A DNA stretch of 64,000 bases, from assembly GCA_015522475.1 (NCBI GenBank), contig WAMF01000018.1, positions 62,001 through 126,000 on the forward strand, given 5' to 3'. The stretch is from Microcaldota archaeon (GTDB lineage: Archaea > Micrarchaeota > Micrarchaeia > Anstonellales > J096). The translations under genes were made by a program, and so were the position numbers. Shown here piece after piece: positions 1 through 64,000 of this stretch (positions are counted from its first letter, which is position 1; each line of letters opens with the position of its first letter). A model generated the notes under the pieces. The model was not told the origin of the DNA and searched no databases. It worked only from the letters and a program-made list of their open reading frames with translations.

Positions 1-1673
1 CCTTCATGGCTCCAATTGTTGCCACTATAGCTATGTATGAAAGAAAACCTCCGAAAAATACAAAGTTCGCCACCATATCGCCCAATGCAATGACTAAATA
101 GAAGAGGAATTGTGTGTAAGATAAGAAAGACGAAACGCCTATAGCCGCCATGCCTGCAATACCTGCGCCTATAAGAAGGTCTCCTACTGGCGAGGCAGCA
201 ATAGCTCTCCCTGCACTCACAACAAAGCCGCTGATTCTACCGCCGAAAATTCTGCCAAAGAGAGAACCCACCCCCCTTACAGCTGCCAGACCACCGGATG
301 CAAGCACGCCCGGCACATAAGGAGCTATTAAGAGTGTGCTTTTAGTGAAGAGGTTGAGAAGCCAGCTTATAACTTTCTTAACTTTGCTTACCCTCTGAGT
401 TAAGGGAACATTCTTATCAAGAATTTGCTCTGCTGCAGTGATAGCGGGACCTTCTAGCTGCAAAAACTCATTGTACTGTTGCTCAGCTTGCTCTACATCG
501 TTTTGCTGTTCTTGGGGCAGAGTGGATTGAATGGGAGACGTCGGTATACGACCGTCTGGTGTTAGACGTGTATATGCATAGGCAAAGTTCCAGTTGTTTA
601 TAGCACCTTTAATTTTTTTGGGTGATCCCGAGAGCCACGTTTGATAATCCTTTACCTCCAGCATAAGCCCACTAGCTCCCGTATATATTCGATTAAGGCG
701 CATGTGCGTGTGAGGGCTAGGCTCTATAGAAAAGTAAATAGAATCCATGATTGACAACACAGCTGGATAGAAGAAGAAAAGGCTGAGATAGACACCCAAT
801 ATAGTTCCACCCATCTTTCTCGTTAATGGGAAAGCTCGAAGTATTGAACCCACAAAGACCATTATAACGAACGTCTTCGCTACGAAGTCATATAGGAAGT
901 ATTGGAAAGCTATGAGTATCATAACCTTCTGGAAGAAGCCCATGTAATATTCAATTATAACGTTGAGAGGCGCGAGATAGCCACCTACCCTTTGAGAGAA
1001 TTCAACACCCTGCTGGCCAAAACTAGAGGCAGTCGTCTCACCCATCTTTGAAAAGATGTAAAAAGAGAGCACATTCCTATAAGCTGCTATGGATTCGACA
1101 AGGAGAGCTCTAAGATATCCATCTCCGACAAGAATAAAGCAAGGATCTATAGTGGAGGATGAAGGAGAAGCTTGAGGAGGTGTAGTGGGTGGCTGCTGGC
1201 CGGGTTGGCCACCATATTGGCTGCCGGAATGACCCCCAGATTGACCTCCTGACTGACCACTAGGCTGGTTGCCAGACTGACCGCCATATATTATACCATT
1301 TAGATATTGCCTGAATATACTCTGTATGCTAACACCTGGACCAAACGATTGACCCCCTGAACTGCCGCCAGAACCTCCAGAAGAAGGTGGCGTTACAAAA
1401 CTCGCTGTGCAGTAGTACTTAGCTCCTATAGGGTCTATGCTTCTCACAGCTGCAGACGATATGTTTGCAAGGCTAGGAAGGAAAAGGCTGAAGAGAAGCA
1501 CGACCAAAACGAGCTCCCATAGCTCGCTCCAAGCAGCCTTTTTATACTTCTCGTTGTTCAAGATATAACCTAAAAAGAGTAGACCCACACCTAGCAGGAT
1601 ACCCCCTACTATTAAATAGGAAAGGTACGAAAGCGCAACGCTATACCAATTGAACCAGCTTACTGCAACCATT
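1..1673 (-). CDS. Polytopic membrane protein with Gly/Ser/Gln-rich loop, partial (runs off window start)
   Basis: Open minus frame from ATG at 1673 to the window edge, not in the ORF track; reads MVAVSWFNWYSVALSYLSYLIVGGILLGVGLLFLGY..., several hydrophobic segments, GGQSGNQPSGQSGGQSGG loop, motif SILRAFPLTRKMGG. Confidence 0.75.
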
Positions 1674-1742
1674 TATTTCACCACTAAGCTTACTAGGCTT
1701 GCACGCTTACTTGTTTTACTAGCCCACCAACTAGATTACTAC

Positions 1743-2777
1743 TTATTTCATTTCTAAGACGTCTTGCAAGGCCTTTACTAGGCTTATAGTAGATATGAAT
1801 ATAAAGGTCGGCAACATGACTGTCACAGCTCCTAAGAAACCTATTTCTTCGATGGTATTCACTATACCGTAGCCAAAGGCAAAATAAAAGCTACCTAAAG
1901 AATAGTCCCAAAAGGGAAATATGAGTGTGTGAAAGAGGTCCCGTATCTTACTGAGTATGCTTGTATTGGGCGAGTAATACGGCTGGAAAAATGACGGCTG
2001 ATGGTAATGGTTAACGAGTATGTCGTTTACTGCTGAGAACATCACAATGTAAAGGAGGGGCATGAAGATGGTGAAGCCCAAAACTACTGCCAAGAGCTCG
2101 TCCCCTGCATCTCGTGTAAATGGAAAAATGCGCAAAAGAAGGCCAAAGGGCACGAGAAAGTCGTATGCAACGAGTTTTATGAGCTCTAGCGTGAAGATTT
2201 GCACTTCTAAACTTATTATAAAGACAGGAAAGGCATTACGTATAAGAACCAAAGCAGATAGAGGCACTTCTAAACCTAGGCCTAGGCGCGTCTTAACGTC
2301 GAGACCCGGCGTACCTACCATGCTCACAGAAAAGCCGCTGTAGATTTCTATGGCGTGGATTATGTTTATGAGTTCACCAAAGAATGGGAGGACTCTATTG
2401 TAGAGTAAGGCCCTTAAGATGTTGAGATTCATACCTATAAGGTCCTTTGTCGAAGATTGGAGAGCACTAGGCATGATAGTATTTTTGGGAAAAAGCATAG
2501 TTGTTGGTGCGTTTACTTGCGTGCCTGGAATAGGTTTTACATTGGCGAGAAGCGTATTCTGTGCATAGAGAACAGCTAAGTGAGAAAGCGCTGAATAAAG
2601 GCCTATAATAAGTATAATGTAGAGCATGTTTATCCAAAGCTGTGTGAGCTCTTCGTTAGCCCATGCATCCCACTCCGGCTTCATGGCAATCTTAGCAGCC
2701 ATCTTTGTTATGACAATTGCCGCCACCATAAGAAGCAAAGCAATGTATATGTAAGCAGGAACGATGAGCCACATCAT
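1743..2777 (-). CDS. Polytopic membrane protein, paralogue-like to neighbours
   Basis: 344 aa ORF, multiple TM segments, motif LLLRIFPFTRDAGDELL. Confidence 0.8.
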   Translation of the reverse strand: MMWLIVPAYIYIALLLMVAAIVITKMAAKIAMKPEWDAWANEELTQLWINMLYIILIIGLYSALSHLAVLYAQNTLLANVKPIPGTQVNAPTTMLFPKNTIMPSALQSSTKDLIGMNLNILRALLYNRVLPFFGELINIIHAIEIYSGFSVSMVGTPGLDVKTRLGLGLEVPLSALVLIRNAFPVFIISLEVQIFTLELIKLVAYDFLVPFGLLLRIFPFTRDAGDELLAVVLGFTIFMPLLYIVMFSAVNDILVNHYHQPSFFQPYYSPNTSILSKIRDLFHTLIFPFWDYSLGSFYFAFGYGIVNTIEEIGFLGAVTVMLPTFIFISTISLVKALQDVLEMK

Positions 2778-4072
2778 ATCACCTTCTGAAGACCAAAGAG
2801 GAGAGGCTCTCCACCTAGAGCTGTAGCCAAAGCTTTGTATGCCTCTACAGTGAATGTAATTTCAAGGACTAACGACACAAAAACTGCTATAACATCGTAG
2901 CCTAAAACAAGCATGCCTGCCATACTGGCGTCAAACATCGTCTTAGCTACCTGAGGGCCAAATACAAACATATAGATAAGATTAAGAAGGATGGCTGCAA
3001 GCATGATCTTTGACGAAAGTGGTTTAACAGTGCCTGCGCCTCTCGATGTGGGTTCGTTAGCCAACAGCAAGGCATAATTCATACCCATGATCCCAATCGA
3101 AGATAGAGAAACAAGTGAGCTCCCCACAGAGTGGGTGAGAGGCTTCTTTATAAGCTCTTCAAAGGTTACGCCTCCGGCTGTATTCCAAAAGGAGCGTGTT
3201 TTCACATAGTCAGAAGGATACTGACTAGCTCCAGATTGATACATCTTCTGAAGGTTATTTGAATTGAATATGAAGTCTACATAAGAATCTGCTAATTTCT
3301 TATACTGTGTTGAGCTCCATCCAAGGTCAGACGGCAGGCGAAGGTTTACTGGATCGGGTATAGAAATAAAGGGCTTATAAACGTCTGAAAATAGATAATC
3401 TGTAAACAGAACCGAGAGAGGGTAAACATAGTAGACTGCAATAACAAGAGCAAAAAGAGCTGAGCCCAACGACTTCGTCGAGGGAAAACCTCTAAGAAGG
3501 ACTGCTATGGGCAACATGCCCGAAAAGAGGAGGGGAGCAATCTTTATAAGGTAATCTCTAACGACAACGAGACCTATAACCAAAAGGAACTTGTTAACAA
3601 GCCAACCGATAAAATTATATAAAATTTGGACACCAGCCAAAGGCTGCAGAACTGTGCCCATAACGCCCGTAGCAGACGGTAGAGGAAAGACGATGTTCAT
3701 AGAGAAGAGCATGTTAAGAAAACCTTCGAGAAAAAAGAGGTCTAAGTAAGCATTGGTAACATTGCTTAGAAAGTCCTGAATGGATATGTCCGCTAGAAAG
3801 ATGTGAGCATCCATAAGACTAACGGGCAAATGAGAGATGCCTATTAAATCCAGCACAATACCGTTGAGAAGAGGAATGGCAAACGCTATACCTCCAAAAA
3901 GCAAAGCAGTTTCAACAGAGCCCGAAACCGCCTCTTTAGCTCTAGCCTGCATACTTGGGTCGTTGAGTATAAGAGAGATGAAATAGTAGATAACGGCTGT
4001 AAACACAGCAATACCTATAGCTATGGCTATGTATGCTAAGCTGCTTATGAGGGCTACACTGAACACAGTCAT
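2774..4072 (-). CDS. Polytopic membrane protein, paralogue-like to neighbours
   Basis: 432 aa ORF overlapping the next gene by 4 bp; many TM segments, motif VLLRGFPSTKSLGSALFALV. Confidence 0.8.
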   Translation of the reverse strand: MTVFSVALISSLAYIAIAIGIAVFTAVIYYFISLILNDPSMQARAKEAVSGSVETALLFGGIAFAIPLLNGIVLDLIGISHLPVSLMDAHIFLADISIQDFLSNVTNAYLDLFFLEGFLNMLFSMNIVFPLPSATGVMGTVLQPLAGVQILYNFIGWLVNKFLLVIGLVVVRDYLIKIAPLLFSGMLPIAVLLRGFPSTKSLGSALFALVIAVYYVYPLSVLFTDYLFSDVYKPFISIPDPVNLRLPSDLGWSSTQYKKLADSYVDFIFNSNNLQKMYQSGASQYPSDYVKTRSFWNTAGGVTFEELIKKPLTHSVGSSLVSLSSIGIMGMNYALLLANEPTSRGAGTVKPLSSKIMLAAILLNLIYMFVFGPQVAKTMFDASMAGMLVLGYDVIAVFVSLVLEITFTVEAYKALATALGGEPLLFGLQKVI

Positions 4073-4271
4073 TCGCCTTAAATATACCTCAATATGTTTA
4101 AAAGCATATGGTCGCTTTCGCTGTTGGAGTGTGCAAAAATCAGAAGAAGAGTGCTGTCTCTTCTAAGACACCCTTTTTCAACCTCTAGGCTAGGCTAGTT
4201 GCTGGCTTATGACACATGCACTCTATTGTCCACACCAACATATTTAAAAATGTTTCAATGTATGTATATGC

Positions 4272-6218
4272 GTGGCTAAAGTAAAAAGCGGAGAAAACAA
4301 AGCCAATATGTACACACTTGTATGGAAGGGCTTGCTAGATGCAAAGAAGATTAGAAAGAAAGCCAGCCCAGATGCTGCACCGTTTCTTCCCCTGGATTTA
4401 GATTTCACCATGTTTAAGAACCTATTTAAGACATCGGTAAAAAGTAAAAACAAGGCTTTTTCAAAGGAGCTCTTTCTGGAGGAGATTAAAGACTTCAAAT
4501 GGAAGAAGAACTTCGACAAAAAATTGAGAGAGGAACTGTTGGAATTGGGAAGGGACATATTCAACATAGTTATAGGAATCGGTGAGAGAAGCGAACTCAG
4601 TCATATAACGCCGGAAATAGCCCTGTATATAGCGACATCTACAGTAAAAGGAGATGGCCTTATACATCAGCTCCTTTCGACAGTTCTAGGAAAAACGCCT
4701 CTTAGTGAGGCAATTGTAGAGCTTTTAAATGAACTGACAAAGTTAGGCACAGCTATAGGGGATATAAATGACGATGAAGAATACAAAGGCGTATTGACGC
4801 CCATGGAAGTAGTTGTAGATGAAGAAAGATTAAGCACTATAAGAAAAGAGTTGATGGGCCATTTAAAGAAAACATATCCTGCGCTGGCCTATTTCGCAGA
4901 GAAGGATAAATTGAAGCTCCTCCTGAAAGATATGAAGATAAATAACCCACAATTGTCTGAGCTTACATATAGAGAGCTATGGCACATCAGCCTTGGAGTA
5001 TCTCTTTACCTCTCTGCAAGAACCCTCGCAGCTGTGAGCACTTTATACGAATTAGAGGTTTCGCAAGGAGGAAAAGCGGTCATGAGAAAAATGCTGAAAA
5101 GAACAAGTTTGAGAGTCCCACTAGTTGCTGCCAGCGTCTTCAGCCACCAACTAAAAAGTGAGGGCTTGCATACACTTGCCTCATACGTATCCAACATAGG
5201 GCTTATATCAACAGAAGGAGGATATGGATTCTATACCTCATTGAAATGTGCATTCGAAAAACGGTACGGTCCCTTAGATGAGGTTTTACGTATCGTAAAG
5301 AGAAAAATGGCTGGAGAGCTGCTCAAGGAAGATGGAAGACTTATATTCAAAGGGAAATTAAAGGCTAGAATAAAAGCGCCATATGAGCTACTAGAAAAAG
5401 CAATAAGCTTGAAAAATAATGGCAACATATTCTTAAAAGATTTAAACAAGGAAAATATTGTAGAAAAGTTACTAGCGTTCCATGACTTAGTTGGTATAAG
5501 ATACATAATTGATGACCACAGCTTCAGCAGCTTTGAGAAAGAGACGTACACCAAAAAGCGTCAGGGTGTATTAGGCAAAGTTAATAAGCAAATAAAAAAG
5601 AGAATAAGTAAAAAAGGGACTATATTGTGGAACAGAGAAGTGAAGACCTCTAGCGCTCAAATAAAAGAGAATGCAGAGATAGTAATTAATCCGGAAAAAC
5701 GCTATTCTAAACATCCAAAGGAAGAGACTGGCTACGACAGAGATCATTACCTTTTTCTTGTATATTTTGGGAATTACCTACTTCCTGTGGAGCTGCAAGT
5801 AGATACCGCCTCGAACAACCATAGAATAGAACAAGAGCTACCCCATGGTGTACAGAAAAACGCGGGTAACAGAATAAAACATGGTAAAGAAATATCCGAG
5901 AAATTTAAAGAAGGTTGGATAGATTTTATATTGAGAATTAGAAAAAACGGTTCAGCAAACTCACCGGTGTTCAAAGAAATCTCTGTGAGGGCGTACTCTC
6001 AAACCGCAATAAAGATCATAAAGAAAAAAGTAAATGAGATTGCAGAGGATCTTGGTGTAGAAGTAGGGATGGAGTCGTTTAGAGATACGTCTGCACAAGT
6101 AATCACAGCTATTCAAGAAGGAAAAAAGAAAATTTGCATTATGTGCATTTTACGTAAATCTGGAAGTAAAAGATACTTGAATATATTCATGCCAAAAGGG
6201 GGTGAAGATAATGAATAA
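4272..6218 (+). CDS. RelA/SpoT-like nucleotidyltransferase domain protein with large helical N-terminus
   Basis: 648 aa ORF; motifs ARIKAPYELLEKA, FHDLVGIRYIIDD, GYDRDHYLFLV, LPVELQVDTASNNHRIEQELPHGVQKN resemble RelA_SpoT synthetase core. Confidence 0.55.
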   Translation: MAKVKSGENKANMYTLVWKGLLDAKKIRKKASPDAAPFLPLDLDFTMFKNLFKTSVKSKNKAFSKELFLEEIKDFKWKKNFDKKLREELLELGRDIFNIVIGIGERSELSHITPEIALYIATSTVKGDGLIHQLLSTVLGKTPLSEAIVELLNELTKLGTAIGDINDDEEYKGVLTPMEVVVDEERLSTIRKELMGHLKKTYPALAYFAEKDKLKLLLKDMKINNPQLSELTYRELWHISLGVSLYLSARTLAAVSTLYELEVSQGGKAVMRKMLKRTSLRVPLVAASVFSHQLKSEGLHTLASYVSNIGLISTEGGYGFYTSLKCAFEKRYGPLDEVLRIVKRKMAGELLKEDGRLIFKGKLKARIKAPYELLEKAISLKNNGNIFLKDLNKENIVEKLLAFHDLVGIRYIIDDHSFSSFEKETYTKKRQGVLGKVNKQIKKRISKKGTILWNREVKTSSAQIKENAEIVINPEKRYSKHPKEETGYDRDHYLFLVYFGNYLLPVELQVDTASNNHRIEQELPHGVQKNAGNRIKHGKEISEKFKEGWIDFILRIRKNGSANSPVFKEISVRAYSQTAIKIIKKKVNEIAEDLGVEVGMESFRDTSAQVITAIQEGKKKICIMCILRKSGSKRYLNIFMPKGGEDNE

Positions 6219-6888
6219 GGAAGTAAACCCTTACAACAAGTTTAATAAGAAAAGTAGTGCTCCGCTAAATCCGCATGCTTGGTTCAACCACCACCCTTAT
6301 GGAAAGATAGATGTCAAGAAAGAGCGCTGGCTTAGGCCAAGAGACCAGCAAGAAACTAAGCAAAAGATAGATCAGCTGTTCGCATCTAGAATTATTGAAG
6401 AGCTGCTTAAAGAGGCAAGTAAAGAATGGAAGGAAAAAGGTGCTGGCTACAGAATTGAAGAGCTTGCAAAGTTTAAACAATGGATGGCACTATTTTCAGA
6501 GAAAGAAAGTAAAGGAAAGCTCAACGAGGTATGGAAGAAAACACCGTATGAGAGGTTTTTTGAGACGCTCGACAGAATGGCAGAAATGATTGAAAGAATA
6601 CATATAGGCAACATTCAACTTATCTACCTAACACAACCTCTTCGAGAGGACGTATACACCTCATTGAAGGTAGAGACAGTCATACTACTAACATGGGAAG
6701 GAGAAGGACTCCATTGGCTCAGCGAGAGGATAAAGAGCACACTTAAAGAAAAACTTAAGGCAAATGTGGACGAGATAAGTTTTTCATTATACGATGACCA
6801 CAAGAAGAGAGGAGAAGGTGAGGCGTTCATAGTGAGCTATGTGTACAAAGGTAAGCCAAAGAAACCCAAAGATGTCAAATTAAGATGA
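6211..6888 (+). CDS. Hypothetical protein, operon partner of RelA/SpoT-like protein
   Basis: ORF overlaps upstream gene stop (ATG at 6211, upstream TAA ends 6218; alternative GTG start 6202); no recognised family. Confidence 0.75.
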   Translation: MNKEVNPYNKFNKKSSAPLNPHAWFNHHPYGKIDVKKERWLRPRDQQETKQKIDQLFASRIIEELLKEASKEWKEKGAGYRIEELAKFKQWMALFSEKESKGKLNEVWKKTPYERFFETLDRMAEMIERIHIGNIQLIYLTQPLREDVYTSLKVETVILLTWEGEGLHWLSERIKSTLKEKLKANVDEISFSLYDDHKKRGEGEAFIVSYVYKGKPKKPKDVKLR

Positions 6889-7025
6889 CAAGAGTTAGAG
6901 GGCTAAAAGTTGAGAAGAGCCGAAAGAGAAAGAGCAAAGAAAGGGTAAAAATAAGATAAGATAGAAGAGCCTAAAAAGCAAAGGAAATGAAAAACCCCTA
7001 AGATTTTGCGCTAACTTACATGACT

Positions 7026-8099
7026 TTAGCTCAATCTAAGCTTGCCTCTCATTTTAGCGTATTGAGCATAATTGACATATTCCTTTCTCTCCATGTAATA
7101 ATCCACAGACTTAGCTAGAGGGCGCTTCTTTTCTATTCGGTCTGTGACGTTGAATATAAACGCGTCGCTGCCTGCTCCACTACCAAAGCTAGCCATAAAG
7201 ATTTTATCTCCGGGCTTTGCCACGTCGAGAACGCGTGCTAAGCCTAAAATGGAACTACCACTGTATGTGTTACCTATATAGGGCACTACGAGGCTTCTCT
7301 CGATTTTTTCAGATGGTACACCCAGCTTCTTTGCAACGGCCTTTGGAAATTTAGCATTGGGTTGGTGGAATACAACGTAAGCAAAGTCTTCCCACGTATA
7401 GCCCGTCTGCTCTAATAAGAGCTGTGTGGCTCCCATGACATGTTTAAAGTAAGCGGGCTCTCCTGTAAAACGACCGCCATGACTGGGATACTCTGCTTTT
7501 GGCCGCCTCCAAAAGTCGGGCGTATCGGTAGTAAATGAAGTCGTAGCCTCGAGAGTGGCTAAGCTCTCCTCTGCTGGTCCTACTATGTAAGCGGCGCTCC
7601 CACTAGCTGCTGAATACTCTAGAGCATCCCCCGGCCGACCTTGGGCTGTATCTGCACCTATGGCTAAGCCGTATTTAAGCATCCCCGCCAATGCCATGCC
7701 AGCTATCATTTGAATAGGAGCTGTACCTGCTTTACATGCAAATTCCAAGTCAGCGGCAGTAAGTCTGGGTGTAGCCCCAATAGCTTCGGCTACAATGCTG
7801 GCTGTAGGCTTGACTGCATAGGGGTGACTTTCACTACCCACGTAAACAGCGCCTATATTTGAGGGGTCAATTTGGGCTCTTGCAAGTGCTCCTCTCGCAG
7901 CTTCAACAGCTATGGTAGCTGCATCTTCGTCAGGCCCTGCGACGGCCTTTTCTTTTATGCCCAAGCCCAACTCTATACGTGTTATGTCTTCGCCCCACAC
8001 AGATGCTATCTCCTTAGAAGTGATCCTGTAGAATGGGACATAGACGCCGTAACCCACTATACCAACTTTATTGGCCTGCTCTTTAGATAAGCTTAACAT
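7026..8099 (-). CDS. Hydroxymethylglutaryl-CoA synthase (archaeal type)
   Basis: [31 protein letters not shown] (catalytic Cys), [19 protein letters not shown], thiolase-fold HMGS. Confidence 0.92.
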
Positions 8100-8271
8100 G
8101 CTATCACGCTTACATTCTACATATAGTTCGGGGCTTTGAAAGCCAAGTCTTTAAAAAGATCCATCTTTGCTTAACGGCATTTAACGATAAGACAAGCGTT
8201 AGAAGACCCGTTAGAAGATCTGATAAGCCCTTTTCTCGGGCCTGCACATGTTTAAGCATATTTAAGTACAT

Positions 8272-9597
8272 CTATGCATCTCTTCTTCCCTTCAACCCTC
8301 TCCTTTTTACATAGCCATAAGGATCCTCACCAATCTCTTCCAACAGCTTGCAAAACATACAGACGTCGCTGTTAGAAGGCATGCCGCAGATTTTACACGT
8401 CTTCAGCCTAGCAAGTTCGTCTTCGAGCGTTGTTGCATTTGTGGGATTACCATTGCCAGTGGCTCTGTTTTTATCTCCTCCACTTCTCTCCCCAGCCTTC
8501 CTGCGCTTCATCCGTTCTACCATGCTCAACATGCTGCGCATGATACGAAACTTCGCCCCTGGATAGCGGTCTTCAAGCCTGTTTATCATAGCTCTAACAT
8601 AGTAACGTATGCTGTATTTGGCATAGGGGCACTCAGCGTTTTCAAAAGGCACATCGTTAAGAAGGGCATAAAGAGCCATTTCCTTCTCCGGTATCCACAT
8701 GTTAGGCCGAAGTCGAGGCACAAACCGCTCATCTTGAACTAAGGGCTCAAAGAAGCGGACGATTCTGCTGGGCTCATTTCTGAGAAGGTTCATGAAGATT
8801 GTTTCTACAGCATCGTCGAGATTATGCCCTATGACCACCCAATCTGCACCCAATGCCTTGGCTTTGTCGTTCAGAATCTGCCTTCTAAATACACCACAGT
8901 AGCCACAAGCTGCCTCGCCCTCTCTATTGGCCATTATCTCATCTAGGCTTTTACCAACCAAATCCTTGAAGCTGTAAGTATAGTGAGGAATAGCCAACTC
9001 TTTAGCAAAGGCTCTAGCTCTGGCAACGCTCTCATCCCTATAGCCAGCTATACCCTCATCAACGCTTACTGCAATGAGATTAAGAGGAATTTTCGCGAGG
9101 AGTTTTTTGAACATAAGCATCATAGCTAAAGAATCTTTGCCGCCGCTCACAGCTAAGACCACGGTTTGCTTGGCTTTAAGGCCTTGCTCTCTCAAGGCGC
9201 GGGAAAAACGCTTCTCCACTAACCTATTAAAATGACGCTTGCAGAGATGCCTGTCAGCATAGCGAAGATAAACCACTGCTTTTTCGTTGCAGTAATAACA
9301 TATTCCTCTCTGCTTTTGGTTAGTTTGATTAGAGTTCTGTTGGGATTTTTTCTTGCGTGCCCTTTCATTTATGACGCGCATATACGCCGCTTGAGCTAGA
9401 TGCAACTCTAAAGGAAGTGCGTTAGCAGGCAGAGATGAGCGATTTGAAGTCCTCTCCACTCTTTTTACTCCCTTTATATCTCTTGTTTGCTTAGTCGCGT
9501 CTGCCCTCGACGTTTTCTCTGCTTCATCTGTTTTGTGGGCCTTTCTTGAGCTCATACCTCTCTTTTGAGGAGAAGAGATTATAAGTGTTCCAGACAA
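8272..9597 (-). CDS. TtuA/Ncs6-type tRNA thiolation (adenine nucleotide alpha hydrolase) protein
   Basis: PP-loop VLAVSGGKDSLAMM, CYYCNEKAVVY N-terminal zinc site, CGYCGVFRR, C-terminal CKICGMPSNSDVCMFC; long charged N-terminal extension. Confidence 0.85.
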   Translation of the reverse strand: MSGTLIISSPQKRGMSSRKAHKTDEAEKTSRADATKQTRDIKGVKRVERTSNRSSLPANALPLELHLAQAAYMRVINERARKKKSQQNSNQTNQKQRGICYYCNEKAVVYLRYADRHLCKRHFNRLVEKRFSRALREQGLKAKQTVVLAVSGGKDSLAMMLMFKKLLAKIPLNLIAVSVDEGIAGYRDESVARARAFAKELAIPHYTYSFKDLVGKSLDEIMANREGEAACGYCGVFRRQILNDKAKALGADWVVIGHNLDDAVETIFMNLLRNEPSRIVRFFEPLVQDERFVPRLRPNMWIPEKEMALYALLNDVPFENAECPYAKYSIRYYVRAMINRLEDRYPGAKFRIMRSMLSMVERMKRRKAGERSGGDKNRATGNGNPTNATTLEDELARLKTCKICGMPSNSDVCMFCKLLEEIGEDPYGYVKRRGLKGRRDA

Positions 9598-9709
9598 GTA
9601 GGTATGGAATCATAAGATAGATGTGGAAAAGGCAGAAGAGATAAACGGCAAAAAAGGCAAAAACGCGAAGTGAGAAGCATTAATAAATCCTTCGCAGTAA
9701 AGCACTGCT

Positions 9710-10843
9710 ATGGCAGAGCACTCTCATAAAGGACACCATGAAGAGCACCATACATCTCATCACGCCAGCCACCACGCAACCCATCACGCAGCTCACCATA
9801 CAACACATCATGAGAGTCATCATAAAGAGAGTAAAGCACTTGCCGAAGAGGAAAAAGAGGAAGAGAAAATGAAGGAGAAGCGCGAGGAATTTCTTCCATG
9901 GGTAGAGAAGTATAGGCCAAAAACACTCGACGAGGTTATTGGGCAAGACAGTATTGTCGAGGCTGCTAAGGCCTTTGTCAAAAAAGGGGAGATGCCCCAT
10001 CTGCTCTTTAGCGGGCCGCCAGGTGTAGGCAAGACAACCGTCGCTCTAGCAATAGCGCATGAATTTTATGGAGACGATATAGCAAGCAACTTTTTGGAGC
10101 TCAACGCCAGCGACGAAAGAGGTATAGATGTAGTTAGAGGTAAAATAAAAGACTTTGCCCGTATAATAACGATGAACAAATATGGATTCAAAATCATATT
10201 TCTAGACGAAGCAGATGCCTTAACACCCGATGCCCAGCACGCCCTCCGACGAACAATGGAGATATACAGCGACGTCACGCGAATGATACTGAGCTGCAAC
10301 TACTCAAGCAAGATCATACCCCCTATACAAAGCAGAACCGCCATATTCAGGTTCAGCCCTCTCACAGAAGATGATGTCAAAAAAATGATTGAGAAGATTG
10401 CCAAAGCAGAAAAACTAGACGTGACAGAAAAGGCAATGGATGCCCTCTATTACATCTCAGAAGGCGACATGCGAAAGGCCATAAACACATTACAGGGAGC
10501 AGCCTTTATAAGCAAGAAGATTGACGACGAACTAGTCTATAAAATAGCTAGCAGAGCCTCGCCCAAAGCCATAAGGGAGATTGCCAAGCTCGCCTATGAA
10601 GGCAAGTTTGAGGAAGCAAGAAAAAGGCTCGACACCGTGCGCGTCCACATGGGCATGAGTGGAGAGGACATAGTGCTTCAACTTTATTCAGAAGTGCTCA
10701 ACATGGATATACCAGACGAGCAAAAGGCCTTCCTTATAGATAAAGTTGGCGAGTACAACTTTAGGCTTGTCGAAGGAGCTAACGAAAAAATACAGATAGA
10801 TGCTCTCCTTGCGCAATTTCCTCTAGCCAAAAAGCAAAAGTAG
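9710..10843 (+). CDS. rfcS: Replication factor C small subunit with His-rich N-terminal extension
   Basis: WVEKYRPKTLDEVIGQ, FSGPPGVGKTT, IIFLDEADALT, SRTAIFRF; N-terminus HHEEHHTSHHASHHATHHAAHHTTHHESHH. Confidence 0.93.
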   Translation: MAEHSHKGHHEEHHTSHHASHHATHHAAHHTTHHESHHKESKALAEEEKEEEKMKEKREEFLPWVEKYRPKTLDEVIGQDSIVEAAKAFVKKGEMPHLLFSGPPGVGKTTVALAIAHEFYGDDIASNFLELNASDERGIDVVRGKIKDFARIITMNKYGFKIIFLDEADALTPDAQHALRRTMEIYSDVTRMILSCNYSSKIIPPIQSRTAIFRFSPLTEDDVKKMIEKIAKAEKLDVTEKAMDALYYISEGDMRKAINTLQGAAFISKKIDDELVYKIASRASPKAIREIAKLAYEGKFEEARKRLDTVRVHMGMSGEDIVLQLYSEVLNMDIPDEQKAFLIDKVGEYNFRLVEGANEKIQIDALLAQFPLAKKQK

Positions 10844-11095
10844 ATGGAAGTAAAGGAAAAGTGAAGCAGGGAAGTAAAGATAAAATTAGACACGGGTCAT
10901 ATACAGGTTATATAGGTCGTAAATGAGAATAAAGCGATAGAGGAGAAAAATAGAGGGAAGCGTGAATGGGAAAATATCAAAAGGCACGAAAGGAGGGGCT
11001 GTCCTCTGATTAAAATAAAAACAGAGAACTCAAATTATATATCAAGTCCCCTGCAGACATAATTGATTTTAAACGTTTTTATACATAAGACGCGC

Positions 11096-11908
11096 ATGCC
11101 AAAGGCTATATCGAAGGTTAAGCTCATTTTTATAGGCGTCGGGGGCGGGCGCTTCGTAGCTGAGAGGCAATATCCGCCCTTCTATACCGGCGGCTTTCGC
11201 ATTCACACGGAAAAGTTAAAAATACATGTGGACCCGGGGCCGGGTGCTGTTTTAAGGATGGCCGAACTTGGCTATAAAGCAGAAGACACAGACGTGCTCA
11301 TCGTAAGCCATAATCATATGGACCATGGCAGCGACGCCAACTTGATAGGGGAGGCAATGAACGCCTTTGGCCTTGAAAAGCTTGGCGTCTATGTAGGTTC
11401 AAAAAACACAGTATACGAACCACACTGCAACAACATTGTCTTGCCCTACGTTGCAAACCGTTTTAAGGCCACGTACTTCCCAGCCCCAGACGAGCGCTTA
11501 TCTTTTACACACAAGGGCGAGGGCATAGAGATGAAAACGACGCCCATAAAGCATCCCGAGCCGACAGGATGGGGCTTTGTTATGAATATAGAGAGCAAAA
11601 AGATAGGCTACACGAGCGACACACTCTATTATGAAGGCCTAGGCGCGCGTTTCAAGGGCGTAGATGTGCTTATAGCCAACGTGGCAAAAGTGAAGCCCAG
11701 CTCATGGGGACAGCATTTAACTGTTAAAGGCGACTTTGAAAGACTGCTAGCTGAGAGCCAGCCCAAAAAAATGGTTGTGTACCATATGGGTGAGGAGATT
11801 ATACACTACGGCAGAGAACGGCTGGCTAAGGAACTTAAAAAAGCGTACGAAGTCAAATACGACGTAGACATATACCTACCCATATCCGGCGACATTATAG
11901 AAATTTAG
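11096..11908 (+). CDS. MBL-fold metal-dependent hydrolase
   Basis: HNHMDHGSD metal-binding motif, GYTSDTLYYEG, VYHMGEE; start at internal ATG preferred over 11063. Confidence 0.85.
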   Translation: MPKAISKVKLIFIGVGGGRFVAERQYPPFYTGGFRIHTEKLKIHVDPGPGAVLRMAELGYKAEDTDVLIVSHNHMDHGSDANLIGEAMNAFGLEKLGVYVGSKNTVYEPHCNNIVLPYVANRFKATYFPAPDERLSFTHKGEGIEMKTTPIKHPEPTGWGFVMNIESKKIGYTSDTLYYEGLGARFKGVDVLIANVAKVKPSSWGQHLTVKGDFERLLAESQPKKMVVYHMGEEIIHYGRERLAKELKKAYEVKYDVDIYLPISGDIIEI

Positions 11909-12105
11909 CCTTGGCAACTTGGCAAAAACCTGGCAAAAACGCTTCTATAAAAACACTTCGCTCCATAAATAAGAGCAGTGATGAGACCGTCCCAGTCTGA
12001 ATAATGATGACAACGGTAGCTTCTGATAAGTTTTAAAATGTTTGGGGACAGAATGCTACATCTAAAAGGGTTGAGATTAGTTAAGGATATAAGCTCAATA
12101 TGGGC

Positions 12106-12176
12106 GCGGCAGTAGTCTAGTGGTAGGACACCACCCTGCCACGGTGGAGACCCGGGTTCAAATCCCGGCTGCCGCA
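12106..12176 (+). tRNA. tRNA-Gly (anticodon GCC)
   Basis: Acceptor GCGGCAG/CTGCCGC, anticodon stem CCACC-CTGCCAC-GGTGG, T-arm CCGGGTTCAAATCCCGG; CCA not encoded. Confidence 0.95.
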
Positions 12177-12350
12177 TAGCCTCTTTTTTTAAGAGTTTTT
12201 ATGAGTGTTCACATTATCACTCCTTATCGACTGCTGTGCAATGAATCGCTGGGTCACCACAAACATAATTGTATGATGGCATAAGGTATAGGGCTTATTG
12301 AGTGGTGCATATGATATACTTTTTTGAACATTTTAGCCAACTATAAGCAC

Positions 12351-12518
12351 ATGACAGAAAAAACAAAAAAGAAACATAACAGAACTGTAGAAAAGCACAA
12401 CGAAGGCAAAGAAAACGAAGAGAAATCTGGCTTTAACAAGTTCAAAGAACTACTCGAAGAGAGTGGCATGCAGGAAAAAACGGGCCCTTCGCAAGGTTGC
12501 CACCCAAACTTTCTATAA
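12351..12518 (+). CDS. Frame-0 N-terminal segment upstream of transglutaminase-like protein (possible frameshift partner)
   Basis: Lys/Glu-rich ORF (MTEKTKKKHNRTVEKHNEG...) running into the A6 tract at 12475-12480 just before the 12497 ORF opens in the -1 frame. Confidence 0.4.
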   Translation: MTEKTKKKHNRTVEKHNEGKENEEKSGFNKFKELLEESGMQEKTGPSQGCHPNFL

Positions 12519-13804
12519 GAGAACTCTTATCTATGGTGCCAGAAGATGTAATGGAAGAAAAGAATAATGAAATTAAAGAGGCGGTCGCAGAGAAGGTTAC
12601 AGAAGAGCCTAAGGAAGGTCAAGAAGATAAGCCCAAAGAGAAAGAGAATGAAAAGCCAAAAGCGTCCTTCTTTATGCATATAAGGAAAAATCTAGGGGCA
12701 ATCCTACTAATAGCCCTTGCATTTGCGGCAAGTGCGTTTGTTGTAGAGCAAAATAGAGATATATTCTTTGGCAGGAGAAGCCAGAAGGCCACCCAAGAAA
12801 GTAGAGAAGAAGAGACAACTAGCGCTCAGAGACTAATGGCACAACTTATGGGCGCCTATTACAACCCAATTCTAAAAGGTGTGTATGGCATAAATCCTCA
12901 CTATTTGCTGGGTGTCGTCGATGGAAGGAACGAAGCCATTTTTGCCATTCCATCTGATAGAGATCCTCAAGAAGTGCTTGCCTCTTTAATAAAAGAGGAC
13001 GGAACGTACTACATATATAAGGACGTGAATGGAAAGGAGATAGGTACAGACTTTAAAATCGGGAATGGACTGGAAGCTACACCCAGAAGACCTTCTTATC
13101 TCATCGGTGTGCCTTACAAAAGCATAAACGCCACGCCAGACACAAGAATAAGCGTCCACATTGGCCCTTACACATACAGCATAATCCTCAAAGAGTTAGA
13201 AGTGGATGTTGATGAATACACAAACAGCATAGGTCATGAGACAGAAAGAGTTGTTAACATAGACGGTGAAGAAAAGGCTGTAGTAGACCCAAGAGGTTTT
13301 GTGCTTAAGAAAGGCGTGCCATCCATAGCGAATCTAGTACATCAGATAGCAGGTTCCGCAAGAACAAAGGAAGAGGCTGCCCAAAAACTACTCAATTTTG
13401 TGACGGAGGACATGAAATATGATTATAGAGATGTAAGTTATGAGCAAGCTACGGGCAACGAACTCATAAAGGAGCCGCCCGAATCTATATTAAGTAAAAG
13501 CGCCGACTGTAACAACAAAGTAGCAGTCTATGCATCCCTTTTGGAACAATACGACATAGATTATGTATTCGTATTTCTCCGTCATCACTTAGCTATTGCT
13601 GTGGCAGGAGATTTCCCAAACATGAATGGCTACACTATAAACGTCGATGGAAAAAAGTATTATTTAGCGGAGACCACTGCAAAAGGCTTCCAAATCGGTC
13701 GTACTTTGCTCCAAGATCCCTACAATCCTTATCAACCCATGAATTTAGGAGAGAGCATCAAATTTATAGAGACACGAGACGGACACATAATATATTGGCA
13801 ATAA
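12497..13804 (+). CDS. Membrane-anchored transglutaminase-like (papain-fold) protein
   Basis: One TM segment (LGAILLIALAFAASAFVV); ESILSKSADCNNKVAVYASLL ... FLRHHLAIAV gives Cys/His of a transglutaminase-like core; only TTG start in this frame at the annotated position. Confidence 0.7.
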   Translation: MPPKLSIRELLSMVPEDVMEEKNNEIKEAVAEKVTEEPKEGQEDKPKEKENEKPKASFFMHIRKNLGAILLIALAFAASAFVVEQNRDIFFGRRSQKATQESREEETTSAQRLMAQLMGAYYNPILKGVYGINPHYLLGVVDGRNEAIFAIPSDRDPQEVLASLIKEDGTYYIYKDVNGKEIGTDFKIGNGLEATPRRPSYLIGVPYKSINATPDTRISVHIGPYTYSIILKELEVDVDEYTNSIGHETERVVNIDGEEKAVVDPRGFVLKKGVPSIANLVHQIAGSARTKEEAAQKLLNFVTEDMKYDYRDVSYEQATGNELIKEPPESILSKSADCNNKVAVYASLLEQYDIDYVFVFLRHHLAIAVAGDFPNMNGYTINVDGKKYYLAETTAKGFQIGRTLLQDPYNPYQPMNLGESIKFIETRDGHIIYWQ

Positions 13805-13884
13805 AAGTGGCAAAGCAGCTAGGTAGATAGAGTGGAGTAGCATTGAGAGGGAGTGCTTTTTAACAGTGTCGCTCAAAGACATAT

Positions 13885-14775
13885 ATGCGCGTGAAATTTA
13901 TAGGCGCGGACTCCATGGGCGTGCGCAGCCTAGCCACATTCGTCGAAACAAAGGATGTTAAGCTCTTCATAGATCCCGGAGTAGCGCTCGCGCCTTATAG
14001 GTATGGCTATGGTCCCCATCCCATAGAGATAGAGCGCATGAACGACGTATGGGATAAAATTGTGAAGCACGTTGAGAAAGCAGACATCGTCATTACAAGT
14101 CACTACCACTATGACCATTACAATCCAGATGAGCCCGAGATTTTTGAAGATAAAGAGCTCTACTTAAAGGACCCAAAGCACAACATAAATCGCAGCCAAA
14201 AAGGCAGAAGTAAGCTTTTCATAGAGGAGCTGGAAAAAGTAAAAGGTGTTAAATGGCATGTTGCCGAAAAGCAGGAGATAGAGATAGGCGAGACAAGAAT
14301 TGAGCTGAGTGAAGCGGTTCCTCATGGCCCAAGCACACGACTTGGTTACGTCGTGGAAACCTTCATCAAGGAAAGGAGGGGTAAGAAGAGCAAAGGAAGC
14401 AAGGATGTGCGACGGTTCCTTCATACGAGCGACGTGGAAGGGCCTTGCCTAGACGTGCAAATAGCCTTCATAGAAAAACATCTGCCAGAGCTTCTCCTAG
14501 TCGATGGACCTTTAAGCTACATCATGCAGCGCTACGGCCACAAAAACCTGGAGATAGCACTCTCCAACTTGAAGAAGCTAGCTGATAAAGTAGAATGGCT
14601 AGTCTATGAACACCACTTCCTTCGCGACCTTCACTATAAAGAAAAGATTGCGCCCGTCGAAGCAGAGGCAAAGAAGAAAAAACACAATGCCCTCACAGCT
14701 GCTGAATTTATGGGTAGAAAGACAGAAGTGCTTGAGAACATAAGGAAGAAGCTGTATGAGGAGTATCCTGTGTAG
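13885..14775 (+). CDS. MBL-fold protein, UPF0282-like
   Basis: MRVKFIGADSMGVRSLATFVETKDVKLFIDPGVALAPYRYG; TSHYHYDHYNPD metal site. Confidence 0.85.
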   Translation: MRVKFIGADSMGVRSLATFVETKDVKLFIDPGVALAPYRYGYGPHPIEIERMNDVWDKIVKHVEKADIVITSHYHYDHYNPDEPEIFEDKELYLKDPKHNINRSQKGRSKLFIEELEKVKGVKWHVAEKQEIEIGETRIELSEAVPHGPSTRLGYVVETFIKERRGKKSKGSKDVRRFLHTSDVEGPCLDVQIAFIEKHLPELLLVDGPLSYIMQRYGHKNLEIALSNLKKLADKVEWLVYEHHFLRDLHYKEKIAPVEAEAKKKKHNALTAAEFMGRKTEVLENIRKKLYEEYPV

Positions 14776-14957
14776 ATATATATGGTGGAGCAAAATGCAA
14801 GGATTTGTTAGACTACATAACTCCACAGCCAAACATCACCTTTTTAAATATTAGCTCCCCAATAAGGAAAAGCCTGTTGGCGAGTGGACACTGTCCATAG
14901 GGCAATCCACAAATATAAACGCTTTATCCCGAAAGGGCAGGCTTGGAGGATGAGCTC

Positions 14958-15284
14958 ATGACAGCCAATGGATTGGTCGAGATAAACAAAATGCTTGAGG
15001 CAGGTATGCGAGAAGAGCATTTGCTGCCAAGAGGAATGAAGCTCTACGGCACAGTAGTCAGCACAAAGCGTAAGAAGACAGTCACAGTCGAGAGACAACT
15101 AGCTAAATATTTAGGCAAGTATAAAAGGCAAGCGTTGACGAAGAGTAAGATAGCTGCTCATGTTCCCGGCGGCGTTCAGCTCAAAGAAGGAGATGTCGTC
15201 GAGATCCAGCAAACACGGAAGATTAGCAAGACAAAGTCGTGGGTAGTAACACGCGTGCTCAAGACAAAGGAGGAGAAAGTATGA
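14958..15284 (+). CDS. rps17: 30S ribosomal protein uS17
   Basis: LYGTVVSTKRKKTVTVER...GGVQLKEGDVVEIQQTRKISKTKSWVV; ATG at 14958 preferred over TTG at 14943. Confidence 0.92.
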   Translation: MTANGLVEINKMLEAGMREEHLLPRGMKLYGTVVSTKRKKTVTVERQLAKYLGKYKRQALTKSKIAAHVPGGVQLKEGDVVEIQQTRKISKTKSWVVTRVLKTKEEKV

Positions 15285-15679
15285 AGGGCGTAGCTGCCAA
15301 AGTGACAAAAGGGCTTACTCTCGGTTCAACGCTCAAATGTAGCGACAACACGAAGGCAAAAGAGCTGCAGCTCATAGGTGTTATAGGCTACAAAGGTGTG
15401 CGCGGTCGTTACCCAGCAGCCGGCGTAGGCGACCTTGCCATATGCTCCGTCAAAAAAGGCGGCCCTACGGTTAAAGGCACAGTCGTCAAGGCAGTAATCA
15501 TAAGGCAAAAAAAGGAGTACAGACGAGCCAACGGCTGGCGCATATCCTTCGAGGACAACGCCGCTGTTTTAGTCAACGACGAAGGCTTACCGCTAGGCAC
15601 AGAGATCAAAGGCGTCATAGCCAAAGAAGTCGTCGAGCGCTTCCCAAAGCTAGCGGCCATTTCATCGGGCGTTGTTTAA
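15281..15679 (+). CDS. rpl14: 50S ribosomal protein uL14
   Basis: TLGSTLKCSDNTKAKELQLIGV; start overlaps uS17 stop (ATGA). Confidence 0.95.
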   Translation: MKGVAAKVTKGLTLGSTLKCSDNTKAKELQLIGVIGYKGVRGRYPAAGVGDLAICSVKKGGPTVKGTVVKAVIIRQKKEYRRANGWRISFEDNAAVLVNDEGLPLGTEIKGVIAKEVVERFPKLAAISSGVV

Positions 15680-15771
15680 GCTTAGCCTTTGGCATGTAAA
15701 CTTGGCTTGCTCGGCGTGAAAAATTTGGAAATCTTAAGAAGTAAGATTAAGAAAGAAATGAGGATGAAAAT

Positions 15772-16083
15772 ATGAGGAAAGCAATAAAGAGAAAAATGAG
15801 GAAGGCTTACTTCACAGCCCCTATTCATGTAAGAAGAAAGCAGGTAACAGCCCTTCTCAGCCCAGAGCTGAGGAAGAAAGTGGGTAAGAGGAGCGCAGTG
15901 GTGAAAAAAGGCTACAAAGTGAAAATTCTTAGAGGAAGCAGCAAGGGTAAAGAAGGTGAAGTGTTGAAAGTAAGCTATGTCAAGCGAAAGGTCTTTATCG
16001 AGGGCATAACACACATAAACTCTCGCGGCGAAGAGAAGCTTAGAGGCATAAGCCCTTCGAACGTCATGATTACCAAAATGTAA
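15772..16083 (+). CDS. rpl24: 50S ribosomal protein uL24
   Basis: YKVKILRGSSKGKEGEVLKVSYVKRKVFIEGITHIN KOW motif. Confidence 0.93.
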   Translation: MRKAIKRKMRKAYFTAPIHVRRKQVTALLSPELRKKVGKRSAVVKKGYKVKILRGSSKGKEGEVLKVSYVKRKVFIEGITHINSRGEEKLRGISPSNVMITKM

Positions 16084-16199
16084 TACGTGTAGTAAGAAGG
16101 TAGAAAGAAAGTAGAGGATGAGAAGTAAATGTAGGAAGTGGAGGAAAAAGTAAATACGGAAGGATATGAAGACAAAATGTAATTAATGTAGGTGAAAAC

Positions 16200-16898
16200 A
16201 TGGCAAAGAGAGGTGGTAAAAGACATCTGAAGGCCATAGCAGCCTCAGGTTATACTCCTATTAGAAGCAAGAAAGAAAAGGTGTTCCTAGCGAAGCCCAT
16301 TCCCGGCCCGCACACCCAGGACAGAAGCACTACTATAAACAACTTGCTCATAGAGGTGATAAACACGGCAAACACACGAAAGGAAGTGCGCTACATCCTA
16401 GGAAAGAACATTGTTAAAATCGATGAGAAAACAATCGGAGAAGAGCGTTATCCCGTAGGCTTATGGGACGTCGTAGAGATAGATGGAGACAAAGTTTATA
16501 GGGTCTACATAAACGAAAGGGGCAAGCTAGACGTCAGAGAAGAAACACCAGAGAGGAAGAACCTCAAGCTGCTCAAAATAAAAAACAAAGTCGTTGTTAA
16601 CGGCGGTGTCTTCCAGCTTACGTTCCACGACGGCAGAACATACCTTACAAAGGACAACAACTACAAGGTAGGCGATGTTGTCGTATTTGACTTGAGTAAA
16701 AAGGAAATTGTGAAGCACGTGAAAGCAGAGCCCGGCACTGTCTGCCTAATCACAGACGGCAAGCACGTCGGAAAAGTAGCGAAGCTCAAAGCCATAGAAG
16801 AGAAAGGTGAGAAAGAAGCCATATTAGAAAACAAAAACGGCGAGGAAATCAGAACACGATATGCCTATATCTTCCCACTGGCAGAGGGCTTTTATTGA
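16200..16898 (+). CDS. rps4e: 30S ribosomal protein eS4
   Basis: Conserved eS4 sequence (HLKAIAASGY...) and position. Confidence 0.93.
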   Translation: MAKRGGKRHLKAIAASGYTPIRSKKEKVFLAKPIPGPHTQDRSTTINNLLIEVINTANTRKEVRYILGKNIVKIDEKTIGEERYPVGLWDVVEIDGDKVYRVYINERGKLDVREETPERKNLKLLKIKNKVVVNGGVFQLTFHDGRTYLTKDNNYKVGDVVVFDLSKKEIVKHVKAEPGTVCLITDGKHVGKVAKLKAIEEKGEKEAILENKNGEEIRTRYAYIFPLAEGFY

Positions 16899-16940
16899 GC
16901 GGGTAAAGCACGTAATGGCATAAGTTGAAGAGGTGAATAT

Positions 16941-17504
16941 ATGACAGAGAAGACAGATAAGCAAAATAAACAAGAGGGCAAGAATCCTATGGAAAAGCCT
17001 TTTATAGAAAAGCTCACGATAAACATAAGTGTGGGAGAGGCTGGCGAAAAACTAGACCATGCAAAGGCTCTTCTCGAAAGAATAACGGGTAAAAAGACCA
17101 TACTTACAAAAGCCAAAAGGAGAATACCTTCCTTTGGTATAAGACCCGGCCTACCCATAGGCGTGAAAGTAACAATAAGAGGCAAAGAAGCTGAAGAGAT
17201 GCTCAAAAAACTCGTCAAGGCAAACAAGAACAAAATAAAGAAAAGCAGCATTTCTAAAGACGGCCAAGTAAGCTTCGGCATAAAGGAGTACATCGATATT
17301 CCGGGCGTCAAGTATGATCCAGATATTGGTATGTTCGGTATGGACGTCGTCATAACAATGGCAAAGCCCGGCTATAGAGTGGCAAGGCGCAAGATAGCCA
17401 GAAGTCGGATAGGCAAGAGACAAAGAGTAAAACCAGAAGAGACTGTTGCGTTCCTCCAATCATTGGGCGTCGATGTGGCGGAAGACACCGCTAAGGCGAA
17501 ATGA
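16941..17504 (+). CDS. rpl5: 50S ribosomal protein uL5
   Basis: IEKLTINISVGEAGEKLDHAKALLERITGKK...GIKEYIDIPGVKYDPDIGMFGMDV. Confidence 0.95.
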   Translation: MTEKTDKQNKQEGKNPMEKPFIEKLTINISVGEAGEKLDHAKALLERITGKKTILTKAKRRIPSFGIRPGLPIGVKVTIRGKEAEEMLKKLVKANKNKIKKSSISKDGQVSFGIKEYIDIPGVKYDPDIGMFGMDVVITMAKPGYRVARRKIARSRIGKRQRVKPEETVAFLQSLGVDVAEDTAKAK

Positions 17505-17544
17505 ACGAGATGAAACAAGAAGAAGTTATAGATGAGGTGAGCAT

Positions 17545-17733
17545 ATGGCAAAAAAGAAGGATGAATCTGAAGTCCGTATAAAGAAGTTCTTTTCCTCAAA
17601 GAAGGGGAAGGGAACTCGACGCTGTGTCCGATGCGGTACGACGAAAGGCGTCATAAGAAAGTATGGATTAAACATATGCAGACGATGCTTAAGAGAGATA
17701 GGTGAGCTCATAGGATTTAGAAAACTTCAGTGA
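17545..17733 (+). CDS. rps14: 30S ribosomal protein uS14 (zinc type)
   Basis: CVRCGTTKGVIRKYGLNICRRCLREIGELIGFRKLQ. Confidence 0.95.
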   Translation: MAKKKDESEVRIKKFFSSKKGKGTRRCVRCGTTKGVIRKYGLNICRRCLREIGELIGFRKLQ

Positions 17734-17736
17734 GGT

Positions 17737-18129
17737 GTGAATGTGGCTGTAGATATACTAGCAGATGCGCTTAATACAATAAAGCTCTACGATAGAACAG
17801 GTAAGGCTGAGTGCACCGTCAAGTTCAGCAAGCTCCTCAAAGAAGTGCTCAAACAACTTGAAAACGCGGGTTATATAGAGGGCTACGAATATATAGAAGA
17901 TTACAAAGGGGGAAAGCTAAAAGTGAAATTAAAGGGCAAAATAAAGGAGCTCAAGCCCATAAAACCAAGACAACCCGTGAAGCGATACGAGTGGTTCCGT
18001 ATAGAGGCGCAGTACTTGCCAGCAGTTGGCTACGGTAAGCTTATAGTGACAACGCCCGAAGGCGTCATGACAAACGAGGAGGCCCGAAAAAGAGGCATAG
18101 GCGGACGGCTCATTGCCTACGTGTTCTAG
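17737..18129 (+). CDS. rps8: 30S ribosomal protein uS8
   Basis: DILADALNTIKLYDRTGKAECTV...PEGVMTNEEARKRGIGGRLIAYVF. Confidence 0.95.
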   Translation: MNVAVDILADALNTIKLYDRTGKAECTVKFSKLLKEVLKQLENAGYIEGYEYIEDYKGGKLKVKLKGKIKELKPIKPRQPVKRYEWFRIEAQYLPAVGYGKLIVTTPEGVMTNEEARKRGIGGRLIAYVF

Positions 18130-18209
18130 GCGTGTTCTAAGCTGAAGAGCTGAAAGGTAAAGTTCACGCCTATAAGCAGACTTACAAACCACAAGAAAGG
18201 AGGGAAAGC

Positions 18210-18731
18210 ATGCGATTGTTGCCTTTAGAAATTCCCAATGGCGTTACTGTCGAAATAGAGGGAAATAAAGTAAAAGTAAAGGGTCCAAAAGGAGAGGTTG
18301 TTAAGACATTCAAAAGCAAGGGCTTGAAGATTGAAATCATAGAGAAAGATGGAAAAAAAGATGTAAAGGTCGAAAGCCCCAACAAAGTCATGATAAACAC
18401 TGTCAGAGCCCATATAAAGAATATGCTAAAGGGCGTCACAGAAAGCTTCCAAAAAAAGATGATCATAAGGTATAGCCACTTCCCCATAAAGGTAAGCATA
18501 AAAGGAGATGAAGTTGTCATAGAGAACTTCTTGGGCGAGAGAAGCCCAAGGAAAACAAAAATCATCCCACCGGCGAAAGTCACTGTGAAAGGGCAGTTCC
18601 TCACTGTAGAAGGGCCAGACGCAGAAGCTGTAGGCCAAACAGCGGCAAACATAAGGGAAGTGACAAAAATACGCAACAAAGATATACGCATATTCCAAGA
18701 TGGGATTTACTACGTCATAGAAGGTGAATAA
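18210..18731 (+). CDS. rpl6: 50S ribosomal protein uL6
   Basis: IPNGVTVEIEGNKVKVKGPKGEV; archaeal uL6 C-terminus. Confidence 0.95.
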   Translation: MRLLPLEIPNGVTVEIEGNKVKVKGPKGEVVKTFKSKGLKIEIIEKDGKKDVKVESPNKVMINTVRAHIKNMLKGVTESFQKKMIIRYSHFPIKVSIKGDEVVIENFLGERSPRKTKIIPPAKVTVKGQFLTVEGPDAEAVGQTAANIREVTKIRNKDIRIFQDGIYYVIEGE

Positions 18732-18765
18732 GAAAAGAAGAAAAGTAAGCAAAAAAGGTGAGTAT

Positions 18766-19281
18766 ATGAAAAAGAAGAAAAAACCCATGTTCAACGTGCC
18801 AAATGCAGGCTCAGGCAAAAGGGGAAAGGTCCGCGTAAAAGACAGATGGAGAAAGCCCAAAGGCATCGATAACAAAAAACGCATACGCAAAAAAAGCCAT
18901 GGGGCTAGTCCCCGCGTCGGCTACAAAAATGCCGCTAAGATAAGAGGACTCCATCCTTCCGGTCACAAAGAAGTGCTCATAAGGAATGCCGCCGAGCTCG
19001 AAAGGACAGTGGAGCTCGCCAAAAAGGAAGGGAAGAAAGTGGCTATAAGGATTGCTCACGGCGTCAGCGTGCTCAAAAGGATATTCATAGAAAAAGAGGC
19101 AAAGAAAAAAGGCATAAAGGTGCTAAATCCTCTTCACAAACCCCTCAGCAAGAATCTAGGAGCCGAAAAAGAAGAGACAAAAGGCAAAGAGATGAAAGAG
19201 AAGGAAAGTAAAGAAACCACAAAGGCCAAGGAAAACAAGCAAGAGGCAAAGCAAGAAGCTGATAAAGGAGGGAAAGCATGA
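18766..19281 (+). CDS. rpl32e: 50S ribosomal protein eL32 with charged C-terminal tail
   Basis: WRKPKGIDNKKRIRKKSHGASPRVGYKNAAKIRGLHPSGHKEVLI; tail EKEETKGKEMKEKESKETTKAKENKQEAKQEADKGGKA. Confidence 0.93.
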   Translation: MKKKKKPMFNVPNAGSGKRGKVRVKDRWRKPKGIDNKKRIRKKSHGASPRVGYKNAAKIRGLHPSGHKEVLIRNAAELERTVELAKKEGKKVAIRIAHGVSVLKRIFIEKEAKKKGIKVLNPLHKPLSKNLGAEKEETKGKEMKEKESKETTKAKENKQEAKQEADKGGKA

Positions 19282-19856
19282 CAATGGACACTGTTAGAAG
19301 GTTAGCTGCTCAAATTAAGAAAGTAGGTCGCAACAGAATACGCATTCTCGACCAAAAGAAAGCCAAGGAAGCTGCCACGCACGAAGATGTTAAAAAGCTC
19401 ATAAGCGACGGCGTTATAAAAGTTGCGCCGGTCAAAGGCAGGCACAAGAAAGAAAAACCAAAGAAGAAAAGAAAGGCCAGAAGAGGCCCTGGCAAAAAGA
19501 AAGGCACGCCAAAAGCACGTCTTCATCCAAAGGAAGCATGGATAAAGAGAATAAGAGCCCTAAGAAAATTCCTCAACGAGCTCGTTGGGAAAGGCAGCGT
19601 CGATAAAGCACTAAAGAGAACGCTCTACCTGAAGATCAAAGGCGGACACTTCAAAGGCAAGCGCATGTTCCTCAACTACCTTAAAGATATGAATCTACTG
19701 AACGAAAAAGCAGAGGCTGAAAAAAGGACTGAGAAGGTGGAGGAAGAGACAGAAAGAGCAAAGGCAGGAACAGCAACAGCCAAAGTCAAGAAAGCAGAAG
19801 AGGCAAAGCAGGACAAAAGCAAGAAAAGCACTGACAAAGACGAGGCGAAGAAGTAA
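19278..19856 (+). CDS. rpl19e: 50S ribosomal protein eL19 with charged C-terminal tail
   Basis: TVRRLAAQIKKVGRNRIRILDQKKAKEAATHEDVKKLI; Lys/Glu/Ala tail. Confidence 0.93.
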   Translation: MTMDTVRRLAAQIKKVGRNRIRILDQKKAKEAATHEDVKKLISDGVIKVAPVKGRHKKEKPKKKRKARRGPGKKKGTPKARLHPKEAWIKRIRALRKFLNELVGKGSVDKALKRTLYLKIKGGHFKGKRMFLNYLKDMNLLNEKAEAEKRTEKVEEETERAKAGTATAKVKKAEEAKQDKSKKSTDKDEAKK

Positions 19857-19867
19857 GGGGTGAAAGC

Positions 19868-20437
19868 ATGGCGAAGGCAACATCTCCAACATACCGCGTA
19901 CCCTTCAGAAGACGCAGAGAAGGGCGCACGCGCTACAAGAAGAGGATAGCATATCTTAAAAGTGGGCTCCCAAGGCTCGTCGTAAGAAAGACAAATAGAG
20001 GCATCATAGTCCAACTCATAGAGTTTGGAGAAGCAGGTGACAAAACAATTGTGAGCGTCACGAGGAAGCAGTTGAAGGCCTATGGTTGGGAAGGCAAGCG
20101 CAACACACCTTCTGCTTATCTAGAGGGCATGATAGCGGCTAAGCTCGCCAAAAAGAAGGGCGTGAAAAAAGTCATATTAGACATTGGACTACACACACCT
20201 ACAAAAGGTAGCTTAGTCTTCGCGGCTGCCATAGGCGCAAAAGATGCTGGCTTAGACATAGACATAAAAGCAGAGGTGCCAGAGGAGCGCATAAAAGGAG
20301 GGCACATCTCTGCCTATGCAGAAAAAGCAAAGGAGCACAACAGCGCGCAATTCAAAGCCTATGAAAAGGCCAAAGTTAATGTTAAAGAGCTCCCAAAGCT
20401 CTTCGAGAGCGTTAAGGAAAAAATAATGAAGGGGTGA
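19868..20437 (+). CDS. rpl18: 50S ribosomal protein uL18
   Basis: YRVPFRRRREGRTRYKKRIAYLKSGLPRLVVRKTNR. Confidence 0.95.
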   Translation: MAKATSPTYRVPFRRRREGRTRYKKRIAYLKSGLPRLVVRKTNRGIIVQLIEFGEAGDKTIVSVTRKQLKAYGWEGKRNTPSAYLEGMIAAKLAKKKGVKKVILDIGLHTPTKGSLVFAAAIGAKDAGLDIDIKAEVPEERIKGGHISAYAEKAKEHNSAQFKAYEKAKVNVKELPKLFESVKEKIMKG

Positions 20438-20441
20438 AGAG

Positions 20442-21083
20442 ATGGCAAGAGGATCGCCTAAAAGGAAAAGGACGTTTATAAAGAATATTCAAGAGGACAC
20501 ATCAGAATGGACGCCAAAGACACGGCTTGGCTGGGATGTTAAGAATGGCAAAATCACGCACATAGACGAGATTTTAAAAGCGGGAAAGCCCATACTTGAA
20601 CCACAGATTGTAGATATTCTCATGCCAGACTTAGAAGCTGTCACAATGAGTATGAATGTGACTCAACGTGTCACAGATTCTGGTAGGAAAGGCAGTTTCG
20701 GAGCTGTTGTTCTCGTGGGAAATAGAGCTGGCTACATAGGCTTGGGCAAAGCCAAATCCACAGAGGCAAGCATAGCTATAAACAAAGCCCTAGCTAGAGC
20801 CAAGCGCAACATAATGAAGATCCCTCGAGGATGTGGCTCATGGGAATGCCAATGTGGAACAGAGCATTCCATACCAAGAAAAGTAAGAGGCAGAGAAGGT
20901 TCAACAACGGTTGAGTTGAAGCCTGCTCCAAAAGGAGTTGGCTTAGCAGTCAACGACACAATAAAATACGTCATGATCTTAGCAGGCGTAAAGGACGTAT
21001 GGGGTAAGGTTAGAGGTTCAACAAGCAACGTCTACAACACACTAAAGGCCACGATGAAGGCGCTCAAAAGCCTTAACGAGTAA
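20442..21083 (+). CDS. rps5: 30S ribosomal protein uS5
   Basis: RVTDSGRKGSFGAVVLVGNRAGYIGLGKAKSTEASIAINKALARAKRNI. Confidence 0.95.
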   Translation: MARGSPKRKRTFIKNIQEDTSEWTPKTRLGWDVKNGKITHIDEILKAGKPILEPQIVDILMPDLEAVTMSMNVTQRVTDSGRKGSFGAVVLVGNRAGYIGLGKAKSTEASIAINKALARAKRNIMKIPRGCGSWECQCGTEHSIPRKVRGREGSTTVELKPAPKGVGLAVNDTIKYVMILAGVKDVWGKVRGSTSNVYNTLKATMKALKSLNE

Positions 21084-21115
21084 AAAAGCAAAGAATAAAA
21101 AAGCGGGGTGAAGAG

Positions 21116-21604
21116 ATGACAGAAGATAAAAAAGCAAAGAAAAGCAGCAAAGGCGGTACAAAAGGCGCAGGCGAAATAAAGCTCATAGCTGTCGTGAGAG
21201 TGAGAGGCGTGCGAAACATAAAGCCAAAAATAAAGCACACGCTTAAGCTCTTAGGGCTAAACAAGCCCAATCATGCGACAGTCTTAAGAGAAAATCCTGG
21301 CGTGATGGGCATGCTTAACATAGTAAAAGATTATGTCACATACGGCTATATAAGCAAAGAAGATTTTACATATTTGTTGAAGAAAAGAGGCTATAAAGGC
21401 TCAAAAAGGCTAGCAGAGTTGGGCGAAGATGCCATAAACGCTGCCGTCGAGATGTTCTTAAAAGAGGGCAAACGGGACTTCGACAGAATATTCAGGCTCC
21501 ATCCTCCAAGAAAGGGTTGGAAAGACATTAAAAAAGCTGCGAAGGTAGGTGGCAGCTTAGGTCTTAGAGAGGACATGCCTTCCCTTTTAAGACGGATGGC
21601 ATAA
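21116..21604 (+). CDS. rpl30: 50S ribosomal protein uL30
   Basis: IAVVRVRGVRNIKPKIKHTLKLLGLNKPNHATV. Confidence 0.93.
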   Translation: MTEDKKAKKSSKGGTKGAGEIKLIAVVRVRGVRNIKPKIKHTLKLLGLNKPNHATVLRENPGVMGMLNIVKDYVTYGYISKEDFTYLLKKRGYKGSKRLAELGEDAINAAVEMFLKEGKRDFDRIFRLHPPRKGWKDIKKAAKVGGSLGLREDMPSLLRRMA

Positions 21605-21680
21605 ATGGTTGATATAAAGAGGTAGTAATCATATAGCAAAATAGAGAACAGCAAAATAAAATAATAAAATAGGTGGAAAA

Positions 21681-22145
21681 ATGACGCGTAGATACCAAAA
21701 AAAGAAAGTAGGTCTTCGCGGCTGGCGAAGGCATGGCAAAGGTAATGTTAAAAACAGAAGGGGTAGTGGTAATAAAGGTGGAAGAGGCAATGCCGGCTTG
21801 AGAAAACAGAAATGGACTTACACAGTAAAATATGCAAAAGAGCACTTTGGAAGCAGAGGCTTCGTAAGGCACGGCGCCAAAAAAGAGGTTCCCGCCATAA
21901 ACGTATGGGAAATTGGCAAAATGGCAAAGGAGGGCAAGCTTAAGAAGGAGGGCGACGTTTATCTATTCAAATTCAAAGGTAAAGTGTTGGGAGCTGGCTC
22001 CATAAACACACCTGTTAAAATAGAGGCTGCTGCCGCTACAGAAAAGGCCATAGAGAAAGTCAAAGCAAGCGGCGGCGAGCTAAATGTAAAGGCTGAAGAA
22101 CAAGAAGCAGAGGCTAAAGGCAATAAGGGTAAAAAGAAGGAGTGA
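21681..22145 (+). CDS. rpl15: 50S ribosomal protein uL15
   Basis: RRHGKGNVKNRRGSGNKGGRGNAGLRKQKWTY; position before secY. Confidence 0.92.
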   Translation: MTRRYQKKKVGLRGWRRHGKGNVKNRRGSGNKGGRGNAGLRKQKWTYTVKYAKEHFGSRGFVRHGAKKEVPAINVWEIGKMAKEGKLKKEGDVYLFKFKGKVLGAGSINTPVKIEAAAATEKAIEKVKASGGELNVKAEEQEAEAKGNKGKKKE

Positions 22146-22287
22146 AAGAGAAAGAAAACGGGCCAAGGGGAGGGCAAGCTGAGGGCAAAAATAGAAGATA
22201 AATAAAAGAAATATGGGGACGCCGGATGTCAGATTTAAGGGCTGTAACCGTACTATGTTAACTACGTTAAATAGATGTATCAAGTAG

Positions 22288-23697
22288 GTGGTTTGGTTGC
22301 TAGAAGGGATGTTTGAATGGTTGTATAACGTATCAAAGAAGCTGCCCCAAGTGAAGGGGCCAAAGACAATATTATCTTCTAAACAAAAACTCATGTGGAC
22401 ACTAGCTGTCTTACTAACATATTACATTCTCTACAATGTGACGGCAATAGGCGTAAAGGAACATGCAGGTTTAGCAGACATCTTTCAAATATTGACGGCT
22501 TCAAGGCAAGGTTCACTCCTAGCTTTGGGTATAGGCCCCATAGTTATAGCGAGTATATTCATCCAGCTTTTTGCTGGAGGCGGCTTGTTAGATATAGATA
22601 TGGGGACGCCAGAGACGCAAAAAAAGATATTGGGTGCACAGACAACCCTAGCTATTATATTGGCGGCTATTGAAGGAATTGCATTCACAAGCGGATATGC
22701 TCATCAAGGCATGCTTACAGTTGGAGGCACCATAGGTATAACAACCGTAGCCCTTCAGCTTATACTTGGAGCTATAATTATTATATACATGGACCAAATC
22801 GTAACAAAGTATGGCATAGGAACAGGCATTGGTCTATTCATCGCAGCAGGTGTAAGCTACAGTGTTATAATGGGGGCTATGTATACCGTCTTTGGTAGTG
22901 GGGGAGTTATCGACGTTGTAGCAGAAGGAGGTATTGAAGGCTTGACAACTGCATTCATTCAAATTTTGCCCTTTATATCTACTATTGTCGTGTTTTGGGT
23001 CGTCGTTTACGGAGAGATGGCGAAGGTTAAACTGCCATTGAGTATCCCGGGATCTAACAGGCCCTTAGAGTTGCCCTTCTTCTTTGTTAGTAATTTACCC
23101 GTTATCTTTGCAGCGGCACTCCTCATAAATGTCATGCTCTTTGCGCAGGCGCTTATTCACAAACCTCTTGGCCCAGGAGGCAAACCCACATGGCTTCACT
23201 ATCTCGGAGGGCTTCTCTATTTAACAACGCCTGTTCACGCAGGATTAAACATACCTCAATATTTGACAAACCTCACAAGTGGTATAACACCTATACTGGG
23301 ATTGCCAGAGTGGGTTCATGCTCTCGTCTATTTAGTAACACTAGCCATTCTCTCTATCTACTTCGGTAAATTCTGGGTTGAAATGAGCCCACAACAAAAC
23401 CCCGAAGAGCTAGCTGAATTGCTAAGTCAACAAAACATAGCTATACGTGGACACAGAACAGACAAGCGCTTTTTGAAGATGAAGCTCGAGCAGTACATTT
23501 GGCCTTTGACAGTCACGGGTTCGCTTGCAGTTGGTTTGCTAGCTGGGTTCGCCAACCTCTTAGGAGCGTACGGAACAGGAACGGGTATACTTCTTACTGT
23601 AGAAATTCTCTATAGAATGATGGGTGAAATAAAACAAACACTGGACATACACTATCCCGGGCTTTCAAAGATGCTCTTTGGGAGGGGTAACATATGA
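22288..23697 (+). CDS. secY: Preprotein translocase subunit SecY
   Basis: ILTASRQGSLLALGIGPIVIASIFIQLFAGGGLL; ten-TM-type profile; follows uL15. Confidence 0.95.
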   Translation: MVWLLEGMFEWLYNVSKKLPQVKGPKTILSSKQKLMWTLAVLLTYYILYNVTAIGVKEHAGLADIFQILTASRQGSLLALGIGPIVIASIFIQLFAGGGLLDIDMGTPETQKKILGAQTTLAIILAAIEGIAFTSGYAHQGMLTVGGTIGITTVALQLILGAIIIIYMDQIVTKYGIGTGIGLFIAAGVSYSVIMGAMYTVFGSGGVIDVVAEGGIEGLTTAFIQILPFISTIVVFWVVVYGEMAKVKLPLSIPGSNRPLELPFFFVSNLPVIFAAALLINVMLFAQALIHKPLGPGGKPTWLHYLGGLLYLTTPVHAGLNIPQYLTNLTSGITPILGLPEWVHALVYLVTLAILSIYFGKFWVEMSPQQNPEELAELLSQQNIAIRGHRTDKRFLKMKLEQYIWPLTVTGSLAVGLLAGFANLLGAYGTGTGILLTVEILYRMMGEIKQTLDIHYPGLSKMLFGRGNI

Positions 23698-24341
23698 ATA
23701 ATATGAATAGCACAAACAACGGCGGAAAGGTTGAAAGTCAAAACAAGCAAAGCATGAAGATCATGAAGGCTATAGTCGCGGGTGTCTCCGGAGCCGGAAA
23801 AACAACAATCGTGAATAAGCTTAAAGGACGCCTTAGAAGGGATCATCTAAAAGTCATAAACTTTGGTACTGCTATGTTGACAGTAGCTAAAAGAGAATTC
23901 GACGTTAGAAATAGAGACGAGCTCCGTTATCTCGAGAGAGGAAAGCAGCTAGAGCTTCAAGATAAGGCCATAGATCTGATTCTTGAAGAGAGCGAGACAG
24001 GAAGAACAATAATAATAGATACACACTTCGCAATAAAGACGCCAAACGGATACATGCCTGGACTGCCTATGGAACTACTTAAGAAGTTCGAGCCAGACAT
24101 TCTCTTTCTAATAACTGCTAGACCCGAAGAAATCTGGGAAAGAAGAATGCTTGACATAACACGGAAGCGACCTAACGTAAGTATAGACGACATCATAGAA
24201 GAAGAAAAAGTTAACATCTCTTATCTCATGGCTTATTCTGCTATTTCTGGTGCATATGCAAAAATCGTAAAAAACGCTACCAGTAAAGTGGATGAAGCAG
24301 TGGATGAAATTCTTAAAACACTCACAGAGGCTGATCACTAA
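23694..24341 (+). CDS. adkA: Archaeal adenylate kinase
   Basis: MKAIVAGVSGAGKTTIVNKL ... VINFGTAMLTVAKREF; follows secY. Confidence 0.92.
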   Translation: MNNMNSTNNGGKVESQNKQSMKIMKAIVAGVSGAGKTTIVNKLKGRLRRDHLKVINFGTAMLTVAKREFDVRNRDELRYLERGKQLELQDKAIDLILEESETGRTIIIDTHFAIKTPNGYMPGLPMELLKKFEPDILFLITARPEEIWERRMLDITRKRPNVSIDDIIEEEKVNISYLMAYSAISGAYAKIVKNATSKVDEAVDEILKTLTEADH

Positions 24342-25228
24342 TGGCTGCAGTAGGTGGACTCATTCTCGTTGCTCTTATCACTCTAGTTTATAGTATCCTC
24401 CTTACGGAGATGAATTATAGGGTTATCGACAGAGATTTTGTTCAAAACTTCCAGAAGCGCATGAAGGAGTTACAAAAAGAATTCAAAGAAGCAGACAAGA
24501 AAAAGGATATCAAGAAAATGGAAGAGATTACCCAAAAGCAACTAGAACATGCTAAACACATGCCGAAATTGTTAGGTGAGCAGGTAAAATTAAGCATTAT
24601 ATCTCTCATACTCTTTTTCGTCATACTTTGGTTTATAAATGCTGTAGACCCTGCTATGCACGACGACATAAACATAAAAACCTTGTTAGTTCCTCTCAGC
24701 AACCTCAATAGCTCTCTTAGTAGCGCTATCGACGGAAGTAACGGAAGTGTATATGGTTATGGCAATTATGGCGCGGTTATCCCCTCAAGTAAATTAAAGA
24801 GGGGTTACCACTTCGTAGCTTATGAATTAAGTCATGAAGGGGAAAGTTGTAAGGGCGAGTTGAAGTATGGCTGGCCAAGCAATATAACCAATGAATGGAA
24901 AGAAGAGTTATCTATTAAACATATGAATAACAAAGGCAAAGGTTGTTTTGTAAACCTTGAGAGAAATAGCTCAGCCCTCCTCATAGAAACGAATGCAAGA
25001 CCTTCTGAAATAGAAAAATTGGTTGACGACAACGCGACAAGAACAGCTTTAAGCTTTGATCTTTTTGGGCAGCATTTTATTATTCACGGTGTGTGGCTCA
25101 TAATTCTATTCTCCATCGTATGGAATTTGATATATGGCAGAGTACGACCGCTCATATTTAAAAGTAAAAAGAAAGAAACAAAAGAAAAAGAAGGACTAGA
25201 GGATAAAAATAAAAGCAGTAAAAAATAA
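24341..25228 (+). CDS. DUF106 / Oxa1-superfamily membrane protein
   Basis: N-terminal TM, coiled-coil DRDFVQNFQKRMKELQKEFKEADKKKDIKKMEEITQKQLEH, later TM segments; follows adkA as in many archaea. Confidence 0.75.
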   Translation: MAAVGGLILVALITLVYSILLTEMNYRVIDRDFVQNFQKRMKELQKEFKEADKKKDIKKMEEITQKQLEHAKHMPKLLGEQVKLSIISLILFFVILWFINAVDPAMHDDINIKTLLVPLSNLNSSLSSAIDGSNGSVYGYGNYGAVIPSSKLKRGYHFVAYELSHEGESCKGELKYGWPSNITNEWKEELSIKHMNNKGKGCFVNLERNSSALLIETNARPSEIEKLVDDNATRTALSFDLFGQHFIIHGVWLIILFSIVWNLIYGRVRPLIFKSKKKETKEKEGLEDKNKSSKK

Positions 25229-25479
25229 AGAGCAAAGAACTCTAAAGGTCAAGCGGGTTCATCAATGCACGCATTTTAGAACTCGTCGACTACGTAGACC
25301 CTTGTTTTTAGATTCCTTCGACATATCACATCCATTCCATCGGTTCTTTCTATTTCTCATATTCTTTATTTTATACATCTATTCTTCCTTCCCTCAATAT
25401 TTATGCCTCTTCTTTCATACTCTCCAATCTCAGATCCTATCTTTCAATCTATCACCCAATCAAACCTCGGAAAGTTAAG

Positions 25480-26265
25480 CTAGTCATCGCACTTGCTGTA
25501 GCCACACTCAGGATTTATACATGTCATGCAGCCATTCTCCACTTTCAATGTCTTCTGGCCGCACTTAGGGCAGATTCTCAAATCTCGCTCACCATCAAAG
25601 ACGTCGTGAGATGATATGGATTGATTTTCTAAGCTTCCTTCGGGTGAAGAGAATGAAGGAATGGTGCGAGAAGCTACCTTCTCTATAGATGGGCCACCTT
25701 TTTCTATTCCGCCAGCCTCTTTTTTATTATTATCAGAAAATCCTTTGTTCTTCTCCTCTTTTTCTTCAGTTCCAGTGGTAAAGAAAGCAAACAAATTGTG
25801 TGTCTTTGGTTTAAGGACTTTCCTTGGTTTCATTATGCCAATGTCTATGAAAAACTCTTCAAACACATATGCTATTTCTGCATAGAAAGAAGGAACATAG
25901 CGACCATTCTCAAACCTACCACCGTTGGGATCGTAGATACTCTTAAGCTCTTCTAAGATAAACGTCGGATCCTCACTTCTTCTAAATATGGCGGAGATGA
26001 GCCTCGTTAAAACAGAATACTCAGCGGCTTTTGTAAGGTCTTTACTGTTTATAAAGACTTCGAAGGGCCTCTTGCTTCCATCTTTCTCTTCGAGATAAGA
26101 GAGTGTAATGTAAACAGCATGATCCACAAACGCCGATTTGAGTTTGTAGACCTTTGCGTTGAGAATGCGCGGCCTTTCCACCGTTGTCTTAACCGCTTTT
26201 ATGGGTTCCTCCTTCACGTCTAAAAGTTCCTTTACTTCTGCCTGTGTAGATTCCAGCTCAATCAT
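25480..26265 (-). CDS. Class II RNR C-terminal part: TSCPD-like domain plus zinc ribbon, encoded separately
   Basis: VYITLSYLEEKDGSKRPFEVFINSKDLTKAAEYSVLTRLISAIFRR and ICPKCGQKTLKVENGCMTCINPECGYSKC; overlaps nrdJ by 4 bp. Confidence 0.8.
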   Translation of the reverse strand: MIELESTQAEVKELLDVKEEPIKAVKTTVERPRILNAKVYKLKSAFVDHAVYITLSYLEEKDGSKRPFEVFINSKDLTKAAEYSVLTRLISAIFRRSEDPTFILEELKSIYDPNGGRFENGRYVPSFYAEIAYVFEEFFIDIGIMKPRKVLKPKTHNLFAFFTTGTEEKEEKNKGFSDNNKKEAGGIEKGGPSIEKVASRTIPSFSSPEGSLENQSISSHDVFDGERDLRICPKCGQKTLKVENGCMTCINPECGYSKCDD

Positions 26266-28787
26266 AACTCCACCCCCTTAAATATGCCATCCTTTATACC
26301 ATGATAAACTGTAGTAAGAGTGCCATCCGGTAACACTATGATTTCGTCGCCTTTCACAACGAGCTCTTTTCCGTTTACGGTTATCTTAAACTTCTTGTCT
26401 TTGAATTTTTGGAACTCCGTCTTTTCCCCCTCGACGCTCAAAATAGGATATCTGCTTCCGTCTCTATACACTGTGATGCCTTTTAAGCCCTTCTGCCACG
26501 CATAAAGATATATTTCTGAGATAACTTCTGGATGAATGTCTTCTGGCAAGTTAACAGTCGAGCTTATACTATGGTCTATATATTTTTGAACAACAGCTTG
26601 TATTTCGACACGCTTCATGGGATCTATGACATGGGCTGTTCTGAAGAAGTAGGTAGGGAGAAGATTTTTAAGCTCCTCCTGAGACGCTGTTGCCGCCTTA
26701 TCGGATAGACTTTTCATGTCTAAGTATGCTTCAATAGTAGAATGGAAAACTCTGAATATCTTGTTGCCAAAGCTCTCGCTGCGTCTATTGTAGTAAATGG
26801 CGAAGACGGGTTCTATACCGCTGCTTACACCTATGTAATTTTTACCATTAACTTCTAAGCTCTTAACGATGTTGCTTATGCTGCCCGTCGGAGCGATGCT
26901 GAGGACAGCTATATTCCTCATGCCATATTTCTCGACAAGTTTCCTAACAGAGGGCTCGATAGATTCGTTGAAGAAGGGGTTCTTCTTGTATTTATCCCAG
27001 TCGTATGTAGGAGCCGTGCCCTTTTCTTTAGCCACCTTAGCTGAGCTCTCATAGGCTTTGTTTGCTATTCTCTTCATAACCTCTCCTATTACTTTTATGC
27101 CGTCTTCACTGTCATAGGCATAGCCTAGCTCCATGAGCATATCCGCTATAGCTACAACACCCATACCAATCCTTCTAGTGGCTTTAGCCCCTTCTACGCG
27201 CTGCTTCTCAAGAGGGTTTAAGTATATGTTCCAAGAGATAATGTTATCGAGGAAGCGGTGGAGATGCTCGACGGCCCGCTCAAGTAGGCGCCACTTAATC
27301 TTAGCTTTAGACGTGAAAGGATGGTCAACCATCCTCGCTAGATTTATACTTGAAAGGTTGCAGCTACCACCATCCTCGAGAGGCACTTCCCCACATGGGT
27401 TCGTTGTGACTATAGGCTTGCCCACATAGTTGCTTGGACTGTATCTAGTGACACGCGTCCAGAACATAATGCCGGGTTCCGCTGTCTTATAGTTGCTCTC
27501 TACAAACATGTTCCAGATCTTTCTAGCGTCGACGAGAACTTTTATCGAACCAACCTCTCCGCTCGCGAAGTAAAGTAAGTAGTCGCCACCCTGCCTTAGG
27601 GCCAAATCGTAATTATAGTTGGCTAGAGCTACATGATAATCACCGTAGACGTCGCGCTTGTTTGCAGCCTTAAAGTCTTCCTTGTTTAGAGAAAAGCCAT
27701 AGTTTTCTGCTATGTAAGCAGCCATCTCTTCGAATGTATTGAAAGCTGCTAGGAACTCATACTGTTTGATGTCACGGGAGGGCATTTCTATAGAGTAATG
27801 TACGTTAGTGTAGTCTTGAAGGACATCTGTGCGCGTACCTTTTATGAGCTTCTTATATATGAGATATTTTCGACCATAGCGGTTTCTCTCGACGACAGCA
27901 TGCATAAATTCGTCGCTGGCCTTTATACTTATGTTGGCAAAGCGCACTTGCGTATTCTCCATGACAGTCTTTTCAATAAGTGCTAGCTGCTCTTCTGTGA
28001 ACTTACTGCTCCATTTAAGCTGATCTCTTATCTGCTCAGTCGTCCAATTAGGGACTTGCTTCACTTTTATGAAGCTCTCTATATCGGGATGTTTTGCATC
28101 TAGCGTAAGCATAAGAGCTCCACGCCTTCCACTCTGTCCTATGAGTCCTGTCGTTGTGGAATAAAGTTCCATAAAGCTTACAGCGCCAGTGCTTTCGTCG
28201 GCTGCATTGTGAACAACGGCTCCAGCGGGTCTTAACACCGCAAGATCTATGCCAATGCCTCCACCGTAGCTGTAGGTTCTTGCCGCTTCATAAGCGGCGT
28301 TGTATATGGATTCTATGCTATCATCTTTTATCATAGCCACAAAACAGTTTGCCAGCGTCTTTGAGCGGTAAAAATCGCCGGCTCCTGCCAAAATTCTACC
28401 GCCGGGAATCCACAATCCGTCAAACAAGTCTTTGTAGAAAATTTCTGCCCACTCCTCTGCTTTACCGTCATCTTCAACAGCCGCTATAAAAGCAGCTACT
28501 CGCACAAACACATCTTCTGGCCTCTGCTCTATAGGATTTTCTGAGAGATCTTTCAAGTAGTACTTACGCCTATATATGCTCTCTGCCAACTCGTTTCCGC
28601 CCAAATAGTTGGGATGTGTCGGCAACTCACCCTTAGCCATCTTTTGCCTCAAGTAGAGATAGAGGCGCTTGTATCGCTCAAGCCATTCCTTTGGCGCCTT
28701 TTTGTATAGAGCGCTTTCATGATCTAACATTTCGCGCAGTGCTGGAGGCACCGCGTCCTTTTCTACTAGTGCTTCTTTCATGCTCAT
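26262..28787 (-). CDS. nrdJ: Class II (adenosylcobalamin-dependent) ribonucleotide reductase, catalytic part
   Basis: TLANCFVAMIKDDSIESIYNAAYEAARTYSYGGGIGIDLAVLRPAGA; TTNPCGEVPLEDGGSCNLSSINLARMV; SIAPTGSISNI. Confidence 0.93.
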   Translation of the reverse strand: MSMKEALVEKDAVPPALREMLDHESALYKKAPKEWLERYKRLYLYLRQKMAKGELPTHPNYLGGNELAESIYRRKYYLKDLSENPIEQRPEDVFVRVAAFIAAVEDDGKAEEWAEIFYKDLFDGLWIPGGRILAGAGDFYRSKTLANCFVAMIKDDSIESIYNAAYEAARTYSYGGGIGIDLAVLRPAGAVVHNAADESTGAVSFMELYSTTTGLIGQSGRRGALMLTLDAKHPDIESFIKVKQVPNWTTEQIRDQLKWSSKFTEEQLALIEKTVMENTQVRFANISIKASDEFMHAVVERNRYGRKYLIYKKLIKGTRTDVLQDYTNVHYSIEMPSRDIKQYEFLAAFNTFEEMAAYIAENYGFSLNKEDFKAANKRDVYGDYHVALANYNYDLALRQGGDYLLYFASGEVGSIKVLVDARKIWNMFVESNYKTAEPGIMFWTRVTRYSPSNYVGKPIVTTNPCGEVPLEDGGSCNLSSINLARMVDHPFTSKAKIKWRLLERAVEHLHRFLDNIISWNIYLNPLEKQRVEGAKATRRIGMGVVAIADMLMELGYAYDSEDGIKVIGEVMKRIANKAYESSAKVAKEKGTAPTYDWDKYKKNPFFNESIEPSVRKLVEKYGMRNIAVLSIAPTGSISNIVKSLEVNGKNYIGVSSGIEPVFAIYYNRRSESFGNKIFRVFHSTIEAYLDMKSLSDKAATASQEELKNLLPTYFFRTAHVIDPMKRVEIQAVVQKYIDHSISSTVNLPEDIHPEVISEIYLYAWQKGLKGITVYRDGSRYPILSVEGEKTEFQKFKDKKFKITVNGKELVVKGDEIIVLPDGTLTTVYHGIKDGIFKGVEL

Positions 28788-29120
28788 CCCCCAACCAACT
28801 TAAGCCAGCTAACTTAAGCCAACCAGCTTAAACGATCTATGCGCCTATTGCTGTGCCATCCTGCACCATCATTTTCCCGGCAGTTTCGCCTAGCTGCACA
28901 GCATTTTAGACGCGCATGTTTAGCGCGCGTTGAGCAGCTCAGCGTAGGCAGCTTAAGTCAAGCCACCTCTTTCCCTCTTTCGCTTCCAGACGACTTTGCA
29001 ATCTTCAGCAACTCCGCTTCAGCTCTCGGTAATCAAATCAGCCTCAAACTCTCCTTCAACAGTCCCTTTACCCTTTACTTCCTTACTCTCTTTAAGGCAA
29101 TTATCTCGACCAATGCGCTT

Positions 29121-29747
29121 CTAATGCATCGTCACAACTTTTGCCACGACGTGTCCCGTTATGTTGTATGGGCCAAAGCACGCGTCTGCCTTAGGGCAGG
29201 TCGTATACGTTAATACAATGTCCGCATTGAACCTCTGGCCTTTTATCAAGCGCAGCTTGTTTGACGAGAGTGTGAAGATGTGCGACTCCCCAGGTTGCAA
29301 CTCTATATCCAAGCCCGTCTGAAGACAATTACACAGGCGAGAGCTGTACTTTACTGCATTGATATGAACAGGACTACCAAAGTTGTTTGTGAGGTTTAAG
29401 AGGAGCTTGTCTACTTCTCCTTGATCTACCGCAGCGAAATTGTTGCATATAACTTGAGGGGGAAACATGCAGCTCTCCCTATAACTTTGGTTTATGTTTT
29501 GAAGGTAGACACCCAAAGCTGCAAGCACAATAATAAGAACGAAAAGTGCCCAACCATATGTCATAACATACTCGACAGCGACTTGAGCCTTGTGGAACCC
29601 TCTGTGTTTGCCTTGCTCTCCTTGCTCTTCGTTAGAAATATGGAAGATTTTATTTTTCTCCTCAGATAAACTAGTATATCCTATATGCTCATTATGTTCA
29701 CTTGAACAATTTGAAGGCCAAGCCCCTTCCATTAAATCCACCAACAT
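29121..29747 (-). CDS. Class III signal-peptide (pilin-like) secreted protein
   Basis: KAQVAVEYVMTYGWALFVLIIVLAALGVYL followed by Cys-containing beta-rich domain. Confidence 0.7.
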   Translation of the reverse strand: MLVDLMEGAWPSNCSSEHNEHIGYTSLSEEKNKIFHISNEEQGEQGKHRGFHKAQVAVEYVMTYGWALFVLIIVLAALGVYLQNINQSYRESCMFPPQVICNNFAAVDQGEVDKLLLNLTNNFGSPVHINAVKYSSRLCNCLQTGLDIELQPGESHIFTLSSNKLRLIKGQRFNADIVLTYTTCPKADACFGPYNITGHVVAKVVTMH

Positions 29748-30067
29748 ATACTCTGCCCAATGGTTTATAAGGCTTTACTAGATAAGAGTGGCAGACTACG
29801 AAAACACTTTTAAACCTGCTGGGAAAACGTCGATACGTCGGGAAAGCATGTCCACAAATCTTCGAAAGATAAAATAAAAAGGAAAAGAAGAAAAAGGGAT
29901 AAAGGGACGAATAGAATGGATGAATAGAGCAAATGAATGAATAAAACAAATAAGTAGTAGATAAATAAGAGGAAAATAAGAGGAGAGAAAATGATGAAAA
30001 TAAATAAAAAAATAAATAATGGAGCATCTGACGAAATATTACAGACTGGCAGAAACTGGCAGAAAAA

Positions 30068-31039
30068 TCAGTAAACCGCTTTACCTCTTTCCCAATCCCA
30101 ACGGACAGTTGTTAACCCAGCAACACCTTGAGGGATGTCCGAATATGCAAGCAATATGTTATAGCCCCATGCCATAACATCGTCCGGCCTTGAGCTATGC
30201 AAAACTAGCGGCGTCTTTCCTAAGAGTACAAACATAGCTCCATTGAATATATGAAAGTTTATGACGCTGTCCTTTGGCCTGTATATGCCCTTTTTCTCGT
30301 CGAATACAGCTTCCAAAACATAATGCTCGACTTCCTCTCTAGAAGGCTCTTTAGCATAGTACATGCGCAGACTTCGAGGGGCGCTGTACGGCATGATTAA
30401 ATGTGTCGATGAGAAGCGATCGCGTGCATAGTTTATGAGGTAAGCGGCAAGCTTTGCCTTCTCAAGACGCTTATACAGCTCCTCAGACAGCTCATCCTTA
30501 AGAGAAGCCAAGCCGTTAACTATGGAAATGCAGTAAAGCACCTTTCTCCCATCGTGTGGAGACGGAAGCTCTTCCTTAAGAAAGTTGTAGCTGCGCGGGA
30601 CGTCTGAATATGAACTCAGTCCCGCTTCAACTGTCGTCAGCATGGCCAAAGGCTTGCTCTCGTAGAGAAGGACTAGTTGTGTTTTAGGCCATCTCTCAGA
30701 AAAAGCGTCGAGTTCTTCTCTTGTTATGCCTAGCTTTCTAAAGCGCTCCTCTTCTTTTTTTCTCTCTTCTAGAGGCGTATTGGTTTTTTCAAAGGCCCTA
30801 TGCAATCTGCTCATATTAGCCCATGAGGCCCTATACATGAAAATGAGACGTTCGATGAAAGTGTCTCGCTCTCTGCCTTTTAAACTTTCAACAACGTCCT
30901 TATAGGTTGCGACGCGCAAATTAAGCAAAGGCTGCTTCTCGTGGCTTGTCTCCTTGGCCTTTAAGAATCCTTGTCCAAAAGGTGCCAAAGTTAAGACACC
31001 ATCATGGCTTTGTTCAGAATTGCCCATATTAAAATACAT
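30068..31039 (-). CDS. Hypothetical protein, possible GNAT-like fold
   Basis: 323 aa ORF; VINFHIFNGAMFVLLG, YCISIVNGLAS, AAYLINYARDRF loosely reminiscent of acetyltransferases; weak. Confidence 0.5.
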   Translation of the reverse strand: MYFNMGNSEQSHDGVLTLAPFGQGFLKAKETSHEKQPLLNLRVATYKDVVESLKGRERDTFIERLIFMYRASWANMSRLHRAFEKTNTPLEERKKEEERFRKLGITREELDAFSERWPKTQLVLLYESKPLAMLTTVEAGLSSYSDVPRSYNFLKEELPSPHDGRKVLYCISIVNGLASLKDELSEELYKRLEKAKLAAYLINYARDRFSSTHLIMPYSAPRSLRMYYAKEPSREEVEHYVLEAVFDEKKGIYRPKDSVINFHIFNGAMFVLLGKTPLVLHSSRPDDVMAWGYNILLAYSDIPQGVAGLTTVRWDWERGKAVY

Positions 31040-31122
31040 GTAGGAAAAGGTTTAAAAAGTACACAGCCCATCTCCTCCATAAACTTTATTAAGTCTTGCA
31101 TGCCCAGCTTATTGTGGAAGCC

Positions 31123-31749
31123 ATGAAAGCAACAAAGAAATACTCTCGAAGGGCATTTCTAGGAAAAATGGGAAAAGGTCTAGAATGGCTAGTAAAAACA
31201 GGTGCTTTCGCAAGCATAGCCCTATTCTTAGAAAGGAAGCCAAGGCCTCTTGAAGCTGCAAACGACAATAATAAGAAGGCCTTATTTTTGAAGCTATTTA
31301 CGTCGCTGCAGAAGGAATTTAATAGAATGCCTAAGGAGAAGCTCATAAAGTTAGTTGCAGATAATATGTGGAAAGCTTATTTTCCAGAAGGGGGATCATG
31401 GGAAAAAGGTGTGAAGGACAGAGAGAAAGCTATCTTAGAGTTTGCGGAAAATGTCGTTAAAGAGTTATTAGAGAAGGGACAAATAACAGAGATAAGGAAA
31501 AAGGAAAGACAGTTCAAAGGAATGGTTATGGATTTGGCATCCTTGCTTACCATTAAAGAAGATACTGCTTCAATAGGCTTAGAAATAGGAAAATTGAGCC
31601 CCACAGTCAATCAACTGCTTGAAGAGATAAAAAGGCGTAAGCGTCTCTCTGAAAAAAGCCTCAAAAGCCTCATTTATCTTCAAAGCCTTCTGTGGGCTAA
31701 TGCTCTAGCATATATGTATCTAAAAGATAAGAAGCCCAAAGAGAAATAG
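31123..31749 (+). CDS. Protein with Tat-like signal sequence
   Basis: ATG at 31123 gives MKATKKYSRRAFLGKMGKGLEWLVKTGAFASIALFLERK: SRRxFLxK followed by a hydrophobic stretch. Confidence 0.65.
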   Translation: MKATKKYSRRAFLGKMGKGLEWLVKTGAFASIALFLERKPRPLEAANDNNKKALFLKLFTSLQKEFNRMPKEKLIKLVADNMWKAYFPEGGSWEKGVKDREKAILEFAENVVKELLEKGQITEIRKKERQFKGMVMDLASLLTIKEDTASIGLEIGKLSPTVNQLLEEIKRRKRLSEKSLKSLIYLQSLLWANALAYMYLKDKKPKEK

Positions 31750-31862
31750 TAGGAAAAAGCAAAGATTGAGAAGGGACATAAAAAAGTGAAGAAAGTCCAA
31801 CTAATCAGGATTAGATTTAAAAGCAGAAGCCCCTTGTTAAATGCTCACTAAAGAACAGAGCA

Positions 31863-31933
31863 GCGCCAGTAGTCTAGTGGCAGGATATCAGCCTCCCACG
31901 CTGGGGACCCGGGTTCAAATCCCGGCTGGCGCA
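31863..31933 (+). tRNA. tRNA-Gly (anticodon CCC)
   Basis: Acceptor GCGCCAG/CTGGCGC, anticodon loop CTCCCAC, T-arm CCGGGTTCAAATCCCGG. Confidence 0.94.
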
Positions 31934-31940
31934 TCTCTTT

Positions 31941-32402
31941 TTATTTCCTTTTGGAAGGCTTATTCGGAGAGGGTTGCTGTGAACGCGCGGTCCTTTTATA
32001 GGCTGTGAGCCTGCGGGCTTTCAGGCTGCCTTCTGCATAATCCTCCACAAGAAAGAGATGCACAAGGAGAAGAATAAGAGGTACAGCTAAAAACAAGACC
32101 CAAGTATTGAGGTCGAAGTACCTAAATGTAGGCATCAAGCTGACAAAGGCATATACAAAGTAAACAAAATATAGGAGCACAACAATCCTGAGAAACCACA
32201 AACTGAGCCTTCCAAAAGCCTCCTTTTTTATGAATTTGTAGAGAGCAAAAAGAAGCTCAATCGTAAGAGCTGCAAGACCAAACATGAGATTTATGGCTAA
32301 GACTACAACTATGGCTAAACCTTGGGCCAAACCCTCTCTTAAGCCAGCACCAAAGGCCTCACCAACCGCATCGCCTATACTTTTCAACGTCGTCTTAAGC
32401 AC
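31941..32402 (-). CDS. Small multi-TM membrane protein
   Basis: 153 aa ORF with about three hydrophobic segments and a basic C-terminus. Confidence 0.65.
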   Translation of the reverse strand: MLKTTLKSIGDAVGEAFGAGLREGLAQGLAIVVVLAINLMFGLAALTIELLFALYKFIKKEAFGRLSLWFLRIVVLLYFVYFVYAFVSLMPTFRYFDLNTWVLFLAVPLILLLVHLFLVEDYAEGSLKARRLTAYKRTARSQQPSPNKPSKRK

Positions 32403-32625
32403 AACAACCCCCTCTTTGCCTCTTCCTATCTCCTTATTCCTTCTTGCCTCTTTTCTGTCCCTTTTTGCTTAATCACAAACCTTTTATCACCGCTCCTCTT
32501 CTCAACCTTGCCAACAGCCACTCCTTATTTTGTTTTCTACCCCTCTTTCTCTCTTTTTCTGCTGGCCTGTTGGCCTTGCCTTTCTAGGTCTCCCTACCTG
32601 CTCCCATCTGCTCCTATGTATAAGC

Positions 32626-34641
32626 TCATATGTAGTAAGTGCAAGGCGCGTTATATACAGTAACATTCACTTTGCAGCGATAATCTATAGGTATGCTATT
32701 CTTATAGCCCGATGGATACTGAATTGTTCTGTATTGGTCATCTGCAAGTACTGTAAGTAGATACGATGTTGAGTTGCCCTCTGCTATCTGATCAAAGAGC
32801 TCCGTATAGTCTGGGATGACAGAGAGATAAGCAGTCTCGCCCCCGTAGCCAAAAGCATGCTGGCCTATTTGCACGTTTGCCACTTGTATTAAGTTGTAGT
32901 AGTCCTCGTCTGTTTTTACAGCTGTATTTTCATCACAGCCCAAGAGCTGGTTTGTGTAGAGATTAAAGCCGCAGAAAATGTCAGAGTAAGCTGGGAAGCC
33001 TGGAATGATGAGAAGAAGAGGTGGATTGGGAGAGCAGAGAGCCCCTGCCAAGCATAGGACTATTTTGTTGGCCGTCTTATTTTCAACAGGTGAGGGATCA
33101 GCAGCCCCTTCTGGATCCGCTACAGCTGTGATGTTAAATATAGCCAAGTTGTCGAGAGGACATGTAAGTGTAAAGGGTATTTTGTAGTTGCCTGAGCCGT
33201 TCAAGGTGATAGGCACCCTCTCTAAGTCTGAAGGTGTTATATCTTTCCATTCTTCTCCATTTATACGCCCCCTTATCTTAAGTGTTGTATTGAAAGCACC
33301 TACACCGGGGTCTGGGACCACGCCTATGCTGACATTGTAGTGGCCTCTAGCTGGTTGATCCTCTGGCTGGCCTTCCTCCTTTCTCAGTATATCAGGGCCT
33401 TGGATTATTACAGTGAGGTGAGGATGAGCTATGGGAATATCTATACCTGCTATAACATCCGGCAGCTCAGTAGTACCATCACAAGCTGTCCTTGGATCTG
33501 GCTCGAGCGTCAGATTTACATGAACAGGCCCTGGCCCAGAACCTGTCCTGTTAATACGAACACGCACACCTTCTTCTTGCTGAGGAGCCACTTCTAAACC
33601 CACATCTAAAAGCTCTGCTGAAAAGCCTTCACTTGCGTTAGCATCTATAACTTTGAGATTCGTATTACCTGTGTTATGCACATAGAGCAGCACATCAACA
33701 GGAAAATTAGAGAGCTCTGTTGGGTCAGAGCGAGTGATTTCAGCAGCTGGTTGCCTTTCTTCTCTAACAACAGCATACGAAAACACTGTGGATGAACTAG
33801 AATGTTGTGAGTTACCATAAGGAAGAAGTTTTCCGGAATACCTCTTTCCAGAGCTAGTGGTAGCTAGGGCCACGACAGCCAATTTCTCTATACGAACTGT
33901 CGATGATAATTGGCCTCTACCTTGAGAAGAGGGTGCAGTATATGTAAAACTCACAGGATTATCGCCTTCATAAACATTCTTAGAAGAGCCCGCAGTAGAA
34001 AAGCGAAGATAAAAAAGGGGGTTGATACTGACATCTATCCATTCGTAGTTGCCCTGACTATATTCCACTTTGCAATACCTATAAGTAGAAGAATCATCGG
34101 GGTGGATGCCTGTAATTGGAGGACTGCCTTTTAGAAACGTCATTGAATAGCCGGAGGTACTTGAATCTGAGAGATGCCTACTAAATGTATTTTGTAACCA
34201 ATTGTCCCAAGAAGTTTCGTCGCTCTTACTCCATGTAAGTGAAGAGGTAGGAGCACTTGTATGAGATGAAAGGCTTTGTGCTCCTGTATGAGCAAAAACA
34301 CATTCTGTGGGATTACCTTGTTCAAGATTTGTTACCCTTTCTGAAATGGATATAGTAGCCCCTGGGCATACATGGATTTCTGAGGAGGTGGAATAAAGAA
34401 AGTCTGCCTCGTCAACTGAAAAAGCATATTGTGTAGTAAAAGAAATGGGAAGTGTAATATTGTAGTCAACAGTACCTCCAACCCGTATAGATAAGCTTGT
34501 AGAAGTACTCCCACTTCCTGCACTCACTGGTGCTGCATATATAAGAGCTGGTATAGCCAAAAGGAATAAAAAGAATATTCCAACTACCTTCTTCACATTT
34601 TTTAGAAGAAGAATCTCGCTTGTATTCATAAACCACTTCAC
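32626..34641 (-). CDS. Secreted/surface protein, beta-rich (CARDB-like repeats suspected)
   Basis: Signal-like VVGIFFLFLLAIPALIYAAPVSA; NTGNTNLKVIDANASEGFSAEL and N-x-S/T-rich beta-strand pattern. Confidence 0.75.
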   Translation of the reverse strand: MKWFMNTSEILLLKNVKKVVGIFFLFLLAIPALIYAAPVSAGSGSTSTSLSIRVGGTVDYNITLPISFTTQYAFSVDEADFLYSTSSEIHVCPGATISISERVTNLEQGNPTECVFAHTGAQSLSSHTSAPTSSLTWSKSDETSWDNWLQNTFSRHLSDSSTSGYSMTFLKGSPPITGIHPDDSSTYRYCKVEYSQGNYEWIDVSINPLFYLRFSTAGSSKNVYEGDNPVSFTYTAPSSQGRGQLSSTVRIEKLAVVALATTSSGKRYSGKLLPYGNSQHSSSSTVFSYAVVREERQPAAEITRSDPTELSNFPVDVLLYVHNTGNTNLKVIDANASEGFSAELLDVGLEVAPQQEEGVRVRINRTGSGPGPVHVNLTLEPDPRTACDGTTELPDVIAGIDIPIAHPHLTVIIQGPDILRKEEGQPEDQPARGHYNVSIGVVPDPGVGAFNTTLKIRGRINGEEWKDITPSDLERVPITLNGSGNYKIPFTLTCPLDNLAIFNITAVADPEGAADPSPVENKTANKIVLCLAGALCSPNPPLLLIIPGFPAYSDIFCGFNLYTNQLLGCDENTAVKTDEDYYNLIQVANVQIGQHAFGYGGETAYLSVIPDYTELFDQIAEGNSTSYLLTVLADDQYRTIQYPSGYKNSIPIDYRCKVNVTVYNAPCTYYI

Positions 34642-34643
34642 CT

Positions 34644-37600
34644 CTACTTAGATGGTCCTAATCCACCCTCACCTTCCTCCCTTTTAGGAACGTAAAATGT
34701 AATATTGAATGACCAAGTCGGCGGCATCTTCTTACCTAAATAGTACTGCTGGCCAAAGTCAACCGTCACATGCACGCCATTTATTAGAGGTGTTATTTCT
34801 ACGTTGTAACCAGCCAACATACCTCCCTGAGTTGTAGCTCCTTGAGGAAGTGAGTTAAGCTGATTATATATAGAGTGGTATGCTAAATATATGCCTAAAA
34901 GAGTTAAATAAAAGGGTGGCAGACTATGGATAGGTGGAACAAGAACACGGAACCCTGCTTTCATGTAGCCATAATATTGTTGTGGATTCTTCAGGAAAGT
35001 CTCCATATCTACCTTATCTACCTTTTTCCCATTATCTAGAACTACTTTTACTCCTCCACCAAACTGGACAAGTGCTTGAAGAACAGCACCATATAAATTA
35101 ACAAATAATTGAGTATCAGAGCTAATGCCCCCTAGAGTAAGGCTCCCCAAATTCAATGAGGAGAGAAGCTCTGAAGTAGTTGCATACCCCTCTCTCTTGT
35201 TTATATAGTAAATCAAAGGTAGTGTCCCCATTTTACCATAAGAGAATAACAACTGTGTAGCTACATTGGCTCTTTCACCACTATAGGAGTAAGTAAAACC
35301 TACAGATCCTCCACCTTCACTTATACGGCCCTTCCATTTTTTCGAGAGCATGGCAAAGCCATACCAAATATTGGCTTTTATACCCAGCGTTGCATGAGGC
35401 CCTGCCTTTACTAAGCTAAGCTCGGCTCCCACATGAATCCTTCTTAGAAGGGTTTGTGCAGCTGCATTTAAATCATCCAAATCAGAATTTTCGTCTACAT
35501 CAGAGAGCCTATAGAAGTACACCTTCTCTGCCTTTGTATCAACGTAGAGAAGAACATAACCTAGACTCCCTTTAAGGACAAATGTGTTAAATCTAGCATC
35601 ATATGCAACGACAGGCATGGACACAAATGTGTTATGAAGGACTTTATCAACCCATGATCTTAAGTTGTTGTTTTCAGTGAAATCGTTTGCCAAAGTATTT
35701 GCAAAACAACCTTCTAAACCTTTGAATGGGCCATCCTCTGCAAAAAACTCTTTTAGTATAAGCTTAGCATCAGCATCACTGCACGAACCCGAGGCACAAT
35801 TAAGCAGAGCATCCAAAAAGGCATTTGCGTCATCGGCATCCTCAAAGTACCCACCACTAACGAGACCAGACGGAGGAGTTTGGAACAAGAAATACGAGAG
35901 CTCCTCCCGAGCCGCATCTTTATACCCCTTCTTATATTCACTTACAATATCATCTAAAGTAACTGTGTCTTCTCGATTATCTGGATTGGAATATGTGACT
36001 GACCTTATATATTTGAATATAAATCCAACATAGGCTCTTCTATCTTGAGGTGTAAACTTTGTGTGATCCTTGTTTAAAAGGTCTTGTAGAGCGTAAAGCT
36101 CAGGAAGACTAAACTGTAGGTTGTACTGAGGCTCATACTCTTTAGTCTTCTTATCCTTTTTACTCTTATAATAGAACCTATTTTCAGACGGTTTTGCATA
36201 CGCGTAACGCGGTGCTGCTGGCGAAGGAAGTGATGGAACATTTACATTAGCTCGAGGGATATAGCCAATAGGTCCACTTATTCTCGTTGCGCTCCCTTTT
36301 GAAGGAGAGACTACAGGAGCAATAGTGATTGTAGCCGGTTGTGTGGATTCAACAGACCCAGAAAGCGGCTGTGTAGAGAGTGAAAAGTTTATATTCCCAG
36401 GAATTTTTGAAGGTAGGATTGTGGGATTGGAAGGGAATGCTCCAGAGTAGCCTATATTGTATGGCTGTTGGATAGCAAAAGGATAAGAAAGGCCAACAAA
36501 CTCAGGATGTTTCTTTACATTATTGTATGCCTCTAACAGCACATCTAGAGGCAGATCTGCTCCATTGATCTCTTCAAACTTCTTACCCAGTCTTAGTGCT
36601 TGAAGATGGCGAGCGTATGCCACTGTATTAGCATACAGTAGAGCCTCCTTACTAGTAGGAGGAAATAGAAGGAGACATCCATTTTTACATACGTCGGTTT
36701 TAGATGGTAATATTCTCTCAAGAATAATCCTCCTGGAATCTTTGATTTCCATGGGCTTCCCATCAGGCCCAAACATATAGTAATGTGCTTCCCCATTAGG
36801 CATTACTTGGAAAAGAAGGGCGCCTTCCTTCAAAGATTGGCTAAACACTTCATCTTCCTTAATTATCCTTCCAGCATCCTTTAATAGGCCCGCCTCCTTT
36901 AGACGGTCTAAGAGCTTTGTATTAAGTGCGCAATTGCCATTTCCATCGCATCTAACTAATGCATCCAAACCCCATTTATTGTATAAAGAACTAGGTGAAG
37001 GGCCATACAGAGCATATTTGGGAATGGTGGTCTTTCCTCCTCCTCCAGCATAGGGCACTGCAACTTCCCCTCCAAGTTTAAGCAAGGTCTCCTGTAGAGA
37101 GAGGCCGGGTTTAGGTGATATAATACGGTATTTGCCTTTTTGCGAATATACTAAGCAGCAGATAACGGGCTTCTCCATAACAATTTTCTTTTCCTCCCCT
37201 TGAGGTGTTACAACTGTTTGTGTAACAGGCATTGACTTTATAAAGAAGTAAAAGTCTTTTCCATCTTCAGATTTAAGGTGAATGTATGTTGATGCCTGGT
37301 ATTTTTGTAAAATGGTGCCTATTTTAGTCTCTACAAATTTAGGTGGAAGTTGAGATATCTGTCGAGAATCCAATGTCACAGGCACAACTTTGTTACCTAC
37401 TTCGAAAGAACCTGTTAATTGAACTGTGTTTGCAAATTGTCCAATGGCTGGACATCTTTCGTTCAAGTCCAAGGGGTCTTGTGTTGAGTCGAGTGTATAA
37501 CTACTTATAGAAGTAATTTGGCTCATCCTTTCTACTTCCATATACACGAGGTACTTTATAAGGGCTGTAATCTGGAATGGCCCAAAAGATAAGGCAAACA

Positions 37601-39848
37601 CATATGCATTCAGCTTATTGTTATTGATATATTCCATCACAGAAGACGAAAGAATGCCCTTTTTCTCGATTGTAGGCAAAAATATATTTCTAGCTTCTCT
37701 CCTCTTCTTATAAGCTGTATTACCCCATTGTTCTTCACCTTTTTTAGGTATAAAGTACTCTCCATAACTGAGCTCCAAAGCACTTATAGACAAGATAAGT
37801 TGAACCAGCCTTTCCTTCTTTAATTTTCTTGGAAGTTTGCCATATATGAGCTCATAAATCTTTTGCGAAAGCTTGAAATCGCCACCCATCCATGAGCCTC
37901 TAAAGTTGAGATAAAGAGGCGCCTCAGTATTGGCTTCAGATATATTGCCAACCACTTCTTTAAGAGGTATAAAACGAATATTTATCTCTGTCTTTTCCTC
38001 TGATGTGGCAACTTCAAGTTTCCCTGAAACAAGACCCGACGTCATATTAAATGTAATGGGGGTATAAAGGTTTCCCTTATCATCTGTTTTTACTAAAGGT
38101 GTAGAAACATTCTCGGGTAAGAATAATTGATTAAGCAAGGCTATGTTACCCTTATTTAAGACGGGTTTGCCATTCCGTACAGACCTAAGAAGAAAGCGCT
38201 TGTAGACATACTTTTTAACCTTGTTCCCTTCCTTCTTGAAAAAGAACACCTCTGCTGCCACGTTGCCATTTTTATCTGTATAAAAGCTCACAAATCCGGG
38301 CACTTTGTAAAAGCCACCTTGCTGTTTTTGAGGCAAAAGAATCCATCCACCATACGTATTTACAAACAAAAATTTATCCTGTTGTTTTTTGCCTATAAGT
38401 TCAAAAGCATCACCCGACGTAATATTTTTACCTGGCACACCCAGCTCCTTAGCTATACTTCCATTCCACATAGGCTTCATTATATTATTGAGATTGCTCT
38501 TGAAATTCTTGTAAGATTCTGAAATATTTTGGCTTATTGTCTCTATATAGTGAGTTGTCAATATAAGGATTGCCATCTCATCGAAAAAGCGGAAGAACTT
38601 TTCTGAAACTTCACTCACAAGCTTCCCGTTTTTCTTTTTTGTGACTGTAGGTGTAAGCCCATATTTCCCCGCCAGCTTCAGCACTTCGCTATAAAAGGTA
38701 TATGTTGCATCTGGCCCTAAATAATCTTTTAGAAGAGCATATGCATCCTTTCCATTCTTTTTGTATTCTTTAAGTAGCCTTGAGAAGAAATAATACGTTT
38801 TCAACCCAGCAACAATTCTCCGTGACGAGGATGCCGGATTATAAAGAAGCACAGCCATTACCATTGTCTTGGGACTTTGAAGAAGCTTTAAGAGATTCTC
38901 ACGAGACCATCCACATTTCTTGCAGGCTCTTTCAAGCTCAATTATGTTGGGATCGTCAGTATTGTTGAGGAGTGACCTTACACGCTGATACAATACCCTA
39001 TATCCTTTCTTAGCTGCTTCATGCAACTTTTTCTCTTTCCCTTCTAACTTTCGATTATTATAGTTTACAGCAGTTAGGTAATAATCTAAAAACAAGAAAA
39101 GGACACCCAATGAAAGTGAGTTATCTATATATGGGAGCCACTGAGAAGATGCATTTGTGAATATACGATTTTGCGGCCCAAGATTATATAACTGTTTAAG
39201 GAATGGTGGAAGAGAACCTTCTTCCCCCACTTTAAAAAGGCGGATAGAATAATTACCTGAAACATGGGTAGAAACAGTAGTAGGAGCGTTTTCAACAGTG
39301 CCTCCAGCTGCATGATGGTGAGCACCCCTTTCTTCTCTCTTGCTCTGTAAGAAGCCCAACGACTCCAACGCAGAAAGTAGTTGAGGGGAAGAATAGGCTG
39401 ATTTTTTATCTACAGTAACTCCTTTAGTTTGTATTTTAAATACCATGCTCCCTATATCTACAGAAGTATCCTCTACTATAGAGGTAAGCAAAATCTTATA
39501 TGTGTCCTTGTTATTTTTGTCCCTTGAAAAGGTAAGCTTCATAGTTAGCTTACCAGCTCCTTTTATTTCTCCCTCTATAATTAACGCTGAGCCTTTGATT
39601 TTTACAGAAGAGACCTTCATCACTTGCTTTCCGCCATCTGCATAGTTTATGACAAATTGCTTTTTCTCCTCTATTTTGCTCTTGACCATTCTTAAGAAAG
39701 CGCTTACCTTAAGTGTTTTCTGAACACCAGGAGCAGGAATAGTAGTTGTGTTGCCAGAGCTGCTTCCTCCGTTGTCTCCACCACTTGCCATTTTACCACC
39801 AAATATACTACTCAACCTATATTTAAAAAGGTTGCGTAGAGCCTTCAT
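34644..39848 (-). CDS. Giant 1734-aa ORFan protein, Gly/Tyr-rich beta-prone C-terminus
   Basis: Single uninterrupted ORF; ends 2 bp before the start of the secreted-protein gene; no recognised full-length family. Confidence 0.85.
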   Translation of the reverse strand: MKALRNLFKYRLSSIFGGKMASGGDNGGSSSGNTTTIPAPGVQKTLKVSAFLRMVKSKIEEKKQFVINYADGGKQVMKVSSVKIKGSALIIEGEIKGAGKLTMKLTFSRDKNNKDTYKILLTSIVEDTSVDIGSMVFKIQTKGVTVDKKSAYSSPQLLSALESLGFLQSKREERGAHHHAAGGTVENAPTTVSTHVSGNYSIRLFKVGEEGSLPPFLKQLYNLGPQNRIFTNASSQWLPYIDNSLSLGVLFLFLDYYLTAVNYNNRKLEGKEKKLHEAAKKGYRVLYQRVRSLLNNTDDPNIIELERACKKCGWSRENLLKLLQSPKTMVMAVLLYNPASSSRRIVAGLKTYYFFSRLLKEYKKNGKDAYALLKDYLGPDATYTFYSEVLKLAGKYGLTPTVTKKKNGKLVSEVSEKFFRFFDEMAILILTTHYIETISQNISESYKNFKSNLNNIMKPMWNGSIAKELGVPGKNITSGDAFELIGKKQQDKFLFVNTYGGWILLPQKQQGGFYKVPGFVSFYTDKNGNVAAEVFFFKKEGNKVKKYVYKRFLLRSVRNGKPVLNKGNIALLNQLFLPENVSTPLVKTDDKGNLYTPITFNMTSGLVSGKLEVATSEEKTEINIRFIPLKEVVGNISEANTEAPLYLNFRGSWMGGDFKLSQKIYELIYGKLPRKLKKERLVQLILSISALELSYGEYFIPKKGEEQWGNTAYKKRREARNIFLPTIEKKGILSSSVMEYINNNKLNAYVFALSFGPFQITALIKYLVYMEVERMSQITSISSYTLDSTQDPLDLNERCPAIGQFANTVQLTGSFEVGNKVVPVTLDSRQISQLPPKFVETKIGTILQKYQASTYIHLKSEDGKDFYFFIKSMPVTQTVVTPQGEEKKIVMEKPVICCLVYSQKGKYRIISPKPGLSLQETLLKLGGEVAVPYAGGGGKTTIPKYALYGPSPSSLYNKWGLDALVRCDGNGNCALNTKLLDRLKEAGLLKDAGRIIKEDEVFSQSLKEGALLFQVMPNGEAHYYMFGPDGKPMEIKDSRRIILERILPSKTDVCKNGCLLLFPPTSKEALLYANTVAYARHLQALRLGKKFEEINGADLPLDVLLEAYNNVKKHPEFVGLSYPFAIQQPYNIGYSGAFPSNPTILPSKIPGNINFSLSTQPLSGSVESTQPATITIAPVVSPSKGSATRISGPIGYIPRANVNVPSLPSPAAPRYAYAKPSENRFYYKSKKDKKTKEYEPQYNLQFSLPELYALQDLLNKDHTKFTPQDRRAYVGFIFKYIRSVTYSNPDNREDTVTLDDIVSEYKKGYKDAAREELSYFLFQTPPSGLVSGGYFEDADDANAFLDALLNCASGSCSDADAKLILKEFFAEDGPFKGLEGCFANTLANDFTENNNLRSWVDKVLHNTFVSMPVVAYDARFNTFVLKGSLGYVLLYVDTKAEKVYFYRLSDVDENSDLDDLNAAAQTLLRRIHVGAELSLVKAGPHATLGIKANIWYGFAMLSKKWKGRISEGGGSVGFTYSYSGERANVATQLLFSYGKMGTLPLIYYINKREGYATTSELLSSLNLGSLTLGGISSDTQLFVNLYGAVLQALVQFGGGVKVVLDNGKKVDKVDMETFLKNPQQYYGYMKAGFRVLVPPIHSLPPFYLTLLGIYLAYHSIYNQLNSLPQGATTQGGMLAGYNVEITPLINGVHVTVDFGQQYYLGKKMPPTWSFNITFYVPKREEGEGGLGPSK

Positions 39849-40076
39849 ATAGAAACAAAGGCTTCATAGAATTCACGGAACTAGAAGTAGAAACCAAGAA
39901 GGAGAAAAAAGAAGTGCGTCCCTAAAACTCTAGAGCTGGCAGCCCAAAACACCACATTAAAGCGGCATCACCATCCTGTCAATAGGGCGTTTGTCGCCAA
40001 CAACTTACGCCTAGCTCTAGCTCAAGTCATAAAACACAAATAAAAATACAGACAGTGGGCAAAACTTTATGATGCT

Positions 40077-40610
40077 TTATCTCTTGCCAAACTTCCCTTC
40101 ATAAAGTGACTTGGCCTTTGAAAGCGCTTTTAAGGCCTCCTCTTTTTCATACCATCCACCCACCACAACCGTCTTGCCTTCTAAATCCTTATAGTGCTTA
40201 AAGAAGTGGGCTATTTCGTCGAGGATGGGTGAAGGCACATCAATGAGAGAGCCTGTTTGCCTATAGCTTGGGTCGCCAGTAGGCACAAGCAGCAATTTAT
40301 CGTCGATGCCGTGCTCATCCTCCATATGAAGCATGCCAATGACCCTCGCCTCAAGCACACAGCCTGTAAACGTCGGATGTCTCACAAGCACCATTGCATC
40401 AAGTGGATCGTCGTCTTCATACCATGTGCGTGGCACAAAGCCATAATCTACGGGATAGAAAAAAGGACTAAATAGAACGCGGTCCAGCCTAAAGACACCC
40501 TCTTCATATTCATACTCATACTTATTTCGGCTGCCCTTAGGCACTTCTACAACAACATTAACTATGTCGGCGATACCGTTTGCTATATCGTGGAGATAAT
40601 TCAAGGCCAT
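40077..40610 (-). CDS. ppa: Inorganic pyrophosphatase (family I)
   Basis: VVEVPKGSRNKYEYE, FYPVDYGFVPRTWYEDDDPLDAMVLV. Confidence 0.94.
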   Translation of the reverse strand: MALNYLHDIANGIADIVNVVVEVPKGSRNKYEYEYEEGVFRLDRVLFSPFFYPVDYGFVPRTWYEDDDPLDAMVLVRHPTFTGCVLEARVIGMLHMEDEHGIDDKLLLVPTGDPSYRQTGSLIDVPSPILDEIAHFFKHYKDLEGKTVVVGGWYEKEEALKALSKAKSLYEGKFGKR

Positions 40611-40672
40611 GGAAAGAAGAGAAAAGAAACATTTAAAAGAACATCCACTCAAAAGTAACTAAAGATGGTAGA

Positions 40673-42007
40673 ATGAGGTATACATCTATTGCGCCATCTC
40701 GGGTAATCGAAAGAGAAAAACAAATGGGTCAAAAGCTAGCCTTTATTATACAGCAGGAACTGAAGAAAATAGGTGCCTTAGATGGTGACTTAGGAAGCGC
40801 TGGTAGAAGGAAGAGTGGATTGAGGAAAATAACTGTTTATCTATCACCCTACCACAAAACTGCTCAAATTTTAGGCCAACTTGAGGCGCTATCCCAAGCA
40901 ACGAGGCTAAAAATTGGTATAGAGGAACATGCAAAGTCAGACACTCTCATATACATCGAAAATAAAAGAAGCCAGCTAGGCAATATCGCCCTTCTAATAA
41001 ATCGCTATGGAGACATTGCGAAGGAAATATACAACGCCGGCAGTCCTGCCAAAGATACGCCTCCAGATATAAGTCCCTGCAACGATAGAGAGGATGGGTT
41101 TGCTCTTTTCAGAATTTCAAATGAGCATATGGGTACTGAAGATGATTACAGAGGTATAGAGATAAGCGCAAAGTTGGTGGATAGAAAGGAGGTTATGTTT
41201 GTAAAGGACAAGAACATAAAAGCGCTAGTCAGAAAAGGCCATAAAGAAAACCTCGACGAAGTTTTTGCATACCGCTTTCCACCCTACATTGTGCTAGCGG
41301 TCGTGGATGGCATAAGCCTCGTCGAAATTGGGCCAGAAGTTATGAGCTGGGAAAAGAAGGTTACTAGAATGGAAGCTTTCAGGGACGTCATAAAAGACAA
41401 TTCAGCTTACCTCGAAGAAGCGCTCGAAAATCCCACCGCTTATATTAAGTGTCTGATTCAGGACCTAAAAACGCGAATTGAAGCCATGGAACATATCGTA
41501 GAATGGGAAGAGGAAGGAGGTGTGCCTGCCGCTATAGTGCTAGCAATCATAAACCAAGAGAAGGAAAAAGGTCAGCTCTATTGGATGAGTGACGGCACGG
41601 CTATCTTGAGGAGATATGGATGTGCCTATTCGTTGATAATCAAAAGAGGAAAGAGCTCTGTAGAAGATGCATTTATAGCAAAGAAGCTCCGCCATAATTC
41701 ACGGGTAATCATACCCTTCAAGTCAGAGGATATATTGAACTTGGAAGGGGTTCCCCCTGTTGAATTCAGTATACATAAAGGAGACACTCTTTACCTCACA
41801 TCAGATGGCATCGCAAGCCTATGGGATGAACTTTACAAAGACAGCAAACAGATGAATAACCAGTCATTAATTGTGCTACTTGACAAGATCATGGATATAA
41901 AAGGCAGAATTAAACTATCGGATAGGACTGGAGATGAAAGGGAAAGCCTAAGTGGACAGGTAAAAGAGATCGACGATATAAGCATATTAAAGTATACAAA
42001 AGGATAA
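40673..42007 (+). CDS. PP2C-like protein phosphatase domain protein
   Basis: VLAVVDGISLVEIG, GVPAAIVLAIINQEKEKGQLYWMSDGTAILRRYG, IHKGDTLYLTSDGIASLWDEL, EIDDISILKY match the PP2C motif order. Confidence 0.6.
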   Translation: MRYTSIAPSRVIEREKQMGQKLAFIIQQELKKIGALDGDLGSAGRRKSGLRKITVYLSPYHKTAQILGQLEALSQATRLKIGIEEHAKSDTLIYIENKRSQLGNIALLINRYGDIAKEIYNAGSPAKDTPPDISPCNDREDGFALFRISNEHMGTEDDYRGIEISAKLVDRKEVMFVKDKNIKALVRKGHKENLDEVFAYRFPPYIVLAVVDGISLVEIGPEVMSWEKKVTRMEAFRDVIKDNSAYLEEALENPTAYIKCLIQDLKTRIEAMEHIVEWEEEGGVPAAIVLAIINQEKEKGQLYWMSDGTAILRRYGCAYSLIIKRGKSSVEDAFIAKKLRHNSRVIIPFKSEDILNLEGVPPVEFSIHKGDTLYLTSDGIASLWDELYKDSKQMNNQSLIVLLDKIMDIKGRIKLSDRTGDERESLSGQVKEIDDISILKYTKG

Positions 42008-42143
42008 GATAAAAGGGACTGAGAATTTAGAGATGATTTAGGCAGTCGCAAGTTTATAGGATATTAAGAGATATTAAGAATTAAAGGCCAGTAAGCCACA
42101 ACGTTTATAAACCTTGAGACAGAATAAAGGTTGGGTGTAAGCA

Positions 42144-42383
42144 ATGACAAAAAGGCTCTCTGAAATGTATGGTATGGATGTATTCACCGACAGTGGGAAG
42201 TTCCTAGGCACTGCTCAAGAGTTCCTCTTAGACGTAGAAAAAGGGGTTGTCTCAAGAATCTTGCTGGATAGAGTTCCAAGCTCAAAAGAGCAACTCAAGC
42301 AGATACTTAAAGAAAAGAGTGTCAAGTACGAAAACATAAAGTCTGTAGAGGATGTTATTGTCGTAAAACACCAGACAAGCTGA
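42144..42383 (+). CDS. PRC-barrel domain protein
   Basis: LSEMYGMDVFTDSGKFLGTAQEFLLDVEKGVVSRILLD. Confidence 0.8.
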   Translation: MTKRLSEMYGMDVFTDSGKFLGTAQEFLLDVEKGVVSRILLDRVPSSKEQLKQILKEKSVKYENIKSVEDVIVVKHQTS

Positions 42384-42514
42384 TTTTTAGCGACGTGGTA
42401 TAGGCTTTAGAGCTCTTAATTCATTTTCTCCTTTATTATTTTAATTTTAATACTTCATCTTGGCTATTACTTGCTGCTTAGCCATTTAGATCTTCTAACT
42501 CGATTTCTACTAAT

Positions 42515-43021
42515 TTAATCTTCTAGATTAACGCCCAACATCTCTAAAATATACCTACTTATTGCCCTTGCTTTTAGGCCAGATATAGCCACTATGCCTT
42601 GATTCCTCAGTCCGTAATAAATGAGATGATCAGCTTCAGCATAAGCCATAAAGGCCAAACCCGCAAGATCCTCTTCACCCTCTATAAAAAGCGCACCCCC
42701 TTCCTTCATGAGGTGCTTCGCCAAGGGCAGAAGAGCCGTATTAAAATGATGGGCTGGATTTGGCAATGTTTTAGCCTTTGGGTAAGCTGAACTTATAATT
42801 CCTTTTTTGGATGCCTCTATAGACTTCCTCTCATTCACAAAATCGTAAACAGCAACAAAGGGTTTAATGCCTGCTTTCAGCGTGGAGAGCACAACCGCAT
42901 CGCCCACTCCAACAAGCCGCTTAGATTTAGACAAGGAGAGAATGCTGTCCAAAGGACAGAGGCCTGAAAAAGGCTCTTTGAGTAGCTCCCTAATAGACGA
43001 CGGAACCTCTAGGATAGACAT
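42515..43021 (-). CDS. GTP-dependent dephospho-CoA kinase (DUF359 family)
   Basis: VGVGDAVVLSTLKAGIKPFVAVYDFVNERKSI, IEGEEDLAGLAFMAYAEADHLIYYGLRNQGIVAI. Confidence 0.82.
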   Translation of the reverse strand: MSILEVPSSIRELLKEPFSGLCPLDSILSLSKSKRLVGVGDAVVLSTLKAGIKPFVAVYDFVNERKSIEASKKGIISSAYPKAKTLPNPAHHFNTALLPLAKHLMKEGGALFIEGEEDLAGLAFMAYAEADHLIYYGLRNQGIVAISGLKARAISRYILEMLGVNLED

Positions 43022-43158
43022 TGTATCATCTTTTCCTACGTATGTTTACTTTCTGCTGACTTTTACTTCCTCATGAGAAGTCACTCCGCTTCCTGCCTCG
43101 CCATTAAAACCGCCATACAAACGCCTATTCTATTTTATAGCCTTACCGCTTTTTCCAC

Positions 43159-43548
43159 TCAATCTCTCGAGAGATCTATGAGAGAGCCAAGAGCAACGAT
43201 AACTGCCATGGAACCAAAGAAGAGCACAAGAGAATTGAAGAGCATTGTGAACAGCGTTATAACAAAGGGTGGCAGGGTAAAGTTTATGAGAAGATCTCTC
43301 AAGGCCACTGACGAAATAATAAGCGCAACTATGGAAACGAGGAAACGAACAATCTCATCCACGTCGATGTTAAGGAAACCCACAATAAGGCCCAATAGTA
43401 CAAGAAGATAACCTATTATCTCATTCGGGAAGAACATATTTATAAGGACAAGAAGCATGCCCAACCAAAAAGATACTATACCAGTTATACTTAATACTTC
43501 CTCTGTCTTCATAGTCTCACCAAACATCAACAAGTGCCACCTCCTCAT
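43159..43548 (-). CDS. Small multi-TM membrane protein
   Basis: 129 aa ORF, about four hydrophobic helices. Confidence 0.65.
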   Translation of the reverse strand: MRRWHLLMFGETMKTEEVLSITGIVSFWLGMLLVLINMFFPNEIIGYLLVLLGLIVGFLNIDVDEIVRFLVSIVALIISSVALRDLLINFTLPPFVITLFTMLFNSLVLFFGSMAVIVALGSLIDLSRD

Positions 43549-43738
43549 GAAAAGAAAAGATTAAAAATAAAGGGGTTGCCCATTAAAACACGTTTTCGTA
43601 ACAACAAATCCCTACGAGCTTGGCCCGCTCAATTAGCATCACAACTGAGCTTAGAATACAAATACACTAAATGTTATCTCTATCCCACGACTAATCTAGC
43701 ACTTATTAAATTCTGCTTCTGCTTGTCAAAAACTCCAA

Positions 43739-43969
43739 TTACTCCATGTATACATAGACGATGGAGTCGCCGCGGATGAGCATCTTAGAGATTTGAGCAT
43801 CTGAGAAGCTACCATCATCCTTCCTTTCCTTTACGCTAAACAATTCTAAGTTCATGTGTATATCGTAGGAAATAAGCTTCCCCTTGAACACCTTGTTGCC
43901 CTTTATGGCAAGCACTACCTCTTTATTCAACATCTCATTCAAGAGATCAAATGGCCGTTTGTCTGGCAT
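43739..43969 (-). CDS. Sm-like (Lsm) RNA-binding protein
   Basis: PFDLLNEMLNKEVVLAIKGNKVFKGKLISYDIHMNLEL ... LIRGDSIVYV Sm1/Sm2 motifs. Confidence 0.92.
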   Translation of the reverse strand: MPDKRPFDLLNEMLNKEVVLAIKGNKVFKGKLISYDIHMNLELFSVKERKDDGSFSDAQISKMLIRGDSIVYVYME

Positions 43970-44280
43970 GTTTTCACCTTCTATATTTTATTGCTTTTTT
44001 ATTATTTCTTTCCTCTCCTTCCCTTCTTATTATCTTCCCCTCGCCTTATTTTTTCACACTTCTTATTTTTACATGCTTATTTTTTACTTTCCATCCACTT
44101 TCTTTTTAACCTATCTACTTCTTTTTTATTTTCATATTTTCGCATCATCGAGTTAGTAGGTTATATAGAGGTCGTATAGAGTTGATATTTCATCACGTCC
44201 TTATCGTCCTTATTGCGCACTTTTGCCTGTTTTTGCTGCGAGCACTCTTCAGCTTTCGTCTTTCGCTTTCGTCTTTCCAT

Positions 44281-44598
44281 TTACCCTTTCTTTTCTCCTT
44301 CACCCTCCTTGCCACCTTCTTTTATTAAGCCCTCCCGCTTGAGAACATATTCTGGCTCGACTCTCTTTAAGGTATCTGGATTTGTGTAAGCAAAGACAGT
44401 TACACGGACAGTCTTCTTGCCTGTGAGTTGTTCTGCCTTCTTTATTACCGTAAGCTCTGGTTGAGAGCCAAGCTTTGCTACGACTGCTGCTTTAAGCTCT
44501 TCTCTCTTCGGTGTGGCGCCACTAAAGCTTACTTCCAACAACAATTCCTTCCTTTCCAAAGGAAGGTTCTCTTTTTTTGTGAGAATTTCTACGTTCAT
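44281..44598 (-). CDS. rps24e: 30S ribosomal protein eS24
   Basis: NPLxRKE-type start (NLPLERKELLLEVSFSGATPKREELKAAVVAKLG), VFAYTNPDTLKRVEPEYVLKR. Confidence 0.92.
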   Translation of the reverse strand: MNVEILTKKENLPLERKELLLEVSFSGATPKREELKAAVVAKLGSQPELTVIKKAEQLTGKKTVRVTVFAYTNPDTLKRVEPEYVLKREGLIKEGGKEGEGEKKG

Positions 44599-44670
44599 AC
44601 ATTCACCTCATGCCATGATGTTACGATGCCAGGATATCTCACGATGTTTTGCTTCCTCGCGTTCAGTCAG

Positions 44671-45075
44671 TTACTCCTTAAACACACGGAGAATTGCTCT
44701 TCGGCCCATGGCTTCCATGACTTCTACTTCTTTGCCTTCAGAAACTTGTCCCTTGAATTCATCTGGAATCACGACGTCGTATGTCTCATATGTATCCTTG
44801 TCCATGACTTGAGCAACGTTGCCTTCAACACTTATAACTTGTGCTGTGCTCTTCTTTATTACAGGCACCTCGACTGCGCCGTCGCTGGGAGTAAGCAACG
44901 TTTTCTTTTGGCCGTCGAAGATACCTATGGCAACTATACGCATCTTAGCCGCCCCATGTTTTCCGGGCTTGCTCATATCTATAGAGACAACCTTACAGGG
45001 CACATCATCTATGACTACAAAACGCCCGACCTTTAACTTTTTTGCTTCCGTCTTGATTGTTTCACCTTCACTCAT
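44671..45075 (-). CDS. Translation initiation factor aIF5A
   Basis: LKVGRFVVIDDVPCKVVSIDMSKPGKHGAAKMRIVAIGIFDG with hypusination loop. Confidence 0.95.
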   Translation of the reverse strand: MSEGETIKTEAKKLKVGRFVVIDDVPCKVVSIDMSKPGKHGAAKMRIVAIGIFDGQKKTLLTPSDGAVEVPVIKKSTAQVISVEGNVAQVMDKDTYETYDVVIPDEFKGQVSEGKEVEVMEAMGRRAILRVFKE

Positions 45076-45092
45076 CCTTTCACCTCATCGCC

Positions 45093-45632
45093 TCAGGCCC
45101 TTTTTGCAGGCTTGTTTCTTTTCCTGTTTCTCAGGCCTCTGGCTTTTTTGCCAGCAGAGGTCAAGCCTCTAAAGGCTCGGCCCTTTCGTGAAGCCGCTTG
45201 TTGAATATGCTTTGGCACATTGGGATTAGCCCTCTCTGCTAGAATCACTTCATAAAACTTGTAATTGCCTGTCTCACCGACATAATAGGAATTTATGACT
45301 TCCATGTTTGTGTACTTCTTAGCTGCTCTCTGTTCGGCCATGGCTTGATGGTTCAAACCCGGCTGAATGTAGCGATAGTTATGTCTTGGATGCCTTCCGC
45401 CTTTTGGACTGCGTCTCTTGCGGAGGCCTTTCTTAACGCGCGCTCTAACGATGACGATGCCTTTAACTGCTTTGTAACCTAGAGATCTCGCCCTTATAAC
45501 ATTCGTAGGCTTTTCCACGCGCACAACGGGCGGCTCCTTACTCCACTGAGCTAGGCGCTCCCTGAAATACTGGGGCCTTTCCTTGTAGACCTCTTGAATA
45601 GACTTTTTAATATGCTTGTATGCTCCCATCAT
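45093..45632 (-). CDS. rpl15e: 50S ribosomal protein eL15
   Basis: MGAYKHIKKSIQEVYKERPQYFRERLAQWSKEPPVVRVEKPTNVIRARSLGYKAVKG. Confidence 0.95.
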   Translation of the reverse strand: MMGAYKHIKKSIQEVYKERPQYFRERLAQWSKEPPVVRVEKPTNVIRARSLGYKAVKGIVIVRARVKKGLRKRRSPKGGRHPRHNYRYIQPGLNHQAMAEQRAAKKYTNMEVINSYYVGETGNYKFYEVILAERANPNVPKHIQQAASRKGRAFRGLTSAGKKARGLRNRKRNKPAKRA

Positions 45633-45719
45633 TACACCTCATAAACATAAATTTCACAAAAATCTCACAAATCCTTCGTCTTTGCACGTACACAACACAC
45701 TCAACACAGCCATATAGTT

Positions 45720-46115
45720 CTATTGTTCTTGCCCGCTTTTTTCGTCCTCGCAGGGCCTCCCTTCTTCTACCTCAGCTTGGCTCTGGGTTTCTTGCTGCGC
45801 TTCTTGCGCCAAAAGAATTGCTTCTGCCACATCCCCCTTTGCTTTCTTAAGAAAGTCCTCTGCAAGCTCGCGGGATATATGAGCTTCTTGACTAACAAGC
45901 TCTATATCATCCGAATTATACGATAACTCTTCTATATGTGAAGCGCTGATTTGAAACACCTTCTTACCCTGCATGTTCATCTCAACTACGTCGACGCCTT
46001 TGAGTAAGAGGTCTCCAGCGCTGCCCTTTATTATAACTTCATCTGCATCTATACGCCTGGCCTTTATGCCCAGCTGTTTTAGCATGCGCTCCATACTTGC
46101 AGGGTCCAACATCAT
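45720..46115 (-). CDS. nac: Nascent polypeptide-associated complex protein (NAC)
   Basis: MERMLKQLGIKARRIDADEVIIKG..., C-terminal UBA-like region. Confidence 0.9.
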   Translation of the reverse strand: MMLDPASMERMLKQLGIKARRIDADEVIIKGSAGDLLLKGVDVVEMNMQGKKVFQISASHIEELSYNSDDIELVSQEAHISRELAEDFLKKAKGDVAEAILLAQEAQQETQSQAEVEEGRPCEDEKSGQEQ

Positions 46116-46771
46116 GCTGAGGCCTCCTCCTGTTTATCCACTTTTGCTTCTGAGCTTTCTGAACTTCCTTCACCTCTGGCAGCTTCGAGCTCAGTCTTCT
46201 TTATGAGTAAGTGGCTAATGGGGGTTATCTTATTCAACTCCTTGGCAATATCTGTTGCAAAGCTACCGTCGAGAATCTTCTTCATCAAATCGTAATAGTT
46301 GTATTTGGCTGCCCTCGCTTTTATCTCATCTTGGAGTGTCTTTCTCACATTCTTCTTCATTATGGCAGAGACTTTGCGGAACGTGACTACGACGGGTTTA
46401 ACCCACACAACTTTCCCATCCTTCGTCGTCACTTTGAAAGAATCGTGAAGTACACTCCTTCTTCGCCTAGCTATAGAGCGTAAGTAGCTGAAAGCTGTTG
46501 TGTGGCCTACGAGCTCGGTCATCACACGGTCTTCACCCACGTCGACAACACGAAGCTTCAACGTTATGTAATAACCCAAAGAGCCAACATCCCTTCCATA
46601 AAGGTCGACATAAGAAAGAGATATAACACGATTAAAAAGATTATCGGGGTTCGAAGATATGATTTCGCCAACGTCCTTGCCTCCCAACTCCTTGGGAGCC
46701 ATGACTTTATACGTACGCTTCAACTTCCACTTGTCTACTACTTTTTTAGCAGATTTTTTTCTTGATGCCAT
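46112..46771 (-). CDS. rps3ae: 30S ribosomal protein eS1
   Basis: DKWKLKRTYKVMAPKELGGKDVGEIISSNPDNLFNRVI. Confidence 0.93.
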   Translation of the reverse strand: MASRKKSAKKVVDKWKLKRTYKVMAPKELGGKDVGEIISSNPDNLFNRVISLSYVDLYGRDVGSLGYYITLKLRVVDVGEDRVMTELVGHTTAFSYLRSIARRRRSVLHDSFKVTTKDGKVVWVKPVVVTFRKVSAIMKKNVRKTLQDEIKARAAKYNYYDLMKKILDGSFATDIAKELNKITPISHLLIKKTELEAARGEGSSESSEAKVDKQEEASA

Positions 46772-46908
46772 AATTTCCCTCCATCTTCTCAATTCTCTCA
46801 TTTTATTTTATATTTTATTACCTTATTCATTCCTACTCATTCGATTACTTGATCTCTTTCACTCATCTCATTAAGCATGGGCGTGCATAGCTCTATAGTC
46901 AGCTCTCA

Positions 46909-47367
46909 TTACCTCACAAGGGCTTCTGCCTTCTCGACGCTGTATTTCCAGTCCTTCGGAATCAAGCCTTTCTTCTTGTAGTACGTCGCTAGCCTATGTA
47001 TCTTCGAGAGGACATGCTCATATTTAACCTTGTTGTGCACGTCCTTTTTAGCACGAGAGAGGTGATGAGCCATAGCTACAGCTTTCTTTAGAAGATTGAG
47101 AAGGTCCTCCGGAAAAGCAGAGTAAAGCTTCTCCTCCCTCAGGAACTTGACAATAGTTGTGCCCGTTAAACCTTTAAATGACGGCACACCGTATTGATCT
47201 CTGAGGATCATACCTATTTCTGCCGTGCTGTGTCCTTGCCTCCAGAGTTTTCTGACGATGTCTCTGGCTTCGTCTGGAGACAACTCTGAGCTCGCTAACT
47301 TGCTATTCTTCCTATTCGGCCGCTTCGAGCCGCTCTTACCTTTCTTTTTTGAATGCAACTTTGCCAT
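46909..47367 (-). CDS. rps15: 30S ribosomal protein uS15
   Basis: ARDIVRKLWRQGHSTAEIGMILRDQYGVPSFKGLTGTTIVKFL. Confidence 0.94.
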   Translation of the reverse strand: MAKLHSKKKGKSGSKRPNRKNSKLASSELSPDEARDIVRKLWRQGHSTAEIGMILRDQYGVPSFKGLTGTTIVKFLREEKLYSAFPEDLLNLLKKAVAMAHHLSRAKKDVHNKVKYEHVLSKIHRLATYYKKKGLIPKDWKYSVEKAEALVR

Positions 47368-47447
47368 GCTTTCCCCTCATATAGAGATTAAATGACCATT
47401 ACAACCATCGTTATCAGAACCTTTCACATCATTTGAATCATTACCGT

Positions 47448-48107
47448 CTAGCGTTCATTTTTTGTTTCCACGTCAGAAGGGCTTGTTAGCTCCTCCAAAA
47501 ATCCCTTGAATGCGTTCAAGGCCTTATATCTATGGGACAGTTTTCTTTTTAAATGTTTATCTTCGGCAAAAGTTTTATCGTAGCCTTCTGGTATAAAAAT
47601 GGGGTCGTACCCAAAGCCTTCTCTACCTCTTTTCTCGTCGCTGATCCTTCCTTTAACTATACCCTCAAATAGCTGCACGTGGCTCCCATCGTGCGTAAAC
47701 GCGATTATTGCCTTAAAATGAGCTCTTCTCTCTTCGCCCTCGAAGCCGCTCATAAGCTTTAGAACGCCGTCGAGGCCCAACGTCTTATAGACCCACGAAG
47801 AGTATTGAGCAGGAAACCCCTTGTAAGCGTCGATGAAAAGGCCGGAGTCCTCTACGAATAGGGGCTTTTTAACAAGGGCGAAAGCTTCTCTCGCCTTTTC
47901 TTTGGCAACCTCTTCAAGACGAGCGCGTGGCTCGCTCAATTCAGCTTCAAAAAAGCGTAACCTTATAGAGGGTAAAGCAGATGCCAAAAATGCTTGCACC
48001 TCTTCGAATTTATGCTTGTTTGAGCTTACGAAGTAGAGCTCGCCGCCTAAACTGGAAGAAAGATGAAGAGAACGCGTTGCTTTTGTCGACACAATTCCAC
48101 CGCACAT
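47448..48107 (-). CDS. XTP/dITP pyrophosphatase (RdgB/HAM1)
   Basis: LYFVSSNKHKFEEVQAFL, FVEDSGLFIDAYKGFPAQYSSW, GREGFGYDPIFIPEGYDKTFAE. Confidence 0.93.
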   Translation of the reverse strand: MCGGIVSTKATRSLHLSSSLGGELYFVSSNKHKFEEVQAFLASALPSIRLRFFEAELSEPRARLEEVAKEKAREAFALVKKPLFVEDSGLFIDAYKGFPAQYSSWVYKTLGLDGVLKLMSGFEGEERRAHFKAIIAFTHDGSHVQLFEGIVKGRISDEKRGREGFGYDPIFIPEGYDKTFAEDKHLKRKLSHRYKALNAFKGFLEELTSPSDVETKNER

Positions 48108-48179
48108 AAAACCTTATGTGATACCTAAAGCTCACCTAGAACCCACTCAGCAATCCCATTAATCGTTCATGCCACGCGC

Positions 48180-48491
48180 TCAGATTACCTCTATAAGGCT
48201 CTCTTTATAACCCATCTTAATGAGAAGCTCCTTTATCTTCTTTTTGTGGTCGCCCTGAAGGATAATTTTTTGATCCTTTATAGCGCCGCCGCAAGCAAGC
48301 TTCCGCTTAAGCTCCTTGAAGACATCTTTAAGCTCGCCCTTCTCTATACCCTCAACTACTGTGACGTATTTGTTAAATTTGGCCTTAGAAGTAGATACCT
48401 TTATACGCTGCGTAGCTTCCTCTCTCTTTATTGTGCCACAGACGCATAAGTCTTTAGGCAGGCCACATACAGGACAGATTTCTTCTACCAA
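48180..48491 (-). CDS. Translation initiation factor aIF1 (SUI1)
   Basis: VTVVEGIEKGELKDVFKELKRKLACGGAIKDQKIILQGDHKKKIKELLIKMGY. Confidence 0.94.
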   Translation of the reverse strand: MVEEICPVCGLPKDLCVCGTIKREEATQRIKVSTSKAKFNKYVTVVEGIEKGELKDVFKELKRKLACGGAIKDQKIILQGDHKKKIKELLIKMGYKESLIEVI

Positions 48492-48554
48492 CTTTTACAC
48501 ACCACCGCAATGCTTATTTAATCTTTAATGGGACAAGTTTTTAAGCCTTTTTGG

Positions 48555-48812
48555 TTAAGCCTTCTTGGTTTGAGCTGGTTTCCCTTTTTTGCTCTTTTTG
48601 ACTTTAGCTTTACCGCTGCCAACACCATCGTGCTCATTTTTGGCCTTTTTCTCGCGCATGATGGTATAAAGCCTTGCTATATTCTTCTTTATGACTTTAG
48701 CTTTGGCCTTCTCAGTATCGGGCAGAGAAAGTAATGTTTTCTTGTATTCGTCGAGTTTCTTCATAAGCTCATCGTGAGAAAGACTCCTTAACTCTTCAAG
48801 TTTCTTCTTCAT
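48555..48812 (-). CDS. rpl29: 50S ribosomal protein uL29 with basic tail
   Basis: LRSLSHDELMKKLDEYKKTLLSL...KVIKKNIARLYTIMREKKAK. Confidence 0.9.
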   Translation of the reverse strand: MKKKLEELRSLSHDELMKKLDEYKKTLLSLPDTEKAKAKVIKKNIARLYTIMREKKAKNEHDGVGSGKAKVKKSKKGKPAQTKKA

Positions 48813-48825
48813 GCTTCCGCCTCCA

Positions 48826-49593
48826 TCATGCCTTTTTCACTGAGTCCTTTTTTACAGGCTCTTTGACCCCTTTTTCTGTCTGCTCCTTCCTTCTTGCACC
48901 TGTTGCCTTTGCCTTCTTCAAAGCTGCGGCTCCACTTGCTCCGCTCGTCCCTTCTTCTTCATCTGCATTCTCTATTTCTTCAGCCTCTTTTTCGAAGAGC
49001 TCGGGCTTCACCAGCCTTAGAAGGTCTTTTGTTGCTATTCTGACAGTTATGCCTATGATTCCTGGCTTTGTGACTGCTGCATAGTGATATTCCTTGACAA
49101 ACCTCGACGGGTCTCCAGCCTTAGGCACAAACCCACTCACAACTTTTATGGAACGGGCCTTCGATCCCTTTGAGCCGAGCTTGCCTGCTGCTATAAGCTC
49201 AACGCCCATAGCTCCAGCAGACATGATGTGCTTCATAAGCCTATAAAGGATGCCTTTGACAGAGCCGCCTCGTTCTATGCTTAGTGCCGCTTTTTTGGCT
49301 ACGATTCTTGGCTCGAGATAGGGGTTCTTAACTTCAACGACGTTTATGCGCGGGTTCTCTATGCCAAAGTCTTTTTTAAGAACTGAGAGAATGTGCTGAA
49401 TCTTTCTGCTCCTTCTGCTGACGAGCCTTCTTGGATCAAGCATCTCGATTGTTATGCGCGTCTCGATGGGCGATTTCTGGATGTGGAGGTCAGCAATCCA
49501 TATGTGCTCAAGCTCTTTTTCCAAGAAATCCATTATGAGCGCCTTCTTTACTTCGTCTTCTATAAACTTACGCCTTACACTTTCCATAACCAT
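48826..49593 (-). CDS. rps3: 30S ribosomal protein uS3 with charged tail
   Basis: SVRRKFIEDEVKKALIMDFLEKELEHIWIADLHIQKSPIETRITIEMLDPRRLVSRR. Confidence 0.94.
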   Translation of the reverse strand: MVMESVRRKFIEDEVKKALIMDFLEKELEHIWIADLHIQKSPIETRITIEMLDPRRLVSRRSRKIQHILSVLKKDFGIENPRINVVEVKNPYLEPRIVAKKAALSIERGGSVKGILYRLMKHIMSAGAMGVELIAAGKLGSKGSKARSIKVVSGFVPKAGDPSRFVKEYHYAAVTKPGIIGITVRIATKDLLRLVKPELFEKEAEEIENADEEEGTSGASGAAALKKAKATGARRKEQTEKGVKEPVKKDSVKKA

Positions 49594-49623
49594 GTTTTCA
49601 TCCTCCTATTCATCCTCCTACCA

Positions 49624-50433
49624 CTATGCATTGGGCTTTTCAGGCTTCTCCTCCTGCTTCTTCTCAGCCTTCTTCTCGGCTTTCTTCTCGAGCCCTTTAG
49701 ATTCAGATTCCGGCTTCGTCGCTCCCTCTTTCGCCTTCTCTGCATCTTTTGTCCCCTCTGCCTTCTTTGTCTTTTCTGCCTTTTCAGCTTTCTTGGCCTT
49801 CTCCGCTTTCTCTTGCTTCTCTGCCCTTTCGGGTTTCTCTACGACGATGTTGGCTCCTTTGCTCTTCTCTGCCTCCATCGCTTCCTTCATCTCGGCCTTC
49901 TTTTGGGCTGCTATCTCCATTGCACGCTTTTTGTGCTCCTCTTTGAGCTTCTTTACGCGCTCCTTTTCCTCTTCAGAAAGGGGCTGCGCAACAATGATCT
50001 CGACGCGAGAGAGCTCATAGTCGTGCCTTGTTCTTCTGCCTTTAGGTTGAAGCCTGTAGTATATGCGTTTCTTGTTGGCAGACGCGTGGTAAACCTTCAA
50101 CTGTTCTTCGTTAGCGCCAAACATCACTGCATTGGAGACGGCGTTTTTCAACACTGTCAACACAACCTTGGCAGCCTTTTTTGGATACCTGCCCTTTTTG
50201 CCGCCGAGCTCCTTCCTATGAGCTAGCTTCTTGTTGTGGCTCCTGTATAAGATGGGTCGCTTGCCTTCAGCAGCTTCCTCGAGGAGCCTAAGGGCGTAGT
50301 TCACAGGCTTTCTCCGTATGTTAGCGCAGACTTCTGCTAAATCTTTGAACGAGGCTGTAGATTCCTCGTAGTGCGCCTTGCCTACAATGAACTCATCCGA
50401 CGAAGGGATGGGTGAGCTGAATGCCTTTGCCAT
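49624..50433 (-). CDS. rpl22: 50S ribosomal protein uL22 with long Lys/Glu/Ala tail
   Basis: KDLAEVCANIRRKPVNYALRLLEEAAEGKRPILYRSHNKKLAHRK; tail EKPERAEKQEKAEKAKKAEKAEKTKKAEG... Confidence 0.93.
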   Translation of the reverse strand: MAKAFSSPIPSSDEFIVGKAHYEESTASFKDLAEVCANIRRKPVNYALRLLEEAAEGKRPILYRSHNKKLAHRKELGGKKGRYPKKAAKVVLTVLKNAVSNAVMFGANEEQLKVYHASANKKRIYYRLQPKGRRTRHDYELSRVEIIVAQPLSEEEKERVKKLKEEHKKRAMEIAAQKKAEMKEAMEAEKSKGANIVVEKPERAEKQEKAEKAKKAEKAEKTKKAEGTKDAEKAKEGATKPESESKGLEKKAEKKAEKKQEEKPEKPNA

Positions 50434-50445
50434 GTTAACACCTCA

Positions 50446-50859
50446 TCACTTAGCTGATATGAATTTACTACCTCTTGTAGCACCGATACCTGGATTAGAG
50501 TGTCTCTCGAAGCGTGTGCTGTAGCTGTATTCACCTAAGCGGTGGCCTAATTTTTCAATGGTAATCTCTACAGGCTTCCACTCTTTGCCGTTGTACACGT
50601 GGAAAGTAATGCCAAGCCACTCTGGGATTATAACCGCTTGCCTCACATGCGTCTTTATAGGTTTGCTTATCTTGCCCTTCTTTGCCAGCTTTCTAACCTT
50701 ATCGACGAGCTGCCTGTACTGCACATTCTTACCTTCAAGCATGCGAAGGATGGCTCGCCTGCTCCTTGCTTTGACGAGTTTGGCAAAATCCTCAAGAGGA
50801 AGTTTTTTAACTTCCTCCTCGGAAAGGCCTCTATACACATCCCTAGCTATTTTTACCAT
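50446..50859 (-). CDS. rps19: 30S ribosomal protein uS19
   Basis: IKTHVRQAVIIPEWLGITFHVYNGKEWKPVEITIEKLGHRLGEYSYSTRF. Confidence 0.95.
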   Translation of the reverse strand: MVKIARDVYRGLSEEEVKKLPLEDFAKLVKARSRRAILRMLEGKNVQYRQLVDKVRKLAKKGKISKPIKTHVRQAVIIPEWLGITFHVYNGKEWKPVEITIEKLGHRLGEYSYSTRFERHSNPGIGATRGSKFISAK

Positions 50860-51602
50860 TAGTCAACACCTCCACTCTTTCTCACGCGCCTACCCGTCTG
50901 CTTAGCTCGTATATGGCCGACTTTCTGTCCTGGAGGCGCATGTTTGCTAACTGTAGTAGGCCTACCTTCATGGTGCTGCTTACCTCCGAATGGATGGTCA
51001 AACGGAGACATGCTAACACCACGCTGTTTAGGCCATAGGCGATTCTTGGCCTTGTGTTTATAGTAAGCATTGCCTGCTTTTAATAAAGGCTTTTGCTTTA
51101 TCTCGCCGCCTGCCGGCACGCCGAGCTGAGCCCTTGCTTCTGCACTGACGGTGATGAGCTTTCCGCTGGGGAGTTTGAGCTGGACTTTTGATTGGTCGTG
51201 GGAGACGACGATGGCATAGGAGCCGCCAGCTCTAGCGATCTTTCCGCCGTCGCCGGGGATTTTTTCTATGTTGTATACATATGCGCCATCAGGCACTTCG
51301 TACAATGGCAGCACATTGCCCGGAGCGAAGCTCGCTTGTGCCCCCACTTCAACCTTGTCGCCAACAGCCATACCCTCTGCTGCTATAAGGGCTAATCTCT
51401 CTGCATTGTCTAGCTCAGCTACTGCTACTATAGCATTCCTAGCGGGATCGTCTATAAAGCCTATGATTTGGCCTCTTAGCAAACTCATCCTTTCTATGTC
51501 GTCGTAAGGCCTATACTTGACCGTGGCTTTATATCTATGACTAGGAGCTCTATAACGGGGTGTTCCCTTACCCCTCACCTGTTGTTTTAACCTCTTACCC
51601 AT
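50859..51602 (-). CDS. rpl2: 50S ribosomal protein uL2
   Basis: MGKRLKQQVRGKGTPRYRAPSHRYKATVKYRPYD, WPKQRGVSMSPFDHPFGGKQHHEGRP. Confidence 0.95.
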   Translation of the reverse strand: MGKRLKQQVRGKGTPRYRAPSHRYKATVKYRPYDDIERMSLLRGQIIGFIDDPARNAIVAVAELDNAERLALIAAEGMAVGDKVEVGAQASFAPGNVLPLYEVPDGAYVYNIEKIPGDGGKIARAGGSYAIVVSHDQSKVQLKLPSGKLITVSAEARAQLGVPAGGEIKQKPLLKAGNAYYKHKAKNRLWPKQRGVSMSPFDHPFGGKQHHEGRPTTVSKHAPPGQKVGHIRAKQTGRRVRKSGGVD

Positions 51603-51686
51603 TCAATCACCCTCATAAAATAGCCATATGGCCATACCACCTACTCCATTCTACTTCATATGTTCACTTGTATCTACTTACACCCT

Positions 51687-51932
51687 CTACACTATATTCA
51701 GCGACGTTGCAATCTCGTCGACGTTAACGTCCTTAGTAAACTTGACGTAAGCCACTTTTTTACTGTTGGCAACGTGTGTCCTTACACGCTCAACCTTCGC
51801 GCCTAGGAGCTTCTCTATCTCAGCTTTTATTTCGGGTTTTGTTGCCCTTATGTCTACGACAAAAGGAATGGTCCTTTCCTTTGTAGCCAGCTTAAGGGCT
51901 TTTTCTGTTCGTACAACACCTTGGATTATCAT
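51687..51932 (-). CDS. rpl23: 50S ribosomal protein uL23
   Basis: VVRTEKALKLATKERTIPFVVDIRATKPEIKAEIEKLLGAKVERVRT. Confidence 0.94.
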   Translation of the reverse strand: MIIQGVVRTEKALKLATKERTIPFVVDIRATKPEIKAEIEKLLGAKVERVRTHVANSKKVAYVKFTKDVNVDEIATSLNIV

Positions 51933-52015
51933 GCTTTCGCCTCCACCTCTTCTATCATATCTTTCTTCCTCTATCCATATTATTCATATCTATCCATATC
52001 GTTCTATTTGTGTTA

Positions 52016-52945
52016 TTACTCCTTCCATCGCTCGTCCAATAGAGCAAGAGCCTTTTCCGTATAGACAGTGAGCCTACCCGGATGGCCACCTGGAGCAAAG
52101 TATTTCACTAGAAGTTCTGCTGCACTTATAGCGTCAACGCCCGGAACATTCCTAGCAGCCCTTATGAGAGCCTCTTCGTCAGGAGCGGCTACAACTAAGA
52201 CCGTCTTAGGATGTTTCTTGTTTGGACCGCGCTTTGCTTTGGCCTTCTCTACATCTTCTGGGACAAGTGAAGAGATAAAAGCGAAAAATTCCTTTGTTTT
52301 TGATGGCAACTTTTCTGAAGAGAGAATGATAGGAAGCTCTTCTAAAGTCTCAGAGCCAGAAGCAGAAGCCTTTGAAGCCTTTAGCGAGATACGATGACCT
52401 CTAGCCTTAGCGAGCTCTGCGTCTGCTGTGGCAGCTATGGCGCTCCTTAAAGCTAGATCGTGCTCTTTTTTGTTTATCTTCTCGTAGATATTTTTCTCTG
52501 GCTTCGGTGGATGGGCTCTTCTACCACTTACCGCTGAAGGAATGTAGCGAACCCTGCCGGGCCTTCCGCCACCGAAGAACTCTCTAGGCAATCTCGATTG
52601 GCCTCTGTTTTTCAGTGTAGCGTATGCTTCTTTTCTACCCACATAACGAGCGCTCGTCTCTAATCCAGCCCATCTGTAGTTGCCTTTAGGCTGCTTCTCC
52701 CATGTCTCTTCTGCAAGCACGGCCCGTCTTATGATTTCTTCCCTTACTTCTGTAGCAAATACGGCTGGAAGCTCTACTTCCTCCAATACCTTGCCATCCA
52801 ATCCATAAACATGGGCTTTGCGGGACTTCGTCGGTTGAGCTGCCTCGCTAGATTTAGCCGTTGCTGCTACGTTAGCAGGTTTTGACTTTTCGGATTTTAC
52901 TTTTTCAGCAGACTTAATGCCTGTGTTTTCATTCTTCTTGACCAT
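52016..52945 (-). CDS. rpl4: 50S ribosomal protein uL4 with charged N-terminal extension
   Basis: AHVYGLDGKVLEEVELPAVFATEVREEIIRRAVLAEE; GRPGRVRYIPSAVSGRRAHPPKPEK. Confidence 0.94.
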   Translation of the reverse strand: MVKKNENTGIKSAEKVKSEKSKPANVAATAKSSEAAQPTKSRKAHVYGLDGKVLEEVELPAVFATEVREEIIRRAVLAEETWEKQPKGNYRWAGLETSARYVGRKEAYATLKNRGQSRLPREFFGGGRPGRVRYIPSAVSGRRAHPPKPEKNIYEKINKKEHDLALRSAIAATADAELAKARGHRISLKASKASASGSETLEELPIILSSEKLPSKTKEFFAFISSLVPEDVEKAKAKRGPNKKHPKTVLVVAAPDEEALIRAARNVPGVDAISAAELLVKYFAPGGHPGRLTVYTEKALALLDERWKE

Positions 52946-53006
52946 TTACTCACCCCTTTTCTCAAGCTACATGACAAACTGCATAAACTGCGCGTGCAAA
53001 GCCACC

Positions 53007-53993
53007 TCACACACGTATGAATGAAAGCTTTGGTTCAACCACTTCAGTGGGTTTGCGCATGGCCCACCTAAAGCGGACCACTCTCTTGATTGTGCCAGGA
53101 ATGCTTCCCTTTATGACTACAAAATCGTTCTTGACAAGGCCGTAGTGTGGCCAACCGCCTGCTGGATTAATAGACTCTGCCTTCTCTGCCTTGCCAACCT
53201 TCAACAGCCACTTGTTGAGCTCTGTTCTCTTGTGAAGGCCCATCTGACCTGCTTGTGGGGCTGTGTATTGAACATAGCCGGGCTTGAATGGGCCGAGAGT
53301 ACCGACGTGCCTCACCTTACCTGTTGCCTTTCTGCGCTGCTTAGCCACGCCGAATCGCTTAACAGGGCCTTGCCAGCCTTTGCCTTTTGTGACTGCTATA
53401 ACATCTACAAACATGCCGGGTTTAAGCACGTCAGCCACTTTGAGCTCCTTCCCTAGCAAAGAAAGCGCGTAGCTGGCTTTTTCTTCGAGGGAACTGCCCC
53501 CAAGAGCGAGTTCCATGCGCTCGACGTGCTTCTTGCCCGTCGGTGTAAGAGTTGGTTGAGCAAACGCAAGCAGTTTAACGTCTGTGAAAGACTCGGGCGC
53601 GTTGCCCTCCTTAGCTTCCTTGCTTTCCTTACCAGCTGTGCTGGATGCTCTTGCTTTCTTTGCACCTAGCCTTTTAATGACGTCAGCGTCGTCTGTCAGC
53701 ACATCCTTTGAATAGCCATTGTTGTAAAAGCGAGCTCCATATACGACGAGAGACGGTGTTTCAACAACTGTGACACCTCCAAGCACTTCCATGCCCTTTG
53801 TAGGCCCTGGCCTCTCTTCTGTCCAAGCTGCTGTGGCCATACCTACTTTATAGCCTGCAAAGCCTAAAACGGCCTTTTCACTGACGTCTGGCCATGCATT
53901 TATGCGCTGGATTTTTGGCTTAGCTCTCTTGCGAGGCCTGAAAGACATAGAGCCTCTCCTAGGTTTTCTTATATCTACCATATAATCACCCAC
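53007..53993 (-). CDS. rpl3: 50S ribosomal protein uL3
   Basis: RRGSMSFRPRKRAKPKIQRINAWP, FVDVIAVTKGKGWQGPVKRFGVAKQRRKATGKVRHVGTLGP. Confidence 0.95.
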   Translation of the reverse strand: MGDYMVDIRKPRRGSMSFRPRKRAKPKIQRINAWPDVSEKAVLGFAGYKVGMATAAWTEERPGPTKGMEVLGGVTVVETPSLVVYGARFYNNGYSKDVLTDDADVIKRLGAKKARASSTAGKESKEAKEGNAPESFTDVKLLAFAQPTLTPTGKKHVERMELALGGSSLEEKASYALSLLGKELKVADVLKPGMFVDVIAVTKGKGWQGPVKRFGVAKQRRKATGKVRHVGTLGPFKPGYVQYTAPQAGQMGLHKRTELNKWLLKVGKAEKAESINPAGGWPHYGLVKNDFVVIKGSIPGTIKRVVRFRWAMRKPTEVVEPKLSFIRV

Positions 53994-54271
53994 GTTGCCC
54001 TCAAACGAGGGACGTCACTCCTTGCCCACTTCTGCAGCGGGCTATTCCACACCTAGAATATCCAATCTTGCAGAGAGGCAAGAAGTATGTGCTGTAACTC
54101 TTTGCCAATATGTTTAAAAAGCATGGGGTCGGGCAAAGACACGACACCACAACTCGGCCTTGTAAAGAACAAGAGCATCTAGAAGCATCTAGAAAAGTAG
54201 CTTTCCATAGAAAACAGAAACAAAAAACGCGGTTAAAGTCACAGAGCCTTCGTAAAATATATGTGGGCTTT

Positions 54272-54499
54272 TCATTCTGGGAAAAACAGAAGTATCATCC
54301 CACCTAGAAAGACAAGAGTCCCTATAGGAGCTAACACTGGGTGATCTGTTGCCATAAGTAAAATGCCACCTATTATCGCTGTATAGGTAGATACCATAAG
54401 TACCTTCCATCCTGCTATACCACCTTCATCCTTTAGCCGCTCTCCAGTCTTTTTGAAGAGCGTCGTAAACTTTTGGATAAGGCCTTTCTTCTGTGTCAT
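54272..54499 (-). CDS. Small membrane protein (two hydrophobic segments)
   Basis: 75 aa; WKVLMVSTYTAIIGGILLMATDHPVLAPIGTLVFLGGMILLFF. Confidence 0.6.
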   Translation of the reverse strand: MTQKKGLIQKFTTLFKKTGERLKDEGGIAGWKVLMVSTYTAIIGGILLMATDHPVLAPIGTLVFLGGMILLFFPE

Positions 54500-54514
54500 C
54501 TGTGTTGTTTGTGC

Positions 54515-54760
54515 CTATGGCGCTTCAAGCTTAGTCTTTTCCATCGATGCTCTCGATGGTTTTAAGATGCTTTGCTCTTCTACGCCATTCACGGCTCGTT
54601 GTGTCAAGGGCCCTATGCTAGAGAATGGCCTTTTCAGTATTTTCACAGGGTGGCCCTTCTTTCTCTTCAGGCGTCCTGCACCACGTTCTGCACCTGCTTC
54701 CACATATCTCAGTTTTTTAGTCTTTATATACTTCCATTCGTTCGCGTTCATTTTCCTCAC
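54515..54760 (-). CDS. Small basic hypothetical protein
   Basis: 81 aa ORF collinear with neighbours; no family recognised. Confidence 0.45.
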   Translation of the reverse strand: MRKMNANEWKYIKTKKLRYVEAGAERGAGRLKRKKGHPVKILKRPFSSIGPLTQRAVNGVEEQSILKPSRASMEKTKLEAP

Positions 54761-54984
54761 CTCAATTATACAGTAGGTACAAACAGTTTAAAAAACCACA
54801 GCTTATAACTAAAAAGCCCTATCATTCGAAACCGACCTCTAAGAATACGCGTATAATTCAATGTGCCAAAATGTGCTGAGGTGTGCGAAAAACGAAAAGG
54901 AACTTTCTTCGGAAAAGGATTAAAAGGCCTTTTCGCGAGATGTGGAGGAACCAATTTTTATTCAATAAGTATCTCGTACTCAGC

Positions 54985-56538
54985 TCACATACAGAGACTA
55001 TCTAGAGCAGTGTATATATTGGCCACCAATTCTTCTTTGTCATATTGAGCTTGGCTGAACAAGTTTTTCCTTTTTGCTCTACTCCTATCCACCCGTTGAG
55101 CGAACTCCTTAGCACCTTTTTCAACTATGTTTCTTATCGTTGGTCTCCACACATCGATATCATTATTTCTTAATAGCGGTGCTACATCCAACCAAAACTC
55201 ATTTTCTAAGCCTATCTCTGCGATCAGCTCTACTGCACCTACTTGTTGATCTTCGTTTTTGTGCAGCTTCTTCTTTATTATTGCCTTTAATCGTTCCTTT
55301 TCCTCTTCACTCATTTTCTCTTTGTAGAAGGTCCTCACGAGGATTGTCGTCCTTACCACTGGTTTTTGAAGTACCGTATTTGGAGTACCTCTCATTCCGG
55401 GGATAAGGTACGGTGAAGGTGTGTATGTCTCTTTCTTCCAATAACCTTTAGTGTAGGGCAGCTTAGGCCATATATCTTCAGCTAGGAAGCCCACCACGCT
55501 CTTTGTCTCGGTGAGAAGGCTTATTAGCTCTGGGATAAATTCTCTCTTATTCAATGCTCTGATGAGCACTGGAAGCTTTTCCCTAACCTTAGCCTCGTTG
55601 TTGGTAATGTTCTCTTTCACATAGCTCTCCATCTCCTCCGCGACTTCTTTACTGGGGGTGTAATTTCCATATTCATCTAGGAGAATATCTAAGGCTTCAG
55701 CCAGCTTATATATTACATCACCACCTATTTGTGGCTTTTCCTTCAATAATCTTTGTATGAGTGGCTCTATATATGCTTTGTCTTTCAGCTGCGTGGTGAA
55801 CTTAACTAGGTATCTAAGCTTATAGGAAGCCCCTTTCTCTAAGAAGCGCTTCGCGTAAGCTACTACTTCTTTTTTATCCTCTTCGTTGAGTACTGACTTT
55901 ACACTCTCTAAATTAACATTATTGAGGTCCATTGCGGATGCCTTTCCTAACATTTTCTTCAAATCTTCTTTCAACTCGCCATTTACATCTCTTTCTCTTA
56001 AAGCTTTTCTCATTTTTTCCTCGGCTGTAGTCAAGTAGTAAAGGAAGTAAGGCAACAGGTCGTGCCCGTAGAACTCTACAACTGTTCTACTCCCCCAATA
56101 CTCGTCAAGAGCGTCGTGAAAGATGGAATCCTCCAACTTAGTTTTTATGAAAGCCCTTTTGAGCTCTTCTACATTTGCGAAGCGCTTTTCTGGAGAGCGA
56201 AGGGCCGCCTTTATGATGGGTAAAGCCCACCCATTCAGCCCCTTGCTTTTCAGCTCTTCTTTTTTCTCAACAATATCCTTTAACGTGCTGGATCTACCCT
56301 GACTTTCATCATAAAAAGCAACGTTCATATCTTTTATAGCGTTGATGAGTTCAATGAGCCTAGCTTCCTCCTCAATGTAGTGTTTATAGAGGTGTTTGGC
56401 TACTCTCGATAAGCTCCTTCCACCCTCTCTCAATATCCTCTTTGCTTCTTTCCTAACCTCCTCGCTTACTAAGGGCTGCTTTTTCTCTTGCCCTTTCTTT
56501 CCTTTAGCCTTTATTAGCTCCTTTACTCTCTCCTTCAT
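54985..56538 (-). CDS. Hypothetical helical-repeat (HEAT-like) protein
   Basis: 517 aa; repeated helical segments (AYIEPLIQRLLKEKP, EFIPELISLLTETKS, ENEFWLDVAPLLRNNDIDVWRPTIRNIV); overlaps lysS 3' end. Confidence 0.7.
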   Translation of the reverse strand: MKERVKELIKAKGKKGQEKKQPLVSEEVRKEAKRILREGGRSLSRVAKHLYKHYIEEEARLIELINAIKDMNVAFYDESQGRSSTLKDIVEKKEELKSKGLNGWALPIIKAALRSPEKRFANVEELKRAFIKTKLEDSIFHDALDEYWGSRTVVEFYGHDLLPYFLYYLTTAEEKMRKALRERDVNGELKEDLKKMLGKASAMDLNNVNLESVKSVLNEEDKKEVVAYAKRFLEKGASYKLRYLVKFTTQLKDKAYIEPLIQRLLKEKPQIGGDVIYKLAEALDILLDEYGNYTPSKEVAEEMESYVKENITNNEAKVREKLPVLIRALNKREFIPELISLLTETKSVVGFLAEDIWPKLPYTKGYWKKETYTPSPYLIPGMRGTPNTVLQKPVVRTTILVRTFYKEKMSEEEKERLKAIIKKKLHKNEDQQVGAVELIAEIGLENEFWLDVAPLLRNNDIDVWRPTIRNIVEKGAKEFAQRVDRSRAKRKNLFSQAQYDKEELVANIYTALDSLCM

Positions 56539-58018
56539 GCTTCTCCTCCTTACTAGGTCTTAGCTGTGGGAAGGGAATGACGTCGCGGATGCTCTGTCTG
56601 TTTGTCATGAGCATGACAAGCCTGTCGATGCCTATACCGAGGCCGCCGGCAGGGGGCATGCCATATTCCAAAGCCTCTAGGAAATCGCGGTCATTGGGCT
56701 GATACTCGTCTGTATGCTTAGCCCTCTCTGCTTCTTGCTCTTCGAAGAGCTTCCTCTGCAGTAGGGGGTCGTTGAGCTCACTGTAAGCGTTCGCCATCTC
56801 CACGCCGTTAATGTAGAGCTCGAAGCGCTCGACTAGGGCGGGGTCTTCGCGGTGCAGCTTGCAGAGAGGCGTCGTCTCCTTCGGATGGTCTGTGACGAAA
56901 GTTGGCTGTATGAGCTTGTCTTCACACGTCGCCTCGAAGAGCTCCGCTATGGCTAAACCTCTATTGTAATAGGGCATTTCTATCTCGTGTTGAGCCAGCA
57001 ATTCCTTAATCTCGTCGTAGCTGAGCCTATCCACGTCGATTTTAGCGATGTCCTTCAACGCTTGCTTCATAGGCAGGCGTTTCCATGGCCTGCTTAAATC
57101 TATCTCCTTGTCGCCGTAGGTTATAACAGTGGAGTCGTAGAGCTCCAACGCCACGCGCTCGAATATCTCTTCCGTGAGCTCCATAACGTCGTTGTAGTCC
57201 CAATAAGCCGCGTATGCCTCGAAGGTGTTGAATTCGGGATTATGCGTTCTGTCAACGTCTTCGTTGCGGAAGGCCTTCGTTAGGGCATAGACGCGCTCGA
57301 ATCCGCCGACGAGGAGCTTCTTCAAGTAAAGCTCGGGTGAGATGCTTAGGAAGAGGTCGCGCTTCCATGCATAGGAGTAAGTTTTGAAGGGCTTTGCATA
57401 GGCCCCACCGTAGACCGGCTGTAGTATAGGAATATCCATCTCTAAAAAGCCCTTTTCCTCCATAATCTCGCGGATGATCTTGAAGATCTTGGCCTTTTTC
57501 TTGAATACCTCTCTGCTTTCTGGGTTGACGATGAGGTCTACATAACGTCGTCTGTAACGCTCGTCTCTATCCTCCAAGCCGTGCCACTTCTCTGGCAGTG
57601 GACGGAGGCTCTTACTCAATATGATTAACTCTTTTACCATGAGGGAAAGCTCGCCTCTCTTCGTGCGGAACACAAAGCCTTCTACCCCAACTATGTCGCC
57701 GACGTCCAAGTACTTTTTGACGATCTCCGCGCTTTTCTCGTCTGTCTCGCCCTTTTTCACGACTAACTGCAGTTTTCCCTCACCGTCTAACAGCGTGAGG
57801 AATACGAGTTTGCCGAAGTCCCTTCTTGCTACGATTCTGCCCGCTAGCCTAAATGTTGCCTCCCTTTTCTCCTCCTCAGTCCCTAAGTCGGCGAACTCCT
57901 TCTTTATGGTTGAGGTATGAGCATTGGGCTCAAAGCGATAGGGGTAGGGTTCAATACCAGCGTTTATGAGCGCCTCTAACTTCTTGCGTCTAGCTGCCAT
58001 CAAATCTTCTAAGGCCAT
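56504..58018 (-). CDS. lysS: Lysyl-tRNA synthetase, class II
   Basis: FLEMDIPILQPVYGGAYAKPF, FRNEDVDRTHNPEFNTFEAYAAYWDY, GLGIGIDRLVMLMTNRQSIRDVIPFPQLRP. Confidence 0.95.
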   Translation of the reverse strand: MALEDLMAARRKKLEALINAGIEPYPYRFEPNAHTSTIKKEFADLGTEEEKREATFRLAGRIVARRDFGKLVFLTLLDGEGKLQLVVKKGETDEKSAEIVKKYLDVGDIVGVEGFVFRTKRGELSLMVKELIILSKSLRPLPEKWHGLEDRDERYRRRYVDLIVNPESREVFKKKAKIFKIIREIMEEKGFLEMDIPILQPVYGGAYAKPFKTYSYAWKRDLFLSISPELYLKKLLVGGFERVYALTKAFRNEDVDRTHNPEFNTFEAYAAYWDYNDVMELTEEIFERVALELYDSTVITYGDKEIDLSRPWKRLPMKQALKDIAKIDVDRLSYDEIKELLAQHEIEMPYYNRGLAIAELFEATCEDKLIQPTFVTDHPKETTPLCKLHREDPALVERFELYINGVEMANAYSELNDPLLQRKLFEEQEAERAKHTDEYQPNDRDFLEALEYGMPPAGGLGIGIDRLVMLMTNRQSIRDVIPFPQLRPSKEEKHEGESKGANKG

Positions 58019-58257
58019 ACACTCACCACCTTTCCACAAGACGTAGAAGAGAAAAGATTAAAAGGAGGTCACATGTGCAAACGAGAAAGAAAGTGTAATA
58101 GGAAAAGCCAAATAAAAAAATGAGAGAGGTGCTTGCAATCATAGGAGTGGAAAGTCAGAGATTGGCAAAAACTAACCTTTCTTAAACGTTTAACTCTTTT
58201 TTATCAGCCTTGAACTTCTAGACGAAGGTTGCACATTATTTTTGCCTTTTTTGGCTT

Positions 58258-58515
58258 TCAGTGAAGATGGAGTTGGTTTTGATAAAACATCTTCCAAAGC
58301 CAAGATGGCTGCCTCATCTCAGCGTAAAAAGCTTTATCCTTGAGCGATTTTGCATATTCTTCAAACACTGCATTCCAAAGTACCTTCTTCGGAGAGTCAT
58401 AGACGGCCAGATATAGAACCTCGACGGTCTCCTTCAGATCACTCTTGCTTATATTTCCAGACTTATATTCTACAAAAGCCTCTTTCGTCATCCTAAATAC
58501 TTGTTCTTCATCCAT
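58258..58515 (-). CDS. Small hypothetical protein
   Basis: 85 aa acidic helical ORF; tandem with next ORF. Confidence 0.45.
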   Translation of the reverse strand: MDEEQVFRMTKEAFVEYKSGNISKSDLKETVEVLYLAVYDSPKKVLWNAVFEEYAKSLKDKAFYAEMRQPSWLWKMFYQNQLHLH

Positions 58516-58542
58516 TTAACCACCTCTACAATCTGCTTGTGT

Positions 58543-58845
58543 TCAGCGTTTGGGTCTACGAATTATTACTGGTACATTAGATTTAAGCTTCCTGCCCCCA
58601 AATTCAAGATTTGAACCATTTATTGCCTGTCTTATGCCAGAAAAACCAAGCACTTCGCCGTCGTAACCTTCCTTTATATATTTCAAGAGTGTTCTTTTTA
58701 CATTATTTAAGCCGATTTTGTCTAACTCCTCAATTAAAGGCTGGATATTACCTTCTGATTTAGATGCATAGAGAAGATATAAAGCTCCTGCAAGCTCTTT
58801 AGCAAAGCCTTTCCCACAATTTTTAGAAGTGTTTGGTTCTTCCAT
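58543..58845 (-). CDS. Small hypothetical protein
   Basis: 100 aa ORF, basic C-terminus. Confidence 0.5.
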   Translation of the reverse strand: MEEPNTSKNCGKGFAKELAGALYLLYASKSEGNIQPLIEELDKIGLNNVKRTLLKYIKEGYDGEVLGFSGIRQAINGSNLEFGGRKLKSNVPVIIRRPKR

Positions 58846-58951
58846 TTTTGAGCTAGTGCTACAAAGTGTTTATAAACATACACGTTTGACCTAACATAGT
58901 CCCAAAACGGGCCTAAAAATAAGAGTCAAAACAAGACCACAAGAAGGAAAG

Positions 58952-59023
58952 CGCCTCGGCCGGGACTCGAACCCGGGTCTGCGGCTCGACAGGCCGCCAT
59001 GCTAGCCCTTACACCACCGAGGC
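58952..59023 (-). tRNA. tRNA-Asp (anticodon GTC)
   Basis: Reverse complement GCCTCGG...GCGGC-CTGTCGA-GCCGC...CCGGGTTCGAGTCCCGG...CCGAGGC. Confidence 0.94.
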
Positions 59024-59190
59024 TCAAATTAAGCCAATGCCAAGACTCAAACACACAAGCCTTGGGACATACCTATCCTCTTATTAGACCCTTATTAAAA
59101 AGGGAATAAATTTTAAAAAAGGACTGTATGGAGCACGCGACATACGATACATACGATAAAACATCAAAAAGCGCCAGAGCAGATTGCAGC

Positions 59191-59436
59191 TTATACAAGC
59201 GTCACATCTTCAACAGTCACGGATGAAACACCTGGTATTTCTTCTATCTCAGATTCAATGTCGCTGCCTTCTTCATCCTTTCTTACGATCATAATTTTCA
59301 ACGCTTTAGCCCCAAAACCGATATCCTCTTCACGCGCATCCTTGACGTTGTACTTCGCCTTTATAGCAGAAAACACATCCTGCAACTTCTCTTGGTCTTC
59401 AGGGATAACCCTCAATATAATAGCAACATCTCCCAT
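59191..59436 (-). CDS. Elongation factor 1-beta (archaeal aEF1B)
   Basis: MGDVAIILRVIPEDQEKLQDVFSAIKAKY ... EEDIGFGAKALKIMIV. Confidence 0.88.
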   Translation of the reverse strand: MGDVAIILRVIPEDQEKLQDVFSAIKAKYNVKDAREEDIGFGAKALKIMIVRKDEEGSDIESEIEEIPGVSSVTVEDVTLV

Positions 59437-59544
59437 AACTCCACCTCTTAAGTTTTTAGCCATTGCAGCTGTACATAGCTACATTCAAAGCTTCTTAACC
59501 TTCTCGGCCAATAAGTTTATAAAGGTTGGAGATCATAGAAGACT

Positions 59545-59787
59545 ATGGCAAGGTTGAGCGCCGTAAAAAAACTCTACCAATTAAGTGAAAGATTTACTCC
59601 TTCTAAACATAGAGAAGCTATAAAGCTCTTTCAGACGCTCAACCGAAGACGCACGCCATTAAGGGACGAGGAAAAACATCTTCTAGAAGAAGCGCTCAGA
59701 AACATGCGATTGGCACTCCTCCTAAAAGGGAAAGAAGACGAGTTCCTAAGAATAAGCGAATACAAAAAGCTCCTTGAAAACGCATAA
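59545..59787 (+). CDS. Small helical hypothetical protein
   Basis: 80 aa Arg/Lys/Leu-rich ORF. Confidence 0.5.
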   Translation: MARLSAVKKLYQLSERFTPSKHREAIKLFQTLNRRRTPLRDEEKHLLEEALRNMRLALLLKGKEDEFLRISEYKKLLENA

Positions 59788-60043
59788 ATAACTACAAAGC
59801 AGAAAACACAAAAGAGAGCAATAGGAGGAATAGAAATAAGACAAAATGATCGAAAGTAGAAGACCAAAAACCCACCAAACAAAAACCAAGACACATATTC
59901 TTTGTTTGGTCCGCAGGCTATTTATCGTCCACGTCTCCTGCAAACGACTTAATATCTACAACACAACACACTGTTTATACAAAATTTCATATAAAAAGAA
60001 AAAAGCCAAAATTAAAGGCAAAAGATAAAAAAGGAAGAGGAGT

Positions 60044-60421
60044 TCACCTTCTCCTCTTCTTAGATTTCTTCTTGCTGCTCTTTTTCTTCTTAGCAGCTTT
60101 CTTCTTCCTCTTTGGTTTCTTCTTTGCCTTCTTCTTTGCCTTTCTCTTCTTTGGCTTCTTCTTGGCGGCTTTCTTCTTTCTGCGCTTTCTTCGAGCGCCC
60201 TTCTTGCCGCCCCTGTTCATCTTAGCTCTGTATACATAGCCATCCTTGCCGACATAGTAGAGGTAACCTGTCTCCTTAGAGATTCTCTCGCTGCTTACTC
60301 TATGCTTTCTACCTCTCTTGTTGTGCTTCATGGGCACAGCCCATACATAGCCGTCGCGGCCGACATAGTAGAGGTATCCATCCTCCCTATGTATTCTTTC
60401 ATGTCCTACTTTCACACCCAT
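60044..60421 (-). CDS. Basic protein with two YLYYVGxDGYV repeats and Lys-rich (histone H1-like) tail
   Basis: HERIHREDGYLYYVGRDGYVWAVPM / SERISKETGYLYYVGKDGYVYRAKM then KKAAKKKPKKRKAKKKAKKKPKRKKKAAKKKK. Confidence 0.8.
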   Translation of the reverse strand: MGVKVGHERIHREDGYLYYVGRDGYVWAVPMKHNKRGRKHRVSSERISKETGYLYYVGKDGYVYRAKMNRGGKKGARRKRRKKKAAKKKPKKRKAKKKAKKKPKRKKKAAKKKKSSKKKSKKRRR

Positions 60422-60532
60422 AGTTTACACCTCGACGAGTTATCGTCGATTGAATGAGGAAGCATAAGGTTTAAAAAGCTATCGGAAATTTTGCCGTCGA
60501 AGCCCTCTCGAGCAAAAAAAGAAAAACAAAGC

Positions 60533-61213
60533 CTACACATCTAAAACCTTCTTTATCTCGTCTATAGGAATGGATGTCGTCAGTATCGGCACGCGCTCCC
60601 TCTCAGAAATTTTTAAGGCTAGTTCATCCACTTTTCCCAAGCCATGAAGTATGACCGCTTTCGGCTTAGCCTCGCTTACACGTATGACAATAAGGGGGCT
60701 TCTACCTGTACTCACGTCTAAGAATATAAATGCCTTATCCATAGCATGCATGCCCAAAAGTTTGAAGAGGTCATCGGGCATGTCAAGCATAACTCTAACG
60801 CTGTGAAGAAGCACGTAGCCATAGACGCGTGTTGTATCGAGCAAATCTTCGTTTGTTAGAACCTTCGCCTTGAGCATCTCAGCAAGCTCTCGAAGGGTAA
60901 TGCTTGTAGAAAAATCGTGAACTTCAAAATACTCTGAATGGTCTTCTTTTGCCTCTGTCAGCTTCTTGATTATATGGCCGCCTCTCTTTTGGTCTATTTC
61001 AAACAATGCCTCGACGAACCGTTTTATCACCTTAATGCCTGGATTAGGCCTCCTCCCACTTTCATAATCGCTTATTGTAGACGGCGAAACTTTAAGATAT
61101 TTGGCTAGCTCCGACTGGTAAACTTCAAAAACCTCTCGCCATTTACGCATAGCTAACCCCGGATTCTCTGCTAGCACAATATCTCCAACCATCATGGCCT
61201 TCAGTTTTTTCAT
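60533..61213 (-). CDS. XRE-family transcriptional regulator (archaeal)
   Basis: MRKWREVFEVYQSELAKYLKVSPSTISDYESGRRPNPGIKVIKRFVEAL helix-turn-helix. Confidence 0.88.
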   Translation of the reverse strand: MKKLKAMMVGDIVLAENPGLAMRKWREVFEVYQSELAKYLKVSPSTISDYESGRRPNPGIKVIKRFVEALFEIDQKRGGHIIKKLTEAKEDHSEYFEVHDFSTSITLRELAEMLKAKVLTNEDLLDTTRVYGYVLLHSVRVMLDMPDDLFKLLGMHAMDKAFIFLDVSTGRSPLIVIRVSEAKPKAVILHGLGKVDELALKISERERVPILTTSIPIDEIKKVLDV

Positions 61214-62472
61214 GGATGTACCACCACACCAACATCTTTCTTAAAGAACTCTACAGAATAACTCTCCTTGAATGCTGCAGGAGGTATATCTTCCTCCCAT
61301 TCGCTGTAAGAATACTTCACTTCAATATGCTTATTGTCATGCCTATAAGCTACGCTTATATCTGAAGCATCTGTCTTTTTAAGCCTAACAGTCCGGAGAA
61401 GCTCACCCGTCTCTTCTTCGACAACTAAAGAATCCTTTGTTATGGAAAGATAGAGCTTTCCTGTAGATGGCAAGCTTAAGACGACTGTAGCGAGGTCACT
61501 AACAATTTTATCTTTGATCTTCACATAGTCTATACCTTCAAGCCAGTCTTTATTGAAGAGAGTTGGCTCCACAATAACTTCCCTTGTCAAAAAGCGGGAT
61601 TTTTCGGAGAAACGCTCGTATACCTGCCTTACACGACCGCCCACATTCATAGCAAACTTAAAGCCGTCTTTCAAACCAATGACAAAATCAGCTAAGTAGA
61701 GAGCACGCGCTTTCTCGAGCGCAGGTAAGGACGAAGAAAGCTCTGCGAAGAGGGGTGAGAAAAGTGTAGATGGTGAAGGAAAGAAGTTCTTGCCAGACGA
61801 AAGTCCGCCAAAGGCTTTACCAAACTTGGCTTTTGCTTGCGCCAACGCAACGACGACATTCGAGCTAGCCCTAAAGGAGATTGGTTTCCATCCAAAAAGC
61901 TCGTCTCCAACTTCTGCATAGATTGCTCTTGCCTTCGAAGGATTGAGAGGGACATAGGGCTTTGCATACTTTCCAAAGAGCTTTTCCATGAACCTATCCC
62001 TGCCAAGATGAAGCATGAAGGATTTGGAGTAAGGGGGATGTTTAATGGGCCACTTTTTGTCTTCGAAAATAAGTGCATCCTTGGTGCCTCCAACTACAGC
62101 TATTTCTGCATTGTCGCCGAAGAGATCCAAAAAAGGCTTTTTCACCTCACTCCATACATAAGCTGTATAAGTTGCGTCGTGGCAAGAAGGTTCGAGTGTC
62201 TCCACAAAAGAAATGAGAAGGTCTGACAAATAAAGCCCAACGGGATCTGCTAAATTGGCTAAGCTGACGATCCTCTGGCCCCTGCCTTCTTTAGCCTCTG
62301 ACGGCAGCTCGTTGACAAGAGAAGCATCTACAAGTCCTGTCGGTGGCAAAATTTCGCCAAATATAGCCTTGAGCCTCTTGTATATATCCTCTATTTGGCC
62401 TTCAGTCTCAGCTTTGCCTTCGTTTTTGGCTCCTTCTCCATGCTGCCCATCCTTAGCCGTACGTCTAGACAA
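61210..62472 (-). CDS. Hypothetical protein in operon with XRE regulator
   Basis: 420 aa ORF, 4-bp overlap with regulator gene. Confidence 0.75.
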   Translation of the reverse strand: MSRRTAKDGQHGEGAKNEGKAETEGQIEDIYKRLKAIFGEILPPTGLVDASLVNELPSEAKEGRGQRIVSLANLADPVGLYLSDLLISFVETLEPSCHDATYTAYVWSEVKKPFLDLFGDNAEIAVVGGTKDALIFEDKKWPIKHPPYSKSFMLHLGRDRFMEKLFGKYAKPYVPLNPSKARAIYAEVGDELFGWKPISFRASSNVVVALAQAKAKFGKAFGGLSSGKNFFPSPSTLFSPLFAELSSSLPALEKARALYLADFVIGLKDGFKFAMNVGGRVRQVYERFSEKSRFLTREVIVEPTLFNKDWLEGIDYVKIKDKIVSDLATVVLSLPSTGKLYLSITKDSLVVEEETGELLRTVRLKKTDASDISVAYRHDNKHIEVKYSYSEWEEDIPPAAFKESYSVEFFKKDVGVVVHP

Positions 62473-62476
62473 AACA

Positions 62477-63217
62477 TCACCTCATACAGTCTATGATATC
62501 TTTTATATACGCCTCATCCAGGGCGCCGAAGAGGAATATGAGCTCCTTAACTTTGTCTAAGAGGAGAAAAAATTCCCTGTGGTTCTTTGTGCGATGCGTA
62601 GCTTCCCTTAGCGCATACATAAGCTCCTTCATCTGCGACGGAGAAAATGCTGCCATAAGTAGAGAAGGCAGAACAGCCTTGACAAAAAGCTCCCGTGTTA
62701 AAGGGTCGCTATTTTCAAGAATGGCCCCAAGGGTTTTGAATCCTTGGGAAAAGGAAAGTGTGGTTATAAGAGCTTTTACTTTATCTCTATCTTGGGAGAG
62801 TACTTTGAGCAAAAGGGATCGCATATCTGAAATCTTGCCTATATGCCGCGTTATTATAGCTAAATTAAAGTTTCTATTGATGTAAAAGTTGTAGAGGGCT
62901 GGATTCTTTGCCATCTTCTTTAGAAGTGTCGAGAGCTGTGGCGAGAGCTCACTCACCCTTTTCGCAACCGCTGGTTTAAAAATGTCTGTCTCAGCGAATA
63001 GAATAGAGTAAAGCTGCCGTCTTTGAGCTGGCGTAAGCTCATCTACGGACAGAAGAAGGTTGGAAATGTCGCTTACGCAGGACTTGTATTCAGAAGCAAG
63101 TTTTTTGGGCGAGGAGCTTTTGACACCGGCTTGCTTTGCCTCTTCGTACAGCTTAAGTAACTCAGCATTTAGCTCCTTTTTTCTCTTAGGCGTCTTGACC
63201 TGCTTCTCTACAGTCAC
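62477..63217 (-). CDS. Hypothetical helical protein
   Basis: C-terminal part of the 290-aa ORF; GTG at 63217 suggested because the longer form would be antisense to the methionine aminopeptidase start. Confidence 0.65.
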   Translation of the reverse strand: MTVEKQVKTPKRKKELNAELLKLYEEAKQAGVKSSSPKKLASEYKSCVSDISNLLLSVDELTPAQRRQLYSILFAETDIFKPAVAKRVSELSPQLSTLLKKMAKNPALYNFYINRNFNLAIITRHIGKISDMRSLLLKVLSQDRDKVKALITTLSFSQGFKTLGAILENSDPLTRELFVKAVLPSLLMAAFSPSQMKELMYALREATHRTKNHREFFLLLDKVKELIFLFGALDEAYIKDIIDCMR

Positions 63218-63269
63218 GGGCCTATTTCCGCCTCTCCATTTAAATACTTTAGCCTTTAAAAGAGCTTGG

Positions 63270-64000
63270 ATGGACGAAGTTAACAAAAAGCTAAGCTCTA
63301 TGACAACAGAGACCATCAAAAAGGTGAGAGCAGTTGTCAAGCCGGGCAAGAAGCTCGTGGAGATTGCCGAAGAGGTAGAAAGCTTTATACATGAGCTAGG
63401 AGCAGTGCCAGCCTTCCCCGTAAATATAAGTATAACGGAGATTGCTGCCCATTACACACCGAGTGCATACGACGAGCGTGAGCTGCCTGAAAGGGCATTG
63501 ACAAAGGTGGACTTCGGCTTAGCCTACAAAGGGCAGATAAGCGACAATTCTATAAGCTTTGATTTCACCAACGAATACACTGAGCTTATAGAGGCAAGTA
63601 GAGCCGCTTTACGAGCAGCCGTCGAGAGAGTTAAACCAGGAGTTGAAGTGGCAGAGGTAAGCAAAGCCATAGAAGACACTATCAAAGAGAGGGGCCTAAA
63701 ACCCATATCCAACCTTACAGGCCATAAAATAGAAGGGCTTATTCTCCATGCAGGTGTATCTATACCAAACGTTTACAGCCATGTCCATTATAGATTCAAA
63801 GAAGGAGACAAATTTGCCATAGAACCTTTTGTGACAACAACTAAAGGCGAAGGCCGAGTTGTTGACTTGAATGAGGCCGAGATATACTCTTACATAGGCG
63901 ATGCTCATCTCCGCTTAAACGAGAGCCGGCTTTTGCTTGAGCACGTGAAAAAGGAATATGGTCCTCTTCCCTTTGCTGAGCGCTGGATATCACCTCTCAT
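63270..64000 (+). CDS. map: Methionine aminopeptidase (archaeal type II), partial at window end
   Basis: Open plus frame from ATG 63270, not in the ORF track: FPVNISITEIAAHYTPSAYDE, KVDFGLAYKGQISDNSISFDF, GHKIEGLILHAG, IEPFVTTTKGEGRVVD. Confidence 0.93.
   Translation, partial: MDEVNKKLSSMTTETIKKVRAVVKPGKKLVEIAEEVESFIHELGAVPAFPVNISITEIAAHYTPSAYDERELPERALTKVDFGLAYKGQISDNSISFDFTNEYTELIEASRAALRAAVERVKPGVEVAEVSKAIEDTIKERGLKPISNLTGHKIEGLILHAGVSIPNVYSHVHYRFKEGDKFAIEPFVTTTKGEGRVVDLNEAEIYSYIGDAHLRLNESRLLLEHVKKEYGPLPFAERWISPL

Follow-up and report, generated by a model that had tools for sequence, protein, structure and literature searches.

The window analysed here is a 64,000 nt stretch of contig WAMF01000018.1 from a Microcaldota archaeon, whose genome amounts to 910 kb on 23 contigs. 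Two MAGs of the same genus are deposited under the names 'Candidatus Micrarchaeota archaeon' (JALWQW01) and 'Euryarchaeota archaeon J096' (RFJG01). On the forward strand of the window, a gene for a RelA/SpoT-type (RSH) protein overlaps a shorter ORFan, and the following features were assigned to the locus.

4243..4250, + strand: TATA-like TTTAAAAA, ~22-29 nt upstream of the GTG start, read from the sequence
4272..6218, + strand: RSH gene of 648 aa with a GTG start (ORF call; homology by leave-one-out HMM and profile-profile comparison)
5127..5324, + strand: residues 286-351, a stretch like the HD-synthetase linker of long RSHs (family profile against long RSHs)
5367..5375, + strand: R366-x-K368, invariant in the family alignment
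5484..5501, + strand: D405-x-x-G408-x-R410, with D and G invariant in the family and R in the genus
5502..5729, + strand: lysine-rich insert between the DxxGxR and GY motifs, seen in alignments, longer than in long RSHs and unconserved in content
5733..5747, + strand: G487-Y488-x-x-x-H492, with Y and H family-invariant
5790..5807, + strand: E507-x-Q509-x-D511-T512 (usually ExQxRT), with E family-invariant and QxDT as the genus form
5844..5858, + strand: H525-G-x-Q528-K529 (usually H-x-x-Y-K), with H and K family-invariant and HGxQK as the genus form
5916..6191, + strand: residues 549-640, a small C-terminal alpha/beta region without a Pfam match (AF2 pLDDT mostly 63-79, the rest of the model being poor)
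6198..6205, + strand: Shine-Dalgarno-like GGGGGTGA, 5 nt upstream of the ATG at 6211, read from the sequence
6211..6888, + strand: partner ORFan of 225 aa, likely from the ATG at 6211, sharing 8 nt with the 3′ end of the RSH gene

The 648-codon ORF was thus found in place, together with the four motifs quoted in the original prediction. The TATA-like element lies so near the GTG start that a leaderless transcript is suggested. The genes 3′ of the locus have housekeeping roles (an HMG-CoA-synthase-like protein, a TtuA-like tRNA thiolation protein and replication factor C), and the ribosomal proteins S17 and L14 are encoded farther 3′. On the 5′ side, the opposite strand carries a row of membrane-protein genes (1743-4072, − strand) belonging to no Pfam family, the order of which is retained in the sister genomes (L120, L121) at a different site.

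Direct searches of the window proteins against Pfam, PADLOC, PHROGs, NCBIfam and, with phmmer, the PDB yielded nothing meaningful; PF04607 gave no match in the own genome at E ≤ 10, and a scan of the genome contigs with the window protein alone recovered no relative. As these direct searches fail, the homology link is transitive. P0003, a homologue from the same genus, is 36% identical to the window protein in the catalytic region (E = 5e-6). It reaches 44.8 bits against PF04607 (cut-off 27), the third genus member P0004 reaches 49.5 bits, and P0003 also matches RelP/RelQ structures in the PDB. A synthetase HMM iterated on proteins of the phylum, from which the window protein had been left out, recovered it at residues 404-529 with an E value of 9e-8. 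Using hhalign, the window protein alone matched the long RSHs of the phylum at E = 4.8e-6 and the family profile matched them at 4e-20. When a family profile with the window synthetase region as its first row was compared with the PDB, the significant matches were RSHs only; long RSHs ranked at the top, the best being E. coli RelA (3e-14), and no toxSAS entries were among them. The synthetase domain is thus related in sequence to PF04607 via the relatives, the leave-one-out HMM and the profile-PDB comparison, and membership in the RSH superfamily is secure at the level of sequence. This bears out the proposal of a RelA/SpoT-type nucleotidyltransferase in an archaeon, although the absence of a RelA_SpoT profile match had been named as a result that would speak against it. 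A direct search literally gives that absence, and we judge this standard too strict, as transitive homology holds. The missing direct family or PDB match would also fit an ORFan that is unrelated to RSHs and resembles their motifs by chance, but the link through the genus relatives and the leave-one-out profile contradicts this reading, which we consider extremely improbable. An AF2 model of the RSH protein built on a 3-row alignment was of low confidence (mean pLDDT 43). Its 13 best Foldseek matches were all small alarmone synthetases, but with an E value of 0.015 at best and a TM of ~0.12 they were not counted as proof of the fold.

The window protein carries the full set of RSH-superfamily residues, RxK, DxxGxR, GYxxxH, ExQ and H..xK, and keeps all ten family-invariant alignment columns (R, K, K, D, G, Y, H, E, H, K). 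The original prediction of synthetase motifs in their proper order is confirmed by this alignment of catalytic residues, as is that of an insert between motifs 2 and 3. Over the aligned core, the RSH shares 27-31% identity with its genus mates. The HMG-CoA-synthase-like neighbour is 79% identical across the genus; a neighbouring membrane protein is likewise low at 34-36%. Such fast divergence, the unrecognisable HD, TGS and ACT domains and the loss of motif residues in several relatives of genus g3 in the family alignment could point to a decaying or repurposed RSH that has given up catalysis and acts as a regulatory or binding protein. However, the window protein and its genus retain every family-invariant residue despite 27-31% identity. 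This would be difficult to account for if the active site were not under selection, so that we regard a non-catalytic protein as unlikely. The altered QxDT and HGxQK forms, together with the fast divergence, could mean a changed activity. The lineage may even have left (p)ppGpp signalling, with these genus-specific forms reflecting another pyrophosphate acceptor, either a tRNA end or an adenosine nucleotide, and with the rapidly changing ORFans 3′ of the RSH genes as cognate regulators or antitoxins in a conflict with a host or virus; we hold this to be improbable.

The first ~280 residues of the RSH occupy the position of the HD domain in long RSHs. Neither a Pfam match to HD nor a recognisable HD motif was found in the protein, in agreement with the earlier remark that an obvious hydrolase motif is lacking, and no TGS or ACT domain was detected with Pfam. 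The stretch preceding the catalytic domain, when compared alone with the linker of long RSHs, scored 23.7, whereas 60 column shuffles reached 12.3 at most; as its E value is 0.017, the match is suggestive only. Sites limited to long RSHs reside mostly in the helices joining the two domains (PMC3153485). The weak linker match before the catalytic domain puts the unrecognised N-terminus at the place expected for a decayed HD domain. Assignment of the entire N-terminus as an HD domain was rejected, because only ~71 columns adjoining the synthetase align. Canonical proteins composed of HD_4, RelA_SpoT, TGS and ACT are also present in the same phylum. The window RSH is probably a long RSH with a degenerate HD domain.

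A stand-alone HD_4-like protein is encoded elsewhere in the own genome at the start of a contig (G000:C5:1-933; L109) and contains the motifs VHP, HDVLED and KLADMADN. It scores 25.5-27.2 bits against PF13328 (cut-off 27.2) and matches Rel structures at E = 1.5e-3. The counterpart in the sister genome G001 is clearer, with 38.4 bits and E values of 5e-15 for Rel structures and 5e-12 for a (p)ppApp hydrolase. The protein of the own genome is a candidate alarmone hydrolase. HD_4 proteins of this kind were not found in G002 or genus g3, so the pairing of RSH and HD_4 is not strict; all of these genomes are incomplete.

Alarmone synthetases had been described as rare in archaea, which does not hold within this phylum, where 67 of the 301 genomes contain PF04607. 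In the taxonomic family, the RSH is present as a single copy in eight of the nine other genomes (nine of ten with the window genome included). The three RSH proteins of the genus form a clade in the tree (support 99/98), and the best tree places the nine family proteins on one side of a branch with weak support (53/86), which allows a single origin of the RSHs of the family. In three genomes of genus g3, the RSH gene has stayed next to a divergent epimerase gene, with the S12 and S7 ribosomal genes nearby; another family of the order likewise has epimerase-like genes next to its RSH genes. The genes flanking the window RSH are not adjacent to each other in the sister genomes in the synteny comparison. 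No phage, viral or plasmid matches were found at the RSH locus, and an origin of the RSH from such elements was rejected on this ground. The RSH gives the impression of a resident signalling enzyme, not of a toxin.

The gene downstream of the RSH requires separate consideration. The original prediction correctly described an overlapping ORFan, but its length of 228 aa should likely be revised to 225 aa, since the GTG at 6202 falls inside the Shine-Dalgarno-like sequence and the ATG at 6211 is therefore the likelier start. The partner belongs to no family in Pfam, PADLOC or the other collections searched and has no significant match in the 301 genomes; its AF2 model, predicted alone, has a pLDDT of 38 and is not interpretable. 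In both sister genomes, an ORFan on the same strand also closely follows the RSH gene, at distances of 16 and 26 nt. Homology among the three downstream partners was rejected: BLASTP between P0002 and the two others, shuffled Smith-Waterman comparison and hhalign gave no support, and the MAFFT alignment of the three is forced. In other genera, the RSH gene is followed by genes for an AGOG DNA glycosylase, a translation elongation factor or others. The AGOG DNA glycosylase genes of genus g3 overlap the RSH end (L082:7421-8116, + strand; L083:5685-6362, − strand); the product in L082 matches PF09171 with 187 bits, and that in L083 is similar by eye.

This arrangement bears on the emphasis originally placed on a toxin-antitoxin or defence module. 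A toxSAS-like effector would modify tRNA ends or produce (p)ppApp, with the 225-aa partner as its antitoxin or sensor. An overlapping, translationally coupled ORFan, the closely spaced ORFans in both sister genomes and the rapid divergence of the RSH would all be compatible with such a module. Yet the RSH, with 648 aa and a long N-terminal part, is not a small synthetase, and its nearest structures are long RSHs. It is moreover a single-copy gene in nearly all genomes of the family, with partly retained gene order and a housekeeping neighbourhood. Searches of Pfam and PADLOC revealed no antitoxin of known type (Panacea, pZFD or Tis1) next to the RSH, and the ORFan is not shared with relatives. 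Because the partner is unrelated to the genes following the RSH in the sister genomes, and the next gene in g3 encodes a DNA glycosylase, the toxin-antitoxin reading is weak. The unrelated partners only weaken it, since type II antitoxins of a single toxin family may themselves be unrelated (PMC11782079). Overall, the single-copy lineage, the similarity to the linker of long RSHs, the housekeeping neighbours and the unshared partner do not bear out the emphasis on toxicity, and we consider a toxSAS-like effector improbable, if somewhat less so than a protein that has lost catalysis.

We therefore favor, as the likely explanation from sequence comparison, a resident and fast-evolving RSH, probably a long RSH with a decayed HD domain, that has kept its synthetase residues and would make a (p)ppNpp alarmone. 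Its ancestor would have been a long RSH with HD and synthetase domains, the HD half of which decayed past recognition while the synthetase residues were retained. The whole N-terminus may descend from the HD domain, although the similarity covers ~71 columns with an E value of 0.017 alone. Under stress, the enzyme would pyrophosphorylate a guanosine or other nucleotide at its 3′ position, with ATP as the donor, to produce (p)ppNpp. Control of the synthetase may be exerted by its helical N-terminus and its small C-terminal region, and the alarmone could be broken down in trans by the separate HD_4 protein.

Compared with known systems, the window RSH resembles the long RSHs (Rel, RelA and SpoT, including E. 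coli RelA and L049) in the order of the synthetase motifs, the top PDB profile matches and the linker similarity, and it shares with RelA the lack of a hydrolase motif. It differs from them in that HD, TGS and ACT are undetected, in the insert between motifs 2 and 3 and in the QxDT and HGxQK forms, and its identity to L049, a long RSH of the same phylum, is ~18%. The small alarmone synthetases RelP and RelQ (YwaC, YjbM) share the synthetase motifs and are PDB matches of relatives and of the weak AF2 model, but the window RSH has a long N-terminal region and the linker similarity and is not a stand-alone synthetase domain. The toxSAS proteins FaRel2, CapRel, PhRel2 and Tas1 have in common with the locus the superfamily and a small adjacent gene. 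In contrast to them, the window RSH is not small, its adjacent gene is unconserved and lacks a known antitoxin domain, and it occurs as a single copy in a mostly vertical pattern.

RelA/SpoT has been annotated in the DPANN groups Diapherotrites, Woesearchaeota, Pacearchaeota and Nanoarchaeota, according to the portion of the report that covers them (PMC8407392), so the window RSH is a variant within a known kind. The present phylum is unlisted in that portion. Profiles of the kind used for annotation do not detect the window protein, making it a case overlooked by standard profile searches. In a genome of 0.9 Mb, this single-copy RSH, its synthetase residues intact, and the HD_4 candidate form a concrete pair for testing alarmone signalling in small archaea, and the RSH could help to answer whether (p)ppGpp is made by any archaeon.

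Several further observations concern RSH genes elsewhere in the phylum. A separate group of synthetases of roughly 350-385 aa (L056, L058, L060, L061, L062, L065, L066, L069 and L095) is joined by short branches across families and orders and may be mobile. Divergent RSH genes occur as tandem pairs in family f8 (L085, L086, L087 and L088), and an IPP-isomerase-like ORF, named by eye, is located just 5′ of the pairs in L085, L087 and L088. The 948-aa protein encoded at L097:2769-5615 (− strand) combines an N-terminal RelA/SpoT-type domain with a long, helical, repeat-like C-terminal part. Beside the RSH gene of the sister genome G001, at least four paralogous repeat proteins built around 'KPDLKPWQL...GYWDDPKNVKEAVEWLVEEMAKEGKKIEEI' are encoded at L022:9984-16001 (− strand).
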